In this document: piece after piece, positions 1 through 64,000 of the stretch | Layout of the letters: each line of letters starts with the position of its first letter | Numbering within the stretch: the stretch's first letter is position 1 | Origin: Heliocidaris tuberculata | Taxonomy: Eukaryota; Echinodermata; Echinoidea; Camarodonta; Echinometridae | Assembly: GCA_025618425.1 (NCBI GenBank) | Contig: CM046832.1 | Coordinates: forward strand, 66,985,427 to 67,049,426 | DNA length: 64,000 nt | Direction of reading: 5' to 3' | The notes under the pieces: generated by a model | What the model was told of the DNA's origin: nothing | Database searches by the model: none | What the model saw: the letters and a program-made list of their open reading frames with translations, nothing else | Translations under genes and position numbers: made by a program

Positions 1-400
1 TTCGAGACAATTGACCACATTTTGTGGTTTGGCTCAATAACTTTTGATTCAGAGTCCTGAAAAATATACCAGATACATGAGTAGAAAGAGCAAAAATTTC
101 TGCACACACTATGTCTATTTTTGTTACATGACCATATTGCGTTTGATCCCAGGAATTTTACAAAGGACAAGAAGCTTTAAAATCCTTAAATTGGCAACAC
201 ATTGAGAGGTTCAAAATCCTTGTTTTTTATCAAAATTGGCAACTTTTTCAACTTTTCGCCAATTCTTTTAACCATGTATATTGTTTTCAAAGACATTACC
301 CCTTATCACAATCTTGTAGTACTAAAAGAAAAATATTATTGTTGCCAATTTAAAGAACAAAATGTGATCAATTTAGCCCTGAAATAATTCCTGTCCTGAA
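1..400 (+). mobile_element. TTAA/CCCTTT-family MITE, copy 1 (incomplete)
   Basis: Same orientation and sequence family as 3474-4020. The left terminus is cut by the window start and the right terminus (AAAGGGTTAA) has decayed to AACCCTTGAA. It preserves the empty site of the MITE nested in copy 2. Confidence 0.75.
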
Positions 401-3061
401 CCCTTGAACCATTTGACCACACTTTGCTTTAGGTACATGGAATTCATTTGGGGATTTCTCCAATTTCAAGAAAGATAATAGTGCTGTATTATCTCGGTTA
501 TTTCATTTTCCGTTTAACGAGAGCTAAAAACCGAACGGTTTTCGGTTAAACGCACTCACACATATGCAATGTTATAACAATTGGGTGATCCAATATGATT
601 TTGAACACATGGGACTGCAGGCATAACAAAAAAGAGACTTGCTACAAAAGCCATTATTTTCATCTTTTTAATCGTAATACTGATAAAAAGCATACATTTA
701 CCGACCAAAAATTGAGCTTAAAATGTCTTATTCATTGATATTTTGTAGTTTTCCAAGTGAGTTTAAGCTTAAAAATGTTGATTCCGTTGTATGGGGGCAG
801 CCATATTGTCTATCAAATCCCTGCATGTAAGATCTGATCAGGAGAGGGTGCCAGAGAACTTTACACAGAGCTGGTTTTACACATACAGCTTTGCATATTC
901 ATGAGTACCAAGATGGCAGCCCCATTGCTGAACGATTATCGGCATTTGAAGCTAGAACTAAGTTTTTAAACCACAAAATAACAAGAAATAAGACATTCTA
1001 AAATCAAATCATGGTACAGTAGGTAAATTAAATTGACACTTTTTAGCACTGTTATGAATAAAAAAGGGGAAAATTAGGCTTTTATAGCAAATTTTATGTT
1101 TTGCTTTTGGACATTCCCATGTATTCAAAATCATGCAGCATCTTTTCGGCTAACCGGACACCGTGAAATCCATTCCGTTTTGGGACCTCAAGGTCGTTTT
1201 CTGAACGTTTAACCGTTTCGATACAGCCCTAAAAGATAACAAAGCAAACATTCAAAGAATGAATAGATAGAAATGTCATGACGTTATCAACCCCATATAG
1301 TATTCCTATGCCAATAGTTAATGTAACTCACATATGAGTAAACATCCAAATATTTACACTTAGAGCTTCATTTAGGCATATACTGTATATCAGTCCAAAT
1401 GACAGTGTACTCTATGTTGGTAATAATACATGTACACAAAACTGCATATTTTTGCTCCAGATTTGTATTCATAGTGGTCATTCCTCCTTGAAATTTTTAA
1501 CAAGTAAAAGTGTATGCAATGAACTGGGATTCATATGAATTGGCACATGGAGGTCTGGGCTACAATGGAAAAGGGTTCTGGTGAATGAGACTACTTCACC
1601 CCTGACATTTCCATAGCAGCAGAGGCTGCAGCTAAATATGGCATCCAGGCATGTTGTACTGACTCACTGGAGGCTAGAAGGAGCAAGCTCCCATGGATGC
1701 AGAAAAGAAGGAGGAGGAGGAGGAGCAGGAGGATGGAAGAGGGAGATCAGACTCATGAGAAGGAGGTATTGTGGTTGCCCTGCACAACCACAGATTTCCC
1801 ATGAAAAATCACAGGAATTTTGAGAATAATCTGACAACTTTGTATGGAAATCAACAACTTCGACAAATTTTTACTTTTTTTTTTCTTTCTACAAACACTT
1901 CCCCATTAAAGGATAATGTAAAGCTCATTTCTATAGTCAATATAATTATGTTCTCTCTCTCTTTTTCTCTACTTTCACCCCTTCTCACTGCTGGGAAAGT
2001 TAATCTTTTTTTCAACCACTTCTATCATTTTCAATCTGACACGTTCAGCTCCTGTGCTACTTAATTTAAAGGGCAGAGTGCATTTGTAAGATGATTTATT
2101 CACAGGAGGCAATTCTCAGGTGAATTTTCAGGGCCGCACAAGCATTGCCCATTCAATGAACCACAAATTTAGTTGAGAACAATGCATCCACGCATGATCC
2201 AGAGGAGCATTACAGGTAAAGTGATGAACAAACTGTAAATTTACATACTGGACAGATCGATCTTGATATTCAAATGAAGCTTATCATTCAGCATGAACAG
2301 AATTTATTCTAGCAGGGGAGTACCTGTGTTTACAGAAGGCAAAACATGCCAGTTAAGATATATGTTCATGTATTCATAATTCAATTTTCTGTACTGTGTC
2401 AAAAATCATATACATACACAAGTTCAGTCATCTTGCCATGTGCAAGTGAGGTTGAGGAATAAAAATCATTAATTAGATTTTCAACATTTCTGGCTTTCAT
2501 ATATTTTTTTAATGTTACATGTATGTATCTCAGCTCCTCATAGTGTCCTAATTCAAAAAGACTCTTTCTGCTAGCGCCACCTATGATACTGTTCTCACAT
2601 AATTATAGGCCTACATGTATCTTCTACAATAATCTTTTGTACCATGTATGGTTTATCTGTCACATGTACGTCATGTACATGTACATCGTGTATCTGTGCC
2701 AAAATCTACTATCATATTGAACAATTTGCCATTTGCAGTCGAGCACTTGCTGCTCAACTGACTATTTCACAATCATTTAAGTTGGCACTAAAGACAATGT
2801 TTACATGTCTAGTTTCACAATATCATGTGATGCAGTGAAGTGATGGACTTCACACAACAATGTATCCTTTGCTGAGGGCAAGAAGGGTGTTAAAGGGAAA
2901 GTCCACTCTGGTATTAACTATTAAGTAGATTTAAATAAATGAAAAACAAGATGAATGCGACTGCGTCTCCTATATGCCTCCGCCTAAATTCAGTTGATGG
3001 CTCAAACTGTTCTTGAAATCTTGTGATAACCAGAGTAAAAAGCCTCTAATTACATGTTAAT
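401..3061. other. Gene-free AT-rich stretch
   Basis: No coding exon recognised. Contains a (GGA)n-like patch near 1709-1740, T-rich tracts near 1875 and 1950-2010, and ACATGTA clusters near 2650-2690. Short open frames here lack any family signature. Confidence 0.5.
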
Positions 3062-3473
3062 TGACCTCTTTGACATTTGACCTTACACCTTATAACCCAA
3101 AAGTCTGATCACTTTATCTCCTCCTAGTCACTAATAGTTGAGATATGATAACAAAGGTAAAAAACATTAATTTCACATACACCAGTATAATGACCTCTAT
3201 GACCTGTCACCTTTGACCTACGTGAACAAAAATCTAATCAGTTCGTCTCATTATGGTGATGCATACTTGTTCCAAGTGTGAAGTTAATGGATCAAATAGT
3301 TCATGAGATATCATGTTAAGGCTAAAAACCTGCAATTTCAGAATTAACCTCTATGACCTTTGACCTTTAACCTACATATCCCAAAATCTAACCAGATCGT
3401 CTTTCTATGCTGATACATACTAGTACCAAGTTTGAAGTTCATACCTCAAATGGTTCTTGAGATATCGCGTTAA

Positions 3474-4020
3474 CCCTTTTGAGACAATTGACCACATTTT
3501 GTGGTTTGGATCAATAACTTTTGATTCAGAGCTCTAAAAAATTATACCAGGGTGCCATTGCATAAAGACTTACTATTATAGTAACTTTGCCATCAATGGT
3601 AACTACCATGGTAACGTTGCTCAAGAGCCAATCAAAATCCAGTATTCCACGAAAAGTTACTATAATAGCAAGTTTTATGCAATGGCACCCAGATGCATGA
3701 GTAGAAAGAGCAAAAATTTCTGCACACACTGTCCATTTTTGTTTCATGGCCATATTGGCTTGATGCCAGGAATTTTAAAAACGAGAATAAGCTTTAAAAT
3801 CCTTAAATTGGCAACACATTGAGAGGTTCAAAATCATTGTTTTTCATCAAAATTGGCAATTTTTTCAACTTTTCGACTAATTTCTAACCCTATATATTGT
3901 TTTCAAAGACATTACAACTTATTAGGACCATGTAGCACTGAAAGAAAAATATTACTGTTGCCAATTTGAAGAATAAAATGTGATCAATTTAGCCCTTAAA
4001 TAATTCCTGTCCTGAAAGGG
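3474..4020 (+). mobile_element. TTAA/CCCTTT-family MITE, copy 2 with nested MITE
   Basis: Begins CCCTTTTGAGAC, ends GTCCTGAAAGGG, and is bracketed by TTAA (3470-3473, 4021-4024). TTAA duplication plus CCC/GGG termini is the piggyBac signature, so it is probably a non-autonomous piggyBac-like element. Interrupted by another element at 3551-3690. Confidence 0.85.
3551..3690 (+). mobile_element. 140-bp GGTGCC palindromic MITE (nested)
   Basis: Near-perfect foldback with ends GGTGCCATTGCATAAA and TTTATGCAATGGCACC. The uninterrupted copy at position 1 shows the empty site; AG flanks both ends. Confidence 0.85.
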
Positions 4021-4490
4021 TTAACAAGGCTAACACCTGATATTTCAGAAATTGACCTGTGACCTTTGACTTTCACATGCCAAAATCTAATCAGATCCTC
4101 TTCCTATGGTGATACATACTAGCACTACAGTAAGTTTGAAGTTCATACCTCAAATGGTTCTTGAGTTATCGCTAGAACAAAGCTAACATCTGAAATTTCA
4201 GAAATTGGCCTCTGTGACCTTGACCTTTGACCTACGTACCCCAAAATCTAATAAGATTGTCTTCCTATGGTGATACATACTAACACCAAGTTTGAAGTTC
4301 ATACATCATGTGGTTCTTGAGTTATCGCTAGAACAAGCCTAACAACTGAAATTTCAGAAAAATTGGCCTCTGTGACCTTGACCTTTGAACTACATACCCC
4401 AAAATCTAATCAGATTGTCTTCCTATGGTGATACATACTAACATCAAGTTTGAAGTTCATACATCATGTGGTTCTTGAGTTATCGTGAGC

Positions 4491-5407
4491 AACGTGCTGA
4501 AATCAGCCTCGAAAAATACTCCAATTTTCTTCCCAGTCTATTTTATGGTAGTGTCAAAGAGGCAAATGTATTCTCTGTACTATGAGCTACTGTAATGGAT
4601 GTTACAACACTACATAAGCGTTCTGTAAGTTTTAATTTGTCTTTGAGCGCACCCCTCATAGGGATCGACGACACCCCTCCACCTCCATGCTATTTCAGCG
4701 CGGTCATATCCTTGCAGGATCCTTTGTAGAGATGTGTATATTTTGTATGGAGAACGGACAGTCATCACAGTGGATTTTCATAGCACACGTGGCGTGCGCG
4801 TTAGATAGACCTCCTAGGTCATGTCCTACATGTAGGTCATGACAAGGGCATGTAGCGGGCCATGTTCCAGCATGCAAATCATTGTGATAACATTTCCATT
4901 TTCCTCTTCGAAACCATCATGCTGTATGTATTTTTCTGTCTTTGAAAATCACTTAGGGAATTTTAATGGAATATGCAGCCATGTAAGATATCTCTTAACG
5001 ACTCTTTAGAGTGGTGGAAACATTTTCTTTCCAATTTCGTTTGTGATTGTGCCTCAATTAGCAAGTTGGATTCACAGATGACAGTCCCGTTTGTACTTCA
5101 AACTTTTTTAGTGGGGAAACTGTGCAGTATACCTTAGTACTAGTCTACAAAAATGTATGTGTTTGTGAGCACTATGCTTCGCCAGATTCTCTTCCTCTTT
5201 TTAAAAGAGACAAAAGTAAAGACATCTAGGAATAATCGTCTTCAAAAATTCAATACAATTAAAAGTTTGGCCTTTTTTTTTCTTTGTATGATTTTTTTGG
5301 GGCAAGATTTGATTTTAGATTTCTTATGCTTGTGATTTTTCCCCAATTCCCCCCCCCCCCCGCTTCTTTTTCCCCAAATGAGTTGTCAAGAAAGGGGTGC
5401 TGCCAGT
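4491..5407. other. Gene-free stretch
   Basis: Mixed-composition sequence with a poly-C tract near 5350. No gene or full repeat recognised. Confidence 0.45.
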
Positions 5408-5411
5408 TTAA

Positions 5412-5818
5412 CCCTTTCATGACAGGAATTATTTAAGGGCTAAATTGATCACATTTCGTTCTTCAAATTGGCAACAAAAATATTTTTCTTTTAATGCTAC
5501 ATGGTCCTAATAAAATGTAATGTCTTTGAAAACAACATACATGGTTTAAAACTATCAAAAAAATTTGAAAAGTTGCCAATTTTGACAAAAAATAATGATT
5601 TTGAACCTCTCAATGTGTTACCAACTTAAGGATTTTAAAACTTAATCTCCTTTTTAAAATTCCTGGCATCAAACGCAATATGGTCATGCAACAAAAATGG
5701 ATGCAGTATGTGCAGAATTTTTTTCTCTTTCTACTCATGCACCTGTTATATTTTTTAGAGCTCTGAATCAAAAGTTATTGAGCCAAACCACAAAATGTGG
5801 TCAATTGTCTTGAAAGGG
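5412..5818 (-). mobile_element. TTAA/CCCTTT-family MITE, copy 3
   Basis: Complete 407-bp copy, inverted relative to copy 2. Starts CCCTTTCATGACAGG and ends CTTGAAAGGG, with TTAA at 5408-5411 and 5819-5822. Confidence 0.88.
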
Positions 5819-5869
5819 TTAAGAAAGAAAATACGGTAATTAGTGAAAGTTTGAGCAAAATCTTATTAG

Positions 5870-6275
5870 GACTTTTTGATGTTGTAATCAATCAAACACA
5901 GATTGGCAACTCCGTGACGTACATGCATCTTGCAAGCTCCTCTCCCATTTGCTCAGTACAGAAAATTTTATGAATTTTTATTTTCTCAGTTTTGGATTAA
6001 GAAGTAAATTTGTTTAATAAAAGTTTTGCGTAAAAACCTAAATACATGTAAGCAGTGACATATCTAAGGTACATGTACATATATGATTGAATATTTTTTT
6101 ACAAGAAAATAGAAATTTATGTATTTCGGGGTACAGGGCAAATGGGAGAGGAGTGTTTAATTGATCACAACTTTTAAAAATCACAATTTTCTTATTTCTT
6201 AATATATTTTGCCGAAACCTTCACTGATCTGTTTCTTTAATTGTCCTGCTTCTTTTAAAACCAGTGTGGTCTTTC
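5870..6275. mobile_element. Degenerate palindromic MITE
   Basis: Halves face each other around CAAATGGGAGAG-type segments (CTCTCCCATTTG near 5940, CAAATGGGAGAGGAG near 6130). It ends with GTGTGGTCTTTCCCTTTAA, as in the AGGG-ended family. Left boundary unclear. Confidence 0.5.
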
Positions 6276-6382
6276 CCTTTAACTCTGTACAAAATGGTAT
6301 TGCTTTTCACCCTTCTGGCTCTTAGCAGATCATTCCCATTTGTATACTTGTAAGCTTTAGTTTCATATTCTCAAAATACCAT

Positions 6383-6460
6383 ACATGTACATGTACATAC
6401 ATGTATGTACATGTATATGTATCTTAAAGGAGCTCTCAGCTGCATGTACATGTACATGGA
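6383..6460. repeat. ACATGTAC-rich simple repeat
   Basis: Dense run of overlapping ACATGTA/TACATGT words, also scattered over the whole window. Each word is palindromic. Confidence 0.7.
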
Positions 6461-6882
6461 GCTAACATGCTGATTTCATTTGTTTAATTTGTAACCAACA
6501 GTTCAGTTATGTAAGATTGAGTCTGCAGTTTATAAATATTTTTCTTGTATTTTGAGACACCTCAGTCATCCCTCATCTTATTTTGTTGGTTTCAATACTT
6601 TTTTACGAGCCTGTCACAAATGGCATTCATATTTTTGGCAGCATTTCTTGCTCCAGCGGCAACAGGCCAAGCTACATGTACAAACTTACTGATTAATGAG
6701 TACACTTTGAAAGGGGAAGTCTATCCTAACAGTACATCAAGATGATTTGAATAAAAGTAGAAAAATGAGATCAAGTCAATAAAAATCTACTTAAGAATAT
6801 AAAAATTCCTCTGTGACCATCTCTTCATATGTTTTGTCAACAAATTATTAAAAAACATACATGTATCCCTCTTCTCCATTAA

Positions 6883-7380
6883 AGGGGAAGTTCACCCTGA
6901 AGATTACTTGAGTTTAAAAAATGCAGAAAAAATGCAGAAAAATATTGGCGAAGGTTTGATGAAAATCGGTCAAATAATAAAAGAGTTATGAGTATTTAAA
7001 GTTTTGGATTCGTGACGTCACATGCGAGCAGCTGCCCATTGGTCATGTAATAAATATTCCATATATTCGCTTTTTTTTTTACGTTCCACGATAAATTAAT
7101 ATTGTTTCTTTTCAGAATCTAGTATTGAATAACATTTCTGACAATATATCAAATGCACAGACGAAAATAATCTAAATTTTCTGAGAAAACTGTATTTTAT
7201 GGAATATTTATCACATTACATAATGGAGGAGCTGCTCGCATGTGACGTCACAAAATCAAAACTTCAAAAGTCCATAACTCCGTTATTCTTTAACGGATTT
7301 TGTCCAAACTTTCGCCAATATTTTTCTTTATTTTTTCTGCATTTTTTAAACTCAAGTAATCTTCGGGGTGAACTTCCCCT
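6883..7380. mobile_element. 498-bp AGGG-ended palindromic MITE
   Basis: TTAA on each side (6879-6882, 7381-7384). Termini AGGGGAAGTTCACCC... and ...GAACTTCCCCT. The two halves are inverted copies through CGAGCAGCTGCCCAT/GCTGCTCGCATGTGACGTCA. No coding capacity. Confidence 0.85.
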
Positions 7381-7384
7381 TTAA

Positions 7385-10300
7385 TGGGAAAAGCAATTAA
7401 GGAGAATATAGGGACACATTTTCCTGTTACGTAATTACAGTACAGTTCTATGGAGCACAATGGAAATTATGGAGTTGGGTGGAAAAATATAGAGAGTAGC
7501 TCACAGCAAATTTTGCCAGTTTGTGAAGTGACCTTCTAAATTTAAAAACTTCACAACTTTCTGACTTTCAATCACAACTTTTTTTTCTCAAACTGTATCA
7601 GACCAGTTTCTCTCATTTTTCTCTCATTAATCAAATATCAACTTGATTTTAGAATGGACTTCCCATTCAAGTGCAAAGCAATACTACAAACATATATTCT
7701 GAAGAGAAAGCAAAATCCACCTGAACGAAAACTGTCCAGTATAACCCTTCAACCTGTAAGCGCACATGTGCTACAGAGGTCTCTGCTTGGCATCTCCAGA
7801 GGGAAAAAGACACAGGCACTGCCTGATGGATGTAGTCAAGAGTAAATTGAGGCATGAGGTGTAGAAGAGCACCCTAGACAATTTGTCATTTGACTGTCTC
7901 AACATGACATGAGAAAGTACATGCCCAGATGTATTGAACTCTTAACCCCTTCAACTTCAGTACCTTTACATGTACTAACAAATTCAGGTAGGCCTACATA
8001 TACATCACTAGAGCAGACACTCTACAGCATGCAATGAGCCATGCAAATTAAAATAGGGGAAGAAAGCAAATCGCCCATGAAGAAATTTAAAGGAACAACA
8101 AAAAAAGAAATAAGTTTGTCTTTTTACTTTATATGCCTTTTCATTTTTGTATGCTTATCAAATTCATATGCATTTCTGACAGACGTGAAGACCTACATTT
8201 AGGCTGACATATAAACAACATATAAGCCTACAGCTATACATGCACATGTAGCCTACATGTAGACCAATACGTGAGGATATTGTTTAGGGACCTGTAGCTT
8301 TTGAGGTCAGAGAGTTATCTCATTCAAGTTGTAAATTTTTAAAAAATGACCACTGAGATTGGGAAGTTGGTGTTTTTTTGTTGTTTTTTTTGTATGTGTG
8401 GTTTTTTTTTGTGTGTGTTTTTTAAATTTTTGTTTTGGGGTTTTTGTTTTTGTTATTTTTATTTATGTGTTTTATTGGATCATCAGAATCATAAATTTAC
8501 AGGCAACTGCTACAAAAATTGAGTAAACAAAAACATCAAATAAAAACAAAAAGCTAAGAAATAAAAGGGAAAAAAAGAAAGAAAAAAAAAGAAGGGTAAC
8601 ACATCAGAACATGCATGCATGCCTACTCCACTGACCCAGTAAGCTATGGAGAGGAACAGGGTAAAAGCCCAAAGAAACCCCTTTCTTAATAAACAAGAAC
8701 CAAGCAGAAGAAGCAGCCAGGAGCCCCATCCAGCCCAGGCACCTCCAATCAGGGACAGACTCCATGTCAACAATATGTATAGTACGGAATCTTGCCATAG
8801 ATACACCAACTTTGATGAGAAAACAGCAATTCGAAAATTCCTTTTACCTACATGCATACATGTATTTGTATCATTGCCTTCATCACACAAAAAAAATGAC
8901 TCTCACCTTCCCAGTTTCCCAGAACTATAACGAGATTCCACAGTACTGGTGGACCAAAAAAAAGAAAGAAGTGAATTGTAAGTATGTATTCACACAAATC
9001 CAGTCCATGAGTGCACACTGCATCCATAGCCAAAAATAACACCACAATACAGTCTATATCCAAGGAGTTATGTGATAACTCCTTGCTATATCTAGCACAC
9101 AGTGTGAGAATGAAGTGTGGTTTGGTTTTTTTTCCGTTAGAACCGAGGTTCAACCATGCATGTAAACCCAAAAGAAACCCTCAACTTGCAATGTACAGAA
9201 CCTCCTAAAAAGAGACCTACAATGTAGAGAGAGGAAAAAAAGAGTCGGACAGAAAGAGAAGAGGGCACAACACACACAAGAAAGGGGGAAGGGACCCAGG
9301 AGGTGTAGTGTGCATGTATGCTCATAATATATTGGGGCCAATCCAGGATTTTGAATGCAGCATCAAATGACATTATATTCCATGTACATGTTTGCATATA
9401 TGTGGTCGTACATGTACGTTAGAAGAAAGTCTTAATATGCCAGCACACTTATTTCACTTGCACATCTACATGTATCGTATAGGCTACTTAAACCTGATGC
9501 AAGGACTTACATTTTGTACCCCATGTAAGTCATGCTAAAAAAGGGAAACATTTACAATGTAGTTCTAAATGTTAAACTCAACTTTACACCAACCTTTAAA
9601 GGGAATCTTGAGTTCTGGGAAACAAGAAAAATAATTTGCGAGCTTTCTCATTCCTTTTATGTCAGTTTGGAAGAACATCATAGTAGAAACATCCACTGAA
9701 AAGGATTGCTCTTCAAATGCTCTTATATTCGAATTATGACGAGAAATAGCTGAAATGTTTGGGCCGAACATTCATGCCACTTGTGTGAGTAGTCCCATAT
9801 ACCCATTTCTATGTGCAGTACATGTGCTTTTCAGTGAGACTGGGTCAATTTATTATCTATTTTGATGATTCCAAAACAACACAGTATAAAACAATTCTTA
9901 TGTAGACATGGTCAACCTTTCCCAATTTCTTTGAGACAGTTTCTTTCACAATATAATTGCATGACCAGAACTCTACTTTATCTTTAAACCCAGCATCAGC
10001 TTTAAATTATAGTAGAGTACAGACCTTAGTAAAGTTAGTATCTGCTGTAAATATCAAAGTAATTCTGGATATTACATCACATTCCTAATAAATGAATCAT
10101 TCACCACTTAGCCACAACCAGGCAATTGGAATGATTCATTAAATGTAGAACTGTTATGCACTGAAACACATGCACAGTTCATGCAGTTGTTGATAGAACA
10201 TAAGAAACTGTAGGTCTACAATGTCAAACAGTACACTGTACATATACAGCAGGAGTACAACACAAATTCAATTGATAATAAATGACATGCATGTTCAGCA

Positions 10301-11487
10301 TGAATTATAAGTTGCCAACATTTATATTTATCTGTGTATGGTGTACAGAATGTTCTATAGATGCCAAATGTGCATGGATACTCTCAAAACAAAAAATACA
10401 ACAAATTAACGGAAAATCTATTTGCGTTAAATATGTCATGTAAGAATCACCAAATGAAAACTATGAAAAACAATAACAAAAGCAGATGGGAGTTTTTCAT
10501 GATCACAATTCGAAATGTAAATCGCATTTCACTTTTTGTTTGCTTACAATGTATTACTTAATGGTGGAAATTTCCAGTAGCTTAGAAAATATACATGTAC
10601 AAAGCATGAGCTCTTTACATGTACAACTGTACATGCTCAAAGCAGAGCAATTCAATAACAAATCTAAGGCCTTTTGTTCATAAGTAAAATATCAAATGAT
10701 CTCTACAATTAGTTACAATCAATCAATTTACAGACATACCAAAATCAAATTTAATATTCTTGCAGAGCATTAAAAAATTGAACGAAAATACATTTCAAAA
10801 TGTCATTGTTATGTCACATCCCACTCACTCTGTCTCTCATTCTTTCTCTCTTCCTTAGTTCTACACAAAGAGAATAGTTGCAGGTAGCACATACACACAG
10901 ACATACATGTACACAGAGATCCTCATCAATGGTGCTTTCTGAAATTACAGCAAATTGGATAAATGTTAATTAGATAAGATTGATTGTGTACATCATTCAG
11001 GCTGCGTATCTTATCCAATCTTCTGTTGCAGTGGATTTCTAACAAAGCATCGAGTTACAGGGCCTGCATCTTTATCTCCAGTCCGACAGTACGTCTCCTT
11101 CGATTCAATCCTCTTAATATTCTAATGTGATGAAAGGGACTTTCAGGCTCCCTTCTTTTATCCAGCACTCCTTAATTTCCTCATCCTTACAGCATGCATT
11201 GTATACTGTATGAAATACAAACTACAACATGCATAGAAAATGTTGATCTGAATATGTATTTAGATGTATGTCTACATGGTATTGTAAATGTTTCTATGTA
11301 CCTTCTAGCCTTTCAACAACAGTTCGAAGAAACGTACCTTAGAGCACAGGAAATCGTTGACTAAAACCAATTTATTTTGAGTCCAGGAAATGTGTAATAT
11401 GACCAATTAGCAAGAAGTACATCACCTCAGATTGGAAAAGGAAGAATGTTTATACATTGGTGTATACCACCTTCTGTGCTAAATCAG
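7385..11487. other. Gene-free AT-rich stretch
   Basis: About 4 kb without a recognisable exon or complete transposon. T-rich low complexity at 8370-8470, purine-rich patch at 8540-8600, scattered ACATGTA words. Several overlapping open frames at 8.5-9.4 kb are low-complexity and match no family. Confidence 0.45.
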
Positions 11488-11644
11488 GGTGCCGTTGCAT
11501 AAAACTTGCTATTATAGTAACTTTGCTATTATAGTAACTTTTCATGGAATACTGGATTTTGATTGGCTCTTGAGCAACGTTACCATGGTAGTTACCATTG
11601 ATGGCAAAGTTACTATAATAGTAAGTCTTTATGCAATGGCACCC
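11488..11644. mobile_element. 157-bp GGTGCC palindromic MITE, second copy
   Basis: Same family as 3551-3690: GGTGCCGTTGCATAAAAC at the left, complement at the right, sharing the TACCATGGTAGTTACCATTG core segment. Confidence 0.85.
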
Positions 11645-13251
11645 TGATCTGGACGATTATACTTTTAATGAGCTACATGTACATATTTCAATTAGACCCA
11701 AATAGACGACTTACACTTACAATCAATATAGGCCACGCAGGAAGCTATTACATTTGTTTTGCCATTTGGCGCAGAAAGCAAAATAAAATACCTTGAATGA
11801 CATTTTGTACAAACTACATGTACATGTATTCCCTGTTCAAGCTCAGATTGAAAATTGACTCCACCCCACAAGTGATGACAGTAGTAGTCAGATACATGTA
11901 CGTGTAGGAAGGCCATGTAAAATGGAAGGCCATATAAAATCTTAATGAATCTACATGTAAGTGGCTACCATGCACCGAGGGCAATACCACGCTGAAATTA
12001 AAATGCTTTTAAAGATCGGGATTAGCTTATTAGCAATCTAAAACCGTTCTGCGACAACCCTAGTAATGAAGAAAGCTGTGGAACATCTCACCATTTTAGC
12101 GAGTGATTCAGACAGACTACTCTGTTTAATTCCACCCAGGCCTTTCTTTATTCTCTCTTTGAGTGCTCATGAAAACGTGATGTCAATATCAAAACATGAA
12201 CATATAGTCATGTACATGTATAAAAGTATTTAGATATACTGCTTATGGTATTTCTTGAACAGGGAAATGTCAAATACTCTAACAAATCTAAAGACAAGGA
12301 TTGGGGAATCTTTGTTTTCAAAGAGTTCCTCCTCTAAAAAATTAGAATTTCAAAAAAATGTTATGGATTCTATTTTGAGCTTGACTGCCTGGGTTGGGGC
12401 TATGTTAACAGAGAGATTTGAGAGATTTATTATTCTGTTCATGCTGAAAATGATTTATTCCAAATGAAGGGTTTGATTGTCCTCGTTCTCATTGTATACA
12501 TGTACATGGTCATGTTTTCAAGAGAATTCCGTTTACATGAGACTTCTAAGCAACTTCCTGAATGGAGTTATTGGCTTTTTCTTTAGTGTGTGGATTTCTT
12601 TTTGTTGTTGCTGTTAATATTGTCAGTGGCAAAGCACGAGTCCAATCATTGAGGGGGCCCCGGTCTTACTCGTAAAATTCAATGTGGATCTACATGTACG
12701 AGGCAACTGATTAGCAAGAGGGTGCGGGAGGGGGACCTATCATCTTCTTTTCTTGTCCCTTTCCTATTCTCTCTTTTTTTTTTGCCACTAGATGTTGTCA
12801 TTCTTTGCTCTTTCTCTTTTTTTTAGCATAAATTAGATTACAGGGAAAATTGCAAGCTACTGCGATTACATTGCCTTCTGTATTCTCACTGTTCTGTATC
12901 AAGCTTTTTTTTTCTCATTCTCATTAAACATTCTTTGCCTATACAGACTTTAGAATTATGAAGCTCCTTGATGCTGACCTTAAAATCAAACATAATCAAA
13001 AATGCAAAAATGAGACTATAGCAGACAATGATGCAACATTACCTTTCAACAGACACATCCCAGTATCCAAAGAAGTTTACATTCAGCAGTGAATGGAGGA
13101 TGTTTGTCTGGCACTAACTTGTCAAAGATACTACATGTACATGTATGCAGGGCCCAACACTAACAGGTGCCCAAAAATAAAAGTCCAGAAGTCCAGAACC
13201 CCCAATTCATAAATTTTTACCTTAGGGCTCATGTATACAGGAAAAAAATAT
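11645..13251. other. Gene-free AT-rich stretch
   Basis: No exon with family similarity. A 70-codon frame at 12255-12467 has no recognisable domain. Confidence 0.4.
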
Positions 13252-13771
13252 TCAATCAGAGAAGAAGTTGGGTGAATTCACATGTTCTGCATTTCAATTT
13301 TTTGAAAGTTGTAATCACTATGCATATGGGAATTTCAAATTGGCCGAATAGGTAATGTCACTGTGATGTAGCTGTGGACAACTCCCCCATTCGCTCTAAC
13401 ACACAAAATTACTAAAATGTCACTTTTTTCAAAATGCATTACTCAGTAGGATCTTTTCGTTCATGAGGACCTATAACAATATGCTTTCTCCAATATATTT
13501 TGAGTACTGACCCGAGGGTAAAAGCGCCTCAAAGAAAACCGCAAATTATTTATATTTTTGTGTATGACAAATGGGAGAGTTGTCCACAAAAATGTCACAA
13601 TTGACTCACCAAATTGCCAATTTGAGATTCGCGTAGATGTAGTGATCTCATATTTCAAACATCCATAACTTTCTTAGTCCTTGTCCGATTTCTTTCAAAC
13701 TTTCGCCATCCTGTTTTTCTTATTTTTCTGCTTTCACACAAATCATCTTATTATCAAGGTTGGATTGCCCT
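13252..13771 (-). mobile_element. AGGG-ended palindromic MITE (truncated at left)
   Basis: Inverted copy of the element at 28715-29298. Shares GGGAGAGTTGTCCACA, GAGGACCTATAACAATATG and the terminus GGATTGCCCT. The outermost ~60 bp of one arm are diverged or lost. Confidence 0.75.
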
Positions 13772-14454
13772 TTACTTAAAGATATGTACTTGAGTACTAG
13801 GAGTTTCGCAAAAATTCCCCAGTTTGTTTTTTCTTGGTTTGTATTTCATGTGAAAGTTCCTTTCATTTAACTAATAAAATGAGCCTTATTCACCCCAAAT
13901 GTGTCTCGCATTTTTATAATTTCATTTTGAAATTTTTCAACTTTTTGACGTCACCCCACGTCAAAGAGTAACAGACTATTTTGAATTTTAATGTTAAGCT
14001 CCCTCTGAGGTTTTGATATTCTATTCAGGGAAACCTGTGAAAATTTTCAATTTTTAGATCCTTAACATATTTTTTAGATCTTGCATAGTATTATACACAG
14101 CCTATTCAAGGATTGGTTCTTCTTACAACAAATTTTTTATTAAAAAAACTAGCCGTTATTTTGTCACAGTCGATACTGAATTTCTCATCTAAATTGACTC
14201 CCTACTGGTGAGATATGATTTATTATGCTGTCCAAGCATCAGATACTGAATATTGATCTAGATACTTTGAATAATAGTTTTACTCTGTGAAGCACCCTTT
14301 GACCAGTACTCCAATATCTCTTTAAGGAGTGACTGGCTTATTAAACTCTTTAATACTAACTTTTATGAATAGAACAGTCATGACTTTGGCAAATTAAATT
14401 CTAGATGACATGCAATGTTAATGAATGTCATTCCTAATTTTCTCCAGGCCTCTC

Positions 14455-14897
14455 AATTTGAGGGATCAACAATAAATTTAACTATTCAGCTGCTAGAGGG
14501 CGTCAACAGATATTTATCAAATGCTTGCTTTTGAGTTTTAATTGGTTGACGCATGCTGCGGGAGCTGTGGGTCCAGCTTTAGGTTGCGTTGTCTACTTCT
14601 GGTCTTTCGCTTACAGCATCGCGGTTACGTACAACATGATACAGTGACAGTGCTACTCTTATTTTCCTCCGACCAGCACATCGCTGTTTTGCAATGGAAC
14701 CCCATACCCGCAAAAACACTTTTGTAGGATTTACTAGTAAATCAATAACGTTTTAGACCCGTTACTGACTAAAACACATAAGTTAATCAATAGGAAAACT
14801 CAAAACTCATGCTTGTACCGGAAGTAGGCATCACAACAAAAGTAATATAGCGCCGCCATCGGCAACTATCTTACAGTCATTGTCGATCCCTCAAATT
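14455..14897. mobile_element. 443-bp foldback element with TTGAGGGATC ends
   Basis: Terminal repeats AATTTGAGGGATCAACAAT and (right, complement) AATTTGAGGGATCGACAAT. Subterminal segments around TTTTGAGTTTT also pair. No coding capacity. Confidence 0.7.
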
Positions 14898-15372
14898 TAG
14901 ATATATACATCAGGTATGTAGTACCATATTCAAGCAATAAGCTCCTTGCACATACATTGTTCATGTGTATATTTACAGACACAGGATAGTGTGTGGGTGG
15001 AATGTGTTAGATCATCTCATTTACTTGCCATGACGATGCTGAATACCGAAGGGGGAAGAGGAATAGATGAAGAAGTGTTGGTTTACCAATCACCTGCAAC
15101 ACTCCATATGAACTTAAGTCAGTAATCAATCAGATAACAGCATAGCCTGATGCAGTGTTTCCAGGCATGTACATGTAGAGAGTAAGCACAGGGAAAGCCT
15201 CGGACAGCGTGAACCGTACATGTGTAGTTCACGCATGTTTATGAACTAATGCTTGTAATCTGATAAATGTTATCAAAGCTACATTCACTGTTGCACAGAT
15301 AGGCCATGTAATGAATCAGCTAAGGATTCTTTAATTGGCAACATGGTGTATGTAAAATGTACTTGTTCATAT
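14898..15372. other. Gene-free stretch
   Basis: Nothing recognised. Confidence 0.35.
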
Positions 15373-15535
15373 TGGCCAGAATTTGCAAAGGAGGTTTAGA
15401 TTTAGACCATGGTTTATGCAGATTTTGTGGTATAAGTGCGCTTGATTTCGCGTGTACACTCAAGCGCACTTACAATGTGCATAAACCATAGTCTAAATTT
15501 AAACCACCTTTGTGAATTCCGGCCATTGGGTCTAT
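15373..15535. mobile_element. 163-bp palindromic MITE
   Basis: TGGCCAGAATTTGCAAAGG at the left faces its near-complement ending GGCCA at the right. The hairpin tip lies near TGATTTCGCGTGTACACTC. Confidence 0.75.
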
Positions 15536-16012
15536 AGGAAAGCCTGATTGCCAGGGGCTCCAAAATAGACCGTCAATTTGTGACCTCACAAAACCTAGCA
15601 TATTCTCAAAAACTTTGAATATTGCATGAATATTGCATATTTTGCAAAACTACGATAATTGCCAAAAATATTACACATGTACATGCAGGCAACGGCTTTT
15701 AGAATCTTAAACCTTTTGATTTTGGAATTAAGGATCATATCATCCTTGAATGCACAAATGTAATTTTAGTAAAGAGTGTTTGATTATATAGGCCTACAAA
15801 AGGCAACATCATTTTCATGTATGTACTGTGAGAAGGGCTGCTGTACTGTCTGCAAGCATTCTTTTCTTCTTCTTCTTTGGATTTGTCAACTTTTTAAACA
15901 ATAATAACAGTCCAAAGTCTAAATGGTTGTTACACTTACAGTGAAACCAAAATAGGCTTGGCTCCATTGAGTGATAGTATATACATGTCTCTGTTTTTTA
16001 GATTCACATTTA

Positions 16013-16200
16013 AAGGGGAAGTCCACTCCAAGAATTACTTGGTTTTAATAGAAGCAGAAAATCAGACCAACAGAACAAAAAAGTTAAAGGAAAATTTGAC
16101 AAATAATAACAAAGTTACAGATTTTTCAATTACACGATAAACTAGGGAAAACTATGATGTCACTATGATGATGTGATGTCATTCCCTCACAATTCACCAA
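16013..16200 (+). mobile_element. Left half of AGGG-ended MITE
   Basis: TTAA then AGGGGAAGTCCACTCC and the AAGCAGAAAA segment typical of these palindromes. The right arm was not found. Confidence 0.55.
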
Positions 16201-16567
16201 TTATTTTGCATATTTTAATAATACAAAATCTCAATTTGTGTCCAAGAATATTTCTTGATTTTCTTCATAACTTTAATCAAGTTTTATTTATAGTTAATGT
16301 CTTTGCATGTATACACTAATACAAAGTAAATATTTTTTCTGTAAAAAAATCATGAAAACTATGAATATTTGATAAGATATACGGGTCATTCCATGTCAGA
16401 TCACTCAATGGGTTAAACCATACCACCTCCAAATTGGCCCAAATTTGGTATATGGGGTAATCGACTCTTCCCAAGCTGAAATTTGAAGTGTTAGCCCCAT
16501 CAGCCAAGTGGTTTTCGTGCTATGGCATGCATTCTACAGGTACATGTATGTCGGCCAAAAATGTACA

Positions 16568-17417
16568 CTTTTTTCAATTTTTAAATGACCATAACTACTA
16601 CATGTAGGTCAATTTTGTTGATATTGACATACATGTATTTAGCACATATACTATCTAAATCTGCCATCATTTTCTATGTCCAAACAGCATAAAGTTCAAT
16701 GACGGCTTGATCTTTGCTTTAACCTTGAATTTTACCTTGAGCATCACGAAATATGGAGATTAAATGTGGTCAATTTATATGTCAACATTGTTTCTACATC
16801 ATATCCAAAAATTGGAGGAGTATCATTTTTTATTTTCTTTCCAGCTTCTTTTAAAGTTGGAAAAAAAATGATTTTTCACTGTTTGACATAGTACTAGCTA
16901 TTTATTCAGAACATAGCAACACTCACTGTGTTTCACACCTGTCATTTAAAAAAATGCTTTTGCTGCCCACTGTCATTAATTATTCATGAAGATGTTGCCT
17001 GAATAAGATTTTTGGAATAGCAGATGTCATGCACAATAGGTATTATACTGTTCTGAATAAATTACTGATACTACTGTAGGTTAAACAGTGAAAAATCTGC
17101 TTTTTGCCACATTCAAAAGGAGAGCTTGGAAAGAAAATAAAAAATATTACTCCTCCAATTTTTTTTACATGATATAGAAAAAAAGTTGATGTATGAACTG
17201 ACCAAATTTCATCTAGACCTACATTATGTGACGCTCAAGGTAAAATTCAAGGTTAAAGCAGAAATCAAGAGGTCATTGAACTTTATGTTATTCAGACATA
17301 GAAAATGATGGCAGATTTATATAGTTTATGTACTAAATACATGTATGTCAATATCAACAAAATTTACCAACATGTAGACTATAGTTACAGAGATATGGTC
17401 ATTTGAAAATTGAAATA
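16568..17417. repeat. 850-bp long inverted repeat
   Basis: Left arm about 16568-16912 and right arm about 17041-17417 are diverged inverted copies. Landmarks: GACATACATGTATTTAG vs CTAAATACATGTATGTC, GCCATCATTTTCTATGTC vs GACATAGAAAATGATGGC, ACCTTGAATTTTACCTTGAG vs CTCAAGGTAAAATTCAAGGT. Spacer about 130 bp. Abuts a LINE remnant on the right. Confidence 0.85.
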
Positions 17418-18010
17418 TCTCCCATAGGTTGTGGTCAATGTCAGTCTTTCAGAGAGGCCACCCTGGAGGCACACACACTTATGCGAGGTTATTGGAGAAC
17501 TGCTGGCTCCGGCCAGCAGTTCACCATACAGGACACACTTGGGAAGGTGGTCATCTGACATCCTTGTGACATGCCCCACCCAGCGGAGTTGAGACTGACG
17601 CAGCATGAACATGGTGAAGACACTGGGCATGACGGACTGTTCAATGATCTCTGTATCAGGGACTTGATCCTGCCATTTCACCCTGAGCAACTTGCGGAGG
17701 CAGTTGAGATGGAAGCAGTTGAGCTTCTTTGCGTGCCTCTGGTATACAGTCCAGGCCCGTTGCACAAAACTTGCGTTTGAACGCAACTCAGGAAAATTAA
17801 ATGTAACTTTATTTGCAGCCAATCAGAAGTGCGCATTAAGGACTTGCATTTCATTTTTAGGAGTTGCGATTAAATGCAAGTTTTGTGCAACAGGCCCACA
17901 TCATGAATAGAGTAAAGTTGTGAGGACAATGGCTCTGTAGACACTCAGCTTTGTTGAGAGGCTGATCCCTTTACGTTCATGAAAATAGGCGTCTCTCTTC
18001 CACCTCCCTG
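17418..18010 (-). pseudogene. LINE reverse transcriptase C-terminal remnant
   Basis: Minus-strand translation around 17540-17750 reads AWTVYQRHAKKLNCFHLNCL, then RWVGHVTRMSDDHLPK and VLYGELLAG. This is the common C-terminal block of jockey/RTE-type non-LTR polymerase ORFs. Upstream coding (GISLSTKLSVYRAIVLTTLL) resumes at 17905-18010. The ORF is broken by a MITE and frameshifts, so it is dead. Confidence 0.8.
17754..17897. mobile_element. 144-bp MITE nested in the LINE remnant
   Basis: Ends GGCCCGTTGCACAAAACTTG and its near-complement CAAGTTTTGTGCAACAGGCC. It interrupts the LINE frame between the LLYS and WTVY peptides. Confidence 0.85.
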
Positions 18011-19200
18011 CTGAATCCCGGCCCCGTGCGTGAATGCTAGCCCCTCCTCTCTCCGCGGCCAGCGAGGACATGACCACTGACTGTGTAGCCTAACCTAACG
18101 AGTAACGTAGGCCCCGCTCCGCCCCGATATGTGCACTAGCGCACTCTGATCGAGGAAGAAAGATCAGCTCGGTCCCATCCTATCCTCGGATCAGAGTTAC
18201 TTACTTACTCGTTACTGCTACAAAATTGTGAGCTCGATATGATTTTTTTTAATTTGCAAGAAGTGATGTATAAATAACGATCACAACGTTCAAATTTTCC
18301 GTTTACCGGTACGTGTGCATGTCTCTACTCTTTTGATGAAAGAAACAGAAATGAGATTGAGAAAATTGAAATGCAAAACATTTGAAAAATACTAGACTTA
18401 CATCCACTTACCAGTCTAATATCCCCCTTTCCTTCGCTTTGCTTTGATCTGCAATTTGTAATATTACAAAAGTTCCTTCGATATAGATCCACGGATTCCA
18501 AAGAGCAGATAACTTCAACAGCCTTGGAACAGGAAGAGAACCTTTAATTTTTATAATCGTTGATTTGCGTTTTCAGGGTTCCGGCCGGTTCGGCACAACA
18601 ATGCAATGGCCAATGCACTAATAATTCACCAGCAATGTCAATGCAATACATGCAAATGCGTAATGATAGCGCGAGCAAATGCAATGTGAACGGGTATGTA
18701 CATGTACGTACATACGGATACAGCGCGCCTTCGACGCGGCAGTCACACGTTCACAATACACAGCAGAGAGCTAGCGCAGTATAGTATAGTAGCGATCGCT
18801 AGCTAGCTAGCTCGCTCGCTGTAGCTGTGGTGTATACTCGCCAAGTCCGCCGCCCTCTTGCTGTCGAACCACGTGACACACCTGGGGATGGCCTCTCCGA
18901 TCCGACTGGCTGAACAAGCTGCAATGCCATTGGGTGATTACTCAACCGACGTGTTGCCTGGCGACATTGACGTCATCAAAATCTTGCTCGCTCGCCTTCT
19001 CATCAGTGCTCTCGTCCGCCTTTCTCTTACCACAATAATTTCAAATTTTACTTTCCATTATTTAGTTTCGCTTAGGCTATGCCAAAACATGATTAAGCTA
19101 CTAAAAGGGACAATTTTTTTCAGATTTTACATATATGTTAAGCATAGAGTAAGGGCGTCGGAAGAGAAGCCGCCGGGGGTGGTGGGGGGGGGGGGGGGCG
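18011..19200. other. CpG-richer gene-free stretch
   Basis: Higher G+C and CpG than surroundings (for example 18001-18200 and 18720-19000), with (GCTA)n/(GCTC)n runs near 18790-18820 and a G17 run near 19182. May include a promoter, but no first exon could be supported. Confidence 0.3.
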
Positions 19201-20454
19201 GGAGCGCTTGAGAACGGGGTCACACATAGCCATTCATTTTTTGTCGCTGCCCCATCCCCTCCCATTTAGAAATGATCCGTACTACACCAGTGTATGTTTC
19301 AGCTAATTTTGGTCCGAATATCCCTCCCCTCCCGGCTCTCCCCATTCGAAATGTTTTAAGGACGCCGCCGAGGCCGAAACTTGGAAAGCAGTGGTTTGAA
19401 TCTCCTTTATAACTTTGGGGCAATCTTTGTTAAATTGAATAATTTACTGTGTTTGTCGAGTATTCTCTATTCTGGCATGTATATGAATCGAAGATAAGAT
19501 TAGTATTTTCAGGACGCCAGAATTAGGATTAATGATCTTTAAGTTGGTCATCCTGAGAATTAACATTTTTCATAGTTAACACATTGTTCTTCTGTTATTT
19601 TAAACGTGCACGTCGTAAGTATTGACAAACAACATGAAATAAGATGGGATGAGTATTTTCATTCAAAAGTAATGACCTATTATAAACTAGCTGCAATGCT
19701 TTTCCTGACATGCACATTATTTTATGTTCTTTGTATTGGTTGTATCCGGGTATTGTGTAGTCCAGGGCCTATTGATGTCATTATAAGCGAGACTATATCT
19801 ATATCGGTCTCAGAATTCTAAAAATGGAACTTCTTTTTTATAAACCCCAAACAAGTGATAGGCCTATTATCTTTAGAATTAATAGAACGAAGAGTAATGA
19901 CGTAAATATAGATTGTAGACATTTTTTTATGTGCGGGCACAATGGTCGAATGTCGAAACATTTCGAGTTACGGGCATATTGACGTCACCACAGGTTTGTA
20001 GCAAAACAAAGGTGACGTCATATCCTATCAGCACCGTTGTCAGATCGTTTGCATATAGTGAGTATATCGGTGAAGTCCCCCCCCCCCCCCTCCCACAAAC
20101 TGCATGCAGTGATAGGCCTAATAAACAATACAATCATGAACACAGTGTATGATAGGTTTGGTAAACGTCCATTGCCCCCCCCCCAAAAAAAAGGGGGGTT
20201 ATATAATACATGTATATATATATATATAACAATATAGGTATAAATATATTTGATTTTTTTTTTTTTTACTGTTTTTGTAGTCCAACCTCTCTCATCACAG
20301 AAAGAAAAATAATAATAGAGAAACGTTATGCATGTTGAAAGTGAGGAAATCGAACAAATTAGGATAGTAACAAAGTTACGATTTTCTTTTTTAAAGTTGT
20401 AATTACTGCTGATGTATTTTGGAATATAAAATGGGCAGTTGGTACCTCGAGTGT

Positions 20455-20695
20455 GTAATCAGGCAACACAGAGGGGCACATGCCACCCCACCCCACCATT
20501 AATGGCGGAGAAAAAAATAAAGGGTAGGGGAGAGAAAAAGAGTGAGGGGAAGTGAAAAGAATACGCTACACGCTACGAACCCTTCCCACACTATACTCCT
20601 AATTAACGACTTTGTTAATTTGCATTTCATTCACCGAATACCGAATGTGCCCCCACCCCCTCAATGTCTGGACTATACGATACGCCACTGGCTGT
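20455..20695. mobile_element. GTGCCCC/GATACGCCACTGG repeat fragment
   Basis: The right end GATACGCCACTGG resembles the termini of the 21525-22318 element; the interior is CCCC-rich. Low-confidence fragment. Confidence 0.35.
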
Positions 20696-21123
20696 AGGAC
20701 CGTCGATGAGGAACCGCTGATCGTAATCCGAATCTGTTCGGCCGGATTATTTTTTTTTTAGGCTATATGCAACTTATAATTATCATTATTTAATCTCATA
20801 TCCTATTTGTGGATGACTGACTTTATTTTGAAAGTCGATAATGTTGGAAACTGTTTCTTCCATACTGTACATAAACTCTGTCGTTTTGGAGATGCACCGA
20901 GTAGGCCTATACTTCCAATGTTCCAGTAGTGAGTGTGTAGATGCCTAAATATTATGGAATACTATTAGTAATTTCCGACATCCGCCGTCCAGTTTAGCAG
21001 AGTGAATAAATGAAACAGCTTTCAGTGATATATTCTGAAGCAACCCTCTTATAACGTTTCAGCATCAACAGATCAAGTAAGTTTCTCAATCACTTTATCA
21101 CATGTAAATACATGCAGTAAGAA

Positions 21124-21167
<44 letters not shown>

Positions 21168-21168
21168 A
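21124..21168. repeat. (TAC)n microsatellite
   Basis: About 15 uninterrupted TAC/ACT trinucleotides. Confidence 0.9.
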
Positions 21169-21524
21169 TATTCTAGATTTATATATATCGCTCAATAACC
21201 AAAGTCTAACGATATATCTCTTATTACTTTTAACAAATATACTCTGTTATTGCGGATTCATGCAGGCTGTATAGCCCGCGCACATTGTGTGCACATTCTC
21301 CACTCCCTGCCATAGCCGAGCTCCCTGCATGCGAAGCATTCCATGCAGTCATTCGACACTTTACAGACACTCATAAAGCTGACCAAACATGACGTTCACA
21401 TTTTACTGTGTACCCATTCAACACCTGGGTGAACAGAAGCAGTGCGCATAAAATGCCTTGCTAAAGGACATAAGTACAGTCCTATCCAATCCACTCCACA
21501 GAGTTTTTAATACAGTGCCTGCAT

Positions 21525-22318
21525 GCAGCGGCGTATCGAGGGGGCAGGGGGGAGGCACGTGCCCCGGGTGGCACTTGGAGGGGGCGCAAAAAAACGCAAA
21601 GGAGAGAAAGAAAAAAAGGAGATAAATAAAGAAAATTCATAATCCTGACGAATTATGTGCCCCCTAATCCGCAGGGTAAATGCACTAGAAATGTAGTTTT
21701 TGAGGGTTTGAAATGCAAAAATTTTCCAAAGCTCGGTCGCTTTGCAACCTCGCATAATTATTTTCTTTTAGGATCTCGTAATTTCGCGCCCCAAGTATAT
21801 GGTTTTTAAATAGCTTAAAGGATTCAAAATTTGAAAATAAAGATGTAATATTGTCGTTGCTTTGCTCGCTGTCATGTAAGTTTCACCTGACTCCTGCTAA
21901 ATATTGCGCCCCCAATATAGGATAAAGTGTATAAAACAGCATTTGCAAAGGTTCCAACATTTGAAAGAAATCTCTCAGGTCGCCTTGCTGAATTTCTTGA
22001 CTATTTCTCAAAGGTTTTTGTTAGTTTTGCTTCCGATTGTGTAAGTGAATATAGAAAACCGTTTATCAATGTACAAAATTCGAGCTTCTCTACCGCTCAA
22101 TTGCAGTGGTCAATTGCAAAATGTCCTGGGTAAAACTCACAAGAAATTGCGTTTTTTAGGGTTAAAAATTTAAAAATTTGCCGCTCGGTCGCTTTGCTCT
22201 CTCGCTTGTACAAAAACGTAGATAAGTTTGGGCACTCGGGGGTGGTGTGGGGGGGGGGGGGGGGGGCGTAACTTCATTGTTTACCCCGGGCGCAGTCCCT
22301 ATAGATACACCACTGCCT
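21525..22318. mobile_element. About 790-bp non-autonomous element with GCAG(C/T)GG(C/T)GTATC ends
   Basis: Imperfect terminal inverted repeats GCAGCGGCGTATCGAGGG and (complement of right end) GGCAGTGGTGTATC. Near each end lie G-rich runs and a gcgc(c/a)cc motif. No coding capacity. Confidence 0.55.
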
Positions 22319-23241
22319 TCATGCAGTTATATACAAACCGCTTCACAATTTGCCCCACTTAAACGATAAAAACACTTTGTAATCCACACAGTGAATTTTT
22401 TCCTGGCTATTCATTTGCTTGTTGTTGCTGTTATTTTTGTTTTGTTCGTTTTGGTGTTTCATGTTTATTCATTTTGTCTTCTTCTTTTTCTCCTCTTTTT
22501 GTTTTTTTGTTGTTGTTGTCTATATATACATAGGTTACAGGCGCGCTATATTTTTCTTGTATTTTTGTTTCTTTCTTTTCAAAGTAAAAGTCGCAAATAC
22601 GTATACAAGTCTGACGTGAATTCACATGGACGTAAGCAAACTAATTGGGAAGAAAAAGAAAAAAAAAGCCACCGTCATCAATGGTGCAATCCATTGTCGG
22701 CTGTTTAGTTAAAAAGTTGTCATTTTTATTGAATTATAAAAGTGCAGCATCAAGTATTAAACTGTGGGTATTTCCCTCAACCCACGTGATATTTTGATCT
22801 TTGGCACGCTTGGCTTTCTGACTAGAAATTCGTCATAACTTGCGCAAGAAAGATGATGCATCAGACAAGACTCCGTGATCGACCAACGTCACAAACAGCC
22901 ACAAAATGGCAAGAGAGAATGAAAGTTTGTCATGCCTGTAAAAGAATCATTCTAGCCAAAGTAAAGGATGAGCTTATTTTACAATAAATCATATCGAACT
23001 AGAAACTAGCGTTTTCTTCTGTAGAGATTAATTCAAATAAGGTCAATCGAAATGTCGCGTTTAGGGGACACATCAGACCCGTGCCCCCCTATTTGAAACC
23101 CAAGTGGCATACATTAAGTTAACAACTCTAAGACTGAACCTCCCCTTCTGAGGTGATGACCTTTTGGGGGGAGGGGGGGGGGGTGTCGGAAAATGTTCTG
23201 AAAATGTTCCCCATCTTTTACAAAATTCTGGATCCGCGCCT

Positions 23242-23379
23242 GGGCCCTGTTTCATAAAACTTGTCATCAATGACAAGTTGCAATAACTGTTATAAGCTAC
23301 TGAAATCCTTGCATCTGATCGGCTGAGGGCAAATTTGTCGGTAAAAATCACCGACAAGACACTTGATGAAACGCCCCCT
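23242..23379. mobile_element. 138-bp palindromic MITE
   Basis: GGGCCCTGTTTCATAAAACT at the left; TGATGAAACGCCCC at the right. The arms share ACAAGT/ACTTGT segments. Related in style to the GGCCCGTTGCACAAAA family. Confidence 0.65.
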
Positions 23380-24265
23380 GAATCGGGTTTGAACAAAGAT
23401 ATAACTATCATTTTAAAAAGCAGAAAGGGGCACATGGGTCACGTTCGAAGTTTAAAACATAATATAGGCTACAGAGTATCTTGTGAGAGTTTAAACATGT
23501 CCGAACTTTAAAAAAAAAAGAATTGTAATTTAATTAATTGGAGCTGCCTGAACAAAAATGAAAAAAACAAAACAAAACAAAACAAAACAACAAACAAAAA
23601 CAAGAACAATTTTTTAAAAATCATGCATGGATATGGGGGGGGGGGTGGAGTTATGAAAAGAATAGTATTCTGTACCCTTTTTTTTCTCTCAACAGGCCTG
23701 CTTTGTTTTGCTGTTGTGATTTGCATTATTGTAAACTGTTTTTTGGAGGAACTTCCTTTAAAAAAAATGTAGATTGAGGCTAGAGTTGGGCGTGATTAGC
23801 TGAATAATGGCAATATTGTAATTTGATTTCCAAAGTCACGTCAGCGGATCGTACACATTCGTTAAAGGGGAGTTATGGGAATTTCGAACAAGGTATGCGG
23901 TATCCGGCATTGGTCAAACATTTTGACGTCAGTTTTAGACGTTGACACGATGTCATTACTTCAGAGATCACCTTGTATCATCCTTCACGCATGGTCCGCT
24001 CCTCATAATACAGACTAGACTAAAAAAACTGATAATCATTCACAATTTTCCATCAAGTTTCCATCAACTAGTAACTTCATAAAATATTATTGAGGTATAG
24101 AAACTTTATTGTGCAATATACATGTTTAGTTCATAAGCGTGACTGCATATTGGGCCAAGTAAAATTGAATCCTAGTTTCTCGTCCGCACTTTTCGAAAAG
24201 AAAGAGGAGAGGGCCTATAACATTAAACAAACAAACAAACAAACAAACAAACAAACAAAAAATAA

Positions 24266-24304
<39 letters not shown>

Positions 24305-26400
24305 TGATATTTTCCCGTCACATACAAATGCTACTAGATCTATTTCAACACAAAATCTTTGAAATAAAACCTTATATATTTATGCACTATTATGCAGAAG
24401 CTCAACGCAAGTTTGAACTGCACTATATGTAAATGATTTTTATTCTAATTGTCTAAGTTCATCAGACTCTTCTTTAACACGACCTAAAAAAATTTTCAAG
24501 AAAATGCTGTGCCCTATTATAAATCCGGAAGAAATCATGTTCGGATTATGTAATATTGTCATCATAATGCTCGCCCAATTCAATAGCTTATGGACAACGC
24601 TATTGAAATTGCTTTAGGTTGTTTTTTTCGAAAGTCTTTGCGATCGTGTTTCATGTTTAACAAAAACTATGAAATGGCAAAAAAATTGAGGCGGGCTGAA
24701 AAAGGAAGGAGGAGGGGACGAGAAAGTGGGAATCAATTTGAGTCGGCCTTACATTATGATTACTCTTCACTTTGGGAGAGGGGGAGGGGTAATCTCGTGC
24801 CGAAAAAAGGCAAAATAATCATGGTAATCATTAGAGTGATCCTCCCATAGCATTCTGCAATTCAAACAAAAGCAAAATAATCAGACCCTCGTTATCTTCG
24901 AGCTAAGTGCACAATCGGTTTTTCTCCTCCAGGTACCTCACGGTTGCCCTAGCAACGTCATTCGGGCAAACACGATGAACGTGCGAGAGAAGATTAGCTC
25001 AATATTACCGCCTAATCAGGCTGTACATTAGAATGCAGGGGACTGCTGTACTGTCCGCGTGTTGCTCGATTTAAATTCTCCCCCGATGACGTTTTAAGGG
25101 TCGTGGATGTACAAAGTGAATTAAGATATCGTAATGATTGGTTGTCTGAAGTGGAGAGCACGCCGAGGCGTACATTTTAATCCTTCAACTCCAATGCTTC
25201 AACTCCAATGCTTGATAGACATAGGGCATTTCCTTTTCGAATCAAGAAGGACGAATGCTCATGTTGCCTTTATGTTGGTATGTGAAACTAGAGAGAAATA
25301 TATTTATATGGAGAGGAAAATGATCGGATGAAATTGCATGGAACGAAACGGAAGAATCGTTTTATTCTCCATAGGCTACATAATTGTAACAACTGGGGTG
25401 GATCTTGGATTGTTATCGAGGGGGAGGGGTTGTTTGTGAATCAGAGTTCCCTATTTTTCCCCAAAAAGAGGTGAAGAGTAGCACATTTCATGACTTTCTC
25501 TTTCTTTCTTTTCTTCTCACCGGGGGGGGGGGGGGGGGGGGGGTCCTGTCAGTCCCTTGGATACACTCATGAAGACTTACATGACCAAAATGGGCTTCTA
25601 TTGACATTTAGCAGTCTCCTGGACTCCTGGTCATTTGCGTAATTTACGATATTATGAATCGTCCATATATAGTTCACTCTGTGATCGATAAAGCCTTTGG
25701 AAATAGATTTTATGAGAGCAAAACAAAGTATATGATTTCCCTTTCTAAAGAACCAGTTTTCATTGCTATTTGCAGCCGAATGCATTGTTAAATTTCATGG
25801 TATTCTATTCACTACCATATTCAATTTTATTCCTGTATTGAGTCATACACATTATCATAATTTACCGAAAACTGGGGCCAACTATTAAACTAAATTAAAA
25901 TACCCCATTCGTTGCAAGAGATATCAACTTCTTATGCACTTTCATATGAGCGCTTCATGTGGAGAATGCTTAATGGGACTTTAAACAATTCCTTTAGAAT
26001 TTGTTTGGATAATATATTTTATAAGACAAAATAAATATTTACCCCTCTTAACTAAATTTAAATATGTACATCTTGTTAGAAGGGAGCTTCTCAATTTTTT
26101 TCTTTCTTTCTTTCTGGGCGTCCGTGAGCACCAGAACCCCGTTTACATTTCTACTTTTTGGGGGACCAAAGTGAAGCTTAGGGGTCAATGTGTCCCAACC
26201 CCTACTAGGGTCAAGCCTTACAGATGTATTTCTTTCTACTAGTACATGTATTTTACCACCTTGCAAAATTGCCTACACCCTCTACAGACAAAATCTTTTT
26301 TCTTTCACCATAGTTTGATCTATACATATGTTTTGTTTAGTAATTTCCTCCCTCTCTTTCCTCCCTCTCAAACAATTACTTTAATTTAAACGAAAATCTT
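23380..26400. other. Gene-free stretch with microsatellites
   Basis: (AAAC)n at about 24227-24258, (AT)n at 24268-24301, a G22 run at 25522-25543. No exon recognised. Confidence 0.45.
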
Positions 26401-26640
26401 TTTGTTTGTTAGTTTTTTTGTTTTTTTTTAAACATATATTATTGTATCATTATTCGATTAGGGGGTCTACATCACACAAGCTAAGCTTTTTAGTAGATCC
26501 CTCCACATATCATTTTGTCACCTTTCTATGTCATATTTATGTATTCTCTGTTTTTGCAGTGTTTGTAATTTATACATATTGTTGTAATTTCATTGTAAAT
26601 GTGGAATCTGAATAAATCAAATCAAATCAAATCAAATCTC
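26400..26640 (+). mobile_element. Probable LINE 3' end with (AAATC)n tail
   Basis: Ends GTGGAATCTGAATAAATC followed by four AAATC repeats, a pattern typical of CR1/L2-like 3' ends. No polymerase coding remains. Confidence 0.45.
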
Positions 26641-26819
26641 AAAAAATGGTTGTTCTTGAATCTAAGATTTGAGCTCAAACTAAGATGGGAGGAAATGAGA
26701 GTGTGTAGTATATCAAAAAATCAATATCAAACTACATGTAATTTAGTGAAATAAATGACCAAAAGAATATATTAACAAGGGAAATGCCCAGGGCAGGGCA
26801 ATTTTTGGGGAAAAACTTT

Positions 26820-27209
26820 TGCTTGGTGAAAAATCAAAGGTTGGGGCACTTAAGGGGTGCTGCCCCTGAACCCCCCCCCCTTGTGGGCCAGTACCCCATC
26901 TGTATAACTTAAATCCCTTCAAGTAAGATTTATTGGATGGTGAAGTTCATTTGAAATCAAGCTGTGCATTTTAAAGAAGCAAAATATGTGTACATGAAAT
27001 AATTGCCATTGGGACACTTTTGGGGTGGTGCCCCTCCATCAGACTCTTGAAGATATTGATCTACAATACTTGAACAACTTGAAGTCTCCTTCCCCTAATA
27101 ATGATTCCTACCTACATGTAGTTTGGTTACAATCTACATGTGGCAATACATTTACAGGAGAAAGAAAAATGTCAATTTGGTGTCACAGGCTCTTGGGGGG
27201 GGGGGGGGT

Positions 27210-27241
<32 letters not shown>

Positions 27242-27670
27242 CCACTTCACTCTCTCCTTAAGGGATAGGTACCCTATTTGCATTCATTTAGATCCTCTTT
27301 GCCCAAGGATGATTCTTACCTAGTTTGGTTAGAACCCGGTCATGCATTTAACAAATAAATCATTTTCACAATAGGGGCACTTAAGGGGTACTGCCCCTGA
27401 GCCCTTTGGAGGCAAGGTACCCTGTTTCAGAAACTGAGGTCTCCTTCCTTTAAGGATGATACCTACCAACTTTGCTAACAATCTTAACAAGAAGCAAATA
27501 TGAATCTAATTACTGCCATTATTGGTGCTCTTGGGGGTGGTGCCCCCAAGACCCCCCCCCCCTCCCCATATTGATAGGTACCCCCATCTGTATTAATTTA
27601 GATCCTCCTTGCCTAAGGATGATCCCTGCCAATTTTAGTTGAAATCCACTTCCAGCAAAGTTTTGAGAAG
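26820..27670 (+). repeat. Degenerate tandem repeat, ~170-bp units
   Basis: Repeated order: GGGGCACTTAAGGGGT(A/G)CTGCCCC, GGTACCC, then CTCCTT(C/G)CC(T)AAGGATGAT and CCTACCAA. Four or five diverged units; one carries a G14-TTG-C29 expansion at 27195-27240. Confidence 0.7.
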
Positions 27671-27799
27671 AAGTCAAATGCATGTGTACAATACATGTAC
27701 ATACTACATGTACATACATGTACTGTATGTAGAGGCACAACTGAAATTTACCCAAAACTTAACTAAGTTAAACTGTCAGTAGGTGACCTTTAATGTGAT

Positions 27800-28165
27800 G
27801 AAAATGTAAGATTTGGGTATTCATTTGAAAGAGGGTTACATGAAGACAATCCCTACCAAGAATGACGCCAAGTTTCAAAGAATTTGAACAAATACTTTTG
27901 AAATAAAGTAAACTTTCAAAAACTTAACCTCAGGTTAACTTTTTGGAACACAATTTAACTCAACTGACCTTAATTGACCTTTGACCTTGACTTTTGACCT
28001 GAAATTCGTTCCACATTATTTGTGATACTCTACAACACTTGTGTTCAAGTTTCATGGAAATCGAACATATACTTTTGAAATGAGAGCATTTCCAAAATTG
28101 TTGACGCCGTCACCGCCGCCGCCGTCGGAAAAGCGGCGCCTATGTCTCACTTTTTGCTTAGGCAG
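27800..28165 (+). repeat. GCCGCCGCCGTCGG-type repeat end
   Basis: Contains TGACCTTTGACCTTGAC and ends with a CCGCCGCCGCCGTCGGAAAA / GCGGCGCC / AGGCGAGACAAAA segment, a block that looks like the terminus of an interspersed family. Confidence 0.5.
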
Positions 28166-28714
28166 GCGAGACAAAAACCAATCACACACAGATACTTATA
28201 TACTTCCATTTTTTGTTTCTTATGAGTGCTCTGACAAGCAATAAAAAAAAAAAAAAAAACAAAGAGACATTAATTCAAGTTTTGTTTGGGTTTTCCACAC
28301 ACCATCTTAAATTTTAATTGATACAAGTCTGTTTCAAGATGTCAACTCAACATTGTTCTCTTGTTAATAACATACAATAGGCAAAAAGCAAGACTTGATG
28401 AATCTTGAGTAATTCATTATACTGGTAATTCAGGGGCACATAGTGGAAATGTGTTCTTACAGATGAAGCTCTGTTACTTATGGAACTATACGGGGGAAAA
28501 TGGGGGGGGGGGGAGGCAAAGTATATTAGTCTTTTGTAAAAATCAACAATTGATGGAGAGATATCAAGGAAAAGAGTTTAGAGTATTCATAAATTACATT
28601 TAGGTAACAATAATTTGTTTACCATGCAGAATGCACATGAAAATGATTGTGGAAGAATTCAAAATGAAAAGGAAAGAAAAAAACCTTTAACACTCCAAAC
28701 AAAATATACTTTAA

Positions 28715-29298
28715 AGGGCAATCCAATCTTCGTAATGAGATGATTTGTGTGAAAGCAGAAAAATAAGAAAAACAGGATGGTGAAAGTTTGAAAGAAATCG
28801 GAAAAGGAATAAGAAAGTTATGGATGTTTGAAAAATGAGATCACTACATCTATGCGAATCTAAGATTGGCAATTTGGTGATTCGATTGTGACGTGTTTGT
28901 GGACAACTCTCCCATTTGTTGAACACAAAAATATAATTAATTTGCAGTTTTCTTTGAGGCGCTTTTACCCTCAGGGCAGTACTCAGAATATATTGGAGAT
29001 AGCATATTGTTATAGGTCCTCATGAAAGAAAGAGATCCTACTGAGTAATACATTTTGAAGAAAGTGACATTTTAGTCATTTTGGGTGTTGGAGTGAATGG
29101 GGGAGTTGTCCACAGCTACATCACAGTGACATTACCTATTCGGCCCATTTGAAATTCCCATATGTATAGTGATTACAACTTTCAAAAATTCATAACTTTC
29201 TTATTGCTTGTCTGATTTCGTTCAAACTGTCACCAGTCTGCTTCTCTGATTTTTCCTCTTTCTTTCCAAGCAACTTGCTATTAAGGCTAGATTTCCCT
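28715..29298 (+). mobile_element. 584-bp AGGG-ended palindromic MITE
   Basis: TTAA at 28711-28714 and 29299-29302; ends AGGGCAATCC and GATTTCCCT. Long inverted halves (GGGAGAGTTGTCCAC-like segments on both arms). Complete version of the 13252-13771 copy. Confidence 0.85.
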
Positions 29299-29302
29299 TT
29301 AA

Positions 29303-30787
29303 AAGGCACAAGGTGCCAAGTTTCTTTTTGTTTCAATATCATGAAGGGTTTATTTCTGTTAAAATGGAAATTAATATGAAATACAACAAAGATTATAAGC
29401 ATTTTAAAATTCTTTTCCATAAACTCCACACCCCACACAAAAAAAAAAAAACTGTAAATAAAAAAATGGAAGAATAATCAGCTACATGTATACAATGTTA
29501 ACTCATCCTTTGAGGATGCCAATCTATTTCATGAAAACTTAATTCTTACATTCATTTTTTTTTTAATGAAAAAGGTGTACTCGATGAACTTATGTATTTC
29601 TCCTACATGATTGCATCTAAGTAATGAGATAAAATGACCCTGAAACAATATAAGAAAAAGGACACAAAAAGAAAAGGAATCTATAATTCTGCAAAGAACA
29701 AAAGCAAAGTCTTTGTGTCATATCAGACAATAATACTCGACACAATTAATCAAGTGCCTACATGTCATCAAAAAGTGAAAAGGAGCTTCACTGGTAAGAT
29801 AAATGTACTCTGGGTGTACACACATTCTAATGTATCAGTATATGAATACTTCTTATTAGGCCAGTGTGTATACACATAATTGTTAGAGGTCTGCCCTCTA
29901 TCTCTCACACTTTGGTCATGAGCAGCATCCACAGTGCATTGTGATGTATTGTCATGATTTTAAATTGATACAAAACAAGATCAACAAATAACTAGTGGAA
30001 ACTTTACTTGTGAAGTACAACGAAAGGAATAACAATACCTGTTGCGAACATTCAAGAAATCCATTTAGGAGTAGGTTTTATGACAGTGTGATGGTATTCA
30101 AACATTTTTATGTGCTTATCAACATTCACAGGTACAACATTGTACATAATCATACTCATCACACACAGCAGTTCAATGAAAGGATAAACTACCTACAATG
30201 GCTACTTCTATATTACCTGCCAAAAAGAAAGAAGAAAAACATCAGCTGTGTACAAGACCACCACATCCTGTTCTGTTATTCATATTACATGAGCAATACA
30301 AGTCTTTTTATCACACATAAATTCATTTATTTAATGATTTAATGGACATTCCTTAATAAATTCACTATACTTGAGGTATACATGTGTGTATCTCAGTATA
30401 TTTCAATTAAGTAATAATGTATTAGGAGGTGCATTTTTGGTTGGTGCCATCATTTTTGCATTCATCAATGAGTGTGAACTCTTTATTCGCTTTGATCCAC
30501 CAGTGAAACTAAAAATGGAGTAATGTACCTCTGTCAACTTTTGTCACACATACTATGAATATCGAACATATGCTCCAAATAATGCTGTCCAGAGGTTGAA
30601 TGTAAAGAGTTAATCCATTGAGTACCATTTGATTTTGGTATAACACACACTTCCCATAGAGTCCAGCAAGAGTTATCTCAGGCTTAGCCTTAGCATTTAA
30701 CAGGTTAAGAAGTTCTGTACCACACAGCTGTATGTCAGCACGATACATAATGTATAATTGCCTCACATTTTAATCATTTTTATCTCT
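29303..30787. other. Gene-free AT-rich stretch beyond IARS1
   Basis: Downstream of the IARS1 poly(A) signals. No exon or full repeat recognised. Confidence 0.4.
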
Positions 30788-30809
30788 TTTATTCTTTAAG
30801 ACTTTTATT
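30788..30809 (-). promoter_or_regulatory. IARS1: IARS1 poly(A) signals
   Basis: Two AATAAA hexamers on the minus strand (30804-30809 and 30788-30793), about 125-145 nt after the stop codon. They imply a short 3' UTR. Confidence 0.55.
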
Positions 30810-30932
30810 GAAATACATATTTATGTAAGATGTTAGCGGTTTGTGCAATTTCTTAATACATAACCTTCAATGTCCTCCATAGCGCACAGAGTACATACAT
30901 TAAAACTAAGTCCTACGATAAGATTATTCTCA

Positions 30933-31003
30933 TCAACTGACATATGCATACAGCGTGCTTCCGCCCAGTGACAGTAGAGACTTAACATTGCTGGAATTCA
31001 GAC
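30933..31003 (-). CDS. IARS1: IARS1 terminal coding exon 24
   Basis: Residues 1162-1184 and TGA at 30933-30935. Acceptor CTGACAG; translation includes [17 protein letters not shown], aligning with the last strand of the UNE-I repeat (human ends ...KTLNMKTVYVSVLP). The join restores a total length divisible by three. Confidence 0.85.
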
Positions 31004-34000
31004 CTGTCAGAGAAAAGACAAAAGAAACAAAAAATGGGAGAGTTATAAAATTTAGTTATCAGACTGTACAGCTTCTAAAGATGCAAACAGTGATATCAAA
31101 TATACAGCAATACAAATAGGGAGGTAGGTAGTTCTGCTGTTCATACCATGTGAAGATAAATAGAAACATCAAATGGGGTGTTACAAAATAAAATTATTAC
31201 ACCTTATAGCTCCTTATATAAGATACAGATATTGATTTCAAATTCCTTGCAATACAAAAAGGGAAGAGGTCGATAGGTCTGTTGTTAATGCCACATGAAG
31301 AAAAATTGTTTCGATCAATTTGTTATCACTGTTTCTCTCCAAATCTTTTTTCATAAAGATATTTTTTTGCTAGGCTTCTTCATTCCTGAGATCTTCTGGA
31401 CAAACTTTCCAAGATTTCTTGTTAGAATGAACAACAATCCCAAGAATTAAAAGAGAATGAAACCCCAAACTTGTATGCACTTTAACAGAAGCAGAAAAAT
31501 CTTGGGAGCATATCACTGAAAGTTTGAGGAAAAACGGATAAAGAATAAAAAAGTTAAAAAGATTTTAGAAACCTAAAATCGCTAAATGAAATTGGCAACA
31601 TACTCATTATGCTAATGAGATGCTATGACATATTTGTGCTCTCTCTTTATAGGTAATAAGAAAATTATAAGTTTTCAGCTTTAAAACAAAGAAAATTGAA
31701 TTAACAACATTGTGCTTGAAATATATTGTGAGGAATAAATTTCTGAACACCACCTATAATACAGAAAGCAAATTAGATATATTCAAGGAAAGAGAATATT
31801 TACCATTATTTGAGGCAATATAAGGCAATTGGAAAGTATAGCACATTAACATCACAGCATCTCATTAGCATAATGAGGACATTGCCAATTTCAGATCTCC
31901 ATTCATTTAGCGATTTTATGATTTCAAATATTCATAACTTTTATTTATTAGTTGTCCATTTTTCCTCAACCTTTCACTGATATGCTTCTTTGATTTTTGT
32001 GCTTCCAGTAATATGCATTTATTTGGGGGGTTACATTTTCCTTCAAGTAACATCTAATACTATACCTATCTATTGATAATGGTTGTTTAACTTTATTCAG
32101 CAATGAATTTAGTACTTCACTCACCATTACTCTTGTTCTTTGACCTGTACAGCTGGATCTTCTTTCCATGGAGTCCAAAGATGACCCCTACATGACTGGT
32201 CAGCTGGTCGACGGTCAACAGGTAGTCACCAGGGGGGTTCTCCAGCAGTACAGTGCCCCGCCCACACCTAGCTCCAAGGGCGGGCTTGGCATCACACAGC
32301 TCTACATTCACAAACTTGCAGAAGGGTGTGGGGCCGTTGGTAGAAGAAGTAGCAGTAGCACCCCTGGAGGAAGTACTTGTTGGTTCTTGGTGACCTTTGG
32401 TAATGATCAGCTCTAGGCTGGGCCCTTTCAGCTGTAGACAGGATAGAAATTGGGCAAATTTAGATGTGAGGATTTAACACACAACCAAAATAGTACTTTG
32501 TATACAAAGACTAAATAAACCACATTATCAGGTACAGTGGAAACTCATTACAAAAAGCTCCTCTATAACAAGATTCCTTATATAACAAGCCAATTTTGGT
32601 GGTCCCAGGTCTTTATGTTCTTTAATTTTTTTTTATCCTGATATAAGGAGTTTCCTGATAAAACAAGGTAATTTTCATGGTCCCAAGCTCCTCGTTACAG
32701 CGAGTTTCCACTGTACTTACATGTACAATAAAAAGCAAACTAATACTCAGTATTCAATACTAATAAGCAAATTGTGACATCATTAAATATAAATGAAATA
32801 TAGAGTAAATATATTACAAAAATAACACTGATCCTAATAGTGGCCTCTGCATTAACAGTCATATTAATTTTGATTGATTCTTCTGTGAAGAAGTGCATTT
32901 TTTCGAAACAACTTTAAGACAAAACTGCATTCCCTGGGTGGTCTTTGCACATAGGTTCAACTTACCAATATTTTAGAACAGAGAAATAGTAAGAAATGGG
33001 GTGATATTAAAGAAGTACATGTTTCTGCTCAATCAAGCAGAGAGAGAGAGAGAGAGAGACAACCTAGGCAGGAAGAACGAGACATTGTCCAATGGTTGGG
33101 GAAGATTTAGTGTTGGAAGGAAGAAAAGTGGGTAAATCTAAGTTCTAGGACACATGCTCACATGACAATAGGCCTGTTTACTAATGTTACGTTAATCAGA
33201 TGCAAATCCCCTGCACGAAGAGACTCTGGCAAGCTCTGCTGCCTCCCATGTGTGTGTGTACGTGTAATGTCTATAAGAAAAGTCAGAATCTCAGGGGTTT
33301 TCTGGTTTATTTCCTTGTTTATCCATCTTTATTTCGAACACAAGTGAGAAGGCAAGAGGAACATTTGATGATATCAGCTGTTTATATACAAAGTGAAATT
33401 TAAAAGTTAAATTGCCAAATTATTCCATAAAGAAAGCAGAATTGGAGACACAGATTTTTGTGTGTGCTGGTGAGGCAGGCCATTATACTGTCGCTAAATA
33501 AATCTCTCTTTTTGGTTCAATTTGAGTTTTCTTGTTGGAATTATGCAGTTTATCTAATAGTTGATATTACTCAGAATATCGCTTTGACTTTTCTATACTT
33601 GTGGTGGATTACAATATAAATAAACAATAAAATGACTGATGTCTCTATAAATCCAGTACTAACTCGAATCACCTATTCACTTTTTACAGCAACACAATGC
33701 TTAGCAGATGGTACTGGATCAGAGTTTACCAGAGTACGCTTGTGGGCATGGACATTAGTAAAAAGACCTATTGCTCTAGAGTCAATTTCCTACACTAACT
33801 TCAACCTTGAACCAAACACTAATCCAAACCCTAAACCTAACCTATAACACAATGCAACCCTCACCCTTCTCCTCTATCTTGAAGAAATAAAACCTAGAGC
33901 AAATATTACTGGAGGAAACGTCAGGTCACCAAAATCTAACCTGAAATGTTTCTCTGATGATTTCCTCTGCTCCAGCAGGTACAGGGAGGAGTCTTAGGGG

Positions 34001-37000
34001 TTGTTTGATGGTGTTGAAGATGTATTCCTCATGGGATGGGATGATCTGTGTCAATCTATCACTAGCTGGTTCCACATTGTAGTAGATAGTGATATCATCT
34101 GTTGGCATGAGGCTTGCCTGTAGCAGAGCAAAGAAGGCAAAAGTTTGATGAGATGAGTGAATGTGTTATCTGAAGTTATATTTTCAAAGGAATCTCAATT
34201 AACAATTTATAATAAGACCATTATTCAATGTTTGTAGTTCAATTTAAAGTCCTTTGTAAAAATGTCTAGTTCTCAATAGTTTACTCCATGTCAAGCTTTT
34301 CCTGTGCATCCATAATTATTGCATACACTCCTGAGAATGATCATATATTACAAATTAAAAACTCTAAATTGGAATGTCTATGCATATAAATAAGAATATC
34401 CTCCATAACTTTACTACTTTTTATTCACACCGTGCCTTGGCCTTTAAGTTTATTTTTAAAGTGTACTAACTGGACCCCAAAATGCACATTTTGTACATAC
34501 CACTAACTTTCAAGTTAGTGAGAATGGAAGAATTTTATAATATCAAAGGACAAGCTTTAGTTTGTCTTTAGAGGTATCCTTCTACTTCTACCTCTTCATT
34601 TTCAAATACTTATATATAAAAGGAATTGTATCCCATATCAAATCTTTCAAATATTCTTGAAAGATAAGTGGAGGCTCTATTCCATACACAAGGGAGTGGA
34701 AGAATTGCTAGGGGGCTTAAAAAAATGATAATGGTCTTGTCTTGTATAGTTTGTCTTCAGATATGTTAAATACTGGTACCTTTTTCCTGAGCTTCTGGAT
34801 ACGATTGATGACCTCTCTAGCCACACCCTCATCTAGCATGGATTGGTCTGGTGTTACATCTAGGAGTACAAGGATCTATAAACAAAAAAACAACATTGAA
34901 AAAGAGAATGACTTGGAAATGACAGAGACAGGAAAGTCCCATTATAATGAAGTCTCTTATAACCCTCTTATAACCAAATGCAGGACAGAGCAAACATCGC
35001 CCAATTATGTTTCTTAATAATCTGTAGCAGCACAATCACCAAATTACAAAATTCATCATTTTTATTCAACCCCTATTTTCTCAAAGTTACATTTAAAGTG
35101 ACTCATCAACATTTCTTAAAAATGATTTTTGAAATGACCCCACAACATAAAACATAAGTTATTTTAGAGCCCTGCTAAGGGGCTGTATACATGATGGCCA
35201 AAATTTCTGCAAAGACTTCTACCTTGGTTGACTCTCTTCAGTAAACAACTACTCACATTAGTGATTTAGAAAATCTCCCCCCACCCTATATTTCCTTTTC
35301 AACTGACCTTGCCATCTGAGTGTGCCTGATACTGTGAGGATCCTGATGCAGACTCCTCCATATTGTAACTCAACCTCAGGTCATCTTTTCCTAGCATGTG
35401 ACCTTCGACCTCTATCTCACCCTTTGCCACGAACCCCTGGAGCTGAGCATCAGTGAGCTTGCGGATCTTCTCCGAGGCCTTCTTGAAATCTCCCTTGAGG
35501 CGCTTGCCAAGGATCATGTGATCTGGTTCAGCATGAAGGGATACATGGTATTTCCCCTTGTCCTGGGATGTTGTGACCTTTCTCACGTTCAGTTCCTGAA
35601 ACACAAATACCAAACCGATAGCAAGAAAACAACACCTATACTTTCAAATTTGAATTCACACTTGGTTTATTACTGTAACCATATAGATGTGGTGTGGTCT
35701 AGTGGATAAATCACCGGACTCCACTACATGAAACATAAAAAAAAACTTGATCATAAAAATAGAGTTAAAAACCCTGCAACATGACTGACATCATTTGGTA
35801 ACATATTATATACATACTGCATGGTCTATCATGCACTATACTGGATTATGTGCAGGACAAATACTGAATTATCCCGAGTGCAATTTTGTTTCACCGAGGC
35901 TGCAGGCCGAGGTGAAATAGACCTGCATGAGGGATAATTTAGTATTTGGATTTCATATAGTCCAGTAATGGTACATAAACAGAACATGCACTAATTATTA
36001 TAGTAAACAGACCCCTAGATCTATAACTGTTATTGTGTACTAATCAAAGTTATAGTGCACGATTGTGCACTGTAACAAAATTTTTGCATGTTGCGTGATG
36101 TGAATCTAACCAATCACAGCGTGTATTATACATACACTATTTACTATAAATCTATATTTGCCATTCTTGACCTAAGTGATGAAAAAGAATATCGGTGGGG
36201 CGAAGAATACCCATTGAATGCAAAAGTGTCACATAAGGGCAATAAGGCTAATAAAGAATGTTTATATAATAAACCTCTCAATAAATTACAAGATATAGGA
36301 TGCAACACAAGTGCATCATACAATTCACTCTTAGTGTTAACACTGCCGTCACCATTGTCACAACTATAACCACTATTACCAATGACATTAACATCATCAC
36401 TCTTCTTTAACACTTGCCATCACCACATCCAAAACCACGACTACCAATGACATCATCATGATCACTACGATAAGAAATCTCACCTCAATGACGTATTTCT
36501 CTAGGGATCTGATATCATCCAAGCATCCCTGATCAGTGTTGATGACGACCACCTCCTTGAGAGGATACTTGGTGGGCATGGTAACCCTGTCTCGGATCAC
36601 CCTCGCAAGCTCAATCACCGTCTGCATGTTAGACACAGCTATCTCAATCTTGCCATCAATCAGGTCTTCCCTGTTTAAGAGTCAAGGAGCAATATCAATT
36701 TGGCAACTGCAATACCCACTGGGAAAATTTGGAAAATGTATGGCACAAAAGACAGTATGAGAAGCAGAGAGTGAGAGAGGAATCAAGGGTATAAAGAGGC
36801 TACTTGGACAAGCTTCTGTCTACTGTCTAATGTATAAGGGCGTGATCACTTTAGGGAATGTTGTCATCAACACTAACAATAAATCATGTTATCAATGCAC
36901 ATGAATCATTTTCAGCATCAATAAACTTGGTAAAAATATAAACCTGGAATTGGTGGGTCATTCTTACAAGGAAAACATATTTCATTCAACCGAACCCCAT

Positions 37001-40000
37001 CATCACTCCCTCGTCCACTCCTTTGTCACAATCATCATGACAACCTACCTTGCCTTGGGCTGCATCAGGTAATGCACACTCTTGGTGTCCTGTGTGGAAG
37101 CCAAGTCCGTCTCGACCAGATGCCTGAGGTTCTGGTACATGTGCTCAGTGAGGAAGGGTGTGAAGGGTGACATGACGCGCACCATGCTGTAGAGCACACT
37201 GAAGAGTGCATGCAGGGCATCCTCACAATCCTTGCTACCTCCTTCTCCCTACAAGGAAAAGAATGAAATAGGCATCAAAAAGGTTCCCTTCACTGACCTA
37301 ACCTCTTGCTGAGCCAAATTATTTTTGCAAGTTTTTAGTTTTTAACAAAATGCAAAAGATGTCCCTGTCATGTTATGTTTGATGAAGCATATGTGATGGT
37401 TGAGTAGCCACTTACAAGCAAAGTCATCTTTCCTTGTCAGCCTCAAAGAGTTAATAACGGCAGTGCATTTTCTTTGGATACCAATTGATATCTCCTCTAA
37501 AATCCTTTGAAAAGAACATAGGGAAATGCAAATTCTATTCCTCCTTACCCATAAACGCAAAGACAATTTGAACGAATGGCTATTTATTTCGATGATCAAA
37601 AGATATTTTCACATGCAAGAATCAATTTTGACATGGCTAATCTTATATTGTTGTAGTTTAATGATTCCAAGCTCAAAATCACTAATGTGGCATCATATGA
37701 AAGAGGTATTGCTGGGGAGAGTTAGGTTTCTTTGTTGAGAAAGATAGATAATTACCTTGAGTCGCTTCCTGTTAGACCTGACATACCAGTTGGTCAGCAT
37801 GTCTACAAACCTGACCAGCCTCACCACCACCGTGTAGAGACGGTATGCTGTCAAGAAGAAAAGTTATCTTAATGAGGTATGTACAGGACATGCGTAGTTT
37901 TAATGCAGTGCCAACTAATGTAGCAACCTTTCACTGAGCACAAACGATACTAATTATGAAAATTATTCTCCTCAAAGTACTCATGGCAAGTCATTATATG
38001 AACAAAATAAATCCGCAATACACATTCTCTGATAGCCTAAGGAACCAGTGGCCATTTCTTCATGGCAGTCTATTCTAAAGAATCCTGTTGTAAGTCCTTA
38101 AAAATCAATTCCAAATCTCAAACTGCAAAGGACTTATGTATATCACTCTAATTATGAAATACAAAAAATAGTATCTTTTGATTACAAATTAACAACAGAC
38201 TAATTTGAGATGGATCAAATTTCAAGAGTTATAATAAGACCTAGGTGAGCCAGGTCTAGAAGAACTCACCAGCCATCTCTTCGTGGAAGAACTTGGTGAG
38301 AGACTGAGTGAAGGATAGGATCCATCTATCCATGATGTTATCTGATGGTTTGAATGTCTGCTCATTGTGACAGAACTTCACATTCTCCTCCTGTAAGAAA
38401 TATGGAGGATGGTCATTGCAATGGATGAAAGACTTGCTATCAACACACACACACACTGGAAACACAAGACAGATAACTCTTTTGGCTTTTGATGTTGAAT
38501 AATCAAGCCAGTTGTCTCAGCCTTCAGTGTACATCTATCGATTTAAATGAATTTGCATTCTGACTGCCTATCCTCTTTGGTGAGCTGGCATAAAAACTCA
38601 GACATTATGGACAAAATTTTGCTTCAAGAGACTCACAGGTTCTGTTCTCAAATTTTAAAGATTTTTCTAAAACAATGTATTTAAGTTTTGTCAGAAATTA
38701 TGAAAACTCCCATCCAATGTAACCCAAACAACCTATCAAAAATTAACATTTATTTATTGACATTTCCAACAACAAGAGGTTGGAAATTCTCACCCTTTCT
38801 AATCTCTCAACATTCTGCATGAGGAATCTGTAGGCATTGAACCAAGGCAGAAAGATGTCCTTGAGAACATCTCTCACTCCTGTCTCTTGGAAACGAAGAT
38901 TCTCAGCTCGGACCACAGGTGAGTTGATCAGATACAGTCTGTGGGGGAGATAGAAGTGCATAATTATTCACTACAATACAACAATCTTGATTTATATGTT
39001 CCTTCTTAGAACTGAAAATGTAGAATTTAGATGTGAGCCATTGCAGAGTTGACCAAATTAAATCTGGGAAGTCGATACAAGTGGACTTTTGTCAACTACA
39101 TGCACAAGAGAAAATCTAATTTCATATTGTTATTAATACGTTTATTTAGTGAAATAATCAAATTTACATTAAGATGCCTCAATTAGCTGGTGTTTGAATT
39201 ATAACCTCAAACAGCATAATTAGACAGTATTCCATAAATAGATCAAATACAGTTTGTCTAATGCTTTGTAAATACAGGTCAATGTATTTGTTGTGATGTT
39301 TCTAGCCATATCTCGATTTTAGAGTAAAATTGAGATCTTACCTGAGAGCATCTGCACCATACTTAGTGACGACATTCATGGGATCAGGATAGTTCTTCTT
39401 ACGCTTGCTCATCTTCTGTCCATCTGCTGCTAAGATCAGCCCATTGGCGATGAGATTCTTGAAAGCAGGCTTGTCAAAGAGTGCCACAGATATCACTATC
39501 AAGGTGTAGAACCTAGAAAAGACAACACAAGGCAAATAACCCTAATGACTTATGCTTCTTTGTATAGGTTGGAATGCTCCGATGGCAGAGACAAAAATTC
39601 AAACATTTTGCAAAATATAAGGGTCAGAATGGCCAACAAAATAAAGCTCTAAACTCTTGATAAGCTCACTTTGAAAGAATACATGGTGTAATCCTTAGAA
39701 CTATACCTTCAAGCTTCTCCTCCATAAGAAAATGCTGAAAATTTACCAACAAAATAAATTGATTAACTGCATAAATGCATCAAGAGAAAACTTGTATAAT
39801 GGTATGGAAATACCACTGAAGAGGTTAAAAAACTCTGTCTCCTACCTTGCAAATTTTTATGCACATAAAAAAATACTCAGAATGAACTTTTGAAATATTT
39901 GTGTATCTATACTTTAAAAGAAAATCAATTGAATTAAGAGATGTTCTTACCATCCCCTGGTCTGGTCAATACCCTCTGCAATGAAGTTGGCAGGGAAGCT

Positions 40001-43000
40001 GTCTTCAAATTCCTTCTTGTTCTCAAACGGGTAGTGCACTTGAGCATATGGCATACTGTCAAGGCAGTAAAATAGGGTTTGCATCAGTACCGAGGCATGA
40101 TTCATTAACGTCATCCACAAGATGACTAATAAAAAAACAAAATTACTACTCTGTAACATGACTAAACAGCCTGACATGTGGTAATTATAATGAATAATAG
40201 ACATTTCCATGCAAAATTTTATCCCCTCCCCACCCCAAAATTTTTCTTGTTGAAACTCTTCTGTCCACTACAGAGATATAATGCCAGTCGCTTTTATGGG
40301 ATATCACATTATAGTACAGCTCCTCTTTAAGACTACATGAAATTCAATCCTAAGATTAAATGATATTCATGACACTTTCAAAACTTTTTAACAATTTAAT
40401 TTCAAACATTTTTCTGGACTACACATATCATGAACAGAATTCAAGGATATCATACCACTAACCAGTTCCTGAACACATACAAAATATTCATAACATATTA
40501 AATCAAAACAAATGAAATTCAATACCTCTCAAAAACTATATCAATTTAGTGTGAAGAATGGAAGCATCTGTCAATGAAATTCAATAGGAACATACCTGCC
40601 ACTTTCAAACCAGCAGTCAAAGACCTCTGAGATACGACGTAGGGGTGGTTTACCAGGTCGCTTGGAAGGGATGGTCAGCTTATCAACACTGTAACAGACA
40701 GTGTAGAAAGCATGAAAATGTTATCTGCCATGGAAGTGTCACAAATCCACTTTGAGGAACAATATTCACGTCAATTTCAATTTTTTTTCTTTGTAGTCTC
40801 AAACTTTCAAACAGATTATATAAACATTTTTGAATACATGCAGACCAATGCATGACATGATTCAAGTGCAGAAGAAAACTTTATGTTAAAACTTACCTGT
40901 AGTAAAACCTTTTAAGACAGGAGAAATCAAAGATACAAGCAAACTTACCTCTCCCTGTGGAGATCGGTGGTATCTACCCCTGTCAGTTCATTGAGCTCCT
41001 GGATGGATCCTACACACACAATCTCTTCCATGTCCTCGCTCACCCATAGCGGGATTGGGGTTCCAAAGTAACGGTTCCTGGAGACGGCCCAGTCATGCGC
41101 ATCCCGCAGCCAGTTGGCAAAACGCTTCTCCTTCACAAACTCTGGTACCCTGAGTAAATGGAATTATATATACATAGAGAGAGATTTTGTACATTCCACA
41201 CTGAAAATTCCATGACAATACATCCTTTAATTAAAAGCATGTACACAAACAAACATATCCATTCAATGTACCTGGAAAGAAACACAATTTTTCCAATACA
41301 TGATTTCAAAGAATCAGACATTGTTATGGCCAACAATAAAAAAAGCATAAGCATGACTTTCAAACCTTGTGAAATGGCAACAAATCATTTTTACCCTACA
41401 AACATGAAGGTAAATACATGTTACATGCAAGAACATAAATTATGAGTATAGAAAAAAATGACCAAGGCACAACTTTGTCATACAATGGCCATCCAGTGGA
41501 AATAGACAAAATGGCCACCGTATAAAGGTGGCCTTTCTACTCAAGTTCTATACGCACATTTCTTTCCGGAGGGACACAGTAGAGTTAACCACTAGAGAGG
41601 TGGCCACTAAGACAGTTTCAACTGCATCTTAATAATTCCAAGGCTCCTTTGATGTCTTACCAGTATGTGGTCTGGTTATTTGCTAGTAGTCTATCTACCA
41701 TGGTTTCAACCCTGATAAACCAGCTAGGTACAGCCTTGTAGATGAGAGGAGTGTCTGAACGCCAGCAGAATGGGTAGCTATGCTTGCAGGAGCTACTGTC
41801 CACCAGTCGACCCAGCTCCTTCAGTTTCTTGATGATGTTCTTGTCAGCATCCTATTAAAGGGAGAAAGGTAACATTTTTGGTTATGAGGCAACAGGGGAG
41901 AGAGAGAGAGAGAGAGAGGTAAGTAAAGGTAAAGAAAATAAATGCTGCATTATTGAGACAACACAGTCTCATCAAATACCTAAATCATTTAAGGCTACAG
42001 TTATGGCATACAACAGGCATACAGCAGCACATTAAACACAAAAGAAAAAAAAATCAAAATTATCAAGACACTGGGTGATTGTGTTCACCTCTTTCTATTG
42101 AAATAAATCACAGACAGCTAATTGAATAATGTATGTAGACCTGGTTAGGCTATGCTGAATGCAAATATGAAAGTTGAGGCTCTCATTATATCGTCCACAA
42201 AACTAAATCAAGACTAATCACTAGAATTTGGTGATTTTCTCTGAATAATAAAGCTGAATTAAATCCCTTTCATTCTACAGCAGGTGTGACACACTATCTT
42301 CATTCTGCATGGCCTCTGACAGACTGACCTACCTTCACATACTGTCCAGCAAAGTCTGTAACCTCACTAGTGAATCGCCCACTAGCATCCACAGGACAGA
42401 CAACCTGCTCCTTGGAAATGACACCATGCTCCAGACATACTCTGTAATCATCCTACAAAGAAAGATGGAGAAACAGAGAATATTCAAGCAAGTGAAGCAT
42501 TCCATGAGTAATATCATTTAACATTTGACATAGCATGCGATACAAATTTTAAGCTGTATGAAAAAGATGAATGAATTTCCATTCAAATCCTGCATTTTTC
42601 AGGCTCCATCAAGCAAAGAGTCATGTTCAAATCAGCATATGATGGAAGGGCTTTCCTATTGCATTAAGTGAATGAATGGATATGGTTTTCATACACTATC
42701 CCCCTGGGATGCCTGAAGGCCATATGTCACTCAATTAGGACCAAGGGTAAACAACTCCCTGCCACAAAGCCTGGATGTAGGCACTTACCTGTCCAAAGAA
42801 GGCTGCTTGGTGGACCACTCCTGTACCACTGTCATCTGTCACATAGCCATCAGTACAAATCTTGAAAGCACCTGTCTCTTTCAGCTAGAACATGGAGGAA
42901 AACCATTACAGAATTACAAATTGTCATGAGCTTTGTCCATATGATGTTCTCCAGTATAATGAAACATCTCTTTGGAAAGAGGTTTTGGGATTATTTGATC

Positions 43001-46000
43001 TCATGTAAAAGGGAATATCAATTTTTCAAAAGATGCAATATTTCCAGAAATAATGTGTAAATTTTACATATGATATATAGACTTTCACATCTTGGAAATA
43101 AAAAATATCTCTTAATTCTTTGTTTTCTTCTCAAATGTTTAAAAATTTGATTGTTTTAAGAGCGATATTTTCTTACTAATTTCCATCATTTAGATAGATT
43201 AGCAAATCTGATCTATAACCCTTATCAGAGTTCTAATTATCTTTACTATCTGTACATCATTATCCATTTATATCAGTTACATCAAAATTATTACTTTTTG
43301 ATTATAAAAAGATAAAGCAGCTGGAATATAGCACTACTCAATCAATATTATTATATTATATTATCCCTTACCTTTGCAAAGTATGGAAAGAGAGGTTGAT
43401 ACTTCCTACCCTTCAGAGTCTCTCCTTTGAATCTGGTAAATATAGAATATAAATGTAAATAGGTGAGCAGTGATAACTGCTATCTAATATGAATAATATC
43501 AATAAGACACACATATCCATCTCTGAAATGTGTAAGGCAGAATACATAATAGCACCTTTTCTCTGTAAAAGCTGCACAATAAGTGATCAGTTGTAGCAAT
43601 TTTTGTTTGATAAATCTAATTTAAAATAAATGTCCATACACATGCAAGCTTATAGCATAATTCGACTCAACATGTCCAATTCTTTCAAACAAAGGCAGCA
43701 ACAGAGTTTCCAAAAGGCAATCAAATCAATGTATCAATGTTTCAGTGAAAAAAAAATTCAAGTATAACAATACATGGTAATATTATTACATCTCTGTAAT
43801 TTTGTTCTTACTTGGCCATCACTTCATATTCCTTGTCCTTCTTGAACAAGGCATGCAGTCTAGCCTCCATCATGATGTAGACCTTGCCATCCTTCTTGTG
43901 CTTGATCTTCACATAATCCATCCCAGGATTGACACAGAGGGCCAGGTTGCTTGGTAGGGTCCAGGGTGTGGTGGTCCAAGCAATCATGCTCACTCCGCGC
44001 TCATCGTCCATTGGAAAATTCACAATCACTGGTGGATACATAGAGGTAGGAATTGTAGAGTTAGATAATGGACAAACCGCGACAAAAAGACAACTTGCCA
44101 GGAAATAATTCTTGATTCACAGAGAAGACATGGAAAGCTGTATCCACAGAAGATACAGCTATTTCATACCATCAGTGACTCCTGATCAATCTCTCATTGC
44201 ATTTTTTTTTCATTGTTAAACTCTGTGGTAGACCTACTTCATGACTTCTTGAGATTAATAATAGTAGCAACTTATACAGCCCTCTTTCCACTGGATTCAA
44301 AGCGCTTTGAGATGTCTTCCCTGGGTTGTCATTGGAGCTAAAATGTATACAAGTAACCAGGCAGTGACAGTCTGAGTCTAATGAGTGCATGGGGTTTCAG
44401 AACAGATACGTCTTCAAACTCTGTTTGAATTGTTCCTCTGTTGATGATGATTTAAGATGAGGAGGGAGCCTGTTCCAGAGTTTGGGAGCAGTAGAGGATC
44501 TTTCTTTATCTGTATCTACAGTGCACCACACCCTTATCATATAGTCTCATCATCTTGTTATGTGTTCTCACTAATACAAGCCCTAGAAAGAGGCCTTTGA
44601 AACGCTGTGCTGGTGAACATTCTCTAGTTGTCCTTGTTTATCAATAGTTTTATGAGAATTGGCCTTTTAGCCATATTTTCCTTGCAATTACTAGCAAGCA
44701 CAAGAAATCACTACCCTTACATGTAAATCTCTTCTTAATTTTTTTGTTCTACTTGATACTACATCAATCTTGTTGCATATGCTTTGAATGGTTCTGTTAT
44801 TTTTCATAAATTTGTCTCTTTAACTCACCAGCAGGATCCACAACATCCTTGTAGTTCTGTCCACTCTCAAAGTTAGAGAGAGGGGTATTGCATGCAGTGG
44901 AGAAAGGCATCACCTGTTTGTATCAAAAGACAAAGTATATTAACAACACACTAAAGAACAATATATAAGAGAATGATTATCCAAATGGGTACCTGTTTGT
45001 ATCAAGACATTATTAAAGGAGAGGCATATATTCACAACACACTCAAGAACAACATAGAACAGAGGACTTTAATACATTTAATAAGACTGTACTGGCAGGT
45101 CCTACATGTAGGTGAGTTTGTCAATAGATTTGATATGAATCATTTAATACAAGGATGCATACAGCAACAAAAATAGTAATAACCACAGTGATTTACATTG
45201 CTTGCTATACTTTACAGTTCAATCTGCTTACAATTTCCTCTAAATACCTAAGCCAGACTTTCTCATAAAGCTAGAAGCTTTATGCTACAATACAAATTAG
45301 TTCAGACTGTTTAGCATATACCTTGAATCCTCTGTAGACCAACCCCTTGTCATAGAGCTGCTTGAAAACCCACCACACACTCTCCATATACCATGGATAC
45401 AGGGTCTTGTAGTCTTTCCGGAAGTCTATCCAGCGCCCAAGGCGAGTGATGATTTCCTACAAAAAACACACAAATTCAATATGTCAGTGAAATACTTAAC
45501 TTTTAAAATATGAGTAATCCCTTTTGTCTAATTAATGAAAAAATCTTTTTTAACCCTTTCAGGACAGGAATTATTTAAGAGCTCAATTGATCACATTTTG
45601 TTCTGCAAATTGGCAACAAAAATATTTTTATTTTAGTGCTACGTGGTTCTAATAAGATGTAATTTCTTGAAAATAATATATGTGGTTAGGAACTTTGTCA
45701 AAAAGTTGAAAAAGTTGCCAATTTGGACAAAAAACAATGATTTTGAATCTCTCAATGTGTTGCCAATTTAAGGATGTTCAATCTTATTCTCCTTCTTAAA
45801 ATTCCTGGCATCAAACGCAATATGATCAGGCAACAAAAATGGACACAGTATGTGCAGAATTTTTTGCTCTTTCTACTCATGCATCTGGTATATTTTTTAA
45901 GGCTCTAAATCAAAAGTTATTGGGCCAAACCACAAAATGTGGTCAATTGTCTCGAAAGGGTTAAATGAAATAAACAAAACAAACAAAACAAAAAGCTGAG

Positions 46001-48358
46001 GATATAAAAGGGGTGGAAAACAGCTGTTGGTAGACAGGAACCTTATAGGAAATATACCTATGTGAACTTGCCACCTTTTAATGAAATGTTTTACTTTGGA
46101 TGAAATAAAGATTTAATAACCTTCATTCTGGTTTATTTTAACAAGTGGTTTGATCTTAAGAGAAAACAACTCTACATATAAAGTAAATATATAACACAAA
46201 AATATAGCTTTAAAACAGATACAAAAAATGGAAATGAAAATGAACCTGTACTTATTCATATTTAAAAAAAAAAAAGCTAATTTTGCCTTCCTATTATTTT
46301 TTACAAAGAGATCAATCATTGTCAGATTTCAACTTACCTCCCATTCACCGGCATAGCGAGAAACAATCTTTCTACATTCATTGTTGTAGGCCTCGATTCC
46401 CATCTTTGCCACATCGTCAGGTCCATTGATGCCAAGCTTCTTGTCAATTTCATACTCCTAAAAACAACACAGAAAAGATACACAGTGATGGCATTAAGAG
46501 GAATTCTCTGAAACATTACATTAATTAGCTAAAGGATGCTTAATGTGACGGGAATCAGAGATAGGGGTGAAATCTGAATTTAATTTATTTCACTATAAAT
46601 GAAAGCACAATATCTTTGAGTGATACAAGTGAAAAAAAATCAACAAAACAACCAAGTATCAAATTCACAGATGCATTGCATGTATAACATCTATGAACAT
46701 CTGTACATATCCTGTTACATGTTTAAAACCACAATCAGAAATGCTATTCAACAGGGAGGCTAATCATTTGACCATCTACATAGCAGGAGAAATACATACA
46801 TGCAGCACAAATAAGAGTTGATGTGATTATTCCCTCCGGGACCCTCCCCTGCAACCTACATGTAAAAAACATACTGTTGTTCAAGTTTCTTTGTATTTGT
46901 ACAAAATTTGTTGTTTTTGTGATCAGTTGCTGGCAGGATTTTGAAAGGTTATAATTAATCATGTTCAATAACATGAACTACACTTTTTAGTTCTGTGTAA
47001 ATTCCATGTTGTGCACTTATACAACTTGTAGATTTTACAACATTGTATAATATGCAATAAGACAACAGAGAAATTATATGAGATCAACATAAGCTAAAGA
47101 TTACTAACAATTGACTGCATGCTTTATTGCTTTGTTTGAATGTCACCCTATGGGTTTTGGTGGGGCAAAGTCTAAATTATACATTCAAAGCATGCAGTGA
47201 TTTGGAAATGCAAGAACTACAATGGAAATGTGAGCTATAGCTTCATATTTATACGAGTTGATAAGCCAACAAAAAGCTTGGGTGTTTGTCTGAAACACTT
47301 CAAAAATGATACTCATGGTGGGGTATTCTAAAGAAATGTGTTTTTCTAGTCTCTTGTTTTTTGCACATAATAGTTACTTGATCACTTAAACAATGATTGA
47401 CATAAGTTGTCTTTCCAGTATCATCTAAGAATAAGACAGAATATTACAATAATACAGTTTAAATGTACATCAAGCATAATTGGGAACCAAATCTATTCTC
47501 ACAATGGGGAGGCCATGGCAATCCCATCCAAATCTCCTCTCAACATGGAAGCCACTCTGGTGGGCATAACGAGTCACAACATCCTTGATAGTTCCAGCCA
47601 AGATGTGACCATAGTGGGGTAGACCAGTCGCAAAGGGTGGACCATCATAAAATGCATACCTAGAAGAAAAAAATTTGTTAACACTTTAGTGGTTACTTGC
47701 TTCTTAATGACATTTCTGAAATGACTATCAACAATTTCTTCTGTTAATGCAAATTGTCTGTTCTGAAGCATCCATGGTAATTACCCAAAATTTAGGAAAG
47801 TTTTCTCAACTTCATAAAGAGAAAATGTCTTGATCACTTTATTTCTTATAGTTTGAGAAATCATTAAAAATCTAACTGAAATTTTTTACTAAGATATCAG
47901 GACATCATCATTCAGACCACACTTTTGGCTAGAAAATGGTAACATGTTAAATATAAAGGGAAATAAAATCCACTTATTTTAAACTTTCACTTATAAGATT
48001 AAATCAGGACTGGATAAACAGTCATATAAATATAACTCCACATAGAATAATAAAAACAACTTTAAAACTGACTATTCCTGGAAATGAAGTAAACAAGGCT
48101 GATTGTTAAAAATTTTCTATTAAGAGATATGAATATCTCTGCAATTTGCCAGATTTAACCTCATTTTATCCTATTATACTCAAGAACTGACAACAGGAAA
48201 CAAAACTGTAAGCACCTTGGTTTTCCTTTGGATTGCTTGAGGGAGGACTGAAAGGCATCCAATTCTTTCCAAAGTTGGAGGACCTTTTCCTCCTCTTGAG
48301 GAAAATTCATGTGCTCAGGAACCGGCTGCACCATGGTTACAGGATGGCAGCTTTCCAC
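30933..48358 (-). CDS. IARS1: Cytoplasmic isoleucyl-tRNA synthetase gene (24 coding exons)
   Basis: Class Ia aminoacyl-tRNA synthetase that activates isoleucine with ATP, charges tRNA-Ile in the cytosol and edits Val-tRNA-Ile; in animals it belongs to the multisynthetase complex. The 24 exons were placed by similarity to animal IARS1. All introns are GT-AG and coding lengths sum to 3,555 nt (1,184 codons plus stop) with no frame break. Seen: HYGH at residues 55-58, a [11 protein letters not shown] threonine-rich editing peptide in exon 6, a GTGVVHQ editing-site motif in exon 8, WFESG in exon 12, KMSKR at 600-604, then the anticodon-binding helical region and one C-terminal UNE-I-like repeat. 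Human IARS1 is 1,262 aa; the shortfall is mainly a missing second C-terminal repeat. The start ATG (48332-48334) follows a 24-nt 5' UTR segment that begins at a splice acceptor, so at least one non-coding exon lies upstream, not located. Nearby tandem repeats and MITEs sit in introns. Confidence 0.97.
31446..32046. mobile_element. 600-bp palindromic MITE in last IARS1 intron
   Basis: Left and right halves are inverted (ATTATGCTAATGAGATGCTA vs AGCATCTCATTAGCATAATG; TCGCTAAATG vs CATTTAGCGA). Ends are diverged ACCCC / GGGGT segments. Confidence 0.75.
32125..32431 (-). CDS. IARS1: IARS1 coding exon 23 (UNE-I repeat)
   Basis: Residues 1060-1162. A low-complexity Ser/Thr/Gly linker is followed by [25 protein letters not shown] and [13 protein letters not shown], matching the C-terminal UNE-I repeat of animal IARS1. 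Donor AATG|GTGAG is used; reading through it would stop two codons later (GGT GAG TGA), a possible minor truncated form. Confidence 0.9.
32535..32713. mobile_element. 179-bp pogo/Tigger-like MITE in IARS1 intron
   Basis: Ends CAGTGGAAACTC and GAGTTTCCACTG, flanked on both sides by TA. TA duplication plus CAGTGGAA termini fit pogo-type Tc1/mariner elements. Confidence 0.75.
33036..33059. repeat. (GA)n microsatellite in IARS1 intron
   Basis: Uninterrupted GA dinucleotides. Confidence 0.9.
33941..34117 (-). CDS. IARS1: IARS1 coding exon 22
   Basis: Residues 1001-1059, 59 codons, with [14 protein letters not shown] and [15 protein letters not shown]. Confidence 0.94.
34780..34875 (-). CDS. IARS1: IARS1 coding exon 21
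   Basis: Residues 969-1000, 32 codons, with [20 protein letters not shown] and NRIQKLRKK, nearly identical in type to human IARS1. Confidence 0.95.
35308..35595 (-). CDS. IARS1: IARS1 coding exon 20
   Basis: Residues 873-968, 96 codons, with ELNVRKV and [17 protein letters not shown], conserved in eukaryotic cytoplasmic IleRS. Donor AAG|GTCAG keeps phase 0. Confidence 0.95.
35836..35972. mobile_element. 137-bp foldback element in IARS1 intron
   Basis: TACTGGATTAT...AAATACTGAATTATCCC faces GGGATAATTTAGTATTTGG...TCCAGTA. The hairpin tip is near GAGGCTGCAGGCCGAGG. Confidence 0.65.
36484..36670 (-). CDS. IARS1: IARS1 coding exon 19
   Basis: Residues 810-872, with [16 protein letters not shown] and [10 protein letters not shown], matching animal IARS1 after the anticodon-binding domain. 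Confidence 0.95.
37049..37248 (-). CDS. IARS1: IARS1 coding exon 18
   Basis: Residues 744-810, with [16 protein letters not shown] and SVHYLMQP. Ends phase 2 at GCAAG|GTAGG. Confidence 0.94.
37756..37847 (-). CDS. IARS1: IARS1 coding exon 17
   Basis: Residues 713-743, with [20 protein letters not shown] and [12 protein letters not shown], the conserved helix of the anticodon-binding domain. Confidence 0.94.
38270..38390 (-). CDS. IARS1: IARS1 coding exon 16
   Basis: Residues 673-713, containing [20 protein letters not shown] in the anticodon-binding domain. Ends phase 1. Confidence 0.94.
38794..38938 (-). CDS. IARS1: IARS1 coding exon 15
   Basis: Residues 624-672, with [16 protein letters not shown] and [10 protein letters not shown], the start of the helical anticodon-binding domain. 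Donor taken as AGG|GTGAG, which keeps phase 0 with exon 16. Confidence 0.93.
39342..39512 (-). CDS. IARS1: IARS1 coding exon 14 (KMSKR loop)
   Basis: Residues 567-624. It carries the KMSKR signature at residues 600-604 (39401-39415), the mobile ATP-binding loop of class I synthetases, followed by KKNYPDP. The residue numbers equal those of the human protein, which supports all upstream exon joins. Confidence 0.97.
39951..40055 (-). CDS. IARS1: IARS1 coding exon 13
   Basis: Residues 532-567, with [19 protein letters not shown] and [12 protein letters not shown], strongly conserved in IleRS. Ends within the Trp codon. Confidence 0.95.
40596..40688 (-). CDS. IARS1: IARS1 coding exon 12
   Basis: Residues 501-532, with [15 protein letters not shown], the isoleucine-pocket side of the core. 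Ends AG|GTATG. Confidence 0.94.
40949..41149 (-). CDS. IARS1: IARS1 coding exon 11
   Basis: Residues 434-501, with [20 protein letters not shown] followed by [10 protein letters not shown], a conserved class Ia core peptide. Ends phase 2. Confidence 0.95.
41661..41851 (-). CDS. IARS1: IARS1 coding exon 10
   Basis: Residues 371-434, with [20 protein letters not shown] and WFIRVE, the return from CP1 to the catalytic core. Ends phase 2 within a Trp codon. Confidence 0.95.
41894..41919. repeat. (GA)n microsatellite in IARS1 intron
   Basis: Uninterrupted GA dinucleotides between coding exons 9 and 10. Confidence 0.85.
42333..42452 (-). CDS. IARS1: IARS1 coding exon 9
   Basis: Residues 331-370, 40 codons. 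It begins [10 protein letters not shown], so the acidic GxDD/GxED part of the editing motif spans the exon 8/9 junction, and continues [14 protein letters not shown]. Confidence 0.95.
42789..42884 (-). CDS. IARS1: IARS1 coding exon 8 (editing site)
   Basis: Residues 299-330, 32 codons, with [14 protein letters not shown]. This is the second conserved editing-site peptide. The family normally has HxAP here; this copy reads HQAA, so Ala326 replaces the usual Pro. Confidence 0.94.
43372..43432 (-). CDS. IARS1: IARS1 coding exon 7
   Basis: Residues 278-298, a short 61-nt exon reading [19 protein letters not shown], matching the YLKGKKYRPLF region of animal IARS1 in the editing domain. Confidence 0.92.
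43812..44028 (-). CDS. IARS1: IARS1 coding exon 6 (editing domain)
   Basis: Residues 206-278. It carries [19 protein letters not shown], the threonine-rich peptide of the CP1 editing site that hydrolyses mischarged Val-tRNA-Ile. Starts by completing a Val codon; ends phase 2. Confidence 0.96.
44225..44510 (-). pseudogene. LINE 3' end (CR1/L2-like) in IARS1 intron
   Basis: Minus strand encodes [20 protein letters not shown] then [13 protein letters not shown] and a stop at 44397-44399, the classic C-terminus of CR1/L2-type reverse transcriptases. It is followed by an AAGCGCTTTGAATCCAGTGG-type 3' UTR and a short ATTATTA end. 5'-truncated and non-functional; same strand as IARS1. Confidence 0.75.
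44829..44913 (-). CDS. IARS1: IARS1 coding exon 5
   Basis: Residues 178-206. [16 protein letters not shown] leads from the core into the CP1 editing domain. Ends phase 1 (G|GTGAG). Confidence 0.95.
45322..45456 (-). CDS. IARS1: IARS1 coding exon 4
   Basis: Residues 133-177, 45 codons, with RLGRWIDF and [19 protein letters not shown], typical of class Ia cores just before the CP1 insertion. Donor AAG|GTATAT is weaker than its neighbours. Confidence 0.95.
45554..45960 (-). mobile_element. TTAA/CCCTTT-family MITE, copy 4 (IARS1 intron)
   Basis: Complete 407-bp copy with TTAA at 45550-45553 and 45961-45964. Same orientation and length as copy 3. Confidence 0.88.
46338..46457 (-). CDS. IARS1: IARS1 coding exon 3
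   Basis: Residues 93-132, exactly 40 codons, starting [10 protein letters not shown] and ending SRYAGEWE. Part of the catalytic core after the HIGH motif. Acceptor TTTTAG and donor GTAAG are both clear. Confidence 0.95.
47503..47659 (-). CDS. IARS1: IARS1 coding exon 2 (HIGH motif)
   Basis: Residues 40-92, in the Rossmann catalytic core. It contains [20 protein letters not shown], where HYGH (residues 55-58) is the ATP-binding HIGH signature. The acceptor is TTCTAG; the donor ATT|GTGAG leaves phase 0. Confidence 0.96.
48216..48358 (-). CDS. IARS1: IARS1 exon 1 of coding set (5' UTR tail + residues 1-40)
   Basis: Coding from ATG at 48334 to 48216, ending in phase 2. The start [19 protein letters not shown] matches the IARS1 N-terminus. 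Positions 48335-48358 are 5' UTR after an AG acceptor whose pyrimidine tract is a (CT)n microsatellite. The donor reads AAG|GTGCT. Confidence 0.93.
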
Positions 48359-48360
48359 CT

Positions 48361-48365
48361 GAGAG

Positions 48366-48398
<33 letters not shown>
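48361..48398. repeat. (GA)n/(CT)n microsatellite at IARS1 splice acceptor
   Basis: On the minus strand this is a CT run ending within 3 nt of the AG acceptor of the first coding exon, so it supplies the polypyrimidine tract. Confidence 0.85.
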
Positions 48399-48402
<4 letters not shown>

Positions 48403-48534
48403 CAAGACAACATAAGAGAAATCGCTCTGTAGTCATAAAATCAAAACAAAAACAAAAACAAAAATTATGTGGGAGAATCTTTCATTGATACTGGACCTAC
48501 TCAACAAAAGTAAAAACTAAAACAATAAAAAACA

Positions 48535-48763
48535 AGTAAATGAGTAAATTACGCAATGCATAATAAATGTCCCGCCGGAAGTGCAGATCTGTGGAAATTA
48601 ACTAGCCTGAACCTTAAAACTTCAGTGAAAAACTTTAGTGAATAAAACAAGTGAATGAGTAAATTACGCAATGCGTAATAAATGTCCCCGCCGGAAGTGC
48701 AGATCTGTGGAAATTAACTAGCCTGAACCTTAAAACTTCAGTGAAAAACTTTAGTGAATAAAA
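48535..48763. repeat. 115-bp tandem duplication
   Basis: Two nearly identical units, each with GAGTAAATTACGCAATGC, CGCCGGAAGTGCAGATCTG and AAAACTTCAGTGAAAAAC, leading directly into the array that follows. Confidence 0.85.
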
Positions 48764-50845
48764 TAATAATGTTACTGCATGCAAAAGAAGAGAATACCAA
48801 CAATGCATGTATACAACTGAAATATAAAACATGAAAACATTATGAACCTTCAGCCATTTTGAATAAATTTGCATAAATTTGCATGAATAATGAATTTCAA
48901 AATTCTGTGTAGAAGTTTGGAAGCCCCCACCCAGCCCTATCAGATAAAACAATCGGAATCAAAATCCTATGTGAAATAGAGGAGAAGTAGCATTTTTCAT
49001 CAATTTTGAATAAATTTGCATAAATTTGCATAATTAATGAATTTCAAAATTCTGTGTAGAAGTTTGGAAGCCCCCACCCAGCCCTATCAGAAAAAACAAT
49101 CGGAATCAAAATCCGATGTGAAATAGAGGAGAAGTAGCATTTTTCGCCAATTTTGAATAAATTTGCATAAATTTGCATAATTAATGAATTTCAAAATTCT
49201 GTGTAGAAGTTTGGAAGCCCCCACCCAGCCCTATCAAATAAAACAATCGGAATCAAAATCCGATGTGAAATAGAGGAGAAGTAGCATTTTTCGTCAATTT
49301 TGAATAAATTTGCATAAATTTGCATAATTAATGAATTTCAAAATTCTGTGTAGAAGTTTGGAAGCCCCCACCCAGCCCTATCAGATAAAACAAATCGGAA
49401 TCAAAATCCGATGTGAAATAGAGGAGAAGTAGCATTTTTCGTCGATTTTGAATAAATTTGCATAAATTTGCATAATGAATTTCAAAATTCTGTGTAGAAG
49501 TTTGGTAGCCCCACCCAGCCCTATCAGATAAAACAATCGGAATCAAAATCGGACAAGAAATGACGGAGAAGTAGCATTTTCTAACATTTGAGCACACACG
49601 GACAGACGGACGGACGGACACACACACACACGCACACACGTACGGAGCCCGTTTCATAGTCCCTCGCGAACTTCGTTCGGCGGGGACAATAATGTTACTG
49701 CATGCAAAAGAAGAGAATACCAACAATGCATGTATACAACTGAAATATAAAACATGAAAACATTATGAACCTTCAGCCATTTTGAATAAATTTGCATAAA
49801 TTTGCATGAATAATGAATTTCAAAATTCTGTGTAGAAGTTTGGAAGCCCCCACCCAGCCCTATCAGATAAAACAATCGGAATCAAAATCGGCCAAGAAAT
49901 GACGGAGAAGTAGCATTTTCTAACATTTGAGCACACACGGACAGACGGACGGACGGACGGACGGACGGACGGACACACACACACACGCACACACGTACGG
50001 AGCCCGTTTCATAGTCCCCTCGCGAACTTCGTTCGGCGGGGACAATAATGTTACTGCATGCAAAAGAAGAGAATACCAACAATGCATGTATACAACTGAA
50101 ATATAAAACATGAAAACATTATGAACCTTCAGCCATTTTGAATAAATTTGCATAAATTTGCATGAATAATGAATTTCAAAATTCTGTGTAGAAGTTTGGA
50201 AGCCCCCACCCAGCCCTATCAGATAAAACAATCGGAATCAAAATCCGATGTGAAATAGAGAAGTAGCATTTTTCGTCAATTTTGAATAAATTTGCATAAA
50301 TTTGCATGAATAATGAATTTCAAAATTCTGTGTAGAAGTTTGGAAGCCCCCACCCAGCCCTATCAGAAAAAACAATCGGAATCAAAATCCGATGTGAAAT
50401 AGAGGAGAAGTAGCATTTTTCGTCAATTTTGAATAAATTTGCATAAATTTGCATAATTAATGAATTTCAAAATTCTGTGTAGAAGTTTGGAAGCCCCCAC
50501 CCAGCCCTATCAGATAAAACAATTGGAATCAAAATCCGATGTGAAATAGAGGAGAAAGAGCATTTTTCGTCGATTTTGAATAAATTTGCATAAATTTGCA
50601 TAATTAATGAATTTCAAAATTCTGTGTAGAAGTTTGGAAGCCCCCACCCAGCCCTATCAGATAAAACAATCGGAATCAAAATCGGCCAAGAAATGACGGA
50701 GAAGTAGCATTTTCTAACATTTGAGCACACACGGACAGACGGACGCACGGACGGACGGACGGACGGACACACACACACACACACACGCACACACGAACGG
50801 AGCCCGTTTCATAGTCCCCTCGCGAACTTCGTTCGGCGTGGACAA
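48764..50845. repeat. Higher-order tandem array of 147-bp monomers
   Basis: Three super-units start with AATAATGTTACTGCATGC at about 48764, 49688 and 50044. Each holds one or more 147-bp monomers (landmarks GAATTTCAAAATTCTGTG, GAAGCCCCCACCCAGCCC) and ends with (GGAC)n(AC)n and a TTCATAGTCCC / CGCGAACTTCGTTCGGCG block. Super-units have about 5, 1 and 4 monomers. Minus-strand frames through GTGT/CCGT runs give spurious VCVCVSVRPS-like peptides. Confidence 0.88.
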
Positions 50846-52916
50846 AAATACAGTAACCAACCCCCACGTAGATGGCATCAATATTTGAAACCGAATCAAT
50901 CAAACGCAAATTTAAAAAAAAAATAATACAATATGCAATGACTAAGCACAAATTTTAGTCTTTAGACACCCATTTTCAAGATTAATGATAGGAATAAAAT
51001 AATGTATAAGGTAATTCTAGGTTATATCGTGCTGGTTAGGAAACCATTAATTTGTTTGCACACACACACACTAGTGTGCAGAATCTATGGAGGGGGCTGG
51101 GAAAGAAAGAATGTGACGAAATGAAGCTTATTTCATGATAATGCCTAAATTCAAGACTAGACCCAAGCTATGCTGATCTTTGTTGTTTTTTGGTCAACCA
51201 AATTTAATTTCATCACAACAACACCAGCTGCACATTCCGGACATTTTTGTTAATTTTCTTCTGCAATTCCATCCAGCAATACAAGTATTATTTTAGGTAT
51301 GTTGTTGTTGTTAATTGGTTTTTACAGACGTGTATAAATCAAATATGATTTTTTATATGTCACCCTCTGAAAGATGTGACTGAGATTAAAATAGGAAATA
51401 GAACTTTTGATTTCTTAGTACAGGGCAAATGGGCAAGTACCCCTCAAGATAGGTCACAGAGTTGCCAATTTATGTTTGACAGACTGCAACTTATAAAGTT
51501 CATAACTTTCTTATTTTTGAATTGGATTTTACTCAAAGTTTCATTGTTTTATTTCTCTCTTTTTTCTGTTTTTCTTAAAATCATCTTAATATCAGTGTGG
51601 CCTTCCCCTCATTGCAGCAGAAGAGACCTTTTAGGTTTCACACATATCAGTTCATTTCATTTAAACATTCTTTTGGATCAATGTGTAATGTAAGGGAGAA
51701 AGAGAGAGAGAGAGAGGAGGAAAGAGAAGGTGGAGAAGGTGGAATTAGAAATTCACCCTGCTTTTGATGGCATTTTCTGTCAAAATGTATGGAGGATACA
51801 TATAAATGTTGTAACAAGTGTGTGATGCATGTGTTAAAGTATCTAAATAATACTGAAATCGGGCTATTAAATTTTATCTTAAGGAAATTTTCAATGTAAT
51901 ACACAAAAATGAATAAATTATTCTTTCTTTTTACAAAACATTCTAAAGTTTGATCTTTTTGATAATCTGTGTAATAGTTATGAAATATCATCAGATATGA
52001 CATGGCATGAATGAAGGACTTGATTTATTCATCATCATGCATCTTGATTTGTCATGTTTGTGCAGTCTTTTCCAAATAGAACCTTTTTTAAGGAGTTTTT
52101 TGCAAATTATGGAGAATTGCTGTGTTTAGGTGTTCGTGTCGGCGTCGCCGCAACTCACTAGACCAGTTGACATGGTTGATTGATTCCGTATAGGGTTTTG
52201 ACGTCAACAAAATAGATGTATTGTCCTAATCGTCCTCTTAGACTTAGTCTCATTCATCAGTGTGTACGCACACACATGAGTGTTATTGAGGTGAATGAAC
52301 TTGAAGTCCCCATGGCGGTACATGCAATAAACTGATACTGTGTGGAGTGAATGACATGAATGAGAGGGGACCTATTTCACTATACTGCCGATGTATTATA
52401 CAAAAGAGCAATCAAGAGAGAGAAAAAATACAGTACTTTTTAGTCTATATCCATAATTTACGAAGAGCATAAATAAACTACACTACAGCCTACAGGTTCA
52501 GATAACAGATAGTTTTGGGAAGCCCTCAAAAACTTTTCATGAGATTTCTTTGATTTTACTTAATAAATAGCAGGGTACTAACAAAACTAAGATGCTGTGA
52601 AGTTTTTTCCTCCTCAAGTGAAATATTTATTGAATGAGAGGTGAAAAGTAATAAAAATCCCTGGCCCAAAAAAGAGGGGATGTAAATTCAAACAATGTGG
52701 CCACACACACTACTCACACGAGGATTGCTGTGTGTACAGAATACGCTACATAGTGCGAAGCACTGGGTTTATTGTGCGGAGAACCTTCGGGTGGATATGG
52801 TCTTAGCGTGATCGTGAGGCAGTGAAAAAGCCTTTATCAAGTGTTTCTTACAGCTATTTACACTAAAATTTGTTCGAAATCGTGAATGGAATGTTAAATA
52901 ATCTTGTATGATGGGG
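50846..52916. other. Gene-free AT-rich stretch upstream of IARS1 coding
   Basis: May be IARS1 intron or intergenic. Contains half of an AGGG-ended type palindrome near 51380-51610 (ends GTGTGGCCTTCCCCT) and a GAGAGA patch near 51700. Confidence 0.4.
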
Positions 52917-53346
52917 GGACCTAAAGCTACGCACTTTGTTTCCAGCGGCTAAAAGGTCACCTTTTCAATGATTAATGTGAATTTCTTTCATATATCTTGG
53001 TTCTACATACTGTTAAATAAAATCCCTGAGAAAATTACGACGGACAAATATCAATAACATTAATTTTCAAGTCGATGTCGATACCCATGTCGAATTTGGT
53101 CGAAAAAATTGAAAGGGTCCTTAAGCTACGCACATGTAATAAATGAATGCAAATCTTGATTTTGAAGCTGACTAATGCGAATTTCACCCGATTTCAAAAT
53201 AGTGATAATATCACCAAAAATGAAGGAAAATTACTCATACTTTTTGGCGAACGTAAATGATAATCTCGCTGCTCAGTCACACCAGAAGTTTGGCGCATTG
53301 AACGCGTCGTATTGCGCGTATTTGCGGGGTGCGTAGCTTTAGGACC
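52917..53346. mobile_element. 430-bp foldback element with GCTACGCAC ends
   Basis: GGACCTAAAGCTACGCAC at the left and GTGCGTAGCTTTAGGACC at the right pair over 17 of 18 bp. An internal AAGCTACGCAC copy lies near 53123 and a partial duplicate of the right end follows at 53347-53370. Confidence 0.65.
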
Positions 53347-53370
53347 TGCGTAGCTTTAGCCTTTAGGACC

Positions 53371-56133
53371 CCTGACCATACATGTGTCTTACAATAAAAG
53401 GAGAATAGTATGTGACTATGTTAGATAAGTTTCTTGCCAGTATGATTTTTGCTACCAGTACCAAGACTGGCTATGAGCTTTAAAATAATAATTAAAATTA
53501 AAAAAAAAAAAATGTGTAGATCTAGTCTAGATCTAGACTTATCAATAAACTGATTATAAATGAACGCAGATGATATCAACCATGTCAACATTACATTTTT
53601 TCAAAATAACCTATACCTAGTACATTGGATGAGTGGTTCCAAGCTGGAAAATAGAGTCGCGAACGTACGTGGAGCCCGACGCGACGCGAAGCGCCGCGCC
53701 CATATCCCGACAATAAGCGAGAAGAAATCACCGCGCTATGAACGAGTGCTCCTATCTGCACAATAAGCGCATGCAGGCTAGTCTAGATTCTATCCGTTTT
53801 TTATATTTGGCTTATTCCCTAACGCTGCTCTTTCTCTACATGCATATCCCACACAGAGCGCGACTCTCCACTAATCGCGCGATCCCCACAATTTCAACCG
53901 TCGAAAAAAAACGTCTAGAAGCTTTTGCCATGATGCGGGGTCAAAAGTTCACGCTAATATATTCTGACGTAATGCCTTGTCGCACGCTGTAATGAATATG
54001 CATAAGTAAGATCGTCGATTCAGTGTGTGTGTGCGTGTGTGTGTGCGTGGGTGTGTGTGTGTGCAAGGAGTTATCACAGAACTTTGATTTGATAACTCTT
54101 TGGTGTGTGTCTTTGTTAACTTTCTGTAGTATCTGCACTGATTCCAAAAATGACCCTACTCATGTCACGGTTATCCCTCTGCCTTTTATTTGGACAGGCA
54201 GCGGAAAAGCTTTGACCACTTATTGACCAAAATAACCATTTTGGTTACACATTGTTTCATTGAATCAGAGCAAAGAAGGATTTGGTAGGCCCCCAAAATA
54301 ACAATTTGTGTCCCTTTCCCCCGAAATGTGATTTAATTTTTTAAATCAGCATCATTAAAGGGGTGGGTCTCGATATCCAAAATTGATGTGAAAATGTGTG
54401 TAGGTTCCAAAACAATAAAATTATTCATTGTACTTTAATCGTTTTGACCATTTCGATTATTATGCCCACTTTGATCCACTATGACTACATGATTGTATTT
54501 GCAAATTTTTATGAGAAACTGAAAATTAGTGAGCAGCAACGGACTTCCTCTCCAAAAGAACAATTTTGGGGGGGAAGATTATTTTGACAAACTTAATTAC
54601 CCAGAAGTATCTAAGTATACTTTTGCTCTGATTCCAAGAATGTCAGTCGAATAGGCCTTACTCAGGACATTCTGGTCGTTATGGTCACTTTTTGACTCGG
54701 AATAACCATTACACCACTCCTTCTATGTCCGAAATCAATTATTGGATGTATCTATTCCGTTCTGAAAATGTCGGTAATATGACTATTTTGCTTATTTTCT
54801 GTTAGAAACTTGAAACTTATGAAATCTAAAGCTTGTTTTGAAATTCAAAATGTCTGATAGGGAAGCCAATTTATCTGACTAACATTTGCAAGTAAAAGTA
54901 TAAGACAAGATCATGTTGTTCTGATATTGATAGAAAAAGAATAATGAGAAGTCAACACAAATATCTATCTCCCACTCTAATAAATGGAGCATTTCATTCA
55001 TTCTCATTTAAATAAGTAACCATGACAACCATGTTTTATCATTTTTCAGTACACCCAGTTATACCCTCCAAAATAAACATAAAGCAATCCATCACAGCTA
55101 ATCACTTATTTTTACAAGCCTCCCAAATTGGAAAATTTTGAAATGTCCGTCCGTGACGCGAACTGATCACACTCTTATGTCGTTTTCCCCAAGTTTCATA
55201 ATTCCGAAGTGTCGTTACTTCGAAGGTTCGTAATTCCATATATAATCTAAAAACTGAAGTGTTAAATCACCATTTAAAAGTGCCGAGGAGTGACCACTTT
55301 TTTCAAAATTCGTGTTTTGAAGTGACTTCGGAACCTCAGGAATTATGAACCTTCTGAAAATACATGCACGAGTGCGTCCCTTTAGATAAGCTCAAACGTA
55401 CAACACTGTGAATTTTCATGTTATTGCGATTCAAGAATAGTTTTGTTTTGACATTCATATATGTTGTCAAATGTATACATTGGTGCACTCAGTGCCGTGA
55501 AATTAAGAGGCAAGGGATTTCTGTCCGTTCCCTTAGTTTGAGATTCATGCCTTCCGTGCCCTTGCCTTCATGGGAAGGGAAAAATATTAATCCTTTTTCA
55601 GGTACACGACCTCCTCCTCCCCCCCCCCCCCCCCCCCCACCCACTTGTTACCTCCCTCTTTGTCCCGACTGGGTATGCATGACCCTGTAATAATTATATG
55701 CGCCACTTTGCATAATATAGAAACATGCCAATGAGGATTGGCGGATGGAATCGGGTCATGGCGGAGATTACAAGTCCAAGTTGATTTTTGCGTTTATCTG
55801 CCTGATTATTAAAAATTTTAATCTTCTTTTTTTTAGTGGAGGAGGGAATCTCATAAAAAAATCCAAACATTAAAAACTATGTTGGTTTATTCAACGGTCA
55901 AAATACTACCAAACCGAGTCTAGCAGGATCAAAAAGGTGTGATCCGAACATACAGCTCTGTTTATTATTCCACATATTGAATGAAATAAGAACAAAAGGG
56001 ACAAGCATAGCAATACAAATTATAAAACAGAACGAAGAAATAAAAATTGATATGTGGTATGGGGGTGGTAACAGAGGCTAATTTACCTATCAAAGGTCAA
56101 TCCCCAACTTGAACATTGAAATATAGGCAAGTT
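53371..56133. other. Gene-free stretch
   Basis: A CpG-rich patch at 53650-53760, (TG)n at 54023-54063 and a poly-C tract at 55616-55638. No exon recognised; a non-coding 5' exon of IARS1 could lie here unseen. Confidence 0.4.
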
Positions 56134-56222
56134 AATTATTGTTATAAACAGTTCAATACAAGATCTAATACTACTATAGCAGTATTAAATCTTGTATTAT
56201 TGAACTGTCTACAACAAATATT
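56134..56222. repeat. 89-nt near-perfect hairpin
   Basis: Two arms of about 40 nt pair with one 3-nt bulge and few mismatches around an 8-nt loop (56173-56180). Either a tiny MITE or a structured RNA. Confidence 0.7.
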
Positions 56223-56559
56223 GCTTCTGATATATGTTTACAATGATGAAAAGCTCCAACAGAACACTGTTTTAAACATTAGAAACCTTTTTTAAAATAT
56301 TGCAACATAATTATCTGTCTATAATGTCAAGTACATGTAGTCATTTTCTACCATAAGACAATGACCAAAATAATTATATACTATAGGGACAAGGCCACAT
56401 TTTCTTGCCTTTTCAAAAAATGATGGTCATATGGTCAAAATACCCTTGATGGTCGAAATGGTCAACAATGCTGAAATAATATCCAGTAAACGTTATTATG
56501 TCTTAATTAACATGACATCTCCATAAAGAACTGGAATAACGTGAAATGGCCAATCGTCA

Positions 56560-57600
56560 CTAAAATGTCGTTTGTTGGTTCAATGAATCAGCACAGCAAA
56601 AGCCGCCTTGTCTGCGTGCGAAGCCCTGCCTGCCTTTGTTGAGCTCTGCATGGCCTGCCCGGCCCGCACCGTGCCCGCAATGCCCCGATCAAACACCACT
56701 GAAAAACTGAATATTACGTAATCACTCATGAATGATGCATATTCTTCGTCCAATCAGCGCAGATCGAGCGGGTCTATTCTCCCCGAAAAATTTCGGGAAC
56801 GGTCGTTAAAGGGGCAGTCTAATGACAACTCATGGGGAAATGAAATCGTGCGGAATTTGCAAAAGGCTCGTTTACTTGTACACATAGCACGCCCGTTGTG
56901 CGAGGCCGTCGGACTAAGGTCATAAATGATCGGACGGCACGAAGTTGACCGAACTGGAGCTCGGCGAATACTTCGGGTTTAACCAGTCCCGGGCTCTTAG
57001 TCTTGTAACTGGTTGTAACCTCGTTCCCCCAAACAAGTTTAGTGTAATGCTGAAATATTTCCAAATACAAAACACGGTTAACTTCTGGTTGATTAGTCTA
57101 GCCATTGCTTCTGCACTGCCCTGCCGCGACTCGTTGTCGCCACGATTACGTAACTAATCCCAGGCTCTACCAGAGAGCTGGCTCTGTAATTACTTTTCCA
57201 TATGTTTGATTACTTTCCCACCGCGCGAAATTTAAAACACAAGCCAGTCTTATCTCAGAGGTGGTCCAATATGAATCACATGTTTTAGCACGTGCGATGG
57301 AAGTCCTTGTGTCGAAGTGACACGAAGCTCCGAGTATATTTTCCTCTCTCATCGGAAATCGCCCATGCAGGCCTACCAAAGTATCCCTTTAAACTGGCAA
57401 ATGCGACTGGACTGTTTGCGAGGGTCGATTTGGAAGGGCTATATCAGTTTTAGCGTTGGGGGTGTATTATTTTCTCAACGGATCATATCGCGTTCGTGCG
57501 CGAACAGTCCAGGCAGTGGACTACATGCAGGCTGGCCTGGGGCCTCGGGCTTGGAACGTCGCGTTTCTCTCTAGACTCTAAGTCTAACTTCTACCCGTCC
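56560..57600. other. CpG-richer stretch, possible promoter region
   Basis: Clearly richer in C, G and CpG than flanks, with a CCAAT box in CGTCCAATCAGCGC near 56749. No transcript start or exon can be assigned; it could serve IARS1 (minus) or an unseen transcript. Confidence 0.25.
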
Positions 57601-58358
57601 GGTCATGATGTTTAAAAATAATAAAAAACAAACGCACTTTAACAAAAGGTGCACAAGTATGTTATTAATTGAAATAATGTGATCAGAAATTATTCGAATT
57701 GCAAATTTAGATAAAAACAAACAACTTACCGGTACTTAATTTTCAGAATACCAGTATTCTCTGCACATACGTACACACGTGTAACGTAACGGTAGTACAC
57801 AGTTGAAGTAAGAGACCGAATCAGAATAAATGGACCATTATGGTGTGGCTTGGTTGTGCCATTTTACTAAAGTACTTGTAAACACCACCTAAAATATAGC
57901 CTTGGTACTTTTATGTTGCAATCATTCCCATTTACAACCATCGAATTTGTATTACTTTGTAATTTTCAACTGATTTCATCATCTTCTACTGAACATATCT
58001 AGTAACTTCAGCCTGGAGCTTTAAATCTATGGTAGCCTTAATGTGCATACCTACCAATCATCGATGCTCAATATATATCTATCATGCCAATGTACATTTA
58101 TCATGGAAAAAACTGGAAGGCCATTTCTGTTTTAAACGATGTAAAAATACAAATTTAGAACAGAAAAATGTGTCTGTATCTGATGTCAGAGAGTGCATTT
58201 ATCACAATTTACAGTTACAAACCTCTTCCATTACACAATAAAATATAAAATGGAAAGGAGGCACTGCTGACTGAAGTTTAAACACTTCTTTATTCCGACA
58301 CTTACAAGCTCTAAGAAAATCATGTTTGCTATATCATATGCTGTGAGTGTATGTGACT

Positions 58359-58612
58359 TAAGCATGGGTCACATTTGATGGATTACGATAATGATAACAA
58401 GATTTTTCATAATAGGTACACCCAGTTGCTCTACTATTAAAATTTAGACGTGAACATACACACACACACCATAATAGTAGGGTGTACCTTTAATTGAAAA
58501 TCTTGTCGTTTACAGACATGAGCATACTCCAATGTACACACCATATAGTAGGGTGTACAATTGAAAATCTCATTATCTTTATCTTTATCAGTCATATGTG
58601 ACCCAGGCTTTA
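58359..58612. mobile_element. 254-bp palindromic MITE
   Basis: AAGCATGGGTCACATTTGAT at the left faces ATCAGTCATATGTGACCCAG at the right. Internal AATAGTAGGGTGTAC segments are duplicated. Confidence 0.7.
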
Positions 58613-60386
58613 ATGTGGAGTCTTCCCTGGCTTGATGTTCGTTTTGATAAAGGCAGAGAAATATTAGAAATTGACAAGTGACACAGCAGTCAGAGGAAAT
58701 CCAATAAAGGATTAAAAAATAACCATGTTCTCAATTTGTGAACAGTAAAATTCAAAATTACATCCTTGTGCTCTCCATTGTTGAGTACTAGAAATTTCAT
58801 ATACCATAAATATTCATTTTCATTTTCTCTTCAAAGAAAATATTCACATACTTGTGCCTCAGATACTTGTAAATCACTGGACACGTGATTTCATACAACC
58901 CCTCTCAGAAATACATGTAGCTTTATTCTTTTATCAACAAAAAAGGATATCAATTTTAAGACAAAACAAAATATTAGAACTGCGCACTAGGAAAATCACA
59001 AAGTTGCCCATTTCCTTCTTTTCTTTTAAAATTCATAGCATTCTTATCCTCCAAGACTGTCTCCAAACTTTCATTTAGTTTCATTGATCTGTTTTACTCT
59101 GTTTCTGCTTTTATTGAAACCAACTTTATATCAGAGTGGACTTCTCATTTAAATTTTATAAATTATTCTATTTGTAAGCACTTCCTCAAACCCATAAGGA
59201 ATAAGTGTTAAAACTGGCATTTTGCCACTGTTGATATCCCAAATTAACATGTACATGTGCAAAAATAATACTTCAGGACACATCTTGATTGGAATGAAAT
59301 CAAATCTATTACTAGAAATAAGTTACAGAATGAAGATCTCCATTTTAATATACACATGTATGTACAACATATCAATACAATTAGACAATATCATGAACAT
59401 ATAAATTAACCCATGAGTGTGAGAAAGAAAGAATTGGAGAGAGAGAGAGAGAAAGCGGAGCATAATTTATAAGCTGCAAAGACTGATGAAAATAATAATA
59501 CATGTATAAAGATTGGCAATAAGTGTAAACGAAGTTCATGCTCATACAATTTTCTCATTCAATCCATTTTACGTGTACTTTTACTTTAAAAAGTGTGATA
59601 AAAAAAAGAAAAAAAGGATTGTTACACAGAATGTCATACATTTATACCCCCTCACCCCCTAAAAATATCAAAGAGTAAAATTTATGGCAGGGTGAATGAA
59701 TTTTAATATTTAAAAAAATTATAATAATTCAGATGATGTATCACTCTCAAGTGAATAAGTTTAAACATCACTCTATTCATAAGGGCTTCGATGCAGGGTG
59801 GTGTGGAACCAACCATTGAATAAAACATTTCTGTTGGGAAATCTTGAATTTTGTCTGCAAATCAATCATTTCTGATCCTGTCATCACAAACAAAAAGTAA
59901 TAAAATCTGATCATCTTTTCTTTTTCTTGTAAGCTAATTCAGTCTGACATCCCTATTCATAATGGTTTATCAACACCCCTCTGTAAGCATCATAAGGTAG
60001 AAAAATAAAATTCATAAAGAGCAGATAAATAATGAATGAAATCAACATTCAATGACAGAAGTTTTAACATTATACATTAAAAAAAAAAAAATACATACAA
60101 GCAAATTCTTGTCAACTGAAATTCAAAATTTAGGAAATGTAATGAAAAAGAAAAAAGGGGGAGTCTACTGGTAAATAAAATCTTATATGAAGTAAACAAA
60201 AAAATAAAAAAAAAATAAAAAAAAATTATATATATATTGGTATTTCATCCATATCAACAGCCAGGAATGAATTACATGAAATCACAACCTTGAAAAATTG
60301 AAAATAATGATAGAAAAAAATCCCTTTTGTACTCCCTAAATTCATAAATAAACTTCTAGATTTAGATATTAATATATATTCATACA
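58613..60386. other. AT-rich stretch beyond SELENOK 3' end
   Basis: Includes a half-palindrome of the AGGG type near 58950-59155, a GA run near 59437-59452, and otherwise nothing recognised. Confidence 0.4.
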
Positions 60387-60392
60387 TTTAAT
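60387..60392 (-). promoter_or_regulatory. SELENOK: Candidate SELENOK poly(A) signal
   Basis: ATTAAA on the minus strand, 121 nt beyond the SECIS. Variant hexamer in an AT-rich context, so the true cleavage site could be elsewhere. Confidence 0.3.
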
Positions 60393-63300
60393 GTACATTG
60401 AAATATAAATTATATTTCAATATATATTAAGAGTATAATTTAAAACAAAATAGTGATATACAATATTCTCTTCAAAATCAGTTTTGAAGAGAATATTATA
60501 ACATACATGTATGTATCTGTTGTTTTTCATCAGTCAAGTTAGCCTCAAGTTTTTGAGTTTACTAACAAGACGTCATTATCAGATACTTCAACAAATTCAA
60601 TGGGGGACCACTCAGAAATATCAATAAATAAAATTCTTTACCAAACATGTACATATTCTTATTCTAACAATTATCTGAAATTCTTTTCTTTGATTCTCAA
60701 CTCAAATACAAATAAATAACTGCTTAAAAATTAGCTAAAAATATTTAACAACTAAACTGTGAGATTATTATTGCACTTGGCTGCATTTTTGCTTGCTCAT
60801 ATTGAACAATGTACCTATGCAAATCATAATTTTGGTCTTTTGAACCATTGCTGTTATCACTACTCTCATTACAAAGTAAGCCAATGCACTTCCAAGAACA
60901 CACTTGCATTCAGTTTCAAGCTTATTCAGGAACTTTCTATTGTACGTGTATGGCCAGTTTAAACTCAAAATATTTGCAGCACTAATGATACAACGACAAA
61001 AAAAAAAAAAAAAAAATACTACTTGACTGAGTTTTCACCATGATCATCAATTAAGAAATATACATAGCATTGGCACATATCAGTCACCCTTTGCAGCGTA
61101 AGTTTGATCACACAGACACATGTAATTCTTACCTAAAAAGAAATGGGCATAATGCGGAGATTGAACTATTTTTCCTGAGTTTTAGGTACAGCACTATATT
61201 GAGCTAATGGGATAATAACAGCAAACTATAGACTGGTAAGATTGGAAATGACAAAAATTATTCTATGCAAAAAATCCTTTGATGTATAGGAACAAGCCAT
61301 CTGTGACTGGAAGACTCAATGACCATCTGAATGAATTTTGCATTTGTTGATATTTCTGGTGGTGTCCAAGGCCTACTCCTTGCATCTGGCCAAGGAGAAG
61401 GCATTTACCTGTAAGGGAAAAACAAAGGAAGATGAGGAAGGTTATGATGTACTTAAACTCAGAATATGTCATATGCAGGACTTGCAGCACAAGCAGAATA
61501 GTCTTAATTTCCTAAGATAAGAAGCATCCCAGTCTATCATCATGTAGAAAAGAAAGTGTCTTCCATTTGAATTCAGCCTTTCAATTACATTCCTGTCCAG
61601 ATTCAGATTTAACCTTATAAATTTTGTACAATCAAAGATCACAATGGCCCATATATATATATATACATCTTTATTCACATCTTGGTGATCCAGGAATAAA
61701 ATGATAGGTTCCCTTATCATGGCTGCCCACCGGATGTCATTCCATGGAGACAAACAAGGATAGTCAGGCACATAAATGCACAAAACAGGCTCAGTCATAG
61801 TCTCTAGGTACATACAAAACTTAATGACATTGACACTGGGGTGCAAGTGTCAAACACAAGGCTTTGGATTTGTATAAAATGAAAAAAAAATGTTGACAAA
61901 ACAATCATCAAATTTAAACATCCAGTCTGTATCTAGAGCATTGTCTTGACATCTTATGGATAGCCGACTAATTTCATTATTCACTGTTTACTTTGGCATG
62001 AATTCTTTTTAATCAAACAAATCAATTGGCAAAATGGGAGTATTGATGCCTGATGAGTTGCAGCATTACTCACCTTCCTCATCCACCCCCTGCAGCAGGT
62101 GGGGGAGCTGGTCCTGATCCTCTGCCTCCAAATCCTCCCATTCGTCTCCTTGGTGGGGGAGGGGGTCCACCGGGTCTGCAGGTGTGATACCAATAAATAA
62201 GCATTAAAACTTAACACTGACAACTTTGACAACTGCCAATATTTAACAAAGAAAATAAGAAACGCACTTTTAATAAAAGTGTAAAGGCCACCGCACACCT
62301 TACGATCCGACTGGCCTGCGACCAGTCTGTGATTGAGTGAGGGGAGATGAATCGCAGGGCAGTCACATGCCTCGACACCGACTACTGTTGTCTGCGATTT
62401 GCGCATGCGCTCTTCGCTTTTTGTCATACCAATACTGCTGTATGATTGGCTGGAAGTTGGATTGAGCCTACGATCCAGTTATAGAGATTCAACATGTCAA
62501 ATCCTTATGACTGACCTTGCGATTTATATCTGACTGGTTTGCGACTCACATGCTGACAAGAGCTGTGACGTCACATCTTCCCTCACTCAATTGCAGACCG
62601 GTCGTAGACCAGTAAGATCGTAAGGTGTGCGGTGGCCTTAACACATTCTGAATTTTTCAGACAGTTGGGTCATGAATGGTTTTTTTTATAGGGTTGAATC
62701 AAGTTTATTTAATCACATGAACGATTTGATTATTTTTTTACCACTCATGATTAAGTGAGTTTGCTCTACATGATGTCACTTGATCAATTTTGTCTACCAG
62801 TAAATGTTTTGGTCATTTATGTCACATTTATTTCCCCTAATTTTGAGCATTGGAAAGCTTGATGCTTAGTTTTGGTTGTCTTAGACAGGTAACCCTTAAA
62901 GCCTGTAGTAAACTGTTTTGAGCCATGGATACAATTTGATTTCAAATTCTGTGATACAACTAATCATCATTAAGCCTTCTTCAAATTTGGATGTACATAA
63001 ACATAATATACAGTAGATATAGGCTTTCAAGACTCACCCTCTCCTGTTGCCAGTAAGGCCTTGTCTGTAGTCTGAGGAGTATCCGGTGCCTTTATTTGTT
63101 AACTCAGGCTGCAGTTTCAAGGAAAAAATAACAGTTTTAAATTGGAGAAACATAATCAAAGATCTATATGATCTTAAAAAAGAAAGGTTTCATTAATGTT
63201 TGTTTTGTTTTGTTTGATTGATTTTATTTCTGCATTCAATAGCATGATACAAAATATAATATTACAGAAAAAAGTATATAAACATATTGTCAGACATTAA

Positions 63301-63769
63301 CAATTTACTCCTTAAAATACAAAGAAAATATGTATACAATATGGGAAATTAACATTTTGAAATTAACAGGGATTGTGAATGCAGGAGACCGTCATCATGA
63401 GCGAGTTGCTTGATGTCGATGGCGGCCTCATGTAGATAGGCAAAACTAATACAACTGTAAATATGGTACAGATGATCATTTGTAAAATTCTTCCCTATAT
63501 AATGACAACATTCAATAAAAGAATAAAATCAACTGATGATACTTATGAAAGACAAAAAGGAGAGATAAAAGGAAGACAAAGCACATATCTATTTAGAAAG
63601 AAGGAATTTGAAGAAGAATACAAAGCTTGACAGTTGTATTAGACTCCTAGTGAATTTATTTATAATTCACTACAGGTTCTTTATAAATTTGCTGGGTGGG
63701 CCAGAAATATATTTGAAGCAATGTTGGCAAAAAACTGAATAAAACACAACACTTACCGAAAACATTGTT
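60387..63769 (-). CDS. SELENOK: Selenoprotein K, 3' part of gene (partial, UGA = Sec)
   Basis: SELENOK is a small single-pass ER-membrane selenoprotein; from family knowledge it acts in ER-associated degradation and, in vertebrates, in palmitoylation with DHHC6. Three exons are visible: 63757-63769, 63038-63108 and a terminal exon from 62175. Spliced in frame they encode a Gly/Pro/Arg-rich cytosolic tail with PPPPPRRRMGGFGGRG and end PAAGGG-Sec-GR-stop. Vertebrate SELENOK ends GGUGR. The UGA at 62079-62081 is followed by two codons and a true stop at 62070-62072. A SECIS element lies in the 3' UTR. The N-terminal exons with the membrane segment lie beyond position 64000. There is no alternative candidate with this tail plus SECIS. 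Confidence 0.95.
60513..60586 (-). promoter_or_regulatory. SELENOK: SECIS element, type II
   Basis: In the mRNA sense the order is: basal helix GTATCTG paired perfectly with CAGATAC; internal loop; core AATGA opposite TGAT (non-Watson-Crick GA quartet); helix II GTC-TT-GTTAG paired with CTAAC-TT-GAC; unpaired AA 12 nt after ATGA; and an apical mini-hairpin CTCAA-AAAC-TTGAG, which makes it type II. It recruits SBP2 and the Sec-specific elongation factor. Core spans 60529-60576, about 1.5 kb after the stop codon. All family spacing rules are met. Confidence 0.93.
60593..62069 (-). other. SELENOK: SELENOK 3' UTR between stop and SECIS
   Basis: AT-rich sequence with no recognised repeat family apart from an (AT)n tract near 61653-61665. 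It includes a 125-codon open frame (61469-61846) judged fortuitous. Assigned to the 3' UTR because the SECIS must be on the same mRNA; an intron within it cannot be excluded. Confidence 0.6.
62070..62175 (-). CDS. SELENOK: SELENOK terminal coding exon with Sec codon
   Basis: After the acceptor CTGCAG the frame set by the previous exon reads GPGGPPPPPRRRMGGFGG, then GPAPPPAAGGG, then TGA, then Gly-Arg and TGA. The Pro/Gly/Arg-rich tail and the position of Sec three residues from the end are diagnostic of SELENOK. The other open frame through this exon has no family match. Confidence 0.95.
62079..62081 (-). other. SELENOK: In-frame UGA selenocysteine codon
   Basis: TGA between Gly-Gly-Gly and Gly-Arg-stop in the SELENOK frame. 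Recoding is supported by family position and by a SECIS on the same strand. Confidence 0.93.
62285..62638 (+). mobile_element. 354-bp palindromic MITE in SELENOK intron
   Basis: Terminal inverted repeats AGGCCACCGCACACCTTACG and its complement, flanked on both sides by TAA. A 3-bp TAA target duplication suggests PIF/Harbinger; no coding capacity. Strand is arbitrary. Confidence 0.75.
63038..63108 (-). CDS. SELENOK: SELENOK internal exon
   Basis: A 71-nt exon encoding PELTNKGTGYSSDYRQGLTG then NRR, ending phase 2 at GG|GTGAG. It corresponds to the SSDSRYDDGRGPPG region of vertebrate SELENOK. Confidence 0.9.
63110..63755 (-). other. SELENOK: SELENOK intron, AT-rich
   Basis: Intron between the 13-nt exon and the 71-nt exon. 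A low-complexity TTTTGTTTTG-type stretch lies near 63197. No other exon or repeat recognised. Confidence 0.5.
63757..63769 (-). CDS. SELENOK: SELENOK 13-nt microexon
   Basis: Between a strong acceptor (a pyrimidine-rich tract ending TTTCAG) and donor GTAAGT lie only 13 nt. They complete one codon and encode Thr-Met-Phe-Ser, matching the FFKT(L/M) segment after the SELENOK membrane helix. Phase 0 joins the next exon's PEL. Too short for similarity alone; splice sites, phase and position carry the call. Confidence 0.72.
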
Positions 63770-64000
63770 CTGAAACTAAGAGCAAGAAGAGAAGAGATAA
63801 AAATATAAATACTTTAATTCATAAAAGAAATACACATCTACTTTATAAAGGTGAATCATATTTCACAGACTTAACGGTTAACCCTAAAATACAAAAGCAG
63901 CAGAAAACACATTCAGCTTAGTAAATGGATCTTTTACATACATATATTCCACTTGGATTGTCTGATACCCATTTGTAAACATTAAAATAAGGTCAATGAA
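63770..64000 (-). other. SELENOK: SELENOK intron running off the window
   Basis: No sequence resembling the SELENOK membrane helix or N-terminus is present, so the upstream exons must lie beyond 64000. Confidence 0.6.

Follow-up and report, generated by a model that had tools for sequence, protein, structure and literature searches.

The minus strand of the Heliocidaris tuberculata DNA analysed here, a 64-kb stretch called the window below, very probably carries a selenoprotein K (SELENOK) gene in which a UGA close to the end of the reading frame is decoded as selenocysteine (Sec), whichever stop codon then ends translation. The full model, comprising the 3′ half of SELENOK, the Sec UGA, a SECIS-like hairpin and a TAA stop codon assembled by splicing, is likely, if held a little less firmly. 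A preliminary description of this DNA had proposed selenoprotein K with an in-frame Sec UGA near its end, and this proposal is upheld by a match to the Pfam family PF10961, by matches to sea urchin SELENOKs and by a SECIS-like element downstream. The coding features of the model are as follows.

63757..63775, minus strand: SELENOK microexon of 19 nt, coding (x)FRTMFS and expected to follow the membrane-helix exon(s); FRTM occurs in three urchin proteins
63038..63108, minus strand: SELENOK exon of 71 nt, coding PELTNKGTGYSSDYRQGLTGNRR-G(2/3), from the joined frame and a tblastn match
62074..62175, minus strand: SELENOK exon of 102 nt, coding (G)PGGPPPPPRRRMGGFGGRGSGPAPPPAAGGG-U-G-R(2/3), from the joined frame and the donor and acceptor ranks
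62079..62081, minus strand: in-frame TGA, the proposed Sec codon, from the joined frame and the family ending GGUGR

Joined in phase, the three exons (63775–63757, 63108–63038 and 62175–62074) read FRTMFSPELTNKGTGYSSDYRQGLTGNRRGPGGPPPPPRRRMGGFGGRGSGPAPPPAAGGG-UGA-G-R-stop, with GT/AG borders at all of them on the minus strand read over 64000–58500, and each of the remaining two frames meets a stop inside the first dozen codons. The exon sequences and the frame can be read directly in the DNA, and the earlier statement that three named exons join in phase holds, with GT/AG borders and a single open frame. The Gly/Pro/Arg-rich tail, on the minus strand, contains GGT-GGA-TGA-GGA-AGG-TGA, and on the two strands of the 64 kb there is a single stretch of DNA coding for GG-UGA-GR. 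Vertebrate SELENOK, like the family in general, ends in GGUGR, and the Pro/Gly/Arg-rich tail of the joined exons, ending in GG-UGA-GR, matches this.

Splice sites were ranked among the 3678 GT and 3547 AG sites of the minus strand by a simple scan with approximate weights not trained on urchin genes; on this scale the 71-nt exon has a donor of rank 12 of 3678 and an acceptor of rank 80 of 3547, and the 102-nt Sec exon has a mediocre acceptor (rank 307 of 3547) and the donor AAG|GTGAGT at rank 3 of 3678. The microexon donor, TCG|GTAAGT, ranks 30 of 3678, and two in-frame acceptors lie 6 bases apart, CTCTTAG|TTTCAG (rank 25 of 3547) and TTTCAG|AAC (rank 31 of 3547). Use of the inner acceptor gives a 13-nt form (63757–63769), the extent first described. 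The exon and its frame were correctly placed, but the 13-nt form was set aside: it drops Phe-Arg, which all three urchin proteins retain (LFFRTM), and the microexon is thus most likely 19 nt long (63757–63775).

The joined 64 aa peptide, with C typed for Sec, matched one Pfam family in hmmscan, PF10961 (SelK_SelG), at 29.9 bits (E 8.7e-7) against a curated cut-off of 23.3 bits, the alignment spanning profile positions 36–86 of 86; this profile search of the joined exons had been suggested as a check, and its result favours the original identification. Among 17 candidates from a database of 5.8 billion proteins, the same peptide had four matches at E ≤0.01, namely the SELENOKs of Lytechinus variegatus, Strongylocentrotus purpuratus, Diadema setosum and the chiton Liolophura sinensis, the closest being those of the sea urchins (E 3.0e-24, 3.3e-23 and 9.8e-23). 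S. purpuratus SELENOK as the query retrieved 10 proteins from 172 candidates, these four among them; the other six came from a sea cucumber, a brachiopod, a mussel, two fish and a tick. A search for solved structures resembling the 64 aa peptide gave no match at E up to 5. Homology is thus plain, and because the Pfam match lies above its cut-off and sea urchin SELENOKs are matched, the SELENOK-like tail goes beyond chance.

Lytechinus SELENOK, used as a tblastn query, matched 63186–63037 (E 8.4e-11), the alignment extending into the upstream intron. The middle exon is the SELENOK match among the 40 best tblastn lines, from which the microexon and the tail exon are absent. Neither the motif scan nor tblastn located exons coding for the N-terminus and membrane helix within the 64-kb window, as expected if the gene runs on past 64000. 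The scan for N-terminal motifs gave two FFWG strings, at 5292 on the plus strand and 20191 on the minus strand, which were discarded as stray occurrences lacking SELENOK context.

The window holds several other features. Within a SELENOK intron lies a 356-bp segment (62284–62639) with inverted ends, AAGGCCACCGCACACCTTACGATC being exact at both, and with repeat arms of 74 nt that are 86% complementary and extend 8 nt past each end. With an apparent TTA target duplication, noted by eye, it looks like a miniature inverted-repeat transposon, and the TTA would suit the PIF/Harbinger type; with up to 3 mismatches allowed, its end sequence had no second copy in the window. On the same strand, downstream of SELENOK, open frames at 32117–32473 and 35299–35643 match Ubiquitin_IARS1 (PF23567, E 1.3e-18) and DUF5915 (PF19302, E 2.4e-8), respectively. 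DUF5915 occurs in cytoplasmic isoleucyl-tRNA synthetase (IARS1), of which the two frames appear to be parts. A further minus-strand open frame of 145 aa (17385–17822) had no Pfam match at E up to 0.01; its product resembles the final part of a reverse-transcriptase protein from a retroelement.

The end of the last coding exon is most likely at 62074, within the Arg codon, and two further features would complete the protein end.

61409..62073, minus strand: probable last intron of 665 nt, containing a second TGA (62072–62070), from the donor and acceptor ranks
61405..61408, minus strand: last base of the Arg codon (61408) and then the TAA stop (61407–61405), opening the next exon, from the joined-exon translation ...GGG*GR*

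The second TGA overlaps the donor AAG|GTGAGT. The acceptor, TTACAG|GTAAATG, lies at 61408 and has rank 3 of 3547; when 62074 is joined to 61408, the sequence reads GGA-AGG-TAA, by which Gly-Arg-stop is preserved. Because the donor at 62073 and the acceptor at 61408 are both strong, the TAA at the junction is probably the stop; the genomic terminal TGA is probably intronic, and the protein end is unchanged. Of the ending GGG-UGA-Gly-Arg-UGA in the preliminary description, the tail, the first UGA and the Gly-Arg are thus retained, but the last UGA probably gives way to the spliced TAA. It is quite unlikely that the message, still that of a Sec-decoding SELENOK, stays unspliced at 62073, with a continuous 3′ UTR, UGA as the stop and an identical protein. 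Such a message would agree with GGA-AGG-TGA being open on the genomic strand and with AATAAA or ATTAAA strings at 62013, 61675 and beyond, but it leaves aside a donor and an acceptor that both take rank 3, on approximate weights, and whose join recreates a stop directly after Arg.

With the spliced TAA as the stop, the Sec codon lies 5 nt before the last exon junction. It is conceivable, if doubtful, that this position and the assembly of the stop by splicing buffer SELENOK output against selenium level and splicing errors. If so, an mRNA whose UGA was read as stop under short selenium would still escape nonsense-mediated decay, for which a 50-nt rule usually holds, and retention of the last intron would yield the identical protein.

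Decoding of the UGA as Sec is supported by a SECIS-like element downstream of the gene.

60513..60586, minus strand: SECIS-like element of form-2 shape, 74 nt, from scan and fold

The element has the helix GUAUCUG/CAGAUAC, an AUGA core at 60576–60573, an AAA bulge after 12 nt, the mini-helix CUCAA/UUGAG and UGAU at 60532–60529. When the 74 nt are folded, the basal helix has 7 bp, helix 2 is in two parts, three A are bulged and the mini-helix has 5 bp; the energy is −17.6 kcal/mol when the core is held open and −18.6 kcal/mol when free. The AUGA core lies 1505 nt past the Sec UGA on the genome and would lie 840 nt past it in the spliced message. An AUGA core, an unpaired A motif and a suitable helix 2 length are all present, and the position in the 3′ UTR follows from the gene model. 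Passages of PMC3328465 describe the form 2 SECIS with an AUGA core, an unpaired A bulge and a third helix. Like form 2 eukaryotic SECIS elements, 60586–60513 has the AUGA core, three unpaired bulge A, a third mini-helix and a small apical loop; unlike them, it has a two-by-two U mismatch inside helix 2 and lacks an Rfam match.

A first scan of 62080–58001 (4080 nt), which called for an AUGA or GUGA core, an AA or CC motif 9–13 nt further on and UGA, CGA or GGA to close, returned one element, 60586–60513. A strict scan of the same region, with 10–13 nt spacing, a closing UGA and energy limits on both helices, again gave it as the sole match; among 300 dinucleotide shuffles, any match occurred in four and an equally good one in none, a count that is somewhat favourable because the strict limits were chosen after the element was first seen. 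Over the whole window, the strict scan found two matches on the plus strand, both with GUGA cores (−21.6 and −20.3 kcal/mol), and one on the minus strand, the reported element (−22.7 kcal/mol); at the rate of the two other matches, about 0.07 would be expected per 4080 nt, above the shuffle-based chance rate. A looser scan, also over the whole window, yielded 23 cores (11 plus, 12 minus) and is considered too permissive, because a core at 21374 on the minus strand, with 9-nt spacing and a closing GGA, outscored 60586–60513. A 78-nt stretch shifted by a few bases, and so lacking two basal-helix bases, had only a modest folding advantage over shuffles (z −2.23; 3 of 200 shuffles equalled it), and its lower stem was different. 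Rfam, whose covariance match is a detection aid and not a defining SECIS trait, gave no SECIS match when the full window was searched at gathering score, nor at E up to 5 in 57000–62200. Eight other Rfam matches in 57000–62200, the best by E-value being mir-23 (E 0.048), were all below their gathering scores. All in all, 60586–60513 is a good candidate for the SECIS element directing Sec insertion.

About 10 nt past the SECIS-like element, a minus-strand hairpin (60459–60502) has arms AATATTCTCTTCAAAA and TTTTGAAGAGAATATT, fully complementary by eye; its weak microRNA-family matches (MIR5565, E 0.27; mir-2, E 3.1) fall far under cut-off.

The in-frame UGA is very probably read as Sec. The protein might instead end ...AAGGG at a plain UGA stop, the downstream Gly-Arg and hairpin being relics or chance, but this is very improbable. 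Besides the Rfam result, this possibility has on its side that 10 of the 10 relatives retrieved with the S. purpuratus query have protein records ending at the glycine run preceding Sec, a possibly biased sample, as the collection may treat U-bearing records differently. It leaves unexplained why Gly-Arg and then a stop follow the UGA, matching the known family ending, and why a strict SECIS-like element, equalled in none of the shuffles, lies downstream. Furthermore, annotations that wrongly end a vertebrate protein at its Sec codon are documented: PMC12822975 describes Sec taken as stop as the commonest GenBank error, making up 75% of RefSeq misannotations, and reports that RefSeq falters at very short post-Sec extensions, SELENOK included to a lesser extent. 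Misannotation at the Sec UGA had been expected of this gene, and the relatives' records agree with that expectation; because the collection may handle U-bearing entries differently, the shortened records are not taken as proof of misannotation. A decayed pseudogene copy of SELENOK is barely credible: the window shows the 3′ part only, but the gene has introns with GT/AG borders, its frame runs unbroken through the joined exons and a SECIS-like element lies downstream.

Considering these results, we propose the following scenario for the Sec-decoding SELENOK gene. The pre-mRNA would be spliced from a membrane-helix exon beyond the window to the 19-nt microexon, the 71-nt exon and the 102-nt exon, and the last of these probably to a 3′ UTR exon that begins at 61408. 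The ribosome would read the UGA at 62081–62079 as Sec, directed by the SECIS-like hairpin at 60586–60513, and translation would terminate at a TAA codon that splicing creates. The product may reside in the membrane of the endoplasmic reticulum (ER), with a tail rich in proline and a reactive Sec close to the C-terminus, in the role of vertebrate SELENOK. SELENOK resides in the ER membrane and binds DHHC6 by an SH3 contact, and its Sec at position 92 is required for stabilisation of acyl-DHHC6, according to the relevant passages of PMC5789314. We infer expression, splicing, Sec insertion, ER location and a partnership with DHHC6 for the H. tuberculata gene.

The gene is a clean case in which automatic annotation likely loses a C-terminal selenocysteine, to which the activity is attributed. 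An explicit model with the 19-nt microexon, the spliced stop codon and the SECIS coordinates could be used to correct the H. tuberculata entry and as a guide when related urchins are checked. The understanding of selenoproteins is unchanged; both the family and the annotation problem are already known. No paper dedicated to sea urchin SELENOK was found in the literature searched. In the portion of PMC3473315 with its table of invertebrate selenoproteomes, SelK is listed in five of six columns, and the sea urchin is named there for SelU only.

The H. tuberculata gene is an ordinary ortholog in a well known family. The SELENOKs of L. variegatus, S. purpuratus and D. setosum share with it the FRTM.SP.LT..G.GY..DYRQGLT region, and their tail, RRRMGGFGGR-SGPAPPPAAGGG, is the same or nearly so, though none of the three is identical to the H. 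tuberculata peptide over the compared part. Whereas the three urchin records end before the Sec codon, the H. tuberculata reading continues with UGA-G-R. Vertebrate SELENOK, represented by that of Chelmon rostratus, is also assigned to PF10961 (precomputed) and has an SPWRLS helix region and a Pro/Gly/Arg-rich tail, its record being 91 aa long compared with 97–100 aa for the urchin records.
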